NCBI RefSeq assembly: GCF_000516985.1
Contig: NW_006917098.1
Coordinates: 744,001 to 808,000, forward strand
Origin: Pestalotiopsis fici W106-1
Taxonomy: Eukaryota > Ascomycota > Sordariomycetes > Amphisphaeriales > Sporocadaceae
Direction: 5' to 3'
DNA length: 64,000 bases
In this document: in pieces, positions 1 through 64,000 of the stretch
Layout: each line of letters opens with the position of its first letter
Numbering within the stretch: position 1 is the first letter of the stretch
The notes under the pieces: generated by a model
Database searches by the model: none
Seen by the model: only the letters and a program-made list of their open reading frames with translations
What the model was told of the DNA's origin: nothing
Translations under genes and position numbers: made by a program

Positions 1-151
1 TCTGGTGAGACTTGAGTTCGGCATATAGCCGCAAGACATCCCGGCGACCGATGGTAGATTCGCGTTCCGACGTATTCCTGGGTGTGATGGAAATCGTCGA
101 AGCCGGTGAAGCGCAACTCTCAGTTGTGTGCCGTGGTTGATCGGCGCTCAT
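1..151 (-). CDS. N-terminal fragment of an unrecognised protein, cut by the window edge
   Basis: A reading frame starts at an ATG in good context (ACAATGA) at 151 and stays open to base 1, giving about 50 residues. It begins MSADQPRHTTES and reaches RRDVLRLYAELKSHQ at the edge. The first half is Ser/Thr/Pro-rich and looks disordered; the last 15 residues look like the start of an amphipathic helix in a folded domain. I do not recognise the family. It is short enough to be chance, but the codon pattern, the start context and the C/T-rich DNA upstream (to its right) favour a real gene whose body lies outside the window. An intron within the fragment cannot be excluded. Confidence 0.5.
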   Translation of the reverse strand, partial: MSADQPRHTTESCASPASTISITPRNTSERESTIGRRDVLRLYAELKSHQ

Positions 152-3100
152 TGTTGGTGGTAGACTCATAGTCGGTTAGTGGCCGCAGCAATAACACCCA
201 ACTAGGCAGCTTTCGAAAAGTCAGATAATCGGGCAATCTAGCGCCGATTTCTTTTCGCAGATGCACTTTTGAGGCCGATGTTGTTGCTCTCAGGTTGATA
301 AATTGATGCCACCGACCGATGGGTTGATTTAGAATCAATGTCGAACTCTGAGCTCTTTCTGTTGTATTTTGTCCCAATCTGATGTCAGAGCCCAACGCAA
401 AATCGAGTCAGTCAGCTTGGGGTAAATGGTTTCGTCTGTATGGTCAGGGCGGGTGAGTTGGAGATGCCGAGCCTTCGTGCCAATGTTGGACAGACATGAA
501 AATGGCTAACGACGGCAGCAGGCAGACAGACAGATGACACCAAACAGACAGCTAGGAAATCAAAGCAAGCAGAATATGAGAGTTTCAGTCCTGTGCGATG
601 TAGCCAGGCCGTCTGTCTCCTCGGTTGTGTCGCGTATGTCGAAGGTCTGCGACTCGATCGAGCAAGTTGCAGAAAACGTGGTGGAAGTGGAAGAAAAGAG
701 GCAATGGGGAACGACCGAGGAAGAAGCTCGACCCACAGGAGACCAGGGCACGCTACTGCCTACATATTGTTGCTGAGTGTCACTGGCGGGGGAGGAAGGG
801 GGGCAATGAATCTGGGGATGGTACCAGGTAGCCAGGGCGCTACTATGGTTAGGTGGCGGGCTTCTAACTCCATTGGGCACCATCGGTAGTTTAGCCTTTG
901 ATCTGGATCACTGAAGCCCAGCGAAGCCCTGGCTGTTGACGTCGCTGGTCTGTGTCATTGTGCAACTTCACAGCTGAACAGAGCAAACAAGGCACATTGA
1001 TTCAAAGTTGCTTGCATGAAAGATTCGGGCGGTGCAGTGACTCGGTGTCAGACAAATCGTCATTGGCCGTTGATGCTATATTGACGTAGGCAGGAAGCAA
1101 AGAAAACGACTGGTGATCTACGGATGGGCTAAACTACCTCAAAGACGCGACAGCCACCGCCCTTGGCCCACGGGAAGATTGGGCGGTGCGGTGTGGTGGC
1201 ATTCAAGCACTGACAGTTGACTAGGATTTCTCACCTACGGCATACCTCCCACAGTATCTTTTTAGGTGTTACCTAACGTTAGGCTAATAAGTGAGGACCT
1301 ACCCAGAAGGGTAATGGTAATGGCTGTGCCCCCGCTCTTGCAGAATCTGATGGTGCATGATTTGATGCGCAGAGATTGGTTCCGAAGTGATGGATTTTCA
1401 AGGGGGACTGATAGTGGACTGACCCTCTACATTTATTATTCTTTTTCTGTTATTTTGAGCTTTGGTCGGTCCTTTTCTCCGCAAAAACCGTTTGTTTGGG
1501 AGTGGCACCAACACTTGCGGTTTCCCCATGGGAGCCCCACGGTCAACATACACTGCATGTCGTACATATATTCCGTAGCTATCCCATGTTTATCACTACT
1601 ACATACAAGGTACATGGCCACACTTATCAGTAAAATACACAAAGAGGGTGCATCTGGTTTTGATTTTGTTCCTTCCTCGTTCTTGAATGTAATTTGATTT
1701 CTCTGCATGTATGTATCATCGCTTAGAGCATCGGTATTGCAAATGCAAATCGCCGGCCTTGAAGCACGCCGACCATGAGACGTTACTTCGTGTTACGACG
1801 TTGACGTTTGAGGTTATGTCCCCAGGCTCTCGGCCCTATAAGGCAAGGCATACATGGTGGTTTCGGTATCCAAATTAAGAGACCATGATGATACCTAAAG
1901 TTTACTTTGGGGACTGGGTTGATCTTTGTTGGCATAACCGGTTGGTTAGGGGGGCCCGGGTACTGGGTTGCTGGGTAGCACAAGAGCAGTGATGCTTTGA
2001 CAGAGTGCGCCGGTCAAGACGCGGTTGAGTATGTTGATAATTTGTTGTTGGCTAAGTTTACCATCCATGATGTACCTAAACCCTGACGGATGGCAGATCA
2101 ATGGCAGGCTGGGGATTATATGTATGTACCCTTTCAATTCATTGTTTAGGTCGCAACCGATGAAACTAAAGGTAAACCGAACAGTCGGGTTCGTGCCGTT
2201 GATCTTCTAGATCGACACGAATGCCGCCCACAATGATAGCGATTATTTTTTCATTCGCTCGTTAACGTCCATGGCTAGTTTCGTTTCTTTTTCGCCTTTC
2301 TCTTGACTTGCATTCAACCTAGTCAGCGTCGCAATGGAGGGTCGCACATTTTTTGCCAGAGTTGAGAGGCTTGAGACGACCCAATCCAGCGCGCGTGCAG
2401 AGTCCCCCGGACCAGGGACTTTTGGCTTACGTTACCCCACGTTCAGCTATTACTCCAATGTTAATAATAAATTTATGCGCCAACCTTGTCTCTTGCGCCC
2501 ATCCCACTTACTTTTGCGTTGACCGAAAGGGTCCACACCGCATCCATCGGTTCGATTCATCGTCGTCACAGCCAGTCGAACCCAGCAGGCCCCAGTACGG
2601 TGAATGCACACACACGATTTCATCAGTCTTTTTTTTTCGCTAAAGAAAAGTACCACGATACATACCTTTTCTTCAAATTTACCACGACTGCCTCACCTCG
2701 TACAATACAATTATCCTGCCCGTCTCAACCTTGCCAAGCTGCTGCGCCAAGCGTTGGCCTTGTCCATGATCCGATCCGGCTACGCGTCCCGTGCTTGCAC
2801 TACACTAAAATAATACATGTATCCAACCTAGCCCAGCCTCAGTGAGTCCCTACGCCAAATCAGCTTGCGCTAGGTGCTGTGCGTGCCGTCTCGTCTGGTG
2901 GGGAGCTCGGGGTACTTCGTACATTACTTGGCGTCGCTTCGTCACTTATTTTTCCTCTCCCTTCCTCCCTCGTCGCCCCCCGAGTGAGGCTGATTGGGCT
3001 GGCCGCTGCGAGAGGTCGGGGCCCCTCATCTCATCCTTCACGCCGGCGCATTTTTGGGAGCACAATCGTGACCTTTTCACCACCATCATTTTAATCTATT

Positions 3101-3582
3101 CATTCTTCAATTGTTCCTCTGGACTCGCTAAGCCTGTCCAGCCTGTTGATTGTTACCTCGCCAGGCAAGGCTGTGTGTCCCCACAGACGAGACAGATACC
3201 TGCCGCCCGACTACCTACCACGTATTGTGAGCACCACAATGTCTCCTTAGCCTACTGGGGCGGCCAAAGCGAACGACATGAGAGCGACAGCCGGTGGGCT
3301 CTTGTCGCAATGTCTCCACTAGTATTCAGGATAAAGGTAATCCCCAGTTCTTCAAACCTCTCGTCCGGGGAAGGAGGCGCATGAAGCCAAAGTCGATGGG
3401 CCTCGTCTCTAGCCAATTACGTCTCCTGTTCGTCTTTGATACAATTGCCGATCCGTATCCTTTTGTTGCTATAGTCGATCATCCGTGACTGTTCTCCATA
3501 TCTTCTATCTCCGTTCCGTGCCACTTAGCGAGTTGGCGTATCTAATTGGCAGACCTCCTGACTCAATGTAACTTAGAAAAAA
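152..3582. other. Gene-free divergent upstream region
   Basis: No convincing coding region. It separates the minus-strand partial gene from the plus-strand transporter, so it should hold both promoters. I see short GACA-type repeats near 520-552 and a long pyrimidine-rich part at about 2600-3560, typical of fungal promoters and leaders. Open frames here (for example 2842-3384) have low-complexity, Cys/Arg/Ser-rich translations with no family resemblance. Confidence 0.5.
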
Positions 3583-6444
3583 ATGAGCCGTCGCTTCGCC
3601 AACAATGATGCATATCTTGGTGATGCCCTCAGTAAGCCTTTACTCTCTTCTCGTCACCCGACGACTCCACCATGGTTGTCGCATCACCATACGCATCCAA
3701 GGCCGTGGGCCGGGCATTGCACGAAAACATGCGCTAACTTTCTCTTCCCAGGCCATATTCGCGATGAGGATCTGGCAGCCGACGTGGAGGCTTTCCGCGA
3801 CCAGTGGCTGTCCGAGGTCGATGTCAATGATCTGAGGAGAGCTGCAATTGTGGGCAAGCATCCAAAAACCTATGAGGACATTAGTCGTGGAACCTGGACA
3901 GGGCCTACCGAGGGCCTCGTGGAGCTTGACCCCAAGGAGAAGGAGGCTCTCCTGAAAGAGCTTGAGTCTGCCATGCCCGAGCCAGGCATGGTGCTTGTCA
4001 TTCTCGCCGTCTCTCTCGCTGCCTTTCTTCAAGGTCATGTACAAACCTCCATCAATGGTGCTTCACTCTACCGCGCCAATATTGGTCTACCATCAAACGA
4101 GACCACGTTTGGAATGTCACCCGACGGCAGCAATACGGAAATGTGGATGGATCGGAATATACTCAGGCCATCACAGCCATCTCCAAACGATTGGCTATTA
4201 GGAATAACAAATGCCGCCCCCTTTTTCAGCGCTGCTCTGCTGGGCTGCTGGATGGCTCTACCATTTAGCGACAGATTTGGCCGCAAAGGATCAATGATTG
4301 TGGCAGCCGCGATGGTAATGGTAACCTCGGCCCTGTTGGCCATGATTCCGGTAATCAGTACCTCGCAACCAAAATGGCAAATCATACTCGGCATCAGGAT
4401 CGTCAATGGAATCGGTAGGTCCCGCTGAGTACTAGACCCTTCATGGCGCGTATTGATCATGTTCTAGGCATGGGCATCAAGGCTGTCAACACGCCAGTTC
4501 TCGCCTCCGAGACCGCAGTCGGATACTGGCGCGGTACTTCGATTCTTGCTTGGCAGCTTTGGTACGTCTGAGGACATCGTCTCCAGCTCACAACATTCAT
4601 GTGCAACTTCTTAAACTAATGCATATTTCAGGGTCGCGTGTGGAATCTTCGTTGGCTTCATCCTGAACTTGTGTTTCTCCCAAGCCAAGGACGAAAATCT
4701 TGCCCTAGCATTAATTCTTGGGGCGCCAGTGGTGCCGTCAATCGTGCTCCTTGGTGTCTTGGCTGTATGTCCGGAAAGCCCTCGCTACTACCTCCGACGT
4801 GGTCCAAACTATAATCCGAAAAAAGCATATGAAATCATAAAAACTTTACGAAGAAGTCCGGTGAGTTTAATCTGTTCAGAGACCGCCAGACCTTTCACTC
4901 ATCATTCTTCAAGTTGATCGCATTGCGAGATATCTATCTACTTCACAAATCAATCCAACAGGAGGTGCAAGTGCAGTACAAGAAAAACATGGATCTCAGG
5001 ACATTCGTCACCTTTATGGAAACGGCTGAATTTGGTGTTTTGAAGGACTTTGTCAAGCAATTTCGAGAACTCTTTGCAAAAAGGCGCAACAGAAATCCTC
5101 TAATAAGCAGCTCCATTGCTGCCCTCGCACAGCAATTATGCGGAAGTAAGTTTCCGACGCCTTTCGACTTGTTCTCACTTGACTAACAAGCTCTCAGTTA
5201 ATATTTTAGCTTTCTACTCTGGTAGGATATCTTTCCATCATGCTTGCGGATCTCATGAACGTACATGTAGCTGACATGCCCAGGGACATTTTTTAATATC
5301 TTTTCTAATAACAAGAACATTGCAATGTACTTTAGCATTGGTTTTGGTAAGTCTTTTATGAAAATTTCCTCCGCAGGAATTGTGGGCTCTAACTTGCGTT
5401 TCAGGCTTTCTCAATTTTGTCTTTGCTTTACCTGCGATCAGGCGGATCGACACAATGGGCAGACGCAGATGGCTGCTCATAACATTACCATTCATGTCGC
5501 TCATGATGGCGGCTGCAGCTCTTTCTTTCTTGGCGTTGAACAACGAATCGATACCCGAATCCCCCAAGGTCACATGCGCCTTGGTTGTTTTGTTTCTCTA
5601 TCGTGAGTGATCCATGCCTCTATTGCTGACTCCAACCAAAATTAACTTTTTTTTTTTAAGTGCATACTATCTTTTATTCCCCTGGACTCGGTACGTTTCG
5701 TTCCTGCTTGAGATTTTCCTGTACACACTAACAGAGCCAGGACCTATACCCTTCACCTTGGCTGCTGAAAGGTATGTCTCTTTGCAAGCGGACTAGTTGC
5801 AGGCATATACTGATATGATATGAGTTAGCTTTCCCTTGTCTCACCGTGAAATCGTGAGTATATAGTGGCGGTGCCGGCTTTCTATTTACTGACACGAATA
5901 GGGTTGCGCTTTCGCTATATCCGTGAATCTATTCTTTGCTGCCTGCCTTTCCCTATTCTGGCCAAGGTCTGTCATCAGTTTCTTTGTCCTCTGTCTCTTC
6001 CCTTCCAAATTGAGCAAGATGACTGAACTTTGCTATAGCCTCATTGCCGGAATTAGTTCACCTGGAACTCTTGGTCTATTTTCCTTCTTTAATGTATTGG
6101 CTTGGGTACTAGTATTTCTATTCGTGGAAGAGACGCGTCGCATATCACTCGAAGACTTAGACTACATCTACGCTGTATCCAAGAGCAAGTTTTGGAAATT
6201 CCAGCTGTACGAATATGCGCCTTGGGTATTGAAGGGATTTGTTTTGTCCATCTTTGGAAAAAGGCAAGCATCCACGGATGATGCCACCGACGATGAGTCG
6301 ATATCGCAGCACCCGCGGCATGGACCTCGCCCGCAACTGTACAAACCACCTGACTTTGACAGCGATCAGCTGGACCAGTCAGGCTCCGAGGTGGAAATGG
6401 ACGATTTCGATCCGGATGGGATTTCGGAAGTGAGTCGCGCGTAA
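3583..6444 (+). CDS. MFS transporter, sugar-porter type, 13 exons
   Basis: Predicted plasma-membrane proton-coupled or facilitative sugar/polyol carrier; substrate not deducible. Exons: 3583-3631, 3752-4414, 4468-4561, 4632-4860, 4914-5145, 5198-5221, 5284-5346, 5405-5602, 5661-5690, 5741-5771, 5829-5853, 5902-5966, 6039-6444, giving 702 residues. A hydrophilic N-terminus of about 90 residues precedes TM1. Sugar-porter signatures appear in order: DRFGRKGS after TM2, PESPRYYLRRG after TM6, RIDTMGRRRW in the loop 8-9 position, SPGLGPIPFTLAAE in TM10, and VEETRRISLEDLD after TM12 in place of PETKG. The tail of about 80 residues is acidic. It is longer than usual sugar porters (500-560 residues) because of both termini. 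Four exons are only 24-31 nt. The start lies after a C/T-rich leader in an A-rich context. Splice sites are inferred; the family call is firm. Confidence 0.88.
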
Positions 6445-6631
6445 CCTCTTGCTATTGCTTTGGTACCATATGTTACAAAACCAATGATATTAAGATTCTG
6501 ACATTACCCGTCAGGTCATTTCAAACAAACCAGATCCCAGATGATGTCAGCAAATCGGCAAATTTTGCAGCCGTAGCAATTTATCAAAATGTCTTGTTAT
6601 GTGGCATTCAGATGATGTCCTATTACTTTTC

Positions 6632-6658
6632 TTGGCACCAATTGGTGCCAATTGGTGC
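6632..6658. repeat. Perfect 20-bp palindrome with an overlapping half-copy
   Basis: TTGGCACCAATTGGTGCCAA at 6632-6651 is self-complementary over its full length. The arm TTGGTGC is repeated at once (6652-6658), so CCAATTGG occurs twice in overlap. It sits about 190 bp beyond the transporter stop codon. It could be a dimeric regulator site, a transcript hairpin or a chance inverted repeat. Confidence 0.8.
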
Positions 6659-7534
6659 AAAATGTAACATGAACATTCATGACTGTTGGTTGAGATGTCC
6701 CAAGAAGTACATGATCAAGTATAGAATACTGCAGCCAACTCAGAACCCACTTCCACAATGATACCAGGGCCCAAACCCTGTCAAGTCAACCTCAGTCCTA
6801 CCTTGCCCTTGCAGCAAGAGCACAAAGGTGTGCTGACTACCTAGCCGTGTTCCTGACCGAGAAGCTTCAAATCCCGTTCCAGAAGCCTTCTAGAACAAAG
6901 AGGGCTGATTGCAGCCACAAGATTCCACGTGCTATAGACGTCATTGTACACATTCCAACGGGTCCGCACCGATGTGCTCATGCCGGGTCCCTGGCTCTCA
7001 TGCAACCAACAACCCCCCATGTTCAAGTAGGAACATGGGCTGAGGCCACTGGTACCAACACGGCAGCAGTTGGTAAGGCAGCACAATCGTGACCACGCCC
7101 TTGCCTGTCAATTACCGGGACCATGGACGCGGTTCACTTCCTCTGCCCTCCCATTCGGGTCACAATACGGTAGGACCAGTCCTGCGACTCCTTTTCCCCC
7201 ACGCGAAGCAGCTTCTTTTTCTTCTTGAGCCAACTGCTGTCAACGGGAAACACCACGACAATATGTTCTCGTCTTTAGACTCATGGAAAGCACCAACCAA
7301 GTTGTGAGTCATTGGCGATCAGGCAGCACGATAGCTTCAGCACGTCTATCGTGGAAGTTACGACCTGAGCTCGTCGCGAATCACTAAATAGCCATGGCAT
7401 GTTGTTTCTAAGAGACAAGACTACAAGGCAACTCTATAGTTGATTGATCAAACCCCCTTTGCCAATCCTTTTCATCGCCCGTCCGTCCTCAAGCAACGCC
7501 CAAAAGCGGGCGGATCAGTGGCATGACCCGCCAT

Positions 7535-7540
7535 TATAAA
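7535..7540 (+). promoter_or_regulatory. TATA-like box before the small gene
   Basis: TATAAA, about 130 bp before the ATG at 7670. The spacing fits a fungal core promoter with a leader of about 100 nt. Position only; no direct evidence of use. Confidence 0.35.
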
Positions 7541-7669
7541 CAAAACCTTCCATTGGCCATTTACGAATCTTGATCCAATGGTACCTGTCCCACAGGTGAA
7601 GAGAATAGGCAACCCAGCACTATAATAGCCACATGAAAACCATTCTGAGAAGTGACAAGAAGGCTCGCC

Positions 7670-8007
7670 ATGGCATCTCACTCCGACGCATCAGCCGCGA
7701 GCTCATCCCAAACTCGGTAGGTCCCGAGGGCGCAAGTGGTCTAAAATCGTCGAGTCACGTCTTTGATTCTCTGAGATAGATCTTTGAAAAAAGCTAATCA
7801 AGAGCACTTGCTGATAGGCAATCAACACAAGGCAAGAACACACCCAAGTCCGTTAGGGACTATGTATCCGGGGGCCAGACGACGCCCGTCGAACACTTGT
7901 CGGCAGGGGGTGGAAAACCAACCGCGGTGAAGGACAAGGTCGAAAAGGCAAAAAAGGCTATCGATAAATGGGAACAAGAATGGAAGAATGCCAGCGGTGG
8001 GACGTGA
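7670..8007 (+). CDS. Small two-exon gene, 78-residue hydrophilic protein
   Basis: Exon 1 is 7670-7716 and exon 2 is 7818-8007. The 101-bp intron has donor GTAGGT, a GCTAATC branch-like site and a TAG acceptor. The joined frame encodes 78 residues: a Ser/Ala-rich start, a Gly/Thr-rich middle (YVSGGQTTPVEHLSAGGG), then a charged segment (VKDKVEKAKKAIDKWEQEW) expected to form an amphipathic helix, ending NASGGT. No signal peptide or membrane segment is seen. Both exons are too short to be noticed alone; the support is that a consensus intron joins two frames into a sensible hydrophilic protein behind a TATA-like box. I do not recognise the family. Confidence 0.6.
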
Positions 8008-9230
8008 TGGTTGTATGTTGTGTCCCGTGTGGATCCAATGGGTCCTGGAATCGACAGCACTTGGTCTTGCAAAGATTAAGGATGCAAGAATTACGTCCAG
8101 ATCAATCACTTGTGAGGTCAGTGTGGGTATAAGGGTTGCTGAACATGATGCTAGGATTTTCCATCTCTTTGAATCAGCTTGGAGTCGGCTCTTGTAATTT
8201 GGCATCATTCTTGTTCTGGCTTGGCTTTGCCGGTCCTGTATCATTTAACACAGTTTTCTTGCTTTACCATGGACTATCAGATTCTTATGCAGATGAGAAG
8301 TTGTGTCTCTAGACATCCATCATGATGTCCGGGGTATAGCTCTTGAAACTCTTGGGCTTACCGTCTGAACCATGTCAACAATAACCACCAGCATGGCCAG
8401 TCGTGCCTCTATTGACATTTAATAGCAGATCCAGGCATCATGCCGTCGATTCTCATTCCACTTTCATTGCAAACAGGCACTTTGCTGTCTCGGGGAACTT
8501 AATCGTATCTCCACGTTCTTGTCTCTCAATCAAGCAAGATACGTCAATAGTCAACAAGCAATGACGGGGGGGGATGTTTAGAAGGATGATGAATCTGAAC
8601 AATTTCATATTCCACATATATTTTGAATCCGGTATATCCTGTCTGCAGTACGAACAGACCAGTGTTTGAAATGGAGATCTCCTCGGCGATGCGATGCGCT
8701 TTGCTTTATATTATCATCGTTGCCGTTGTTACTTTTCAACCAAGATGCCTCAAAGTCAGGAAAGGATGCGCTGGGAACTAATTTGAACACACTGAGAATC
8801 TTTACATATGAGAAACATAAAAAGATTTATCTGGTTGTTTCCTTTCTTCAATGTCGCAATTAGATGTCGCCATCTCACGACCATTGGCAGGCTCATCATG
8901 AACAGCACAATTGCAGGAGAGAAGAGATGATGGAAAGGAACAACCACTGTTATACGCGCGAGATGTATATAGGTTAAATAAGTCCCAGGTTGCCTTGATT
9001 ACTCTACCGACAGCAAAACATGGTCTTTTTTCATAGGCATCGGGACCCTTGAGACCAGATTTAATGTCTCCACTTTTCTGGCTGCTGCAGATCCTCCATG
9101 AATCGCGACCCAAGACGGATAATTTCATCGCGCTCAGAGGCACGTGAAAAGTCACCTTTACATGAACAACAACAAATGAAAAGATTCTGTATCTAGAACC
9201 TACAATCTCCCTTCTGCTCGTGGTTGCCCA
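8008..9230. other. Intergenic region, nothing recognised
   Basis: About 1.2 kb between two plus-strand genes. Open frames on both strands are short and have no family features. It presumably holds the 3' end of the small gene and the promoter of the HAD-like gene. Confidence 0.5.
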
Positions 9231-10664
9231 ATGCCACCGGCCACTGCATCATCACGGCCAATACTTGTCGTGGCGCAAGCCGTCTCTGGCATCTCTAGGA
9301 GAAGACTCCAGTTTTTTCATCCTCTGCAACGGCAAACGCCGCCGCTGCAGCAGCACGCCTACATTTCGGCGCGGCACATTTGCACTTCGCCAGCGACAGC
9401 GCCGACTGCTTCTTTACCGGCCGTCGCGGACTGTAATAGTCCCAGAATCACAACACGGGAGCCGCTGTCCAGTGGTGATGAAAAGCACAGTACCACTGTC
9501 AACATCATGAGCCCCCGAGACTTTTATGGCGGGCGCGCAAATGCGCAGCAGCCGCCGCCGCCACCATTTAACCCGTTCGCTGGAGTCTTTGCGCCCACAA
9601 TGATGATGCCGATGCAGGCGCCTACATTTACTCCGTGGTCGTCGCAGCCACCGTACAGTGGACAGGACTACAATCACCACCAAAACCATCATTGGCAAGG
9701 GCACCAGGGCCAAGGGCAGGCGCAGGCCGATGAGGTCGTCGCATTAGACGCGGCAGAGGACAGTGATTCGTCGCCCAGCGTGGGAGGAGAGCCGACGCCC
9801 CAGTCGACGCCTCATCAAACGCAGACAACTGGGATACCCATTCTCGATGGATCATCATCTGCCAAGAAGCCGCATAAAAAGAAGCAAAAGAAGCTGCAGC
9901 AGCGACAGCAACAACAACAACAACAGCAGCAGCAGCAGGCCGAGGCAACCACGGCCACGACGAGACCAGCCAAGAAGCGACCCTACGCCAAACCCACTGC
10001 AGGATCCGGCGGCGTGCCCAACCCGAGCACGGCCTACATTGCACAGTCGGCGCGGCCTCCGTCGACTCTGGCAGTGCCGCGGCGGATCCTGGTCATCATT
10101 GACCTCAACGGCACGCTGCTGCACCGGCCCAACTCGAAAAAGTCGTCGACCTTTGTGGAGCGGCCGTTTACCCGGACCTTTCTGCAGTACTGCCTGCAGA
10201 CCTTTGTCGTGGCCATCTGGTCGTCGGCCAAGCCCGAAAACGTGGGCAAGATGGTGCCGCAGATCCTGTCGCCGGCCGACCAGGAGCGCCTCGTCGCCGT
10301 CTGGGGCCGCGACACCCTGGGCCTCAGCGCCGACGACTACAACCAGCGCGTGCAGTGCTACAAGCGCCTGGAGCGCTTCTGGGGCGACGAGTCCGTCGCC
10401 ACCAGCCACCCCGAGGCGCACCTGGGCCGGCGCTGGGACCAGACCAACACCGTGCTCATTGACGACTCCAAAGAAAAGGCGCGCTCGCAGCCGTACAATA
10501 TCATCCAGCTGCCCGAGTTTGAGGGCGACATTGAGGAGGGCGGCTACGTGCTGCCCCAGGTTCATAATTACCTCAATGAGCTGGCTTTTCAGCGCGATAT
10601 TAGTTCCTTTATTCGCGAGAAGCCGTTCAAGTTTGACCCTTCCTTTACACTAGCTGCAGCCTAG
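9231..10664 (+). CDS. FCP1/NIF-like HAD-superfamily protein
   Basis: Single exon, 477 residues. Residues 1 to about 65 are rich in Arg, Ser and Ala with few acids (ISRRRLQFFHPL, SARHICTSP), as in a mitochondrial presequence. Then follow a Pro/Gln/His-rich disordered region with a polyglutamine run at about 223-237, a basic segment, and an FCP1-homology domain from about 283 to 470. HAD motif I reads D291-L-N293-G-T295, so the general acid/base aspartate of DxDx(T/V) is Asn. The later acidic motif is VLIDDSKEKA with D411 and D412. From memory, DLNGT is common in this fungal subfamily, so it may be a family trait. FCP1/SCP enzymes dephosphorylate Ser/Thr; Tim50 shows the fold can also serve mitochondrial import. 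Here activity is uncertain. An in-frame ATG at 9507 (MSPRDFYGG) would remove the presequence-like part. Confidence 0.85.
   Translation: MPPATASSRPILVVAQAVSGISRRRLQFFHPLQRQTPPLQQHAYISARHICTSPATAPTASLPAVADCNSPRITTREPLSSGDEKHSTTVNIMSPRDFYGGRANAQQPPPPPFNPFAGVFAPTMMMPMQAPTFTPWSSQPPYSGQDYNHHQNHHWQGHQGQGQAQADEVVALDAAEDSDSSPSVGGEPTPQSTPHQTQTTGIPILDGSSSAKKPHKKKQKKLQQRQQQQQQQQQQQAEATTATTRPAKKRPYAKPTAGSGGVPNPSTAYIAQSARPPSTLAVPRRILVIIDLNGTLLHRPNSKKSSTFVERPFTRTFLQYCLQTFVVAIWSSAKPENVGKMVPQILSPADQERLVAVWGRDTLGLSADDYNQRVQCYKRLERFWGDESVATSHPEAHLGRRWDQTNTVLIDDSKEKARSQPYNIIQLPEFEGDIEEGGYVLPQVHNYLNELAFQRDISSFIREKPFKFDPSFTLAAA
9898..9936 (+). repeat. Polyglutamine-coding CAG/CAA tract
   Basis: A run of mixed CAG and CAA codons inside the HAD-like gene encodes an almost pure Gln stretch, interrupted once by Arg. 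Mixed codons make it less slippage-prone than a pure triplet repeat. Confidence 0.85.
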
Positions 10665-11112
10665 ATAAAGAGAAGAGCAAAGACTTGAAAGGCTAGTATT
10701 CAAGCGCATCAACGCAAAGACAGCAGGGTGAAAGATCATTACATCCGTTTCCTCGCGTCGGGGTGGAGACATGACCAAAACAACAAACCCCCAGCAAGCA
10801 TCACCACGAAAACTGGTTTGGCAATACTTGCATATAGATCTATTTTTCTCTTCCGCCGCAAATGAATATATAGAGCCCAGAACCGGGAAGACATGGAACA
10901 TGTAGATGAAATCCATCTACATGAGAAGAGCGATATCTAACAATACGGCAACGATACATGCCAAAGGACTTGTAAAGACTTTGCGTCATGAAATATGCAA
11001 GGCATAGAGGCAGTATGGAATGTACATTTTGAGGCTTGAAAACAGGATTGGAATCGGGGCTGATGTCGATAGACGGACTGCACCCCAAGATATGAACATG
11101 TAGATGTAAAGA

Positions 11113-11137
11113 TACACACACACACGCACACACGCAC
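11113..11137. repeat. (CA)n-like microsatellite
   Basis: Alternating CA units with two G substitutions, in non-coding DNA. Confidence 0.7.
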
Positions 11138-14100
11138 GCCCAATAAGAGAAAAGGAAGGGATGGATGAATACAGATATAGACAATAATTGTGTGGCAGAG
11201 TCTAGACCACACTCAAAATATCACGGCATTCTGTACAGTCATTGCCATGACGGATAATAAACAAACACAAACATGGCGACACTCCGTAAATTTAGACAAC
11301 AATCTCTGGAACTTGTTCACGCCATAGATTTTGATATATTCTCTCCAAACAACACCAATGCAATGCGCCGCCCACCTCATTCCCAGAGATGGAAAATGGT
11401 GGTAAAAAAAGCACATGCTGGGCGCGGCTCCGCTGTTGCGCATACACAAGTCGCGTCGAGTTGGCCTCTTTGGCATTTCCACATCATGTGTGCGCATCAT
11501 GAATGAAGAGCTGCATTTTGTTTCAAGCATGATTGTTTCTTTTGTCCTATCCTTCTATCTTTCTTCCCCCGGTTCTTTTGTATCGTTGCTAATATTATGC
11601 ATACGCCCCTCCTCCTCAAGTACCTAGGCTTGCAATTCAAATTTGTTCCCACATTCGCCAACTACCACAGTTCAATCAACCCCCCCAATTTACGAGGGAA
11701 AAAAATTTACCATGTACTGATTGGGCTGCTGCTACTCCATTCAGCATATGTATGTATGTGTGGCAGGAGACCTAGGAAAATAAATAGCTCTCTCGTATAG
11801 ACCTAGACATGCAAATCTCGTATTTGCGACAATTCTCCAGAGGGCCTGGTTGTCATGTACATTGCCTGGCGAAATCGTTAAACCCCTGTCAGAAAGAGTG
11901 ATGGTGTCAAATGCTGAGGTGTACTGTTGGGGAAAAAAAGAATCCCTCCATATATCTCTGACTTGGTAGTAATTAAATGCAGCCGCAGTCATGTTTTGCT
12001 TATCCCGAGTCATGACGGTGATATTGTGTAGCGCGACCCGTGTCAGCTCACCGGGGTAAAAGGGACATTGCATCGTCGCGAGCGAGGCTGGGATCAAATA
12101 TACTCTCGTTTATTTTGTTATTGCTTGCCTTTTCTACCATCATCTTTTGTTTTCCCTGATTCTGGGGTGTCTTTGCTTGGATATATTGGGTCCTAGACCA
12201 GGAACAAACCGATCTATATGGCCACTAGTTCCGGTCAATATGGAACGTATTCCTATAAAAATAAATCAATGCTGGGATGGGTGGTGCGGGAGGTCGGGAG
12301 ATGCCATTAACACTACATGCCTAGGGCCAGTCTTAGTCATCTGCAGATGGCCCGAAACAGCGGGAATAGAATTGAGACAATGACGCACATATGGTAATCT
12401 CTGGCCTGCCCTTATATCATTAACCAAATATGGTCACTCCGCAATCCATGTTTATCTTTTCTTTTCCTCGTTGGCTGAAGGTCATGAGAGTCCCGGGAGC
12501 GCGGCACTGCTGCAGAAGGTGATCAGTAGTACAAGGTACGCAGTCAATCTTTGGCAGCCCAGCCACCAGGGCTGCACCATTGGACAGCGATCGCAGGCGA
12601 AGTCCAATTTGTTGGAAAAGCAATTCATTTGTCCGACCTGGGGGTTTGCCGACGGCATGACAAAAGCTGAAACTCTGAAACAGAGAATTGGTTGCAACAG
12701 TCGTAGAGTCCCAACAGTGTGGTAATATAAGGTTGGCATTATAGGCGGCCAGAGACACGGATACGCTAAAACAAAATCGACGGGAAGCAACCGGCTGCTG
12801 TGGGGGAGAGGATGGATCTTCCCGCAATTCACAGTGTCCAGATTTTGAGATCGTCCACATATCTCCGAACTCACCAGTGGATTCGTTCCTTGTCCTGCGT
12901 ACTATTGCAACAATGTTTCGCAGAAAGCCAAGCCGGTGCAAATAGTACATAGCCTCCTCGGAGACCGGCTAACTTAAAACTTGTTTGCAGCAGTCGTCGG
13001 TCTGCAAGGGGCACATGCTGCTGACAAAGCCATCTCTGGTCCCCCCCATGTTGATTGCACTACAGCAGAACACTGCAGACCGGTATTATATTGCCTATGC
13101 ATTATCGACTGGGGGTATTGTTTCGTGGGAAGCCTATATCATTCGACAGGCGGTTGAGGCGACGGGCAAAGCAAGTGACGTCCTTTGCCAATTCGTCAGA
13201 TTAATGATCAGCCACAAAAGGGGGTGCATAAAAGAAAAGCGAAGAGGGAATGCAGGACTGTCGCGGACTTGGCCGAATCGGCCGGAAAACACCAGAAGGA
13301 ATCCACCCAGCTTGAAATCTGTCATCTTAAGGCTGCAGCCTTGCAAAAGGTGATCTCCGGAACCCTTGCTCGATGGCTGGGCCTTTGGGGGCGGATCTGT
13401 TCAGGCAGAGGGGTTTGCGTATAATTGTGACAGCTCATCGTCGTCAAATTTCGGATCCCCGGTCATGTTGTTGGCTGGCAGCTTTAGCTGCCAGGGTGGT
13501 TTCTGCGACAGATCCCTTGCTCTATATTCTTCTCCATGCACTCCTCTCAGCTCTCGAGGATTCATTCAATGGGCACAGCTTGTAGCTGAGACACTTACTC
13601 CTGAATCGTTACAATGACTATTACATACGACAAGTTAAGCTGAGGCCCATAAACTCAGCAGCAGTGGGGAGAGGGGTCCGCCACAAAGACCCTTGAACGA
13701 TCATGCATCCGGTCTGGGTACATAGTAGTCTGGACGTGCCATTGCCAAACCCTGGCGGAGGGGCGATGGATCCTCCCCCTTCTGGTCCAGGCAGATGCTA
13801 TTACAAGTACCGTACTGCTTTTGGGCGAGAGAGGAGCTGCCATCTCTCCGGGGGTCCTCCGCGCCCGATCGATAAACAGGGCGGCGTTTCTCTCTGAGCC
13901 AATGAGAAGACGCAGTCGACCGTAAATGGCAATTCGCCAAGTCACTATGTCGAGCGATTCCTCGTGATCATGTCTCATAGTAGAAGACAAGTGATCTCTG
14001 CTTTGGTTGGGGCTGCGATACCCTCTCAAGAGTTGCCACACCACCTGCACATCTTTCATGGCCATGTGACACAGTGCTTTGCAGGTTGTTCTTGAGCTCC

Positions 14101-15130
14101 GACTCCCATCTTGTTGGATGGCACTGGTGAACGTGATCTGTAGTGCTCAACATGGACCCATGTTATTTCAAGTCTCTCTTCTTCACCGGGGGGGCGAAGA
14201 AGCATAACCATCAGGCCCGAGAGGGTTGCCATTAGGCGCCCATGGTCGTTGACCGGGGTTCGACGCCCCTCTGCAGAGCAGATGGGCAGTGCTACTCCGG
14301 AAATAATCAATTCCCCTGATTTTCCCTTTCATGATTTCCGGTCCTCGACAGAATCATGGGAGAAAGGTGACGAGACGACCTCCTAAACGGCTGCGGTAAT
14401 AGGTACCGTGTAGTACTGACGACCAGGCGGAGCACACATAGCACCCAGCGAACCTAGCCACAGCAGCTAGCATTGGGAGGAACCCCATGAGGGTGGAGCC
14501 ATAGCTGAATGCTACGTGATATTTTGTATCATGGCTGCTGGAGACATGTGCCCAATGAGTAGCAAGGGTGCGAAAGGATGGCTATGACATTTCAGCATCA
14601 TGTCTGATAATTGGGTAGCCACGGACCCGAGTCTTTGGGATCATAGCATGCAGCAGTTCGCAGGAGCAGTCTCGGCGTAAGGGTGGTCGAATCAGTGGCT
14701 GAATTTTGACGGGTAAGGCGCAGGTCCGACAAAGGCGAAGTACGGACAGTCTGAGTCAAATAATTGCTTTTTATCATTGTTCACCCATCGACCATTGGGC
14801 TTTTGCTAAGGCTGAGAGAGATGGATGGTAATGATGATGATGCGTAGTCTAGATCGTGTTTGGTGATTACCTACCTAGTAGGCAGACAGACAAGTGGTAA
14901 ATGGATGCTGATCCCCCAGACGTCGATCTGGGGCTGGCTCAATAGTGCCCAATTGCGGAGGCTTGTCGCTGGGTAGTGTGTCGCTTGGTATACCGATTAG
15001 AGTATTCTTTTTTCTTTTTCCACCCTCGTTTCTTTTCTACATCTTTGGCAGATTGACGCCTGATAGAATTTCGAGAGGAGGATTTGATCCGTTATTCCAG
15101 GCTGAACAACCAAGGTAGGGCCGAAGCTTG

Positions 15131-15149
15131 GGTGGTGGTGGTGGTGGTT
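15131..15149. repeat. (GGT)n microsatellite
   Basis: Six uninterrupted GGT units in non-coding DNA. Confidence 0.75.
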
Positions 15150-16581
15150 GTTCTTGTTGCGCCTGCCTTCAGGGGCGTGAAGCCCAAGTAGGCATGTATG
15201 TACATTCCTGTGCGGCTACATTAGCGTCAACCACAGGCTTTAGTATACTAGGTACAAGCTAGGTACTGTACATCACATATCTGATTATGTATTCACTGCA
15301 AACACTAGCTCCTCCAAATTGTACATAGTTCAGGTACAATACCGCTGGTTGGATGGTCGTATTGTGTTGGAATATGCATGGGCAAAAAACGAAAAGACCC
15401 TTGAATGTTCGCATACACACCATTTCACCAGAATGGCACTTAATTCCACCATGTCACTGGTCGAATGCGCAAGGCGCCGAGAAATGATCTTCAACCGTCT
15501 TGTCCATATTCGCCGATTGGGCATTGTTTGTGCCCAATGAAAACGCCTCCCATGACGACGTCGCCTCACAATTATAACCCATTCTTCAATGGTCTTTAGT
15601 ATAGACTTACACAAGAGAAATAATAGAATTAAAGAGAAAAAAAAGAGGCGACAAGGTAGGTATATCCTTATCATTTTATTTTGTTTTTTTCTTTCACTAC
15701 TTGCTTGTTTGATATCGTCTCTGATGCAAATAATACAAGTCAATTTCGAATTGCCTGGCCATGTACATGTACAAGCCCCGGGGTATTACCAGCTACCTAA
15801 GTGAGATACATACGCTGTCATCCATTAGACCATCAATTAATAATGACCAAAACACCAAAGGCTTTCTTTCCTAGTAGCCTCCCCGCCAAGTCATGATTGC
15901 CCGTGAGGGCAGACGAGTCTTTCTTTCTCTATATTTCTTTTTGCCCCTGTGTATGCTCCCTCAGGGCCACCAGGGTATCTCTCTTCCGAGCTCACCCATG
16001 TACACAGATACAAGTAATCAATAACCAAAATTCCCCTTTCCGTTAGAATTCCTTTTCAAGCTGCTCTTTTTTTTGTTCTCCCTTTCGGGTTTTCTTTGCG
16101 GTTTTGTTCCTGTTTGTTTCCTCCATTCCCTAGCCTTGGTAATGACCCAGGGCAGAGGCTTTCCCAATTTGCAAATCCCTGTGATTCCGTTCCGTCATTT
16201 CTGCGTCGACATCCTCGTTGCCCGATTGCCAGCTTCGCCCCAAATGTCCTGGGGGGTCAGATGCATATGATCGGGCAACAAGAGGTATTATCGTTGCCTC
16301 GTAGCATTCATTGGTTCTCTCTCACATAATGCGATGCCATCGCTCCTCCTCGCCCAGACCGGTGTCGTAGTTTCTGGGATGATCCTTCCAAAGCACTGCT
16401 AACGACAGGGGAATCATTGCTCAACAGACAAATTCAAATCCATCGAAGACAGCCTCGGAGCTCTGGGCTTCGAGGGCAAAGATGGTATAGTACATCAAAT
16501 TCCAATAACAATAGCGCCCATGTCCACGCACTCGATGCATAGCACTAGGGAACAGAACATGAGGCTTGTGGAATAATTCGC

Positions 16582-17863
16582 TTAGCGGGAAGCACTGTGG
16601 CTTGGCCCGGCAGCATTGGTGCTCGTGTCGGCGTCATCGTTGTTGTTGCCGCCGTAGAGATCAAGACACTCTGTCAGGACTGCAACCAAATTAGTACTTT
16701 TGCAAAACCACCAATCGGATTCGCTGAGATGGGCACTTACTCTCCACAATATGTTCTTCCCACACGCCATATTCGTAGTCCACCAGACCATGGCGCTCGA
16801 TTCCATCGCACATTCGAACCAGTTCCTTGCCCATCTTATTCAGCCTTTCTTCTGTGATCAATGTCTGGCCCCTCTGAGGGGCAATGCCGGATTCGACCAT
16901 GTCCTTCTGCTTTTGTAACAGTCCAAGCCATGCATGGTTAAAGTCATTCCAGAGCTTGATGCGGTCGTGGTGAAGTTCGGGGTTGTCAACAACTAGACCT
17001 AAAGACAAGGTTGATTTTAGCATACTGCCTTTGTTTGTATGCAGAGAGAGAGAAAAGAGTGAAAAATCCTTACCCAGCTCATTTGCCTTTGACAAGAGCC
17101 AATCAGATACACTGAGGAGAGAGTCGCTGGCTGTCATTAGGACACCGTTCCGAATATTGGTGAAGATCTCCTTCAGAGCTGATTGATATTCGTTATAAGC
17201 CTGCCCCATGTGGCCGTAATCCTCTTCCTCCTGTTGGACAGGCTGCTCTTGCGGCGCGCTCGCCTGTGACATTCCGCTCATTGACGCCATTCCGCTGGGG
17301 TAGTTCTGAAGCATGGCGCGTTGGTCTCCCGGGCTTTGTTGATATACTGCAGAAGTGCTCGAAGAAGTCCCTTGACCTTGCAAACCAGACGCAGCAGCCG
17401 AGTTGGTTGGTTCACCCGGGAAGTAGGGGGCGGCCACATCGGTTGGCATAATCTGCATTGCTGCAGGCTGCCGAGACGGAAACTGTTGACTCGTATCGTA
17501 GACGGCACTTTGCGCACCCGCTTGCGGGACGTTGTACATCATGGGAGTGTTGTAGGCGCCGAAATTCTGTGTTGTTTGCCTCGTATCCTGCCCATACTCG
17601 GATTGGTATGGCATTGTGTTTTGTGGCATGGCGGTCGAGAAAGCCGCGGCTTGTTCCTGATAGTAGCCGCTGTACCCACCCGTTGCTCCCATGCCTCGTG
17701 CCGTCGTAGGGGACGTGTTGAGAGACGCGGGGCGATACCTGTCAGACGCGCCTGTGCTTGCGCCGTACGGTCTCCTCTGCGCATTTGGATCGGGGTATCT
17801 TGAATTCGAAGTTGTGTTTATAGGCGCTTCGTTCTGCCTCCTCCTACGCGCGTTTTCATCCAT
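16582..17863 (-). CDS. Unrecognised 381-residue protein: disordered N-half, helical C-half
   Basis: Exons on the minus strand are 17863-17074, 16998-16741 and 16679-16582, with 75- and 61-bp introns having consensus donors (GTAAGG, GTAAGT) and AG acceptors. Residues 1 to about 220 are low-complexity, rich in Gln, Ser, Pro, Ala, Met and Tyr, with a basic start (MDENARRRRQ). A short acidic patch (QQEEEDY) leads to a probably folded, mostly helical domain of about 130 residues with segments such as SLLSVSDWLLSKANELG, LWNDFNHAWLGLLQKQKDM and EERLNKMGKELVRMCDGIE. The tail is Asn/Asp/Ser/Thr-rich. There is no signal peptide, membrane segment or catalytic motif. The disordered-plus-helical layout would suit a nuclear or adaptor protein, but I assign no function. 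It is isolated between very long gene-free flanks. Confidence 0.85.
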
Positions 17864-20800
17864 GCCACGGTCGTACTGATTGCCTGACGTCTGGAGTGGT
17901 GATCCAAGCCGGTGGTGTACCTCCGGCAGCGGAGTGGGCGTAGAGTAGATTAAGGCCAGTTTGCTTCTAGAGCCGGCCGCGAGACCGACTTTGTTGGAAA
18001 TAGGCGACGAACCGACACGTATCGCTTGTGTCTACAAAGAGGCAGAACTTTTCCTGATACCCAGTGGTGGTGTAGGTTGGCGCGCGTTGTGTAGCTTACC
18101 ACAAAGTACGCAGGACCAGTAAGAGGACTTATCGCAAGGTCCTGCCAAGTGGATGATATTAACTTGGTTCGTGGTTGACAGTCGCGCTGCAGACTATGTT
18201 CCTGGTGACAAAGAAAATTCCGGTCTTTCCTCTGCTTTTCTCTCTCCTCTAGGGATGGTGGCGGTGATATATGGTGGGACTATTGGCAGCCTTGAAGGAG
18301 CGAGTGGTTTATTTTTTTCTTCTTCTTTCCTTCTTGACTTTTGGGAAAGGAAGGCGGCGCAACAGGGAATGAAATAATCAAGGACTGCCTGCCGAGTGAA
18401 GGAACACGTCCAAGTGGCAGACTCAGAGGACCCTCGATCTGTATGTACTAAAAGAGCGGAAAGCTTTGATTCATGCCTTAATCGTAGACACAGTAGTAGT
18501 AGGGATGATGATGTCCCCGCCGTCGGTCCTCCCAGATTTGACCTTGACCTTGACCTCTCTAGATCCTTGGGCCGGAGTCGTAAACAGAAAAAAAAAATAG
18601 CCCGAGTGGGGGAGAGGTAGTGTACCGACTTGTTAACGGTTGTCACTATTGGTACTAGGAGTATCCCGGAAGAGATTACAGAGGTACTCAGGCGGAACAA
18701 GCAGTGACCTTGCGTCGTCTTCGTTCAGATAGAAAGCCGCACCAGGGTCTCACGAGCAGGCAGGCTGGTGGTAGGTGCTTTGATTTGGGCGATCCGCTTT
18801 GCCTTTGACTATAGACGTTGACGGAGGGGAATAGTAGAAAAAGAAGACGAGGTTGACAGGGCAATGTTGCTTCCAAATAGTCCTGAAGCCAATGGTGTCT
18901 GGTTTCTGGTGAATCAATGAGGACTTTTGAACGGGTGGTAGGAGTATTGATATGACCAGGAGGACAAGCAGGTGGTGCGGACGGAACCTTGGAGGCTGCT
19001 ATATTGGCGGAGAAAGAGGAGGGTCACCAGGCGTGATGTTACTTGAGTAGCTGGAAATGTATGAGGAGCATGACCAGGGCAAAAGCAGAGAAAGAAAACA
19101 GACGAAAGCCGAATGGGGAATACGGTCAGGCTGACGGTTGGTGTTGTGTACTTGGAGTGGAGACGGCCTGGTTGTTAAATGTCGGAGGATTTTCATCTAG
19201 CACATCGGTGATCTCCTTGTTGACATTGGCCGCGGTGTGAACAGGTAGGCGATACCGCACGGCAGTGATGTCGTCCGGGAAAGAGGTCAGTCGGACTAGT
19301 GGTAAGTAGGTAGTAGTGTACTGTGTAGAGAACACGACCAGTGAAAAAAAAAGTAAGTCTTTTTTTTTTCTTAGTCCGGCAATATAATCTAGTGTAGTCA
19401 GATGGTGCCAGACGGGGAAAGGGCAAGGCGAAGAGGTCCCATTTGAGTGACTTCTTTTTTAGAGTGATGAGCAGGTAGTAGTAGGTAAAACAACTGAGGA
19501 AAGAGAGAGTGTGTGGATCGACTCGGGGGGGTCTTAGCTAGACTAGCTGGTAATATCCAGGTTTCGACGTCTTGATCTTGCTTTCGCACGTACCCTGGGG
19601 CTGTGGGTAGGACATGGGAGAAAAACATTGATAAATTGATTAATCGACGGGTTGATTGGATCGATGCTGAAAAGGGAAAGTAGACAAAAAAAAAATATGC
19701 CCCCAAGGTTACGAATAGCTCACTCGCGCAGTTCAGTGGAAACGTTGATTGATGCACCATTGATGGGGGAAAAGAAAAGCGTAAAGTGGGAATACAAGTT
19801 ATCATTGAAATAGAAGGACTACATGGGTCATGATTTAGGTACTTAGCTCTTGGCAAAGATTCCTGGCAGAAAAATACGGGATTCGGTTTGGTCTCTGTCG
19901 TTTAATCTTTTTATCTTATTTTATTTTCACCCTCCTTATCCTTCATTTAGCTTTTTTCTTACTATCTCTCTTTTTTTCTTCCCTCTTCCCTGGTGACCGA
20001 CGGAGAGAGCGAAAATGGCGTGCACAGGCAATCAATGTGGATGCCAGGCCTGAGCTACATTATGGACTAGCATTTACTTAGTTCGGTACCAACTAGATTA
20101 TGCCACACCCAGGTGTCAGTCAAGTGACTGAATTAGCAACTGTAAGCTATATCTAGGTATGTATGCTTTTTTTCCCATCCCCCTTGAGTTGGAGGAGGGT
20201 GGCCCGAGAGGCTGTAAAATCCTAGCAGAACGGGATTGCACACGAAGGGGGAAAAAAAAAAAAGGATGGAAGAAAGCCTTTCAAAAGGTACGGCGCATGT
20301 GGTAATTGCCTTCCCGTTCCTTTTTTTTTTTCAATTCGGGGGACCTAAGACCAACCCTGAAGTACGTATGAGGTAGGGCAGGAAGAAGGGAGGGAAAAAA
20401 GCAAGGTGAGCTTCGAATGCTTCCTAAGCTCCGAGTTGGTGGGTTAGGTTTCCCAAGGGTGACTAAGCCCAGCCCGGGTCTGACGCAACGCGCAGACTGG
20501 GAAGGGGTTGCGAGAAGATTGGCGATTGCCTCAAGGATACGATACCTGATCCTGTCCGTGATCAACTGCTGGGACGCAGGCTTCAGGCTTCAGACGAGCA
20601 GGAGCGGAGGCCAACCCGAACGCTAAGATAGTCACGACCTTCTTTCTGTCAGGGTCCGCAGCTCTGGGGTTGTCGGGCCGGCGATTGCTTTCTTTGTCTT
20701 CTCTCAATGCTATTTCATGAGGATATATTAAATGAGAAACCGCGCGTGCGCTTGCCACTTGTAAATCACGGGCAGGCACTGAACAGTATGCATGCAGGCT

Positions 20801-22325
20801 TGGCAAAAGACATTAAAAAAAAGGGGACCATCTCAAACAAGGTTGATGGGAGGCACTGCCTCAAAACTCCTTTGTGAGTCCCCGGAAAGTAGAAGATAAT
20901 TGAGGACGACGGTAAGAAGACTTCTCGTAACTACCTACTTTTGCTGTTCGGATGCCGCCTGACTTCGTTTACGTACCTACATTATGGTAGCCCCGATGAA
21001 GAATTGGCTCTCAATGGTGCATGAAGTGCGGCGGTTAAAGGTTAAAAGAGACCGACCAGGAATCGAGGTGTGACTTGCATCGATACCCTTCAAGTTTTAA
21101 TGCACCCAAGTGCCGGGCCCCGAGTGGCGGAGAGCTGTGCCGCATTGAATTATACATGTACCTCTTGCTATTGTAGGTACCGAGGTAGTATAGCTTTCAA
21201 TGTTTGTTGGATTATCATCGAGACATTCGTTTGCGGCAAGATTCAAAATCTTATTGTAGGTCATGAATGTTGGTAACGACCTCCAACAATCTTAAAAGCA
21301 TTCAAATTCAGCCATACTCAACCTTGAACCGACGAGATTAGGGCAGAATATGACTCTTCAGTTTGCTAGATCCGCGCGGCACAGTCTCCTAGGGAACTGC
21401 CGCCTCGACGACAAAGAATCATCATGGACCCGGTAACAAAAAGTTGGTGCCGATGTGTTGGAATCATGTAATGAATAGCAGCTTGGTGGGCTGTCGAATA
21501 TCTACAGTGGGGAGTGTGTTTTGACTCGAGATATTGACATATTTGCAAGCACTGTTTTTCTTTCAGATTTCATGCCACCATATACATAAATGCGTGACAG
21601 GAATAAGAATGAGATGTGAATGCGCCCGTCCTGATCAGTCTCTTCATCTGTGTGTAAAATGTGATAATGAGTACTCTTGTGTTGGGCCTCAAAAGCGAGC
21701 TTGCCCTGAACTTGATGGCATTCGAGCTCCAGGCGATGCTAAGACATAGTAGTTGAAGATGAAATATTGCATCGCGACGATTGATTGGTTGTCCAACTCG
21801 AGGCCAGAGAATGGCACTAAAATAAAGCTTTCCAATCCAATGTCTTTTTCGAAGCAAACGCCCCCGAGCCGAGCCCGGCCCATTTTAGCTCTGGGCTGAA
21901 AGATTTGCCCCTTGGGCTGTCTACATACCTTGTGTATGGGCGCAGGTGGTGGTAGTGCATGTACGGACGGTACGACGGATGGGATTGCTGATGGGCGCGG
22001 CGCTGTAGGTTAACCGACCTAACGAGGCATGACTTCGCTGACGGATGATTCGACAACTGCTGCCCAACCAATGCAATTCCTTGTTGACTTTGCGGCCCTA
22101 CGTTCTATGACCTTCTTTCGCCTCTGTGAACAATTGTTAGTTCGTACAGTGTACATAGCTAATGTAAAATCCAAACAACTCGAGATGGCTTGGGGAAAGA
22201 ATTCCGTTCTATCCTCTGATCTTTCGGAACGCGGGCATCTTTTGATAACGGGGGTCAAGCCTGGAGTTCTGGAGTCGAGGTACCGAGGATTGCAGACCCC
22301 AGGTTTGCATATTTTGCTGGGGAGG

Positions 22326-22361
22326 AAGCAAGCAAGCAAGCAAGCAAGCAAACAAGCAAGC
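22326..22361. repeat. (AAGC)n tetranucleotide microsatellite
   Basis: Nine tandem AAGC units, one changed to AAAC. On the reverse strand it creates a spurious Leu/Ala/Cys-repeat frame that should not be taken as a protein. Confidence 0.9.
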
Positions 22362-25110
22362 ACCTGCTCAGTGCGCCAGTGCTCCAGTTCCAGTGCTCAT
22401 CAGCGCTGATTTCATTCATTCACTCGCTGAATCTACCACCACCAAAAGAACCATGTTCCATGTCAGTCGTTGAAAGGGCCAAAGAAGGTGACCAGGTCAG
22501 GGGCAATCACGAAGCATGTCGTCAAAGGAGTGGGGCGCTAGTCAGGGTAGAGCTTCAAGTTTAGATCGTCTCTCATCCACTCATCCACTCACCCACGGCA
22601 GGGGCCAGCCAAGATGGATTTTTTTTTTCTGGAGCCACTGCCGAATTGGAAAACCCCCAGTCCGATATCCCAGGCGGCGCCCAGGGCCAAAAATGACAGC
22701 ATTCGGAACTCGTCAAGGCGACTTGATTAGTGGCGCCAGTAGAAGGAAAAGAACGACAAGAAGAATACATACATAGTCCGCTACCAGCACCAAATCGAAT
22801 CCACATCACTGCGTCACAACCGTTTCTCCTCTCGGCTTGACCTTTCACAGAGCGTCCGTGTTTGCATCCACGTGTCTGTTCAATTGCATCTCGTCGCAAT
22901 GGGATCATCAAAAAAGAGGTAGAGAAATTGCCTGCCCGTGGCTGCACCTGAGCTGCCGACCACAGCCCTGCGACCTTTGCGCACTTACAGAGTACCAGGC
23001 ATTATCTTCGCCTCAAAAGGATCTGTGACAAGTTTCTTTGCTCGGACGCAACGCAACCCACGGGCCTGGAACCTATAGCTTGGCTTCATGGCATAACAAC
23101 TTCGCTATTGTTGTTTCGAGTATCTCTTGCGGCGCCCATTTCTCACAACACCGGTCGAGCATTATTCAAGACATCGTCACAAACACGTCGAGTGGTTCCC
23201 TTGTGCCTGGACGAGTCGGTATCTCTGATCCGTCAATCCCTCGCCAATTCCCCGCAAACAGGCCAAGTGTCGTGAGGCACAGCACCTTGGCTACCACTGG
23301 GACTGCACTAGATCAGCTACCTTGCACCCAAGCTAACACGCTATCGACCCCTGCTGCATTCGCAATGCAAGCAAGCAATGCAGCAAAGCACGATTCCGCC
23401 CCTGGCAGAATTCCCAACTGGGGGCCTGGCGATTGTTCTGAGCCCTTCCTTCATCAATCTGACTACCTAGTGGTGGACCTAAGATCAAACCCATCGTCAT
23501 TGGAACCTTACTCAAACAGTTCAAGTGCTGATGGAGTTCCATTACACGCTAGAAGCTGTCGATCAACCTCTCAAGCCAGTTTGCCGACTAGTAGTAGTAC
23601 TCTCCAGTTTCCCAAAGCCAACCACAAAGCCCTCATCTTTTTCACACCTTTTTTTTTTTCATCATTCACCGTCGTGAGCTAACTGTATGCAGGAACGTTC
23701 ATCCAAGCAAGTACTCTCTCCCACTCCTGGCAATGTTGTTACGCAGCACAGTTGCGCAGTGGATACTCTGGACTGAAGAAAATGCATAGTACTGGCAAGT
23801 CATTCTCTGTATCCATGGCACCAGATACCGAGGATTGTCGGGTCTCGACGAGTAATCAAGCGGCTCCTCTCTGGCTCGCGCTCCGAGCCCAGCCAGTATA
23901 CATAGCTATCCCAAGTCAACAGCTTTGAGGCGGCATAGCATTCTTGCTGCCGTGCATGCACCAGAGGAGAGACGACGTAGCAACCGTGGTTATCAAGGTC
24001 GAAGGTAGAGCTGCATACAACCAACAGACGCCTCGCCCAGTGTTTCCATGGATCAAAAGTACAGTACCTTCATACAGGCGGCTGTCGTTTCCCATTTGGT
24101 ACTATAGTCGCACAGTTGGCCAATTGAAGCACAATATGGCCATGCCATTCACAAGCACATGAACGAATTTCCTTCGGCCCGGCATTGTGGTAATAACACC
24201 TACTTCGTTGTACATAACAAAAATGTCGCGGAAGCCGCGGCCAACTGGTCGAGTCGTCTGTGGAGATCCAACCATGTTCCACCTCGTCTCTGGCTTGTCT
24301 GCTTGGTCTGCCTCCGCGCGAGTAATGAGAGGCCCTACTACTGCGCGCTTGAGGGACCCTCACGCGTATTCGACTGCCGTGACTGCAACCGTTCCAGAAC
24401 ACGACCGCACGCCCGGCCAATCACACGCGTCCAAGTGCTTACTTGCCTGTCTTCGCGTTAAACTCGGCCGGCTATGCATGCGGCTTCACTCGTCAGCCTC
24501 ATCTACACTGTCGACATAGTTGTATGCAGCAGGACGTCTGACGCGAAAGTCTCCAACGAGGCTGCAGGGTCCACTAGATTACATCGTATTACGGAATCGT
24601 CAAAAATTCTTTCTCCAAGAAGCAAGATCTGTCAATTCCCAGCCCCATACGTAGATCTCGGCTTCAGGACTTTCAGTCTCGGAGTCAAGAACAAGTAGCC
24701 GATGCATGAAAAGATATTTTGACTGGCCATCTCACAAAAGCGACTAATGGCAGCGGCGTAACCTCAATCTTGTCATCTGTACTCAACCTGGAGTATAGCA
24801 GACTAGGCCACCAGCCTGGTTGTTTATTCGGTAAAGTAGGTATGTACTATTCTACCACGGCCCAAAATAAGCTGTTAGTCAATTGATCCTTTTTACACCC
24901 CCCTCCCCTAGTACTTGCTCTCTTGGCAGAGTATTCTTTCACACTATCTCGAAGATGGCTGGTCGTTCTCATGCATTGCGCCGTTGGTAATACCTACTTG
25001 GGTGTTTCCCACTCTCGAGTTGCGTCGAACCGAAATGGCACTGACGAATGCTGATGCAGTCAATCCATTCTAGCGCCGCGCCAATGGCTGTGAAACCACC
25101 AACGTCTATT

Positions 25111-25163
25111 CTAGTCCTTCTAGTCCTTCTAGTCCTTCTAGTCCTTCTAGTCCTTCTAGAAGG
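25111..25163. repeat. 9-bp minisatellite ending in a palindrome
   Basis: Five perfect tandem copies of CTAGTCCTT occupy 25111-25155. The array ends in the 12-bp palindrome CCTTCTAGAAGG (25152-25163). Read on the minus strand it gives Arg-Thr-Arg repeats, which I regard as non-coding. Confidence 0.92.
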
Positions 25164-26820
25164 GTTCCGCGCCAAATCCCCCCTTGCAACGCCATTGCAT
25201 GAAATGGTGGGCTAAATTCATCACACAGGTACGGACGGTCCGGTCTGTGCGAGAGGCCTTGCATCTCGCAGTCTTCACCATTTCAAGCAGTATCAAATTG
25301 AACAACCTGCACCAGCTTTTACCGAGAGGGCCCACCACTATACTTAGTAATATGGCCTTGAGACTCGGTTTCCTCAAATTGGGCACCTTTACAGCCATGA
25401 CACCGAGCGTCATGTCGAGGTACAATATCAACCAAATGTGATGCGTCATTTCCTCCGGTCAACCCACTCCTGTTGGGCTTGTTGTCCCTTCTCTAGCACA
25501 GATCTAACCTAGGTAGCTCCCGACATTGACGGCTGGCCGCCGCGAAAGTCTTCCCGTACCCAAAACGGCTCTTGATGAAACCATGACCCTGCAAGCTACG
25601 GGGTGCAGTAGACGAAGATCTGAGGTATGTCAGATCTCTCGGAGTTGGGATCTCCTTGACGATTCACGATTAGAGCCTACAAAACAACAAACGACATGCC
25701 ACCAACCTACCAGGTTATTGCGTACAACTCCTCTTCCCATTGACAGAGTGACTATAGATGCATACTGGACGATCAAGTCGACTCTTCCATCGCTTGTTCT
25801 CCCAATTCAGTCGCGAGAGTATTGTGAGAATTGACCCTTACTTGGCATTTTTCGCCCAGGTCCCCCGGGGGATTTCGGCAAAGCCGAAACACTATATTGA
25901 CAGATGATTGATATGCCAACAATAGATACGGGAGTCGATCACGATAGTATTTGCACCCCCGGCAACTTCCTTCGTACTTTACTGTGTATAGCGCCAATTC
26001 ATTTCCCAACTCGCATGACCGGGCTTTCCCTTCATGTCCGCAATCACGGACTACCTGTTACAGTCTAGCCAGCTACGTTCGGTCTCGCAACCCAAGTCCC
26101 ATCTGTCAAATCCCATACGCTAAACTAGATCTCATGGCCATGGCTTGGCCCATGTCCTCGTGCTCTCTCTATGCTGTCCCTATTCGCCTACGATCAAGAG
26201 GGCGGTCGCTGAGTTTACAGGCTTTGTGACCTGGGTTTTGTATGCTAAACGCTAGTAGCCCCAAGATGGGCAGAAGTTCTCTTGCTATTCTATCTAATCG
26301 TGCTACACTCCGTCATCGACATCCGCAAGTCTGCGCGTATACAACACACGACCGGGGCCGACTCAAAGCTAGCCGTGCCAGAACCATAGTCTCGGGATGC
26401 ATAATAGTAGGCACGTTTTTAAATACACACGAGCTCTTTAGCCCGATACTTGAAGTTACATATTGCTACATGAAATGTACAGCTGAGTCGTGGATTCTTT
26501 CTGCAAGCACGGATCGAGCCGGGAATGCCGCCCTTTCCTTTCTCCATTGTTATCCTGAAACTTCTTCGCTTGGAAGGCCCCAGCCTCAGGTGCAGATCTA
26601 CAAATTGATTGGATGGCACAAGAGCCCTATCATGAAGCCCGGACCGCGTAGTGGTAGGGCTGATTGATCATGGTTCCTCTCGGGCATGTGAGAGAAGAAC
26701 GCAAATAGGAGGTAATCTCGAATGAGCTGAAAACACGAATCCCACCCCTTGCACGATGACGCACAAAGCGACTCGACAGATTGATCGTACTCTCTGTGGG
26801 ATACCAACATGACATGACGA

Positions 26821-27995
26821 TTATCGCTTGACCCAGGTAGGCATCTTTCTAGCCTTGACGTGACCATGCTTCTTTCTCTCAACAGCTCTGGGATCACGTG
26901 TAATACATCCGGCTGAAGTAATATTAGCATCAATGTTTCTCTACGAGCAAAGGGCTGTGATATGGTCGAGGTGGTGTTTATCCATGCCAGACATGTCAAG
27001 AATGACATGATGGAACGGCTTTCACTCGACCTGTAACGATTCCGGGGACATGGACTCAGCTTACCTCGTCTCAATGGGTTCTTAAGGGCCGGCTCGTGAA
27101 CACACAGGGCCTTGGCTACGGCCAAGGTCATTGCCTCGGCCTGACCAGTCGTGCCACCACCAGTTACGGTGGCCCATACATTGTATTTGTCCATACGCTC
27201 GGTGGATTTGAGAGCCCACATGGCGGACTCGCGATCGTGAACTCTGCCGAATGCGTCGGTCAAAGGCTTGCCATTCACGAATACCTCACCCGTTCCCTCA
27301 ATAACGTAGGCACGAGCGATGGAGCTCTTCCTCTTGCCAACTCCCAGGGCTCGGCCAAACTTGTCCACCGGCAGGAACTTTGGCCTGTTCAGGTAGTGGT
27401 TGACGTCGCGTTTGAATATCGAAATACCCTTGATGACGTCCTCGGGCATGAGATCTGGGTGAATTTGGTTGAGGCGCTTCACCAGACCCAAACATTGTGC
27501 ATAGTCCTTTCCCTTGACCTGCTCACCCGATGCCAAGCGGTACTGTTGCCTCGTTCGCCATGCCACGGGCGTCACCTTGTCTTTGGGCAAGGTCGGCAGG
27601 CGCGCATATTTCCGGGCCAGTTCCTGTACCTCTACAAAACTATCCATAAAGTACGGCTGTCTAGAAAAGTATGAGGGCGAGACGGGCACTGCGCGGGCGA
27701 ACGGCGCGTGTAGAGTGCTCAGCGATGGCGTCAAACGGGAGCTGCCTTCGGGTGCTGCTGAGTTCTGTGCGGCTCCTGCCCCGAGTGCTGCGAATTCTGA
27801 TGCGGACTCAGATGTGTTGTTGTCATTGGTCTCAATGGCCAACTTTGGCGTCGTTGTCGAGATGGCCCTGGAGACGACGGCACCGGCAGGGGTCTGCTTC
27901 TTGGATCTGATGGCGAGTGTCGCGCCCCATTGCGACTTTGCTGTCGGCCGTATGTCCCTAAGACAGCGGGTCGCCGTATACCTCAGCGTCGACAT
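26821..27995 (-). CDS. Mitochondrial small-subunit ribosomal protein uS9m
   Basis: Exons 27995-27065 and 26912-26821 (152-bp intron, GTAAGC donor) encode 340 residues. The N-terminus [20 protein letters not shown] is a typical matrix-targeting presequence. A fungal-specific middle region follows, then the uS9 domain from [21 protein letters not shown] through [20 protein letters not shown]. The last exon gives the basic tail [20 protein letters not shown] and ends PTWVKR; in the uS9 family this tail reaches towards the P-site tRNA. An in-frame upstream ATG at 28091 would add 32 residues; I prefer 27995 because the presequence begins there. Reading through the intron gives a long false C-terminus. 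Divergent from the eEF1B-gamma gene. Confidence 0.95.
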
Positions 27996-28496
27996 GTTGC
28001 GTACTTCTATCGCGATATCGGCATGCCAATGGGCGGCGCGCTGGTGTCTTGTAGGTCGATCGGTCGGACAAGTAGGCACCGGGGGGCTCAAATTGATGCC
28101 CGGGGTGCTGCTACTGAGGAGCTCGGGGGAATCAGTCGTAAATGCGGATCAGGAATACCTTCACCTTCATTGGCAAACAAGCCAACCTAAGCACTTTGAA
28201 GTTTTGTCCGAGCTAAAGGGAATTGATTCGCCGGCACCCGATGTGGCTGAAGCTTGGGACACGGACACACCAGCCACTTTCTTTCCCTGCAGCCAGCCAC
28301 ACTAGGTGGGTAAATAATTGTGGCCTGAGCAGTTACCGTTTGGTGTAATACCCTTGACTCACGAGGCGGGGCGAAATATTTTTTGATGACCCCGCCAAAC
28401 TGGCCAAGATTGTGTGATTTGTATCCATCCTCTCCCAAACATTTGATTGCTTCCCAACCTTTCTTCCCAAAACAACAGAGGTCAATCATCGCCATC
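27996..28496. promoter_or_regulatory. Shared divergent upstream region of uS9m and eEF1B-gamma
   Basis: Only 501 bp separate the two start codons, so both promoters lie here. It contains a perfect TGACTCA at 28355-28361 and a C/T- and A-rich leader just before the eEF1B-gamma ATG. No other gene is seen. Confidence 0.6.
28355..28361. promoter_or_regulatory. TGACTCA, GCN4/CPC1-type bZIP site
   Basis: Exact match to the AP-1-like consensus bound by Gcn4/CPC1 family regulators, 136 bp before the eEF1B-gamma ATG and 360 bp from the uS9m ATG. A 7-bp match can occur by chance; position is the only further support. Confidence 0.4.
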
Positions 28497-30086
28497 ATGT
28501 CGTTCGGAAAGGTCTACACCAAGGAGGTAAGCAAACCAAACAGTCGTCGTCTCGAGCGTTTCTGCTCTCGAGTCTGTTGTTTCTTGTCGTCGTCTACTTT
28601 GCGCAGCTTGCTAACTCGACCTTCTTTGCCAGCGCAACCCCCGCACCACGGCCATCCTCGCTGTTGCGAAGGCCAACGGTCTGGACATTGAGACTGTCGT
28701 TGTCGACACCGTCAAGCCCACCCCCGAGTTCCTCAAGCTCAACCCCCTGTCCAAGGTCCCCGTCTTTGTTGGCACCGATGGCTACGTTCTGACCGAGTCC
28801 ATTGCCATTGCCATCTACCGTAAGACTCTTCCTACTCTTGGGTTCCTTCAGAACTTGATACGGCCCAATCTTTCCCCCCCAATTCGCCAGTGCGAAATGG
28901 TGCTCTACATGATGACCTAGAATATTCTAACAGTTATCCCTATCTGAATCATTTTTTTGAGGATACCGGTTCTATATCTGACACATTTGCCCAATAATGT
29001 TTTTTCCAATCTTTTGCAAAACTTGGCTTTGTTCGTGGGAAAACAGGAGGCTAACAAATTTAATCAGTCACTTCCCAGAATGAGAAGACCACTCTGCTCG
29101 GCAAGACCAAGCAGGACTATGCTTCCATCCTGAAGTGGGCTTCCTTCTTCAACATGGAGGTTCTCCCCAACCTCGGTGCCTGGTACCGCCCCCTGCTTGG
29201 CTGGGACGCCTACAACAAGAAGACCATCGATGACGCCCAGAAGGCCGCCGCCAAGGCCATCGACGTTGTTGAGAAGCACCTGCTGAACAGCACCTTCCTC
29301 GTTGGCGAGCGCATCACTCTCGCTGACCTGTTCGCCGTTGGCATCATCTCCCGCGGCTTCCAGTTCTTCTTCGACAAGGAGTGGCGTGCCAAGAACCCCA
29401 ACGTCTCTCGCTGGTACGAGACCGTCTACAACCAGAAGATCTACTCTGACGTTGCCCACCCCTTCGAGCTCCTCGAGAAGCCCGCTCTCGAGAACAAGCC
29501 CCCCAAGAAGGAGGCTGCCCCCAAGGCCGAGAAGCCCAAGGCTGCTCCCAAGCCCAAGGCTCAGGCCGAGGACGAGGACGATGTCCCTGCTGAGCCCAAG
29601 GCCAAGCACCCCATCGACCTCCTGCCCCGTGCCACCTACCCCCTCGATGAGTGGAAGCGATTCTACTCCAACAATGACGAGGCTGAGTCCATGAAGTACT
29701 TCTGGGAGAAGGTTCCCAAGGACGAGTACACTCTGTGGTCTGTCAAGTACAAGTACGATGACGAGCTCACCAAGACCTTCATGTCCTCCAACCTGATTGG
29801 TGGTTTCTTCACCCGTCTTGAGGCTTCCCGCAAGTTCCTCTTCGGTTGTGCTTCCGTCTACGGACAGGACAACGACTCCATCATCCGTGGTGCTTTCACC
29901 ATCCGTGGTGACGACCACGTCGCTGCTTTCGACGTTGCCCCCGACTGGGAGTCTTACGAGTTCGCCAAGCTCGACCCCGAGAACGCCGAGGACCGCGCCT
30001 ACGTCGAGTCCATGTGGAAATGGGACCAGCCCGTCACTGTCGACGGCAAGGAGTACCCCCACGCCCAGGGCAAGGTCTTCAAATAA
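28497..30086 (+). CDS. Translation elongation factor eEF1B gamma subunit
   Basis: Exons 28497-28526, 28633-28819 and 29068-30086 encode 411 residues, the usual family length. eEF1B-gamma is the scaffold of the complex that exchanges GDP for GTP on eEF1A in the cytosol. Residues 1 to about 75 form the GST-N thioredoxin-like part (MSFGKVYTKERNPRTT, LNPLSKVPVFVG), followed by a GST-C helical domain (FLVGERITLADLFAVG). A Lys/Ala/Pro-rich linker leads to the conserved EF1G domain (HPIDLLPRATYPLDEWKRFY through GKVFK). Codon use is strongly C-ending, as expected of a very highly expressed gene. Intron 1 follows codon 10; intron 2 is long (248 bp) and carries a box C/D snoRNA. The homologue is TEF4/CAM1 in budding yeast. 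Confidence 0.97.
28894..28988 (+). ncRNA. snR38: Intronic box C/D snoRNA, snR38-like (targets LSU rRNA)
   Basis: Within intron 2 of the eEF1B-gamma gene. Box C ATGATGA is at 28909-28915, box D' CTGA at 28944-28947, a degenerate C' (TTGAGGA) at 28957-28963, and box D CTGA at 28978-28981. Flanks AAATG-G-TG (from 28895) and CACATTT (28982-28988) can pair as an external stem. The guide before D', CAGTTATCCCT at 28931-28941, is complementary to AGGGAUAACUG of 25S/28S rRNA in the peptidyl-transferase region. The D'+5 rule places the 2'-O-methyl on the middle G of GGG, equal to yeast G2815 by my alignment to E. coli 2445-2451 numbering. That is the known target of yeast snR38, which also lies in an eEF1B-gamma (TEF4) intron. 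Ends are approximate. The guide before box D was not assigned. Confidence 0.9.
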
Positions 30087-31450
30087 ACTTGTGCAACCTC
30101 TGATGGTGATGTAGTCGAGTTGTCCAAGAAATAATACGTGTTGATGAGTCTTACGGTACTTTCATGAAGGCGGAGCCAAAAAGTTGATAGAGCCAGCAAA
30201 TTGACTGATTTCGACGCTCCCCAATATGATTTGTCTTAATCTAAATCCTTGTGACATTCTAATTATTATTCGTGATCCAACAGTCGTTGAGATTTTGAGG
30301 ACTGAAATAACCATGTTCGGTATATCGATCAATCCATGACCTGTGACGGTAGAGTGTGATACTCGACTGCTTAGTGCTCATATGGCTCTGAGTCCTTCGT
30401 CTGTACTTTACTCAGACAATATGGCAAATAATGCACAGTTCACTAATCTACCACTCACTATACTTGTCTGGCAAATGAACTACAGGATCTGCGCCTTGAT
30501 GAACACGTATACGTGACTGAATATATTTTTGGAATTACCTTTATTCTTTTGTTTCGGAGACGTATATGATTCTTTTTTTTTTCCAACCTCGAAACGCCTC
30601 GAGATAGAATGCTGTTTAGAGATGGGCTAGATTGGAATGAATTCTATTGTTATTCGAGTACAACGCAAGACATCCCAGAATGACAATGTGAAGTAGTATA
30701 TGCCGGCCTCTGTCTAGGGCGAGAAGTTATACAAGCAACAAGAGATCATTACGCCACAAATCATGCCAGGAATCTAGAACACCGTGCGAGCAGCATGCTC
30801 TCTGTTCGACATGTTTCGGATTATATCTTTACCTTTTCTTCTTAGCCCTTTTATTTTTTTTTATTTTTTTTTATTGAGCAATGGGACGATTTATAACATT
30901 GGAAATTCATGGAATGGCGGAACGGCAGTCGTCTTTTGAATGTAGAAAAGGAGTGAGGAGGGAGGAGGGGTCCAAATATGCGCGTTTCTGCATCCTCAAA
31001 GTCTATCTTGTGCGTCCCGATGCATAACGGCCGGAAATCATGCATGACCCGGGAGCATAGTTGCATATAATGACGAATACTCTCTTTGATCCTCGAAAAG
31101 TACGTTGATGGCGGGCGCGTCGAGCAAAGTCGATTCAACAGACACCAGCGGAATATTGTACACACCATCGGTCAGACGTTTGAATACAAAAGGCACGGGA
31201 GTGATACGCGCAGGCAGGACAAGTTTCTCTTTGTTTTTCTGCTTCCTGTCTTCAATGACTCAATAGAAGTGCTTCTCGAGCCGGGTGGCTGTACATATAT
31301 GTATCCCTTGGCCAGATTTCCTCCAGTTGTGTGAAGCGATCCTGATAGATTGGAACAAGGACAATAAATATTTTGTGTGAATAAAAACTCAAACATGTAA
31401 ATCAATCGTGTCTCATTATTACGTGGTCTATATGCACGCTTTCGAGGTAT
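30087..31450. other. Intergenic region between convergent genes
   Basis: About 1.4 kb of AT-rich 3' flanking DNA between eEF1B-gamma and calcineurin B, with T-rich tracts near 30570 and 30850-30875. No coding region or RNA gene is recognised. Confidence 0.5.
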
Positions 31451-32348
31451 CTAGAACTGATCTATATTCTGCAGTCAGTATCATTGTTCCAAAAACACCA
31501 TTGAATCATCATGCCCTGAGCACAGGGGCTAACAATCGCTTTCGATTAGCGAAAAAAGAAAGAACTCACCTAATGTCATGCTCATGCTGACGTCCGTGTT
31601 CTCAACCATCTTGGTAAACTCTTCAAAGCTAATCTTGCCGTCCTTGTCCAGGTCCGCCTCCATGATGGTCTTGTCGACAATCTGCTGGAGCTGCTGGTCC
31701 TTGAGGTTGGAGCCGACCATCATCTTGAGGACAATGAAGAGCTCGCCGTTGCTAATGTAGCCGTCGCGGTCAATGTCGTAGACCTTGAAGGCGAACCGCA
31801 GCTTTTGCTCCTTGTTACCCTTGGAGCTAAAGGCGCTCAGGCCCGACACGAATTCCTGGAAGTCCACATCGCCGCCGCCGTCCTCGTCGAAAATGGCAAT
31901 CATGCGCGTTGCCAGCGGGTTGGATGAGATTTGCGGGAGGGAAAGGAACTCGTCGCGCTCGATCGTGCCAGAGTTATCCTATGGAACGAGAAATATTGGG
32001 TTAGCAAAGAACTGTAGCACTTACGTGCAAATCGCTACTCTCCCCTCTCTCTTTAAAACCTTACAACAAGGAGAGGGAAGCAGTGCAAAAAAGAGGCACA
32101 ATGGAGAAGCATCTTGCAACCTCATATCTTGCTTGCGCACGACAAAGTGGAATATGTAGTACCTTGTCTAGCTTCATGAAGCGCTTTCGCAACCTGTCCA
32201 CCTCCTCGCGGTCGACTATTTATACACTCATGTCAGTTTCCTGTATTCTCAAGGTTCTTTGAACATTCTGCGAGGGTGAGTGGGAGGATATCCTACAATT
32301 CGACCCCTGGACAATATTGTCCAGCACGGCGCTCGTCGAGTTACCCAT
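31451..32348 (-). CDS. Calcineurin regulatory subunit B
   Basis: Exons (minus strand) 32348-32297, 32215-32163, 31978-31570 and 31461-31451 encode 174 residues, the exact usual length. It is the Ca2+-binding partner of calcineurin A, the Ser/Thr phosphatase of the Crz1 stress and morphogenesis pathway. The start [20 protein letters not shown] carries the N-myristoylation signal (Gly2). Four EF hands follow, with loops beginning [39 protein letters not shown] and [13 protein letters not shown], all with intact coordinating positions. The C-terminus is VSMSMTLDQF. The last exon is only 11 nt and supplies Asp-Gln-Phe-stop; without it the frame reads into intron sequence. Introns are 81, 184 and 108 bp with consensus signals. 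Confidence 0.97.
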
Positions 32349-33633
32349 CTTTTATGGTCTAATATCGATCCGGTTTTTTGTTTTGTTTTTTCTGTCCGCC
32401 TTTTGATCAAGGGGAGCTGGCGCCCGAGAGATCGAGGGTTCGGGTTATGGAGGTTTTGTTGGGTTGTGTCGCGTGTTGCCTTTGCTCTTGCAGTAGACCA
32501 GCTCTTTCTTGACTGAAAAGGTTGTGGTTTGGAATAGCGCAAGTACAGATTTTGTGCTGCACAATGTCTCGACTCGATATGCGGGATGCTCTCCTTGTAG
32601 CTGCCAGTGCGTGCGCTCAATAGTTGAGAGGGAGTATGGGGGTGGGTAAGTATCAAAGGAAGCTGAAGAGGCGAGGCTGAATCCAAATCCTAAAGAAAGC
32701 CAGAACCCCTAACCTTGGGTACAGCGTAAATCAGCCTGGGGAAACTCCCCCCCACTGAGGGGGAGGGATGGATGGGAACGGAGCTTGTGTGATAAGATCA
32801 CCGATGATTGGGTCACGTGGCCAAGAAGCAGAAAATCACATACGAAAAGTACATCAAGGTATGACAGTCAATTCGGTCACAATCATTCTGTCAACAAAAA
32901 AAACAAAGAAATAGGAGAAAAGAAAGTCTATAGAAATATGATAATCTTTGTATTATCATTTGTACAAGTGATGCTGCGGCACTCTAGATACCTTGTCAAT
33001 CAATTAAAATCACAACAGCTCTAGGAAAATGGATTAAAGAAAATGTGGTAAAAGATGATGAATGAATGAATGACATGTTTGGTGGCTGGTGCCTTGCGCT
33101 TCCCCCTCCTCTGGAATTGGAATCATAATTCTGCTGCGTCCATTCAACCCCCTTTTCAAGTTTTGTTCTACGATTTCGGGGGGCTTTCTCGTATTCGGCG
33201 CTAGCAGTCAAAGAGCCAATTGTGGCGCCAACAAACGACTGGGAAGAGTCACAAAGGGCCAAAGGACCTCCAGGTGTGGCGTCACCACTCTGCACCTCCC
33301 AAGCTAAGCTCCAAATCGATGCTCTTTCCCCCCCAAGGCAAAAAGACCTTGGGCTTTCGGGCACGGACAACAACCACCTGAACTTGGCCTTTGCGGGGCA
33401 AATGCAGCGGTAAAAGTTTTTCAACGTCAAGCCATCCGACGACCGCGACAGCGACCTCAAATCGCATCTCCGACGACGACAAGAACGCGCATTTTTCATC
33501 AAAAAAATTCAATTTCCTTGTATTTTAATGTTTGAATAATCGTTTCCACGTTTTTTTAGCCACAAAATCCGTCGTCTAGGCCATCGAAAGGGCTACCCCT
33601 CGCCCGGGCGCGCCTACCCTCCTCTTCCCCATC
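32349..33633. other. Divergent upstream region of calcineurin B and EPL1
   Basis: About 1.3 kb with no supported gene. It should hold both promoters. A CACGTG core is at 32814-32819 and there is pyrimidine-rich DNA before the EPL1 start. Confidence 0.5.
32813..32820. promoter_or_regulatory. E-box-type palindrome TCACGTGG
   Basis: The CACGTG core is the binding site type of bHLH regulators such as Cbf1. It lies about 470 bp before the calcineurin B start and 815 bp before the EPL1 start. Sequence match only. Confidence 0.3.
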
Positions 33634-35614
33634 ATGTCGCTGCAACGAAAGGTCCGCATAAAGAAGCTGAACTCAAAGACGGCTCTTCCAGTCCTCATCG
33701 AGGGCCAAATCAACCCAGATGAATATGAATCTCTAACTACCGATATTTCATCTACTGCCGGCGTCGACCAAGGAGAGAGCAATGTAAGCAGCACAATGTC
33801 TCCACCCCCGTCCCTCCCGGATGACTAAGCACACCTGGCTTGGTATCTCTCGGATATAATCGGGTATAAACGAGAAAGACACCAGCCAAGAAACATCATG
33901 ACATTCATTCATCAGATACCGTACCACTACCTTTAAACAGCATCTTACTTACCATTTTCAAAATTAGGAAGTTCATTTGCAAGCTGCCATCAAGGGCACT
34001 GGAACCACAAAGGAGGACAATGAGATTCCAGTGCCCCCGCCTCAGGAGAGCGAAGAGGTCAACTATGATGACATATATCCTCGCGTCTACCCAGAACCCC
34101 GGAATTATATCAAATTCTCGGAGACTGTGGAGGAGACGCTAGGTTGTCTTTATGACATGACGACAGAGGATGACGAATATTTGAAAACTTACAACGCAAA
34201 AAAGTCGCCAAAGGAGCAACTATCAGAAGATGACTTTGAGCGCATCATGGAGCTCTTTGAGCAAACGGCTGCGGGGGAAGCCCCTTTCGCAGCCGTAGAC
34301 AACACCGTCGTTCCGTATGAGACCATGGTCATGCACATGCTACATACGCCTGTTCACAAGCTTCAGACTCATGCCAAGGTGGTATACGAGCACTGGAAAG
34401 GGTTGCGCCAGGACAAGGGCAAACTGCATCCCTCTCTCAAGTTTGAAACTCATTCCGAACAGGACGACTTGGATCCCTACGTCTGTTTCCGAAGACGCGA
34501 AGTCCGCCAGACAAGGAAAACCAGACAGCGGGATGTCCAGGTTGCAGACAAGCTCAAGAAATTGCGCAGGGAGCTCGAGGATGCTCGGCTACTCGTAATG
34601 ATGTCTCAACATCGTGAGGCTTTGAAACAAGAGCTCTTGTCTTTGGATAAAAAGTTGTTTGAGCATCGTGCCATTTTTAAGGAGAAGAAGAACCGGCTCG
34701 GCATTCCCAAAAACGAGGACGAGGATCTACTCATCAATTCAAAGCCAACGACAGCACAGAAGCGCAAGGCCCAAGAGGTCCAACCGCCCGTCCGTGCTGC
34801 ACAGAACACACAGTCACGCCTCGTGGTTCGCGTGGACGGCAGGCCCACCGAGCAGGATTTGCCCTTGCTGTCTGAAAAGATTGAGGAGAAATGGGCTGAA
34901 CTGCGTCGTGACGTTGAGCACAAGGCGACGACACACAATATGTGGAATCGTGACTATATCGATCTCACAGACAAGCCACTGCCTCCTGTCAAAAGAGAGC
35001 AAGAGCAGAGCTTTAGGCCAGCGAAGCCAACGTTTCTTCCCACTCCGCCGTCTAGTGAGTCGGATCAAATGGAGTTGGATGTTGAGGAATGTGAGACCTC
35101 TTTCACGGGAGCACTGTCCTCGCAACTTGAGCAGTTTGGTATCGGTCATCCATCACCACTGTTTGATGAACAACCCACTTTTAGCTTTCGCCGTCGTCAA
35201 GGAAGGGGTGGTCGGCTCTGGGTTGACCGTCGAAGGATCGATCGTCGGGATCCAGCCACGCGCCTGGCTAGTCCTCCAAGTGATATGGATGTCGATGAAG
35301 CCCGTCAGTTCGACCGTGCAAAGTATGACCAGGACAGCGATAGTGAAGACGATCAGGTCTACCACATCGACCCATATGATCAACGGGCGCTTAAATTTCG
35401 CGCGCTGATACCGCCGCCTGTTCCCACAGCACCTCGAGGATACTATCGGCAATTGCCCGAAGGCGCCAATGGCGCACCGAATCGTCCGACTCCATCTCAG
35501 CCGTCTTCGGCAGCTCCAACGCAGACACAAACGCCGCAAGCACAAGCACAAGTGCAGGCGCAGCCCCAAGTCCAAGCTCAAGCTCAGTCACAACCACAAT
35601 CCGCGGCATCTTAG
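33634..35614 (+). CDS. epl1: Enhancer of polycomb-like protein EPL1 (NuA4 subunit)
   Basis: Exons 33634-33783 and 33968-35614 (184-bp intron after codon 50) encode 598 residues. EPL1 is the scaffold linking the Esa1 acetyltransferase module (piccolo NuA4) to the rest of NuA4, acetylating histones H4 and H2A. The N-terminal EPcA region is clear: a basic start MSLQRKVRIKKLNSKTALPV, then DYDEIYPRVYPEP-type sequence (YDDIYPRVYPEPRNYIKF) and EDDEYLKTYN. The YVCFRRREVRQTRKTRQRD stretch follows, then a coiled-coil-like Lys/Glu/Leu region. The final 60 residues are Pro/Gln/Ala-rich with repeated Gln-Ala units. The length is normal for filamentous fungi. Confidence 0.95.
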
Positions 35615-38227
35615 GGCGATTTCCGGAACGGGTGGGATAAGCATGACCCTGAAATCCTGGCGATGGAGGCTAGAGATCAACTTTTTGAGCCGAGATGATT
35701 TCTTGGAACGCTCTCTCCGTACCCAATCTCTTCCTTCATCATTACCCCCTTCTCCACTATTCTTAATAATCCGAGCTTCTGGTGGAGCTCTCGGCGTCAC
35801 CGCCCGGATAGGGTGACTATACACCAAGTACTGTATCGGTACAGTATCGCATAAGCGAAAGGTGATCTTGGTTGAGAGCAGATTTGGCAGCCGAAAGCGA
35901 GCGCTCTTCATGCAGAAGGCGCTGATTTGTTGTATGATATATATTTTGCTTTTTTTTCTCGGGTGATGACTGCATAGCGAGGAGTTGGGATTGAGGCAGT
36001 TGAAAGCGTTGCAATTGTGACGCCGATGAGGCATTGGTAGATCAATGTAATTTGTAACTACCATGACATTTGTATCGATGCGACGAATGATGCGAGTTCG
36101 AATTGTTTCGTGATTGCCGAAATTCTGTAGGTTGGGATCGTCTTTGGTGTGCCGGATGGAATGCGTGTGACAAGAGCCGGCATGGGTCGATCGCCTTGTT
36201 TCAGGGATGCCTCCTGCGTCAGTATTGTAGCTTGGAAATTCTCTCGGTCTTTGAGTCGGAGATTGAGAAACGTCTTGTCCAGCTGTTGAGGATCATCCTT
36301 CGTGTGCAAAAACTGATTATTTGATCGTGAGCACTCGGGAGTCTTTGTCAGACTGCTTGTCGCTTGCAGTTTTGCACACCCAGTGGAAGGAGTGCACCTG
36401 CGGAGAGGGTATAAGCCCGAGCTCCAGCTATGCAAGAGAATAATGCCGCGAACCCGAGAAAGATTCCTGTGATGGAATACTTTTAAGTGTACCAGGCTTC
36501 AGGGATGCTTTCTCGTCGTTGACAGCTTTAAAGGCCCAAGGTTGACCGCTTTCTCGGTGGTAAACTCTGGGTGTTTAGGTTGTTCGGGGATAAGCAAGCC
36601 CATTCTGTGTCGCAATTTGACTTTAGGCCTCTCCTTTTTTCTTGCTTGGGGGTCCAGAGAAAAGGGTATATAGCTCAAGCCCGCCCATGAGCATTGGGAA
36701 ATCGCAATTTCAAGTGAAGGCTTGACCACAGGACTGACAATCCGGAGGCATGGTGGCTTTGTTGGTCGTCGGTCGGTCGGGCGGGCGGAGAGGTGCGAAG
36801 AGCGGAGGGAGGGTAGCAAGCTGGGCATCCGAAGTTGGCTACCTTATGTAAGATCCATGGCAGTCTGACTATTGCCCGCCCGCAAAGGTGCGAGGGAAGA
36901 AATTGCGAGCGAACTTGACTGATGATCTGATAGAAAACGACTGCTTTGTAGTGAGAAATTTAGTAAAGGACTAAAGAATGAGGAGGATAGATAGAGCAAG
37001 CAGGAGAAGAGGAGAAGGAGAGGAGAGACAAGAGTTGTGCGGGAGAGTGTGTGCATGTGTACAGTAAAGCGGAGCTCGGGGGGATGGATGGATTGTCATT
37101 CACATACGGCACGGTACCTGCACTGCTTGTGACCATTTTTGGTAGCAACCCGGGAACCGAGCGCCCGTTTCTTTTTGGTGGGCGGTCCCCTCGATGGGCC
37201 GCCCGGGAATTGGGACAAGAAAAACCCACGACGACAAAAGTGAGAGGTGTATGAAAAGGGAAGGTCGACAAGACGCACTCGACAGTGACTCGAGGCAAAG
37301 AAGAAGAATAGAGAGGAAAATAGTGAGAAAAGTTTGGCGTGGGAAAAAATGTGAAGGGAAAAAAAAAAGATCTTCTCTCGGCGGATATTCTTGTCCCAAG
37401 GTCGGTCTCCATTGTGGTCAGTGGTCGGCTTCTTTCTGCTCACTGCTGCGTATTAATGTGCTAAGAAATGGGCATCTTTCATCTCTCGTGTGAGTGGATA
37501 GGCAAGCGGCGGGGTTCCACTTTGAGAGGTTCGACAGTGAGGAAACAAACGCCTACAAGAGACCCACTCCATGTTTTTCCAAGGGTCCTCAAGGCCGGGA
37601 GTGTGTCTCTTGGGCGCATTTTTGTGCATGTCTGCGATAAGATACCAGAAGCGTAGGTACTTTTTGCTCACAGCTTCGCGTGCATTTTGCGCCAGACAGA
37701 CAGCTAAAGCAACTTGAAAGACAAGTCTCGTTATCCGTGCACGCTATCGATAAGCATAGCTTCAACAAGGCCAAACGGCTTTGCGACCCCGCGATGACTT
37801 CAGAAAAGTCGGGTTTGCAGTTGGAACATTTTGTGTTAGGAGAGAAGTTCATGCGCGCCTTGACATTTCAACAGATTATACCACGGTGATCACAAACTGG
37901 AACATGATCTAGGATCTTGACAGGAAAGCAACATCCTTTTCTCTGTCGGGTCACCAAGCAATATACCAGCTTAGGTCGCGCAACATACCCAATCCACCTC
38001 GAGAGCGGGGCACTATCCAGACTTCAAGTCATCCGACACTCCTCCCGGGCTACAATCGTGACCAACACTACTACCGAGCCCATTGAACGATCGACCGAAC
38101 CTCGATGTGAAAAGACTGTTACTCAAGAAATATCGATCATTTGACTTGCGAAGCCTCTAATTTCAAGTCCGCCCATTTGGGGGACTCCAGGGTCGAATCC
38201 CATACATACACAGAAATAGATACAGTC
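35615..38227. other. Intergenic region, nothing recognised
   Basis: About 2.6 kb between two plus-strand genes. Pyrimidine-rich stretches on the minus strand (about 36960-37400) produce overlapping spurious Ser/Leu/Phe-rich frames. No domain, RNA gene or repeat was supported. A GGGTCGAATCCC string near 38190 resembles a tRNA T-arm but has no matching tRNA body. Confidence 0.45.
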
Positions 38228-39349
38228 ATGTCGAAACGAACAACACATCCAACCTCTGGGCCGCTGTACGCGCTAGGCCTAGAGGGCAGCGCCAACAAGC
38301 TCGGCATTGGCGTCCTCTCCCACGACCCGACCGCCAGCACCACGACCATCCTCTCCAACGTGCGCCACACGTTTGTCTCGCCACCGGGCACGGGATTCCT
38401 GCCCAAGGACACGGCGCTCCACCACCGACGACACTTTGCGCCCGTGGCCCTGGCGGCCCTGCGCGACGCCGGCATCCGGCCGGACCAGCTCTCGTGCATC
38501 TGCTTCACCCAGGGGCCCGGCATGGGGGCGCCGCTGACCTCGGTGGCCGTGGGCGCGCGCGCCCTGTCGCTGCTCTGGGACAAGCCCCTCGTCGGCGTCA
38601 ACCACTGCGTCGGCCACATTGAGATGGGCCGCGTCATCACGGGCGCCTCCAACCCCGTCGTCCTGTACGTCAGCGGCGGCAACACCCAGGTCATTGCCTA
38701 TGCCTCCCAGCGGTACCGCATCTTTGGCGAGACCCTCGACATTGCCGTCGGCAACTGCATCGACCGCTTTGCCCGCACCCTGCGCATCCCCAATGATCCC
38801 TTCCCCGGGTACAATGTCGAGCAGCTGGCCAAGAAGGCGTCGGAAAACGGCCGCACCCCCGTCTTGCTCGATCTGCCCTATGCCGTCAAGGGTATGGACT
38901 GCAGCTTCAGCGGCATCCTGGCCGCCGCCGACATCATGGCCGCGCAAATGTTTGCCCAGGACAAGGTCCTCGCCGAGGGCGGGAGCCTCAAGGACGGCGA
39001 GGTACGCATCACGCCTGCTGACCTCTGCTTCACGTTGCAGGAAAACGTTTTTGCCATGCTCGTCGAAATCACGGAGCGGGCCATGGCGCACGTTGGATCG
39101 CGGCAGGTCCTCGTCGTTGGTGGTGTCGGCTGCAATGAGAGGCTCCAGGAAATGATGGGTCAGATGGCTGCTGATAGAGGTGGCAGTGTTTATGCAACAG
39201 ACGAGAGATTCTGTATTGACAATGGAATTATGATCGCCTTGGCTGGTCTGCTGGCCTGGGAGACGGGATATGAAACAAAGCTAGAAGATAGCATGTGTAC
39301 ACAAAGATTTAGGACGGACGAGGTACACATAGCATGGAGAGAGGATTAG
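38228..39349 (+). CDS. kae1: Kae1/OSGEP, tRNA N6-threonylcarbamoyladenosine transferase
   Basis: Single exon, 373 residues. Kae1 is the catalytic subunit of the KEOPS/EKC complex, transferring threonylcarbamoyl to A37 of ANN-decoding tRNAs in cytosol and nucleus. ASKHA-fold signatures are present: [15 protein letters not shown] at residues 15-29, the metal-binding histidines in HHRRH (65-69), [10 protein letters not shown] at about 94-103, YVSGGNTQ at 147-154, and [13 protein letters not shown] near the C-terminus holding the conserved metal-ligand Asp. The typical Sordariomycete length is about 350-375. An in-frame ATG at 38141 would add 29 acidic, non-mitochondrial residues; I prefer 38228, whose [10 protein letters not shown] start leads directly into the fold. 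It is distinct from the mitochondrial paralogue Qri7, as there is no presequence. GC-rich codon use suggests steady expression. Confidence 0.95.
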
Positions 39350-39724
39350 AGAGATGGAAAGGATTTAAAGAAAAGAAATCATGAAGTAATGTCAATACCC
39401 CATTATACCAATAGCAGCGTATCGTGGTTACCAAACACCCTCATACGCTTGGTGCATTGTTACAAGGGGATGATCGACACGTGTATTTGTTCGAGTTGTT
39501 CTTTGTATTTATAATCAGTTGTTCCAGCAGGCGACTACAGTGCCTAGAGACCGATGATCACGGTTCATATATGTACAGAGGTAAATTACCCGATGGTACC
39601 TACTATACAAAACATAGAGGTCCATGGTCTCTGATCATAAGATTATTGATCTGAAGAAATCGATGCAAACATGTGTATTCCTATGGATCATCCTTGTCTG
39701 CCATCTTGGCCCTTGGACCGGCTA
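39350..39724. other. Convergent 3' intergenic region
   Basis: 375 bp of AT-rich DNA between the ends of Kae1 and the AMPK beta subunit. No gene is seen; it probably holds both polyadenylation regions. Confidence 0.5.
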
Positions 39725-41381
39725 TCAACTGTCGTCTGACGTTGGCTTATAGACAATTGTTGTCACATACTGGTTGTAGGAAATTAGAACACTTGTACAA
39801 ACCTATAATTATTGCAAAGAAGACTCACTTTATTTCTGTATCTCGTGGTCGCTGATACAGCTAGCACGTTGTTCTTAATGCTACTTGTAGCAAGATGGTT
39901 CAATATGGTATGGTTCGGCATATTCAGGACGCTATTGTCGTCCTTGATGAGAGCATTGGCGTTCATGATGGGCTTGCTCAAGAAGCCTGGAAGCGCTGGC
40001 GGAGTTGGCAGCTTGTCCAGAGCACCCACGGACAATTGATAAGCCCTCGAATCTTCTGGTTGATCAAAATCGGCCAGATACTGGGGGATCACTCCACTGA
40101 ACCTCTCGGGCGGCGGGACGGCCTTTGTCTGAGGCTGTTTTGCTGTAGCCTCTAGATCTGTACCCGAGGGTTGCCTCGAGGGCAAGGCTTGGGCCTCGGT
40201 TGCCGACTTGGGTGGTGTTGCGCCCAATGTGAGATTGCGCGCTGGGGTTTCTTCTCCGCTCACTTCGATATAGTTCACCAGGTTATTGCCAAAATCGACA
40301 GTTGTTGGCAAGTGCATCGAGGTCTCCATGCGGCCGTCCACCAGAAATTTGATGTGATGTGTTCCAGGATATACAGGTATGACTGCTTCAAGAACACCTT
40401 CTCGACCTTTGCTATACATGGGGGAAATTTGATTAGCTTTGATCAATATGTTTTTCAGTGTACCCATATTTGAGGAGATCGGCGACGAGCCATTGAGATC
40501 AGGCCGCAAGGTTCCACTCTGACATCTCCTCCAGTTCATGTGCGTACACGTCACATATGCAGAACGATCACTTACGCAGGGTGTAGTCTTTGCTTTCGAC
40601 TCCATTGAAATGGCGTGCCTGTAACATAGACCTTCTGGCCGCCTTGTAACCATTCGACTCTTGTCTGCACTGTTCTCGTCTTGTCTACTCTTAGTTCTTC
40701 ATCATCATCGTCATCAGTGCCTTGGCTTAGACCTGACGATTTTCTAGTGAGATCGGCGCCGGTTGACTCCAATTCCCGATCTAAATTGCTTTCAAGCGTT
40801 TCGATGGAGGGCCCTATATCTGCGGGCGCAATTACTGGCGACCCGGGCGTGTGAATCTCTTCCTCGATAGGCAGGGGCAGCCTGGGCGGCCGCGGTAAGT
40901 TGTACGACATGTCTGTGACACTTGCAGAAGCGGGATTGTTGGTCAGCAAGGGATCGTCTCCAAACTGCGAAGGTGACCTTATGGACGACTCGGCTGTATT
41001 GTGTTGAGAGCTGTGGGTCGTAGGTACATCCACCGGCTTGCTTGGCTCAGCATCTTGGTCGTCCGTATATTTCGATCTCGGAACAGATGACCGAGAGCTT
41101 GGTGAATTTGATGAAGCGCCTAGTATCGACAACGGTCTTGTAGTGCCAGTAGCTCTCGGGCCGATGGTTGAGCCTTGGGCCGAGACAACACTTGCTTCGG
41201 CAGAGGATGCGGATGAGCGATGCTGGTGGTTTTGAGCAGCAGAGATCAGATTCTTGGGTTCCTGCTTCTTGGACGCTCGTGGAGAGTCGTGGCCAGAGGG
41301 ACGGTCCACTCGCTCGGCATGCTCGACGTGGGAACGCTGAGTGGGGGTGGCCGGCTTCGAAGTCGAAGGGCTGTTACCCAT
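39725..41381 (-). CDS. SNF1/AMPK complex beta subunit
   Basis: Exons (minus strand) 41381-40576, 40411-39829 and 39769-39725 encode 477 residues. The beta subunit anchors the Snf1 kinase and its gamma subunit and directs localisation and carbon-stress signalling. The start MGNSPSTSKP has an N-myristoylation glycine. About 245 Ser/Pro-rich disordered residues follow, then the glycogen-binding CBM48-like domain (VYVTGTPFQWSRKQRLHP, spliced to GREGVLEAVIPVYPGTHHIKFLVDG and DFGNNLVNYIEV). The C-terminal ASC domain (PQYLADF, LNHLATSSIKNNVLAVSATTRYRNK) ends in exon 3 as YVTTIVYKPTSDDS. The 164-bp intron splits the CBM. An upstream in-frame ATG at 41444 would bury the myristoylation site, so 41381 is chosen. 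The homologue is Gal83/Sip1/Sip2. Confidence 0.95.
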
Positions 41382-43059
41382 TTTGACCTCGACGGGACAA
41401 GAGGCACGAGAATGGGAACCCTTGGACCTCTCTGGCGGAGGCAAAAGCGACTAGGAGCCCGTTCGAGAGGTGCGACGCGCGGGGGGGCTGGTCGAATGAC
41501 GAGGATGGTGGTAGTTTGGGATGAGCAGCTGAGCTTACCCAGCCAAGGCTGGCTCTGGGGAGGTACGCACAGCGCGCAGCGCGCAGCTTTGAGGAGCTGG
41601 GGGGGTTTTGCTGGGGGGTACGAGGGAGGACTGGCTGCTGAAGACAAGGTACTGTGCGCGCAACAGCTGCAGCAGTAAACTAGACGATTCCCGGTCGACC
41701 AGTAGGTCAATTACCGACGATACGACAGATTGGGAATACGTAGGTAGCTGTCTGTTGGTGGGGGGTTGCGAACACAAAAAGGCTGAGGTAAGAGCTCGGC
41801 AACACAAATAGCACAAGGGCGCGCCAGGGAACGGACAGGGTCGCGCGATCAGCTACTGCCTTGGGGTAAAAATCCGTTCTATGTCTCGGATGGCCGCGAG
41901 GGAATGGCTCTGAAGGCCGGTGGTTGGATAGACTCGAGAATGGCGGCGGAGGCTCAAGGTTTTGCTGCAGCACATGTGGTATGCTACGATGCTTGGGGGT
42001 CTACGTTGGAGAAAGGGTCATGAGACCTTTTCCAAGGTTGAATGTCGCTGCAGGGCCCAATGCTGGATGGGCTGCGGTGAGCAATTGCGGCAGAAGCTCT
42101 CGAATTGGAGAGAAGGGCGGATTTATTATTTGAGGGGGGGTTTTCGCTCGGTACGTTCAGAGTTCAGGCCGTTTTTAGTGACCTTTTGCTTCGCGGATCG
42201 TGGGGGGAAAGCGTATTCCTCTTAGTGCGGATTCGATTCCGTAATGACTGTCTAGATGTTGGGTGTGTGCGTGTGTGTATGCACAGAGTTTGACAAGATA
42301 GACTCGCCAGCCGAGGCAACTCTCCTTCTTGTCTAGTCCTGGCCGATGGAACGAGGTTATCCGTAGATCGTTCCTAAGTGAAGTGTATGGAAAGGATAGA
42401 GGAGAGGGAGGGGAGAGGGTAGGTAACAAACTGCAGCAGCCAGTCGGTTGAGTTGCAGCTTGATCAAGGTCCATGTCCTTCCCTCTCTCTTTCCCCGCCA
42501 AATCCCAAAGCCCCTCCAGATTCCATCTCTTAAACGAGATCCACTTGCTTGAGCTGTGCAGCATCCACTGAAGCTCGAGCCCCAGCAAAGCCTAGAGCGA
42601 GCAGCCAGCCCAATTGGACCCCTGCTTGAAATTCAATTGGAACTTGACTGCTTCCGTGTTTTTTTGCACAGCTGCATTAATGAAAGCCTGCAGGTTGGGA
42701 GTGACCATTGTAGTTGCAATACTATAGAGACGCGATAATCTTTCAGAGATCATTCCTCTCTTTATTATTGCTATAGAAATATGTCCCTGAGCGGTGTTTT
42801 AGGCAATCAATTGTCTTTCGTCTCCTCCTCCCGCACACGCACAGGGAGTCTGTTGAGCTTAAGACGGGTCGGGTAGCTTGCCAGGGGTATGTATGTATTT
42901 ACAGTACCAAACGTAAACATATACCGGCCCCCCATATATTCTTCTTCAGTATGATTTGATCCGTAAACTTCAGGAACCCCCCATGCTCAACTTCACATGA
43001 GAGGAGATCAACATCAACTCATCACTCTTTTGACAAAAACAACACCTTAGGGCGCCGTC
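41382..43059. other. Divergent upstream region
   Basis: About 1.7 kb between the AMPK beta start and a plus-strand membrane protein gene. It contains short GC-rich tandem units (GCGCGCA-type) near 41570-41588 and a (GT)n-like tract near 42261-42280. No coding region is supported. Confidence 0.5.
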
Positions 43060-44067
43060 ATGGCAACCATGGACTGGCAGACGCCACTGTCTGCGTCCCT
43101 CGGTCTGCTCTCGACCGCCGCCGTCCACCTGTTTGCAGCCCTGTACTGGGCCTTGGCGTGGATCTCCCTCAACGTCGTGGCCATCATACCCACATACCTC
43201 TACCGCGCCGTCGCCGTGATCGCGACACCCTTGACGTATCCGCTGTATTATCTCTGGAGGCTCGTCGCTTTTATCCTGTCCCCGTTTTGGGTCCTGTGCA
43301 GTGCATGCGTGGGAACCGTGTCCTGGGCTCTTGATTTGGCTGTCAGGTTCAAGGTGCGTCTTCTCCCTATTCTGAGGCTACGTCATTTATAGCACCGACT
43401 TATTCGACGTTTATAGTACCTTTACATCTTTGTATGTATTGCCCAATCAATTGAATAATTGTCCACATCTTGTTCGTGCATCAAGCATCGTCTAATTCGA
43501 TGCCATCAAAAATAGTTTGCCACTGCGGCTCTTGTAGGAATCTTGACTGCCTGCCTATTACACGGCACCAGCAACTTGATCTTTTCTCTACTCAACATTG
43601 CGCCCTCGTCGTCATCGTCTTCTTACTCTCGGTCCTCTTCTTCTTATGAGAAGGCCCAGCTACGGCTCCAGGTCATGGATCCCTTGGAGGGCGGCGGCGA
43701 CTACTACGATTCCGCGCCAAAAGAAGAGGAAGACGATGACGGTGATGCCTCGTCGTCATCGACTGACTTTGACAACTTGCTGTCCGAACCTGCTTCACGC
43801 CGCATCCGAGCTGATCATCCAGTGGTATGTCAAGATTTCCTCCTCTATTCTACTTGTTACTATCGAGAGTCGGTTCTAGCAGTGCATTGTTTTCCTGTTA
43901 TTATGGAAATGACCGTCGATCTAACCCCTGGTGAACAGAATAACAAACTCCTCGAGCAAGCTTATCGGCAAGCCAGGAGCACGCGCTTGAGTCCCATTAA
44001 GCCAAGCAGAAGGTTCAGGGGGCTTCTGGCACAGACAATTCATGAAGAGAGTAGCGAGTCTGAATAG
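43060..44067 (+). CDS. Unrecognised small multi-pass membrane protein
   Basis: Exons 43060-43353, 43516-43824 and 43939-44067 encode 243 residues. Residues about 10-40, 45-65, 67-90 and 99-122 are hydrophobic and likely membrane segments; the spacing suggests helical hairpins. A soluble Ser-rich and then acidic tail follows (KEEEDDDGDASSSS) and a basic C-terminus (SPIKPSRRFRGLL) ending EESSESE. No signal for secretion or catalytic motif. The family is not recognised; nuclear-envelope or ER location is only a guess. Intron 2 (114 bp) is a multiple of three without stop codons, so retention would insert 38 residues; I call it an intron because it has a GTATGT donor, a GATCTAACC branch-like site and an ACAG acceptor, and its translation is Cys/Tyr-rich, unlike its surroundings. 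Confidence 0.75.
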
Positions 44068-45274
44068 TTATGAGGAGAAGATTCCAGAGCAGAGGAAATG
44101 CGCAATGATCCGAGGGAAGTAACATATTATGCAATCGGTAGTGAAATCATTATCCCAACAAGCCGCCTACATTGATACCTGCTATAACATATCAACGGGT
44201 CCGCCCTGGAACGCGCATAACAATCTCATTAAACTTATTCTATTGACTTATTATAAAACCATGTCCACTATGGAAAAGTCAATGCTCGAGAGTTGTGAAT
44301 TCCACCCAATCCCAATGTACTGGGCTCGCGTGACAATCGCATCATTTGCGTAGCAGGAAAGGGTATGGTACGTGTCGCAATACGCCGCCTTCGATCCCCA
44401 GTGTATAATACATGAAAAGAAGTAAGAACGGCCATTCAAGAATTCAGTCACCGCCCAATCGCTCCGGGCAAATTCTTCGCAAAAAAGATTTTCAATGACA
44501 GGTCCAGAGTGTGCAACTATTAGAAAACGAGGAATCAAGTCACAAGAACCACTGGTGCTCTGCTGGACCTTCACACACATCAATGCTGGTACCTCTCGAA
44601 TACGGATGGTGTATGGATACGGAGGAGTTCCCAGAAAAATAAAGAACCTTGCACAACACGGAGAGCAAGTCTAAGTTCATGAGCGTTGATATTGTCCAGG
44701 GTTTTACCACGAAAGTCCATTAGTCCTTCGTGGAAGTTGCTGTGCTGGCGTCAAATTCATTCGGGGTGATGGACGCTGAGCATCGTTGCTACCGTCGGAA
44801 TTTGCCGTGAGGGTATAATTGATATTTCACGCAAAGTGCCTCTACACTGAGATAGCGCAGACAGCTCAGAGACGTAGTACCTGTCGTGATCATCGACCAA
44901 GTCGATCAAGATGAGTATCTGAACATCATCCGAGGGATCGAGACTCTAGGAGTGCAATTAGCGACACCCTCGTTGCATACTGTGTATCGTGTGCGTGGAC
45001 ACAATAGAGATCTGTTAAAACGGGATAGAATTACAATTCTTGGTGATCACTGCCCGGCTCCAGCCTTGTCTGGCTGCGGCGGCGTTCAAAGAGATGATGT
45101 CCATGACCGTGTAAACAAGTCTGTCGATCTTGCGAGTGGAAAGTGTTGCCAAGAATTATTCGTGGCCAGAACCAGATCCCTATGCTATTGGTGGTACAGT
45201 CGCTGGCGCTGTCCTTGATGCTGGTTGCGCCCGCGCCGTGAGTCCGAGTTGAAGCTTGTGCCGTGCCCCCTATC
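44068..45274. other. Convergent intergenic region
   Basis: About 1.2 kb between the ends of the membrane protein gene and BUR1. No coding region or RNA gene is supported. Confidence 0.5.
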
Positions 45275-47174
45275 CTATCGGCGGTACGACTCTCGCTCTC
45301 GGTCCCTGATCGGAGATCGACTTCTACTACGAGTCCGGCTTGCTCGACCTCGATCGTCATAGTCCCTCACGCGATCGGTGCGGTCCCTGTCATGTCGCCA
45401 GTCATCTCGATCATCGCGCCTGCGTCGATCATCACGGAGAGGGCGATCCTCTCTAGGCGGACGGTCTCGGCCATGACCGGCGTGGCCCGGATTGTAAGTA
45501 GGAATATAGGTATCCATGTTGCTACCACCACTTGCACCAGCAGGCCCGCCGCGATTCCTAGGTGGACGGTCCCGATCGCGGTACTCAGGAAAGTCATCAT
45601 ATCCGTTCTCTGGTGGCGGGGGCCGTGGAGGCAACCTAGTATCAGGGGGTGGATGATCACGTTCCCGGTTCCAAGCAGGTCTTCTATCATTATGGCCGCC
45701 GTTTCTTGAGCCATGGTGGTTCTGATGTCTTCCGTTCATACGCGCGTTGCCATATCCATCCCCACTGGCATAACCTTGCGGACCCTCGTAGGGACCTACA
45801 CCGACAGTACCTCCACGTGGTGCTGGAGGCAGAGCAGCCTTTTGAGCTTGGAACTTTCTACGATCCAACTCGTGGCTGTCCTCGTAGAATGGAATGTCCT
45901 CTGGTTTAGCAGGATACGGTGCCGACTTGAAATAGGCGTGCTCAAGGGCATCCACAGCATTGATGCGTGCTCGCCAATCAAGCATCAAGAGCTCTTTCAG
46001 TAATGAAATGGCCTGTCCGCCATGGTCTCTGAATCGCGTAGACAGGTTTCCAGTTCGCGGTCGCGAATTCATGTTCTCACCACCCGGCAATGTTCTCCAG
46101 CCAGGCATGTTTTGATCGGTAGGTGTGCCGCAGAGATCAAAAATGATCTCCAATTGGTGCATATCGCTTTCGCCAGACAGGATGGGCTTACCAACCAACA
46201 TCTCGCCAAAGACACAACTTTTGATGCATTAGCCGAGAGTCTATAGTCAAGTAGGAGGAAATACAAACCCAACACCCCACATATCAATCGCTGTCGTGTA
46301 TCTTCTGAGGTTCATGAGCAGCTCGGGAGGTCGGTACCATCTCGTCACAACAAGTGCCGTGTATTCTCTCTTGCCCTCACCTCCGCCTCCACCTGGAACG
46401 GGAACCTGGCCGTCGTAATGTCTGGCGAGACCAAAGTCGGCGATTTGAAGTATGCCCTTGTTGCTGATAAGCAAGTTGGCAGCCTTCATATCTCGATGGA
46501 GGATGTGATTTTCATGAAGGTATTGCAATCCTTGTAGTAGCTGCTTGAGGTAGCACTTGATCTGAGGGACGGTGAATGTGACACTTGGATTTTCCAAAAG
46601 GCCAGACAAGTCGTGGTCCATGTAAGGCATAACCATGTACATGATGGGTCGTTTTCGCTTATCGGCTAGAGAAAGGAACTGGGTTTAGCTGACTGCTCTG
46701 GGATAGTTCGGAAAGAGCTGTCCACTCACTGCTCTTTGTGTGATGCTCGACAGCCATAGCATCGAGACGAAGGACATTTTTATGCGAGAGCAGTTTTAGC
46801 AACTTGATTTCTCGGAGAGCCGTTATAGGGAACTTGAGTCGAGGTTAGCAGCCCGGTGTCTTGTCTCGACAGGTCTCATGCGGCCATGACCCACCCCGTC
46901 TTTCTCATTGTGCATGATGATTTTCTTCAGGGCCACCAAGCTGCCACTGCTTTTCGATCGTGCCTTGTGGACTTCGCTGTTGGGTTCGTCACTTTAGTAC
47001 GGTAGCAAGTCCATGGTGAAAGCGCACCTACCCAAAGGTACCTTCACCAAGCTTGTGGAGAAGTTCGTAGTCTGTGATCTTGGAGCAGCCGACGAAGCTA
47101 TCCTTTGGTCGCTGGTGCTGTACGGCAAAAGATCGAGGCGATGGCGCGCCATTGCCGGCACCGTAGGCGGCCAT
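45275..47174 (-). CDS. bur1: BUR1/CDK9-type cyclin-dependent kinase
   Basis: Exons (minus strand) 47174-47032, 46976-46895, 46832-46730, 46665-46269 and 46217-45275 encode 555 residues; introns are 51-64 bp. BUR1 is the P-TEFb-like nuclear kinase that phosphorylates Spt5 and the RNA polymerase II tail during elongation. The kinase domain shows the glycine loop GEGTFG (43-48), VALKK lysine (65), PITALRE cyclin-binding helix (77-83), [10 protein letters not shown] catalytic loop (166-175), DFG (186-188) and the activation-loop threonine in [15 protein letters not shown] (T212). A Gly-rich insert (GGGGGEG) precedes the T-loop. The long C-terminal tail is Arg/Asp/Gly/Pro-rich and ends with RS-like repeats ([14 protein letters not shown]). 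All catalytic residues are present. PITALRE and the RS tail separate it from CTK1 and other CDKs. Confidence 0.95.
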
Positions 47175-47887
47175 GATCGTGATTGCTGATGTCGACTTTT
47201 GCCCTCGCTCTCCTTCCTTTGCAGTCGTGTTGCAAGCGTGCGGTGTGATGATGGTGGTTGGAGTTTAATGCGCTACCTTGATAGGGATGCTGGTCCAACG
47301 AGCTCTCAGGTAGTAAAGAAGCCGAGCGACAACATTAGGCATTAGCTGGCCAGGTAGGCAATGTGTACAAAATCACACTTGGAAAGAGAGAAAGAAAATG
47401 AAGCCCCGCCAAAGCCCGGAAAAATAAACACTTGGGAACCAAATCTTTGGTAGGCGGCGTCGCAAAAGATAAATGTTTAAGCTGCCCTCTGAGTCGCGAC
47501 ATTAGCTGCACGTCGATTCTGATTGATTGACGTAGAAAACCCGTCCGTGCTGCCCATGTCCGGCAAGCGCCACTAGCAGTGGAGAAGGAAGAAGCGAGCT
47601 GCAGCTCCTGCGCCACATCCTATCTAGACTCTCTCTCTGTTGGCCGCAACTGTGGCGCAAGCCTCAGCCCTCGGGAAGACGGAGTCAATCACCTCAAAAG
47701 GTGGCTGCCGGAGCTTCCAACGACATCACCAAGTGGAATTGGCGAATCAACTCACCCGCATAACACATCAACCACCTGCGAAAAGCCTCAATCGTACGAA
47801 CGACACATTTCCTCATCCCTCATCTCGAAACGGTCAATCGCGATTCGATCGCTAACACGAAGCACAAGCAGGCAGCATACAGACAAA
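47175..47887. other. Divergent upstream region of BUR1 and a small complex I-like gene
   Basis: 713 bp containing both promoters and leaders. No additional gene is supported. Confidence 0.5.
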
Positions 47888-48166
47888 ATGGCAGGCGGTC
47901 CCGGTATTCGACCTCACGTCGCTCCCATCTACAGAATCACCGCCACTGCTCTGGGCGCAAGCATGTGGTTCTTTGTAAGGATTTCCAAAAAGTGTCATCT
48001 GTGGTGGTGGCTTCGGAATTGCTAACATTGTTCTGCAGTTGATGTACCGCGCGAAGAAGGACGGTAACTAAACCTCGATATACCGCGATAACCAAAAGTA
48101 GCATCTTTACTCACGCAATTTACAGGCCCCGTCCTCCTCGGCTGGAAGCACCCTTGGGACCACTAG
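47888..48166 (+). CDS. 50-residue membrane protein, probable NDUFB2-like complex I subunit
   Basis: Exons 47888-47974, 48039-48063 and 48126-48166 give 50 residues. The two introns (64 and 62 bp) have consensus donors and AG acceptors, and the first has a GCTAACA branch site. The protein starts MAGGPGIRPHVAPIYRITA, has one membrane helix (about residues 16-33, TALGASMWFFLMYRA) and ends LLGWKHPWDH. The short Gly-rich start, one helix with MWFF, and a His/Trp/Pro/Asp end resemble the NDUFB2/AGGG accessory subunit of mitochondrial NADH dehydrogenase. That assignment is by resemblance and memory, not search. There is no cleavable presequence, as is usual for such small subunits. The gene structure itself is well supported, since three tiny exons join into one clean frame. 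Confidence 0.78.
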
Positions 48167-48397
48167 ACGATTGATTGAACAAGCAGAGCGCATGTGGTTG
48201 TCAGATATGATAGACCTTGTACATGGACCACTTTTTGAGGAAATAGGCAGCATTCACCAGCGCAGAGCGGACCAAGAAAAAAGAGAGGTCGATTATCGAT
48301 TGGATTGGGATTACAAGCCACCATCAGTCTACGCCATCTATGTACATAAGAGTCTACACGAGAGCAGGGGGGAATTATGGTCAAGGAAGTTTTTTGT

Positions 48398-49996
48398 TCA
48401 CGCCTTTGGCTTCTCGAACAAGTAATGCGCGACGCCCCATGTGTCACCTCCTTCATATGCAAACAGCTCGGAGCAGGCCATGTAAAAGATTTGCCATCGG
48501 TTGTACCAGGTATTCGCATTTTCTGCGCCATATGTTTCGACCAGGTGCGGCCAAATCTGCTGCTTATTCTTGATCATGAGGGAAAGCCAATCCTGCACCC
48601 AAAAGAAGTCAGTTTCCGGTTCAAAAAGCATGCACCACTGAGGCGGAGAAAAGGAACATTACCTCGCAGGTCTTGGAGTAATTGTTTCCATTGACCCACC
48701 ACTGCTTCTCAATCTTGAGATCTTTCTGAAAGTACAGCAGCAAGTCGGCAGAAGGCATGGTGCCACCCGTGAAGAAGTGCGTAGTCATCCAGCCCTCTTC
48801 ATAATCGTACGGGCTATCCTTGTGCGCAAAGATGTGCACAAAGAGCTTGCCGCCGGGCTTTAGGACCTTGGCGACCTTGGCCATGAGAAGCTCATAGTTC
48901 TTCATGTGCTCAAACATCTGCGTAGGGGACGGGGGTCAGTCGACCGACTTTTCGTGCTTTCGGTGTTTGTAAAAGAAGAACAAGAAGAAGAAAAGAAAGA
49001 TCCCAGATGGGACATACCTCGATGGACACGACGCGGTCAAAGCTCTCCTTTTCCTGCTCAAACTCGTAGACGGCCACATCGCCAGTAATGACTCTGAGGT
49101 TGGTCAGACCCTTTTCCTTTGCCTTTGCGTCAATGTACTCCTTTTGCGTCTTGGAGTTGGAGAAGGCCGTGACCTGCGACTTTGGCAGCATCTCGGCAAA
49201 GAAGAGACCTCCCGAGCCCCAACCGCACCCGAGGTCTAGAATGCTCATGCCATCTTTCAGGCCAGCCTTTTCGACTGATTGCAGATGATGAGAATTTAGT
49301 TTGTGTTTCTTGGCCCAATGTTTCTGTTATGCATGTAGTTTTGCGTTTACTCACTATACGTTTTCAGCATCTCGACTTCTGCCTGTCCCAGAGTTTCTGA
49401 ACCCTTTGGGTAGAGGCATGAACTGTACTTCATCCTCGGACCCAGCATTCCGGCCAATACACCTGTGCCGACCTGTTGAGCGGTATTTGTTAGTTGCGCA
49501 AATTCCCAGCCAAGTCGACTTTGCCAACGATGAAGTGTAGATTTGACTCATCATATGACAATACACCCCCGGGAATTCAAAAACGCCCCAATCTTACCTC
49601 ATAATGCTGCGTATTTGCCGTTGCCGTCTCAATGGCAATGGGCTGGGTGCGCAGACGCTCAATGTAGTCCATCTTGCGCTCATAGGCCGCCGCCAGCGAC
49701 TCGGACTTGATCTCGGCGAGCCGCTGGGCCAGCTGCCGACGAATACCGATCCTAATGACGGCGTGCGGGAGATATCCGCCATCGAGAATCGCGTCTAAGG
49801 GAGGCGCATAATGGTCAGCTTATAAGTTTCCTATACAATAAAAAATAGCGGTGTGATGAAGGATTTCATAAGTGGCCTTGTGTTCATTCATGAAATATCA
49901 TATAAACATGGACGCCAATCATCGCGATGGACTACCGCGCATTCTCGATGTTGTAGTGCGGGGATGTAGATGGAAGGAGATTATACCCATGCTCAT
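48398..49996 (-). CDS. Cyclopropane-fatty-acid-synthase-like SAM methyltransferase
   Basis: Exons (minus strand) 49794-49598, 49472-49355, 49274-49018, 48917-48663 and 48592-48398 are well supported. A 10-nt first exon at 49996-49987 (Met-Ser-Met) is a tentative start that restores the frame, giving 343 residues. The SAM-binding motif is [17 protein letters not shown], followed by [32 protein letters not shown] (split here by nothing but quoted in part: [11 protein letters not shown]) and [19 protein letters not shown]. The C-terminal part has [27 protein letters not shown] and [19 protein letters not shown]. This matches the fungal CFA-synthase/coclaurine N-methyltransferase-like group; the substrate (a lipid acyl chain or a small amine) is not deducible. 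It looks soluble. The 5' end is the weak point: the tentative donor GTATAA is unusual. Convergent with the complex I-like gene. Confidence 0.88.
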
Positions 49997-50589
49997 GGTG
50001 TTGTAACTGTAGTTTAAATCAAAAGATTTGTAAGTGGTAAACCAAGTATAATCAATTAAACAAAAGGACAGAAAATTGGCAGAAAATATTTGTGTATAGC
50101 TTCAATAATTGAACAAGTGTTTACTCCTCTTGCTTCATCATACAAATTGCACAGCGAGAGAGTTCCGACCCAGCCATCTGTTTTGTTGACTGATTGCCCG
50201 ACCCGGCCGTGCGGTGCGGTGCGGTTTCAATGGCTGAAACTGGGTAAGAGACCTGCGAGTTCCACAAAGTCTAAGCGTCATGCTGCTGACATTGGAGCTT
50301 GAACGAATCCCGGTCAATCCTAAGCTTGGTTAGGATCTCTGCCCCATTCTATTGTACACATGTGAGCTGTGCCGCCAGTAACTTGTTGTATCAGAATAAA
50401 GTAATTTAATCATTAGGACCAATCATGAATTGCAATATGAGTAGAACTTTGTCGTTCAAATATGGCCAAAGTCGTGGCTGACCAGCTACATATAGTGCTC
50501 GCTTCTTACAAAGTTATATACCGCCGTGTCTGTAACAACTCTATTTCCAGTCTACAGCGCCGCGGTGATCATCATGGTCATATTCTTTC
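49997..50589. other. Intergenic region, nothing recognised
   Basis: About 590 bp between two minus-strand genes: the promoter side of the methyltransferase and the 3' side of the SAD1-like gene. A short GCGGTGCGGTGCGGT repeat lies near 50210. Confidence 0.45.
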
Positions 50590-52206
50590 TCATGCCTTGC
50601 CCTTGCCTTTTGGTTCGCGCCGCCTCTCCCAGATCTGGAGATACGATTCTCCAAGGTAGAGCAGCTCCTTTTCTGTATTTTCCACAAACAGATCCTGACA
50701 TGTGACCCATTCATCTCGTCCCTTGTCCCTAAGTTGAACCTTCCATGTCTTCTTCTCTTCCGCTGTATCTGCCACGTCTTCCTTGGCTCGTACTGCTTCA
50801 TGCACCACGTTTGCCACCAGATCGTACCAGATGGGCTCACCAGGAGGATGCTCGGCCGGGTTTGGTTCCACGTACGGCGATACGTCTAGATTCCGTGCGT
50901 CGAATGTAACAATGGTTGGGTTGCGCTCCGACACAAATTTGTTGGTGGAGAAACGCTTAATATGGAAAATCAAGTATGGTGGTAAAGGGTGCATCAGTCT
51001 GTAGCGTTTCCGCTGTGAGAGATGCTCCTGTCCCTTCATGCCATCGTATTTTGATAGAATCGTGGTCAGCGGTACTTGGGGGATGATGTTGCGTTCCAGC
51101 TCGTCTTGGAAGAGGGGCGCAGCGGGAAGATCCAAGGTCAGAAGGAGGAAGCGGTTGATGTCTGCCTTCACTTCCGCTGCCTCCTCAAACCGCAAACGAT
51201 CTCCAACATCTGCCCTGGCTGTAATATCTTGTGACTCGACCTTGAGCTTTCCCTGAAAAATGCGTTGTACGATACTGCTTCCAGGTTTCGTCTTGCTTCC
51301 TCCCAATCCCAAGTGCAGGTTATTCAAGAACCACGATAGAAACTCGACGGGATCAGACTGTGTCGTCAGGGTGAAGCGTTTGTTTGACCGCAGCGAGATT
51401 TCCTGCAGAAGCTCGTGCGGCGAGACGTGATTCTTGAATGCCCGAGGATTCCATATTTTCCTAAACAAGATACTGCATCGCTTTGCCAGCTCCGACTTGG
51501 ACGACATGTCTTCGAGCAGGAAGAAATTCCTCAGGGGAGCGACGTGCGACAGCGCCTGTACCACCACGTTGAGGTAGTCGTTCTCCTTGATATTGTTCAT
51601 GCCCACAAAGCCCGGCGTGTACTCCTTCCCACCAAGTGTCCACGCGCGTCTGGGCTTGCGATCTAAATCCATGACTTCTTGTTTCGTGTAGCGTGGGTCC
51701 GACACGTACTTGATGTCGTCCAGCGACTTGCTCTTGACCTCGTATCCCTCGGGCAGCACGTAGACGCTCTGCGTTTGCATATTGATAAAGACATGGTGGC
51801 CCTCGTCCAGCGCGTGGAAGTAGGCGTGCGATTTGGGACCGCGGCCCTGGAAGTACTTGCCGCACACTAGGCAGGCGTAGACGTTGATGTTGGACAGACT
51901 GATGGAGCAGAGCTTCTCAAAGTCAAAGTCGAGCACGTTGCGGTCTATGGTGTCGAGGTAGAGATCGTCGTAGCCGGCAGTGGGGGCCGCTTGCCGTATC
52001 GGAGCCTTTTCTTGCACCTCATCCTCGAAATCGTCCTCGTCTTCACCTTGCCCGTCGCGTTGTGTTGGTGTTGCACCGTTGCCGTTCAGCCCGCCATTCA
52101 GCAGTTCTGCGGGTCCGTCATCGAACCTCGATTTCTTGGATGCGGGCGATCCAATGCTGCCAAGCGGCTCCTCTTCTAGAGCTTCTGATGCTAGCCGCTT
52201 AGACAT
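50590..52206 (-). CDS. SAD1/USP39-like splicing factor (inactive ubiquitin-protease fold)
   Basis: Single exon, 538 residues. SAD1/USP39 is needed for assembly or stability of the U4/U6.U5 tri-snRNP. Residues 1-75 are acidic and disordered with a basic KKSR patch. A UBP-type zinc finger follows, with ligands in the run LCSISLSNINVYACLVCGKYF (quoted in part: Cys100, Cys112, Cys115) and His127/131/137. A UCH/USP fold runs from GMNNIKENDYLN (about 202-213) to the C-terminal YLFENTEK-like strand region. In active USPs this box is GLxNLGNTCYxN; here the nucleophile position is Asp210, as in USP39, so it should lack deubiquitinase activity. The basic end is RRREPKGKGKA. It lies head-to-tail with another spliceosome-linked gene (ESS2). 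Confidence 0.94.
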   Translation of the reverse strand: MSKRLASEALEEEPLGSIGSPASKKSRFDDGPAELLNGGLNGNGATPTQRDGQGEDEDDFEDEVQEKAPIRQAAPTAGYDDLYLDTIDRNVLDFDFEKLCSISLSNINVYACLVCGKYFQGRGPKSHAYFHALDEGHHVFINMQTQSVYVLPEGYEVKSKSLDDIKYVSDPRYTKQEVMDLDRKPRRAWTLGGKEYTPGFVGMNNIKENDYLNVVVQALSHVAPLRNFFLLEDMSSKSELAKRCSILFRKIWNPRAFKNHVSPHELLQEISLRSNKRFTLTTQSDPVEFLSWFLNNLHLGLGGSKTKPGSSIVQRIFQGKLKVESQDITARADVGDRLRFEEAAEVKADINRFLLLTLDLPAAPLFQDELERNIIPQVPLTTILSKYDGMKGQEHLSQRKRYRLMHPLPPYLIFHIKRFSTNKFVSERNPTIVTFDARNLDVSPYVEPNPAEHPPGEPIWYDLVANVVHEAVRAKEDVADTAEEKKTWKVQLRDKGRDEWVTCQDLFVENTEKELLYLGESYLQIWERRREPKGKGKA

Positions 52207-52702
52207 TGTGGTTGTGTTGAACGATGCAGAGGTGTTGTCGCAAGGCAGAGAAGAGTGCCAAAACTCGAGCTTGAGCTAGCTAGGACTGGCTTGAAGCTCC
52301 CAAAGGGCAATGGATCTTTTTGCCCAGTGGACCCCACTGCAACACCACCTGCTGTAGCTTTATGGCCACTCCGTGAATGCATGTACGTGTAAATGTCGGA
52401 TGAGGTCTTGCAATTTTCTTTTTAATTATAACTGCTGTGATATATATCATGAGTATCATGACACTCTTTTGAATTTGCTCGACTTGCTATGTTTTGAATG
52501 TCAACAGTGCTGAACTCAAACTAGATACCCGCCAGCCAAAACATACCTCAAGAGTACTATTCACAACAGAGGTCCACCTATAACGATGGACTAAGCACAT
52601 GCTACGCACGTTGTAATTCTCATAAGTAATCATAATAAAACTTCTATGCATTCTAATCGGGTATCACTTTTTAAGTCATCATAAAAACTCCTTTCCAGTC
52701 CT
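52207..52702. other. Intergenic region between two spliceosome-linked genes
   Basis: About 500 bp, AT-rich on its right half. It holds the promoter of the SAD1-like gene and the 3' end of the ESS2-like gene. No coding region is supported. Confidence 0.5.
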
Positions 52703-54037
52703 TCATTTCGTAATCTGCCTCAACTTGGAGACTTTTCGTGCCGGCGTCGATTCACCAAATGGCGTTCTTGGTGTCACGCCTCCATTGCCGCCAATCTTCC
52801 CCCAGAGCCGCTGAGCTGCCGGAGTCAGTCCACCTCCCACCCGGGGGCTGCTCGGGAACTTGGGCACCGGAGTCTTGTCCACCTTGCCCGTCATGCCAAC
52901 CTGCTGCGACGTTCTTTTCGACTGCGAGATCTTGTCCACCATCCGATGATGCAGTGCTTCCCTTCGACTCTGCTCGCTAATCTTGAATGGATTCGGTGAA
53001 GCATCTCCAGGACCAAGGTCGATCTTGGGTGGTGCGGGCCGTGGAGCCTCATACTCTGGCTCTTCGTCGTCCACAAAAGCATAGCCGTTGACACGAGGTG
53101 TTTCGCTGCCCACAATGCTCGAGCTCGCGATACTGCCCGTCCTCTTTCCTGCGATGGCATCTCGGACGGCCGACAGGGATGGAGACCCCGGCTCTGACTG
53201 GTCATCGCTGACCTTTGGGAGAGGCAGTCTAGTGTTTGCATAATTGACGGCCTTGGGCGCTGCTTTGGACTCGGATTCTGCTTTCTGGGCGACAGTCTCC
53301 AACGAGTCCTCTACACTATCGGGCGCAAACATGAGGGCGTTGTTCGGGGCTGACTTCCAGTAATCGGGTTGTGCAGGTCTTTGGTCGCGGTCTTTGATGG
53401 CGAGTCTATCCCTGTCCCAGCCGTCGTCGATTAAACCTCTTGTTTCTGACAATTTGGCTTCAATCTGCTTTTGCTTGAGCTGCATCTTGGATGGCAACTT
53501 GTTTCCAGCCCATAACCATGCATACTTCTCTGCTCGCTTGCTGTTCTGTTTGTCCAGGAGTTTGTAGAAGCTTTCATTGTCTTCGCTGGTGTATTTTGAC
53601 TGAAATGCGCCCAGGCTCATGTTGGTATCAATCGGCGGCTTTTCGACTGGCCGCTCTGTGCTAGACTCGGCAGAGACCGATGCTGGCGTATCACCGACAT
53701 AGCCTCTTGGTGTTTGGGCACCTGGGGCCAACGATGTTCCTCTTCTTGATGTATGCCTGCCTGGCGTCATCACCTGGTGCAGCCGCCTGCTGGCGCTGTC
53801 AATCCAGTCCTTGTCCTTTGATTCCAGTGCATCGAGATATTCTTGCTGAGTCTCGCTCTCGAGCAGCCCGGGGAAAAAGTCTCGAGCAATGATTTGCGAC
53901 AGAGCATCCGTGTATGTATCTTCGTCGAGGACTTTTTTGGGCCGCTTGATCCGCTTCGTCGGTGGAGGAGGAGGCATAAGCTCCAGGTCGTCCCTCTTAC
54001 GCACAAGCGCCGACGACGATGCGCTTTGCGAGGCCAT
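52703..54037 (-). CDS. ESS2/DGCR14-like nuclear protein
   Basis: Single exon, 444 residues from the ATG at 54037 (MASQSASSSALVRKRDD). An upstream in-frame ATG at 54073 would add 12 residues; the inner start is preferred because the conserved family start follows it. ES2/DGCR14 (Bis1 in fission yeast) is a nuclear protein associated with the late spliceosome. Family features: KRPKKVLDEDTYTDALSQII followed by RDFFPGLLESETQQEYLDAL, the KYTSEDNESFYKLLDKQNSK segment (NxSF-like box), YAWLWAGN, and a C-terminal TPAAQRLWGKIGG motif with Ser/Thr-Pro sites. Between them the protein is Ser/Pro-rich and likely phosphorylated. A basic KRIKRPKK stretch may be a nuclear localisation signal. The domain order is intact. 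Confidence 0.93.
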   Translation of the reverse strand: MASQSASSSALVRKRDDLELMPPPPPTKRIKRPKKVLDEDTYTDALSQIIARDFFPGLLESETQQEYLDALESKDKDWIDSASRRLHQVMTPGRHTSRRGTSLAPGAQTPRGYVGDTPASVSAESSTERPVEKPPIDTNMSLGAFQSKYTSEDNESFYKLLDKQNSKRAEKYAWLWAGNKLPSKMQLKQKQIEAKLSETRGLIDDGWDRDRLAIKDRDQRPAQPDYWKSAPNNALMFAPDSVEDSLETVAQKAESESKAAPKAVNYANTRLPLPKVSDDQSEPGSPSLSAVRDAIAGKRTGSIASSSIVGSETPRVNGYAFVDDEEPEYEAPRPAPPKIDLGPGDASPNPFKISEQSRREALHHRMVDKISQSKRTSQQVGMTGKVDKTPVPKFPSSPRVGGGLTPAAQRLWGKIGGNGGVTPRTPFGESTPARKVSKLRQITK

Positions 54038-54669
54038 GGTTGCAATGTTGGTTGTTTTGTGGATTAACTGCATGACAAGGCAACAGGACCAAGAGGAGGA
54101 ACACTTGGGTTCGCCAGGCAGTGGATTGATTTAGGCAAGGTTGCTGATTGTAGCGGGGCAAGACGGGTCCTGCCGGGGTATTAGCGCCGGCGCTTGTGAG
54201 ACTCTGCATACTGTAAGCGCTGGCGCTCGACTAGACGATCTACTGATACTATATTCAGTATATTTGGCGAGTTTTCGAGACATTGTTGGTACCAGGTTAT
54301 GAGCAAGCACATATAACTTTTCTTGGTCAACTACTTTATTAGATTGAAGCCCCACGGAGAGCTTCTTTACTTGAATATATCTTGTTTGATAGCACCCAGC
54401 CTTACATGTCCTATCCAATGGCACTCAGCTCACACCTAGCACCCTTCGTCAACGCACAAGAAGACGCGGGAGTATATTGGTCGACGTTGCCCAGATCATG
54501 GTGACAACAACTCTGTGAATTTCTTAGAAACACGGTCTCTTTTAACATATACATGATCTCACGAACTCATATTGTTTTATTTTTTTTTTTTTTTTTTTTT
54601 TTTTTTTGGCTGTGTTGGTTGGATATTGGCATGCATCTTCAACCGCAGAGTCCATATTCATTGCTTAAC
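54038..54669. other. Divergent upstream region with a 27-T tract
   Basis: About 630 bp between the ESS2-like start and the DUF3433 start. A T27 run occupies 54581-54607, about 60 bp before the chosen DUF3433 ATG. Confidence 0.55.
54581..54607 (+). repeat. Poly(T) tract of 27
   Basis: Uninterrupted T27 directly upstream of the DUF3433 gene. It translates as a false Phe run joined to an upstream ATG at 54553. It may act as a nucleosome-depleting promoter element; it is also likely to vary in length between isolates. Confidence 0.9.
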
Positions 54670-57600
54670 ATGGATACTACCTTCGAGTCGGTTCACAACC
54701 AACCATATAACGGGACAGAAAATGAGGAGAAACAAATCAACAAGAATCTTCACTGGAAGCCATGGGGGACTCGCTCACCAGTCATCATCGCCTTTATTTT
54801 GGCATCACTCGTACTGGCTGCTGTTGTCGAGGTGCTGGCACAAAAAAGTTTGGCATCTGGTGTCCTCTCCCCGTCATCATCGATCAATGATATTCCCGAC
54901 TCGGCCCGGCTTGCAGCTCTCTACGTACCGACGGTCATTGCGGTTCTTTACGGCTTCTTTTTCTCTTGTATCGATCTCGATGTGAAACGAGTACAGCCCT
55001 GGATAGAATTGTCAAAACCCGGAGGCGCTTTAGCAGAGAATTCACGTATGTCTTTCTTGATATATCCCTTGCACTCACATCTATATGGTTCTATATGAGA
55101 TTCCATCCCTTCCCTAAGTCGGATGAGCTGAGCCAAGGATATTTGCAGTGCTTCTGGACTATGATTTTGATTTTTTGCCATTTGTGCCGCTTCGAGCTGC
55201 TCGCCGGCGGTAAGCCCAATCGACATTCTTGCTCTGCCGAGCTACTCTAACAGTCGCAATTGCAGTCACTGGCCCGTCTTCTATTCTGGAATAATCATAG
55301 TCATCATTTTTTGGGTAATCACACCTTTGCAAAGTGCCATTTTCGGCACCGGTACTGCGGAATTGACCCAACCGGCAGTCCTCACCACTTCGGGTGGACT
55401 GATTCCGATAGAAGATCAGGCCAGCCTCTTGGATGCATCGGTATTGAATGGTGCTTTTGCCACATTGTGGCTCAATCAGACATACCCAAAGTCTTTGACA
55501 GCACAATCGGCAACCCTTCCCATTCAAGCTGTTGATATCCCTCTAAGTGCTTCGAGCGCTAATTGGACAGGTTGGACCTGGCAGTTGACGACCGAGCTGA
55601 AATGCTGGCCTGCTCTTCTGCGAAACGGCACGACGCCCTACTTCGGCAAGAACCAGACTGGAGTACTTCTTGACAATGGTCAAGGTTGCACAGTTCCCAA
55701 ATCCTTTGGCTTCAACATGGATGGCGATGGAACTCCTTATGTCATTCGCTATATTGGGTGGTACGATAACGCTCGTCTGGATTACCACATGGCCAGCACA
55801 ACATGCGATGAGAGATTCAAGCATCAGTTTCTTGCTATAACGTCAAACATCATAGGACTATACAATGATGTCACGAGCGAGGTCACGGCCCAATTTTGCG
55901 AGCCGTCATACTATAAGCAGAATGTCACAATACCAATGTCCGGGACGACGCTCAAACCTGACTTTTCCGCCATTACCAATGCTGGCCCAAAGACCGAGCT
56001 GACAGATACCGAATTCAACCGAACGGCCTTTGAGTACTTGCTTGGTACTGGTGTAGCAAGTGTTAACCGCGAGAGGGACTACCCTGACAAACAGACCTTG
56101 GAGGGATACTACCAAGTCAAGTCTCGGGACGAGGATATTCCATGGCCCATCGAGACCATGCCCAGCTTTGCCATAGGTTCCGGCAATTGGACTGGAAAAG
56201 ACTTATTGGACCCGGCTAATCAAGCCAGTGCCTACGCCAAAGCACATCAAGCAGCCTTCTCGATTGCCATCAGTGAACTGCTGGCTGAAAGCTCGAGTGC
56301 CACTCAGCAAGGCAGTATAGACTTTCGCATCAGTGGTATAGTTGTCAGTCGACCTATTTCCGCCACCGTCGAGATTCTACTGGCGATATCGGGGCTACTG
56401 GCTGGAATTATCTTACTTTACAACTGGAACGCGCAGACTAACTTGCCGGGCGATACTTCGAGTATTGCTCGCATCATGGAAATTTCTCAACACAATGAAG
56501 AACTCCTCCAAAAATTCATTCCATTTGAACAATCCAGCGAGAAAGAGCTCAAGAAGGGCCTTGGGCAGTTACGGTTCGAATCGCAGCGAATAGGCACAGA
56601 AGCGCACCTTTCTTGCATCCCAGCCAGCCCAGAAGCGCCGACTCCAGACAATGTTTTACGAGACAGTCTTGCCGCCAGATCACAAATGACGGGAGTTAGA
56701 CCAACAGCCTTGAAAGTCAGAGTAGCGATCTTGGTTATCCTGCTGTTGGCAGCTGGAGTATCGATTCTTGCGTATCTCAAATATCGAGAAGTCATATTGG
56801 GAGGTGTGCTTCATATATCTCACTCCCCTCTTTCTGCATATTTCCTAACGAGAATAAAAATGCAGGACTTGAACGGCCATCACAGAGCTTCGAAGTTCTC
56901 CAAATCTTGGAGAATTACATCCCGACTGCTTTCGCGACCTTCCTTGACCCTTTCTGGGTTCTCGTCAACCGCATTTTCTGCCTAATTCAGCCGTTTCGAA
57001 CCCTTCAAAAAGGCAACGCCACTGCCAGGCGGTCGATCGAGTGTGATTACACGGGCCTGATGCCTCAGTTTAACATTATCAGAGCTGCCAGGTCCAACCA
57101 TTATTTTCTTGCCATGATCTGCGCCGTCGCTTTGCTGGGCAATATTCTAGCCGTGGGACTTGGCGGTATATTTGATGAGAGAGAAGTCGACATGGAATAC
57201 ACTGTGCAGTACCAGCCTCAGCGGTCTCTATCTCCAACCAAGGACAGGGTAGAGTTGCCGAGCGGTACTCTCCAAATGGCTGTCAAATACAGCGACCATC
57301 TTCAGCTTGTACGAACTAATTTGTCAGCACACACCTCTCTGCCTCCGTGGACAACTCCCGAGGCCTACTTTCTTCCTTTTGCAGATATTCTAAACTCATC
57401 CACGACGACAGATTTACAGAGGGCGAACACGACCGGCATAGTATTCGAACCGAGATGCTCAGTTGTGAGCACGGACAATACGTCTTCGGAGGACTACATT
57501 CACTTTGTCTACAACAACACTCACAGCCAATTATACTTGAATCATGTTTTTCAAAATGAGTCAAGCATCCGCTGTGGAGTAATGTCAGGCACGTTTGAGC

Positions 57601-58595
57601 AAACTGATGTATCGGCTGTCAATATCACTGGGAAACAGGACCGCCCGCGAGGCCCATCGTCGAACGAAATCTATAGCGTGATGCAAGCCTTGTCGGAAGA
57701 TGGACTACAGACAACCGATGCCGACGACGAGTTTTGTGGCAGAATGATATTGGCGGGCTGGGTTCGCATCAATGCCACTTCGCAGGGTGTGCCGTTGGAC
57801 GAACCCGAATCCAGCTTCATGATGTGCAGTCCCAGGGTCAGTACCGCGCCATACCAGGTGACAGTGGACTCCCAGGGTTACGTTATCGATTCTCAGCGCC
57901 TCGGAGACCTGGTCGACGCAGAGCCCATCTTTGCAAACAGAACCAGCTTGATATTCTACTATCTATTCTTTGATACTATTTGGGGGCTCGACAGCTGGCA
58001 CAATACTACAGTCGCCAATGACTGGATGAATAGCCTTCTGAAGCTCTCTCTTGACGGCACCGCGCACGTTGATCCCAATCAACCACTCGTAAGCATGGAA
58101 ACCATGCTTCCAGCTTTCGAGGCCGTGCTAAGAGAAGGCATTGCCTCGCTCTTTGGCCTCAATCCGTCTTTTTGGAAGGCCACCGGGCCCGACGTTGCCC
58201 TCGTCAACGGCGTCGTCATCCGATCCGAGACCCGAATTTTCATGTCCGAGGCGGCATTCGCCGTCAGCGAGTCGATTCTAGTCATCTACATCATTGTAGC
58301 CCTCCTGGTCTATACCCGAGGCCTCGGTGTTGCGTTGCCCCGTCTGCCCACTACGATTGGGTCTGTCGTGGCATATATTGCTGGTGGTCGAGCCGTTCGA
58401 AATTATATCAAAGACCACGCAGAGACGGCAGAAAAAGTTGAGCATGACAAGCAGGAATATAGATATGGCACCTATGTTGGTCAAGACGGAAAAATGCATG
58501 TTGGAATTGAGCTGGAACCTTATTCGCAATTGTCAACTATACGACGAAGGACAATATCTCCTCCATCGCAGGGCAATTTCAGGCCGTTCGTATAG
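54670..58595 (+). CDS. DUF3433 multi-pass membrane protein
   Basis: Exons 54670-55045, 55149-55209, 55266-56803 and 56866-58595 join into one frame of 1234 residues; introns are 103, 56 and 62 bp. The layout is the fungal DUF3433 duplication: two membrane blocks, each followed by a large glycosylated (many N-x-S/T) loop. Key elements: HWKPWGTRSPVIIAF at the start of TM1, PWIELSKPGGALAENSLLLDY across intron 1, RRRHWPVFYSG across intron 2, ITPLQSAIF, then the second copy LENYIPTAFATFLDPFWVLVNR, LCxLQPF-like CLIQPF and a further loop ending in a last helix (VSESILVIYIIVALLVYTRGL). Function of the family is unknown. ATG 54670 has a better context (AACATGG) than the in-frame ATGs at 54631 and 54553. 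Treating the halves as two genes would be wrong, since the 62-bp intron with a CTAACG branch site joins them. Confidence 0.9.
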
Positions 58596-59049
58596 TTTGA
58601 GAAGCTGGGTCTATATTTGTATGGCCAAGATTTGCTATAGAACCATATGTTACCATTTGGGACAAATTAATCTGAAAACACCCGAGTACTGATGCTTTTC
58701 TCTTAATTACAAATCATGGCGAAATCGCATCAGTCAAGTCAAACAGTTGATATATCATGGTTGGAAATTCTTAGTCTCTTTTTTCCTTCTTCTACATCAT
58801 GCTTCTTCTTCCTTGTACAATCCCCATCATCGCCGTCATAAATGTTTTTGAAAAGTTGTGTGAAGAATCGAAATAATATGTACAGTTTGAAAGAGTGTGG
58901 GGAAGAAAAAAGTTTTGGTATCACCATCCCCCCAAAAAAAGATCAAAAGAGCGCCGTCCAATGCCGATCAAATATGCACCGGTTCCCAATGTTGTTATCC
59001 AGAAGTCATGAATGTCCAAAAGTACACAAAAATAGGCACAGCCTCATTT
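58596..59049. other. Convergent 3' intergenic region
   Basis: About 450 bp of AT-rich DNA between the ends of the DUF3433 and LPMO genes. No gene is recognised. Confidence 0.5.
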
Positions 59050-60285
59050 TTAGTTCTTCAAAGCACGCATGATCATCTTGCGGCCAACAGCGTTGATGGC
59101 CATGTCGGTGGACTCACCAACGGTGCATTCAGTGCCGGCAGCCATTTGCATCACAGCGGACCACTGGCCGCTGGCGCATTGCTGGTAGCTGGAACCCAAG
59201 CAGTCTGGAACAAATTAGCAAATGTTTTCAAGGGAAGATGTGGCGGAGAGTAACTCACTAAAGACGCCGTCAGTGTCGCAAGCACCCGACTTTTGCTGAC
59301 CGCTCGTCGATCCGCTCGACGACGCTGTGGTAGTAGCCGCTGCAGCTGAGGTGGTCACGGCAACCGATGTGGCCTTCGTGGTCGCCTGGGCAGTGGTAGT
59401 GGCCTGGCTAGCGCTGGAAGCAGCAGTCTTGGTGATGAAAACACCTCCCTGGGCCGAGGAAGTGGCAGCAGCCTCGCTGGTGGCAACGGAAGTAGCAACG
59501 GCAGAAGTAGCCTGGGCACTGGAGGCAGCGTAGGATGTAGGAGAGGAGCCAGATCCGCCGGTCGCTGTCAAGGAGCCGCAAGTCGCGGTGAACGAGGCAG
59601 CTGAGTAGGCACTGTTGGTCTCAACAGAGTCACCGGGGTTGGGAATGATGGGGTCCTCGCTCTCCATGCCCAATGTGCTGCATCCATCGGAGTACGGATC
59701 AATGTTGGCGACAAAGAGGTCAGGAAGAGCGTCAAAGTTGGCTTGGTCGCCGCCCTCGCCAGTCAATTCAAGAACACCACACTCCATATAGAACTCGCGA
59801 TTGCCAACACGGTTCAGCCAGCTCCAGGCAATGGTAGCGTTTCCAGCGGGAATGTTGTCTGGGATCGTGTAGTCATAGGTAAAAGGGTCGGTCATACTGG
59901 CATCGTCACCCAGGTTGCCCTCCGTGTTGCGGGCAGGGCATCCTCCCTGAACGGTGTGGATGACCTTGAAGACACTGTCGGCGGTAGGTTCTCTGTCGTA
60001 TGTGATGCTCAGCTGGCAAGAGCCACCTCCGTGGACTGCGGAGCCAATGAGGGCGAGCTGTTGTTGAGAGCCAAGGGCAAACGTGTTGAGTGGACCATCC
60101 CAGGCGAACGACAGGTTGGGGTTACGGCAAGGGAAGTCAGAGCCTGCCGAGTCCAGAGGACGTCCAGGGTTCTTCTGACCGTCGTTTGCGAGGAAAGTGT
60201 GCGGTTGAGGGCTGCTGAGCTGCATGTGGCCATTGACGGCGGCGACAAGGCCGGCCGCAACAAAAGCAACGTTTGATGTGAACAT
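59050..60285 (-). CDS. Secreted AA11-type lytic polysaccharide monooxygenase with X278-like tail
   Basis: Exons (minus strand) 60285-59259 and 59204-59050 (54-bp intron) encode 393 residues. A signal peptide of 19 residues (MFTSNVAFVAAGLVAAVNG) ends exactly before His20, the N-terminal histidine of the copper brace. The second brace ligand is His85 (AVHGGGSCQL) and the axial tyrosine is probably Tyr166 (FYMECGVLEL). AA11 enzymes oxidatively cleave chitin. The catalytic domain (to about 225) is followed by an Ala/Ser/Thr-rich linker of about 100 residues. A Cys-containing C-terminal module follows (CDTDGVFNCLGSSYQQCASG, then WSAVMQMAAGTECT), matching the X278 type proposed to bind chitin. Likely role: remodelling of the fungus's own wall or attack on insect or fungal chitin. 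All copper ligands are present. The intron splits the X278 module. Confidence 0.93.
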
Positions 60286-60366
60286 CTTGAATGATTGAGA
60301 GCTTATTGGTATCCAGACGAATAAGCGTAAATGATTGTATAAGTCTGCTTCCGAGCACGAGAGTGA

Positions 60367-60374
60367 CTTTTATA
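60367..60374 (-). promoter_or_regulatory. TATA box of the LPMO gene
   Basis: TATAAAAG on the minus strand, about 82 bp before the LPMO start codon. This is typical spacing for an inducible fungal gene with a leader of about 50 nt. A CTGGGG (CreA-type SYGGRG) occurs further upstream near 60457-60462. Confidence 0.5.
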
Positions 60375-61856
60375 GCAAGTATCACAAGAGCGATAGTTTG
60401 TAATTCTGTAAAGTCGTTTGAAGAGTCGAGAAGCGTCTCTCAAAGGAAGGATACTGCCCCAGGCAGGGTTATGGTAAGAAAGAGAAGTTGAAGACGAAGG
60501 TCTAGCCTCGATAAGGAGTGAAGGAAGAACCTGATGCTGTGGATGAAGAAACTGAAGAGAAACAAAAGGCTCCAGGTGGGACGAAACGAACGACTTATAT
60601 GTTGCCAAGGAGGCAAAAAGCATACATAGGGGAGAACATACAATCTGACAGCAAGAAGAAGAAAAAAAAGACTGCTAGGCAGGGAGCGTTAAGCTGCAGA
60701 CGACGCTATACTAGGATCTAGTCCGTCCTGCAAGCCTATGGAGGTCCAGATACGGGACAGGGAGAGACATTTGCTGCAGGATGGCGACTGACTAGAGGGT
60801 CGATTGGGTTCTGTGAAAACGGGGTAGAACCAGGGCATTCCCATCCTCCGGGCATGACAGGAACAAAGGTCCACTTGGACGGCATCATGGGAGGCCCATG
60901 AGCAATGCCCAAGGAGGTGCAAAAGTGGCCAAAGAGGCAGCATTGACCAGTGAAGCTCAGCCATGATGGGAGTTTCGCGGCCGGTGGGGCTCGACGAAGG
61001 GTGCACCGGAGCGACAGGGATGCCCAGAAGGGCAGCTGAAGAAGGTCTTGATTGGCCCGGGAGCGTTGGTACATTCGACTGGTTTCGTCTTGGCACCAGA
61101 AGAGCCTAACATGGCGTCGTGGACTGACTGGATAGGGGCACAAAGCGAGTTGCGTAAAACACCGTCATGGTTGATTGGTACCTACATTAGTAGTATTTGC
61201 CTCTTTTCTAACTCACATTAGTTAGCCCATAGGATGTAGCTCCCCTGGACTAGACTCATGAATGTGAGGTTGCTTAGCTCTGGCGGGCAGGCTGAGTGTG
61301 GTTGACTCAAGTGGGACCTGTCGTATACTCTGCGACGTCGGTATTTTACTCCTGCAGAGGCAGCCAGCCTGGAGAAGCAATACGGATACTACCGCCACGA
61401 CGTGTGGAGCAGGACCGGCTGCCTATATTGAAGCATAATTCTTAGACAGAGCCTTATACGGTGGTGGCTCATTGCAACATGCTCGAAACTATCTGCCATA
61501 AGAAACAACGAGCAGACAGAGAGCGGGAATTGACAAAACAGGCAACAGTGTGTAAAATCGCAACCTGGATTGACCCTAGGTTGAAAATGAGTTGTCAGCA
61601 TGCCAAAACCTGGTGCCCTTTGTCCGCATTTTGTTGTTGTGTGGATTGGTTGGATGATGGCAGATCTGGAAAAAACCCGAACTGCCCTGTTCAGCCAATG
61701 CAGGCCGCCAATCAGACGACCATTTCCCCAGTCTACCGGGTTGCGCTACAGACATATCCCCTGCACTGGTCATGGCGGCCGCATGGAAGTCTTTAGCGAT
61801 GCTTCGGGAGTATTGACTGTCGAACGAGAATACGACTGTGCATTGAGCTGTGTCTA

Positions 61857-61876
61857 TTTTTTTTTTTTTTTTTTTT
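61857..61876 (+). repeat. Poly(T) tract of 20
   Basis: Uninterrupted T20 in non-coding DNA. Confidence 0.9.
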
Positions 61877-63674
61877 CGTCTTTTCGCCGCTTGGCGATCC
61901 GGATGCAACTCTTCTGTGCCAATATGTCCCGCTCCAGGGCGACCGAAGCTTAGGCATGGAGGAGCTGGTTGAATGGATGATATACCAATGATCGTCATAA
62001 TGAGCTGAAGGCTTGGATTCGTGCTATCGGATGAATCGTATTCAACCTGGAAGGAACCGATTAAGCGTCTCCGGCGGTACCTGAGCAGCCAAGTGGTGTG
62101 GTGCTGGAAGAAGAATGGTGAGCATCTTTGCTCAAAGCACGGAGTTCCGACTGTCTAGGGCCTCCTGGGGTGCTGGCTGCACCTTTCAGGGATCTCAGCT
62201 GCACTAAGAATGCCCCGCGGCGTCGTCTACCCCCGCAGTTGTGCATTTCTGCATGCTTTTTTTCTTCCATAGGGCCTCCATTCTTCTGCCCCTGGCATTA
62301 GTGAACCCCTGGGAAGAGCAGAGCTAGCAGAGACAGGCTGCTCCAGCGAACGGGATCGCGCAGATGGCATGTGGGATGCACGCTAGTCCCAGTAGAATGG
62401 TGGTATCCATCCCATGGTGAAACCGACCCCCGTTTCATGCCACCAGATTCGTGCCGAAGAGGATGCAGCACGACCAGTCCATGGCAAGGTGCCATCGAAT
62501 CGCTCTACCCTCCACATAGACACGATCAGACAGACTGTCAGTCAGATGAACCGCCGACTCTAGTGCAACTAGAGGATCAATGGACGCTTCCCTCACGAAT
62601 AGCAGATCAGATATTTTGCTCTTTCGACTCACGCGTCCCCATCTCCCCAATATGGCTGAATCGGCGTCAGGGCATCTCTGGGGTTGACTGGCTGCTCCTC
62701 TACCATGTCGTCACATCCTTTCGCGGGAAACGAAACACTGAACAACAGACAAGCTTATTCCTACCTACTGCCACGATTTGGAGAGGCTGGTCATGTACAG
62801 TATGTGGATATGTCACCGTCACTGCAACTGTGCTGCATCGCGAATGTCTGACCGTGACCGCTTCCCACTTTGCTCGGGTGCATCTTGTACGACTGAAGAG
62901 TGTCGTTGTTGTTTTCAGATCGGCAGGGGCGCGGCTTGAGAGCTCCATCAGATCTACATCCGGCGATGGATACACATCCAAGGCTATACGGGTAAAAACT
63001 TGAGATGATCAGGAACCGTACCCAAAAATCACTTTGATATCGCAGATCAGCCTCAATCTTTCAGCTGCCTCGGATAAGACCTCCACTCTAGACGAATTTG
63101 TGCCCGACTTTGCTCTGATCGTACGGACGAGTCAGACCAATAGTCAAGGTTTGCGCCGTGCATGCCGTTGGCTAGTGTCGCTGTACGCGCGGGAAGAAGC
63201 AAGACAGAGAGCTTGTACAACCTCTATCAAGCATCAACGGTCTCACCGAATCAGAAAAAAGCATCCCCCTCCCTCTCGTGTTCTCTGGCGGCTCACCTTG
63301 CACTCAGACCAGCCCATTAGCTGGTGCCAAGTTCACCGCTAGCTCAAGCAAAAGATGAGGACGGCTCCTTGCAGCTGTCATGTCCGTTCTACACTAACAA
63401 ATCGCGAGCCTTGCATCGTGTCAGACGTTTGTTCGACATGATATCTCTCTGATGTCACACCTGGAGCTTGAGGCGAGGTTGGGGTCAGAAATTTTATTCC
63501 TCTGCCCACCAAAGCCCACCTGCCCAGTCGGCTAGTGCAGCTACAGCGTCCGATGGCAGAAAGCAAGATCTGAAAAACTGATGATGTGGAAGATGGTTCA
63601 AAGTGGCTACCCATCAGCCATCTTGCTCTCTGCGGCACATAACAGAATTACATAACGCAAAAGGTGGGGACCTC

Positions 63675-63698
63675 TTTGCCTTTGCCTTTGCCTTTGCC
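63675..63698. repeat. (TTTGCC)4 hexanucleotide repeat
   Basis: Four perfect tandem TTTGCC units in non-coding DNA; reverse-strand translation gives a false Lys-Ala repeat. Confidence 0.9.
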
Positions 63699-64000
63699 TC
63701 CTTCACATGGCACGTTGCAGCTGGTAAGCTTGGCGACCGACAGCTAAGATTGATAGACATGAAAGGGTCAGTGAACTGTGGCGCAGAGACTCTTGGGGCC
63801 ACGGAATTACCAGCCCGGAAACAGCAAAAGAGGTGTTCCGCGCTCTGTGTCTGAACTCAGGCGGGTTGATCCGCCGAGAAGAAAAGGATCGGCGGCCGGG
63901 GTCCTGGATTTCCTTGCGGGCCAATTGACAGGGATCTAATAATACGTAAACCCAGCACAGCTGGGAATTTTCACGTCCATGCCAACAAAAGTTCGGATGA

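What the first reader, a model, noticed from the sequence alone, without database searches (positions are those of the whole stretch)
28894..28988. snR38-like box C/D snoRNA conserved inside an eEF1B-gamma intron
Intron 2 (28820-29067) is the longest of this gene and carries ordered C, D', C' and D boxes with a possible external stem. The 11-nt guide before D' (CAGTTATCCCT) matches the near-invariant AGGGAUAACUG of large-subunit rRNA, and the D'+5 rule hits the yeast G2815 equivalent. Yeast snR38 has that target and lies in TEF4, also an eEF1B-gamma gene. Host, position and target agree independently, implying this pairing predates the split of yeasts and filamentous ascomycetes. Protein-based annotation would miss it.
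Basis: partly seen in the sequence, partly recalled or inferred. Interest (0 to 1): 0.78.

Follow-up and report, generated by a model that had tools for sequence, protein, structure and literature searches.

The report
snR38-type guide RNA in eEF1B-gamma intron
An intron of a fungal translation-factor gene carries a small RNA of a known type, expected to guide methylation at the ribosome's catalytic centre, in the same host gene as in baker's yeast, and a sister gene in this genome also seems to carry the same guest as in yeast.

Summary
Intron 2 (28820-29067) of a complete eEF1B-gamma gene carries ordered C, D', C' and D boxes (28909-28981), with the snR38 guide two bases before D'. Rfam snoR38 matches with 36.9 bits, below the gathering score of 45, yet best in the 51.7-Mb genome. 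I read it as an intron-processed box C/D guide for methylation of the yeast 25S G2815 equivalent. Expression and methylation were not testable, and 25S was not found in the assembly. SnR38 homologues are known from Neurospora and Fusarium: a new member of a known kind.

Added: (1) a second snR38-like copy on another contig, 94% identical over 63 bases, similarity confined to the snoRNA; (2) the only SNORD18/U18 match of the genome lies in an eEF1B-alpha intron, its host in S. cerevisiae and Candida albicans. Both pairs support old host-guest linkage. SNORD24 lies in an unrelated gene, so linkage is not universal. No other fungal DNA was available to me; the ancestry claim stays inferential.

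The parts
28497..28526 (+). eEF1B-gamma exon 1 (ATG at 28497)
   Evidence: spliced translation is an open 411-residue protein
28527..28632 (+). intron 1 (106 nt)
   Evidence: frame check; none of the 7 Rfam matches at E <= 10 in 27000-32000 overlaps it
28633..28819 (+). eEF1B-gamma exon 2
28820..29067 (+). intron 2, host intron (GTAAGA ... GCTAAC ... AATCAG), 248 nt
28901..28988 (+). snR38-type box C/D snoRNA, extent of the Rfam RF00213 match
   Evidence: 36.9 bits, E 0.0019; best of genome
28909..28915 (+). box C (ATGATGA)
   Evidence: identical in copy 2
28931..28941 (+). antisense guide CAGTTATCCCT; C at 28939 is the 5th base before D'
   Evidence: identical in copy 2
28944..28947 (+). box D' (CTGA)
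   Evidence: identical in copy 2
28958..28963 (+). box C'-like (TGAGGA), followed by a segment kept in copy 2 (TACCGGTT)
28978..28981 (+). box D (CTGA)
29050..29055 (+). branch-point consensus GCTAAC; presumed branch A at 29054, 73 bases past the end of box D
   Evidence: sequence; branch use is inferred
29068..30086 (+). eEF1B-gamma exon 3 with stop codon
   Evidence: Pfam EF1G and GST_C

Best explanation
Intron 2 of the eEF1B-gamma gene encodes an snR38-type box C/D snoRNA of about 75-85 nt. After splicing and debranching of the lariat, exonucleases trim the intron back to the box C/D core bound by the snoRNP proteins. The stretch before D' pairs 11 nt with the large-subunit rRNA AGGGAUAACUG, next to the peptidyl-transferase centre, and fibrillarin methylates the 2'-OH of the middle G (yeast 25S G2815 equivalent). 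Shown: boxes, guide, register, intron, host, family match, and a second copy conserved over the snoRNA only. Inferred from general knowledge of the family: expression, processing, pairing with this fungus's own 25S, methylation. The host-guest pairing is more likely than not inherited from the common ancestor of yeasts and filamentous ascomycetes (inferred). The confidence given is for the guide RNA itself; I put the ancestry step at about 0.7.
For: Rfam RF00213 best match of the genome. The guide and its two-base spacing to D' equal the family consensus (alignment). A second copy (94% over window 28909-28971) keeps boxes and guide, while the 10-kb surroundings share no other match better than E 3.6. 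Splice signals and frame. S. cerevisiae snR38 lies in the TEF4 intron (PMC3454408, PMC2705663; passages); PMC8527467 describes an 11-base complementarity of its rRNA-binding region and marks rRNA nucleotide 2815 as its target (passage). N. crassa CD23 is listed as an intronic snR38 homologue with cDNA and northern evidence (PMC2780460; passages). F. graminearum SnR38, a putative intronic snoRNA, falls in the Dbr1 deletion while its lariat accumulates (PMC9606315; passage). Sister pair: the only SNORD18 match at E <= 10 is in the eEF1B-alpha intron, as snR18 is in S. cerevisiae TEF5 and C. albicans EFB1 (PMC2926782; passage); that snR18 is U18 is recalled.
Against: Score below Rfam's gathering score. 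Terminal stem weak. No RNA or methylation data. The 25S target motif was not found in the assembly. RF00213 gives matches at E <= 10 in 9 of 14 control genomes, none over the cut-off; RF00093 does so in 10 of 14, none over. The U18 match too is below its gathering score (34.0 against 41) and needs a 29-base insertion. Yeast TEF4 intron position was not compared. SNORD24 is in the apparent 5' intron of a ThiS-family gene, so snoRNAs do change hosts.
Confidence: 0.93

Rival explanations
1. Chance: the boxes and the 11-mer coincide in the intron and no snoRNA is made.
For: The 11-mer is no commoner than its control genome-wide. The 11-mer plus D' was found in 43 prokaryote or viral loci; 2 of the 43 have a loose C-like word within 45 bases upstream, and one of these, L034 (an Agrobacterium MAG), also has TGAGGA after D', though by eye it reads as coding sequence.
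Against: 2 of 20000 and 1 of 20000 intron shuffles give the boxes or the 11-mer. Best genome-wide family match. A second conserved copy. Host gene family the same as in yeast.
Confidence: 0.02
2. Convergence (concerns the ancestry step only): snR38 moved into the eEF1B-gamma gene independently in yeasts and in this lineage, because translation genes are favoured hosts.
For: snoRNA mobility between hosts is described in PMC3511168 and PMC3596301 (passages). SNORD24 sits in an unrelated gene here. A second snR38-like copy shows that the element has been copied within this lineage.
Against: The same coincidence would be needed twice, since U18 is also in the eEF1B-alpha intron.
Confidence: 0.15
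3. The intron copy is a decayed relic and the second copy (G000:C6:1881885-1881970, minus strand) is the working gene.
For: Two copies exist; one could be dispensable.
Against: The window copy keeps all boxes and scores higher (36.9 against 33.6 bits); its host is a translation-factor gene, expected to be highly expressed (general knowledge). The second copy's host intron is only a consensus guess.
Confidence: 0.05

Closest known systems
S. cerevisiae snR38 in the TEF4 (eEF1B-gamma) intron
   Same: Box C/D snoRNA, same host gene family (PMC3454408, PMC2705663; passages), 11-base complementarity and rRNA target 2815 (PMC8527467; passage)
   Different: Intron position in TEF4 not compared; its sequence was not at hand, only the Rfam consensus. 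PMC3511168 numbers the yeast site Gm2812
Neurospora crassa CD23
   Same: snR38 homologue, D' guide, 11 pairs without mismatch, 26S-Gm2773, 72 nt, intronic, cDNA and northern (PMC2780460; table rows seen)
   Different: Host gene not named in the main text ('elongation factor' and 'EF1B' have 0 occurrences); sequence not available here
Fusarium graminearum SnR38
   Same: Putative intronic snoRNA, level depends on Dbr1 (PMC9606315; passage)
   Different: Host gene not named in the passages that I saw ('eEF1B' and 'tef4' have 0 occurrences)
Rfam RF00213 snoR38
   Same: Full-length match; box C, guide and D' agree with the consensus
   Different: 36.9 bits, below the gathering score of 45; 4 of 7 terminal-stem pairs non-standard
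Rfam RF02403 Afu_328 (A. fumigatus snoRNA)
   Same: Shares box C and AGUUAUCCCU before D'
   Different: 22.7 bits against a gathering score of 70

Membership tests
Box C/D snoRNA | Box C (RUGAUGA) and box D (CUGA) near the ends | tested here: met
   ATGATGA 28909-28915, CTGA 28978-28981
Box C/D snoRNA | Internal D' and C' boxes | tested here: met
   CTGA 28944-28947; TGAGGA 28958-28963, one base off UGAUGA
Box C/D snoRNA | Terminal stem joining C and D | tested here: inconclusive
   4 of 7 model pairs non-standard; fold no better than shuffles; a bulged stem at 28895-28902/28982-28988 can be drawn by hand only
snR38 family | Guide complementary to LSU AGGGAUAACUG directly before D', 5th base facing G2815 | tested here: met
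   CAGTTATCCCT two bases before D', C at 28939; target base as in PMC8527467 (passage); the rRNA letters are recalled
snR38 family | Pairing with this organism's own 25S rRNA | tested here: inconclusive
   recalled 23-nt rRNA motif not found in the assembly with up to 1 mismatch, so the target could not be read
Rfam RF00213 (database inclusion rule) | Score at or above the gathering score of 45 bits | tested here: not met
   36.9 bits; filed here as snR38-type by guide and register, not as an Rfam-threshold member
snR38 family | Expressed small RNA, methylation at the target G | not testable with these tools
   no RNA data held
Yeast TEF4-snR38 host-guest pair | Host is eEF1B-gamma | tested here: met
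   Pfam EF1G, only match in the genome
Yeast TEF4-snR38 host-guest pair | Same intron position as TEF4 | not tested
   no yeast genomic DNA at hand; recalled coordinates are not secure

The most novel reading that the evidence does not exclude
Two subunits of the eEF1B exchange factor (gamma with snR38, alpha with U18) have kept the same intronic guides since the common ancestor of yeasts and filamentous ascomycetes, against the general tendency of snoRNAs to change hosts. This genome also shows a host switch half-way: snR38 sits in its old host and, as a second conserved copy, in a separate and perhaps non-coding unit.
Probability: 0.45. Interest if true: 0.5.

Novelty: new member of a known kind. 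Interest (0 to 1): 0.33.

Why it matters
It adds an instance of a known guide RNA that is expected to modify the ribosome's catalytic centre. With the U18/eEF1B-alpha pair, it gives a clean test of how long a snoRNA can stay in one host gene. PMC3511168 concludes that snoRNA locations drift while expression patterns are kept (passage); two co-retained pairs in one protein complex would be an informative exception, and the second snR38 copy a possible intermediate of host switching.

Tried and rejected
Rfam at gathering score found nothing in the window or around copy 2; lower thresholds were needed. Afu_328 (RF02403) as the better family: rejected, 22.7 bits in the 5-kb scan; in the genome-wide search the window element scores 13.9 bits and the best place is elsewhere at 18.6 bits. 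snosnR61 for copy 2: 27.3 against 33.6 bits, and its consensus guide differs. RF01159 (snoU18) gave two fragments, the better (18.9 bits) at the same place as the full match of the other U18 model, RF00093. rRNA target: pattern search empty, viral scan empty, RF02543 search did not complete. The same-position argument for introns was dropped, because the yeast intron coordinates that I recall came from no call. A second guide before box D was considered and is not supported: the bases just before D differ between the copies.

Print search: ten searches of the PMC library, seen as listings plus passages of nine papers, showed no text that names eEF1B-gamma as snR38 host in a filamentous fungus. 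The fungal snoRNAome paper (Canzler 2018) is not held and supplements could not be read, so the host may well be tabulated there.

Full report
What is there. The window carries a complete eEF1B-gamma gene: exons 28497-28526, 28633-28819 and 29068-30086; spliced translation is an open 411-residue protein. Pfam EF1G matches at 143.6 bits on the third exon, and the genome of 51.7 Mb has one EF1G match. The closest of the 120 listed proteins (of 1920 found) come from Neopestalotiopsis (94% identity) and Pestalotiopsis (93%), so the source is probably a relative of these (inference). Intron 2 (28820-29067) is 248 nt; the 3' splice site at 29067 keeps the frame.

The element. In the intron lie box C (28909-28915), the 11-mer CAGTTATCCCT (28931-28941), D' (28944-28947), a C'-like TGAGGA (28958-28963) and D (28978-28981). 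Rfam snoR38 (RF00213) aligns end to end at 28901-28988 with 36.9 bits (E 0.0019 for 5 kb). That is below the gathering score of 45, and nothing in the window passes gathering. Over the whole genome it is the top match; the second is the copy below (33.6 bits) and the third falls to 23.7 bits. In the control genomes of that search 9 of 14 have a match at E <= 10, none over the cut-off. The terminal stem is poor.

Chance. The 11-mer occurs 10 times in the genome, as often as its reversed control. Of the 10 places, 2 have ATGATGA in the 40 bases upstream and CTGA two bases later, namely this one and copy 2. The loose box pattern is expected 0.2 times per shuffled window, so boxes alone prove little; within the intron it occurred in 2 of 20000 shuffles, and the 11-mer in 1 of 20000. 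As a background, 11-mer plus D' was found in 43 prokaryote or viral loci, 2 of them with a loose C-like word upstream. One of the two, L034, also has a TGAGGA after D'; by eye it reads as coding sequence and I take all 43 as chance. It shows that partial likenesses of this kind do arise in very large collections.

Second copy. G000:C6:1881885-1881970 (minus strand) scores 33.6 bits, below gathering, and matches window 28909-28971 at 94%. The match begins at box C and ends after C'; a D box is present but the bases before it differ, and the 10-kb surroundings share no other match better than E 3.6. It lies between a GMC oxidoreductase gene and a mitochondrial carrier gene. On its own strand between these genes the stop-to-stop frames of 90 aa or more reach at most 115 aa; none was tested for families. 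Consensus splice signals (GTAAGG 70 bases before box C; GCTAATATCAG ending 138 bases after its start) suggest a non-coding host intron; other candidate sites were printed too, so this is a guess from sequence.

Sister host. PMC2705663 states that yeast TEF4 and TEF5 introns encode snR38 and snR18 (passage). I therefore looked at eEF1B-alpha here. The EF1_GNE domain is at two loci, C1 and C11. In the C1 gene, SNORD18 (RF00093) matches at 34.0 bits (E 0.00045 for 1.8 kb; gathering score 41, not reached; the alignment has a 29-base insertion). It lies inside the 314-nt intron 2, contig positions 3996879-3997192, which splits codon 30 in phase 2. It is the only RF00093 match at E <= 10 in the genome, so the C11 paralogue has none; the control genomes ring in 10 of 14 at that E-value, none over the cut-off. 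C. albicans also has snR18 in the EFB1 intron (PMC2926782, passage). Against a general rule, SNORD24 (34.7 bits, gathering score 41 not reached) lies here in the apparent 5' intron of a ThiS-family gene (the intron is read by eye). My recollection, from no call, is that its yeast host is ASC1.

Mechanism. Splicing, debranching and trimming of the lariat would release the snoRNA; F. graminearum SnR38 falls and its lariat accumulates when Dbr1 is removed (PMC9606315, passage). The guide pairs 11 nt with LSU rRNA, and the fifth base before D' (C at 28939) faces the base that in yeast is 2815 (PMC8527467, passage; PMC3511168 lists it as Gm2812). The organism's own 25S could not be read: a recalled motif gave no match in the assembly and the rRNA family search did not complete. 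Expression and methylation are inferred.

Known or new. N. crassa CD23 is listed as an intronic snR38 homologue with an 11-nt D' guide (PMC2780460, passages and part 2 of 6 of the text). The family is therefore already known in filamentous ascomycetes. In ten library searches (listed under tried and rejected) I saw no text naming eEF1B-gamma as its host there, but the main fungal survey (Canzler 2018) is not held and supplements could not be opened. PMC8476143 (passages) names RPL7 and NOG2 as conserved snoRNA-hosting introns in intron-poor fungi; 'TEF4' and 'EFB1' have 0 occurrences in its main text. PMC3511168 (passages) argues that snoRNA locations drift between hosts. The ancestry claim is thus plausible, helped by the U18 pair, and not proven.

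Noticed in passing
G000:C6:1881885-1881970, minus strand (L065:4886-4971): Second snR38-like copy, 33.6 bits, 94% to window 28909-28971, in a gap between a GMC oxidoreductase and a mitochondrial carrier gene; possible non-coding host intron.
   Followed up: partly
G000:C1:3996944-3997038, minus strand (L195:1744-1838): SNORD18/U18-like snoRNA (34.0 bits) inside the longest intron of eEF1B-alpha, the host named for snR18 in S. cerevisiae and C. albicans; only such match in the genome.
   Followed up: yes
G000:C1:3039287-3039361 (L191:1501-1575): SNORD24-like snoRNA (34.7 bits) in the apparent 5' intron of a ThiS-family gene.
   Followed up: partly
window 28959-28971: GAGGATACCGGTT, from within C' onward, is identical in both copies although the bases before box D differ; could be an extra pairing segment or just recent common origin.
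   Followed up: no
window 28918-28929: Self-complementary TAGAATATTCTA between box C and the guide, one base shorter but still with pairing arms in copy 2; a 4-pair hairpin there appears in the predicted fold and centroid.
   Followed up: no
window 26598-28091, minus strand: Gene divergent from eEF1B-gamma (ORF) whose protein looks to me like mitochondrial ribosomal protein uS9 (by eye, not searched).
   Followed up: no
G000 assembly: A recalled 23-nt conserved LSU rRNA motif has no match in the assembly with up to 1 mismatch, so rDNA may be missing or withheld.
   Followed up: partly
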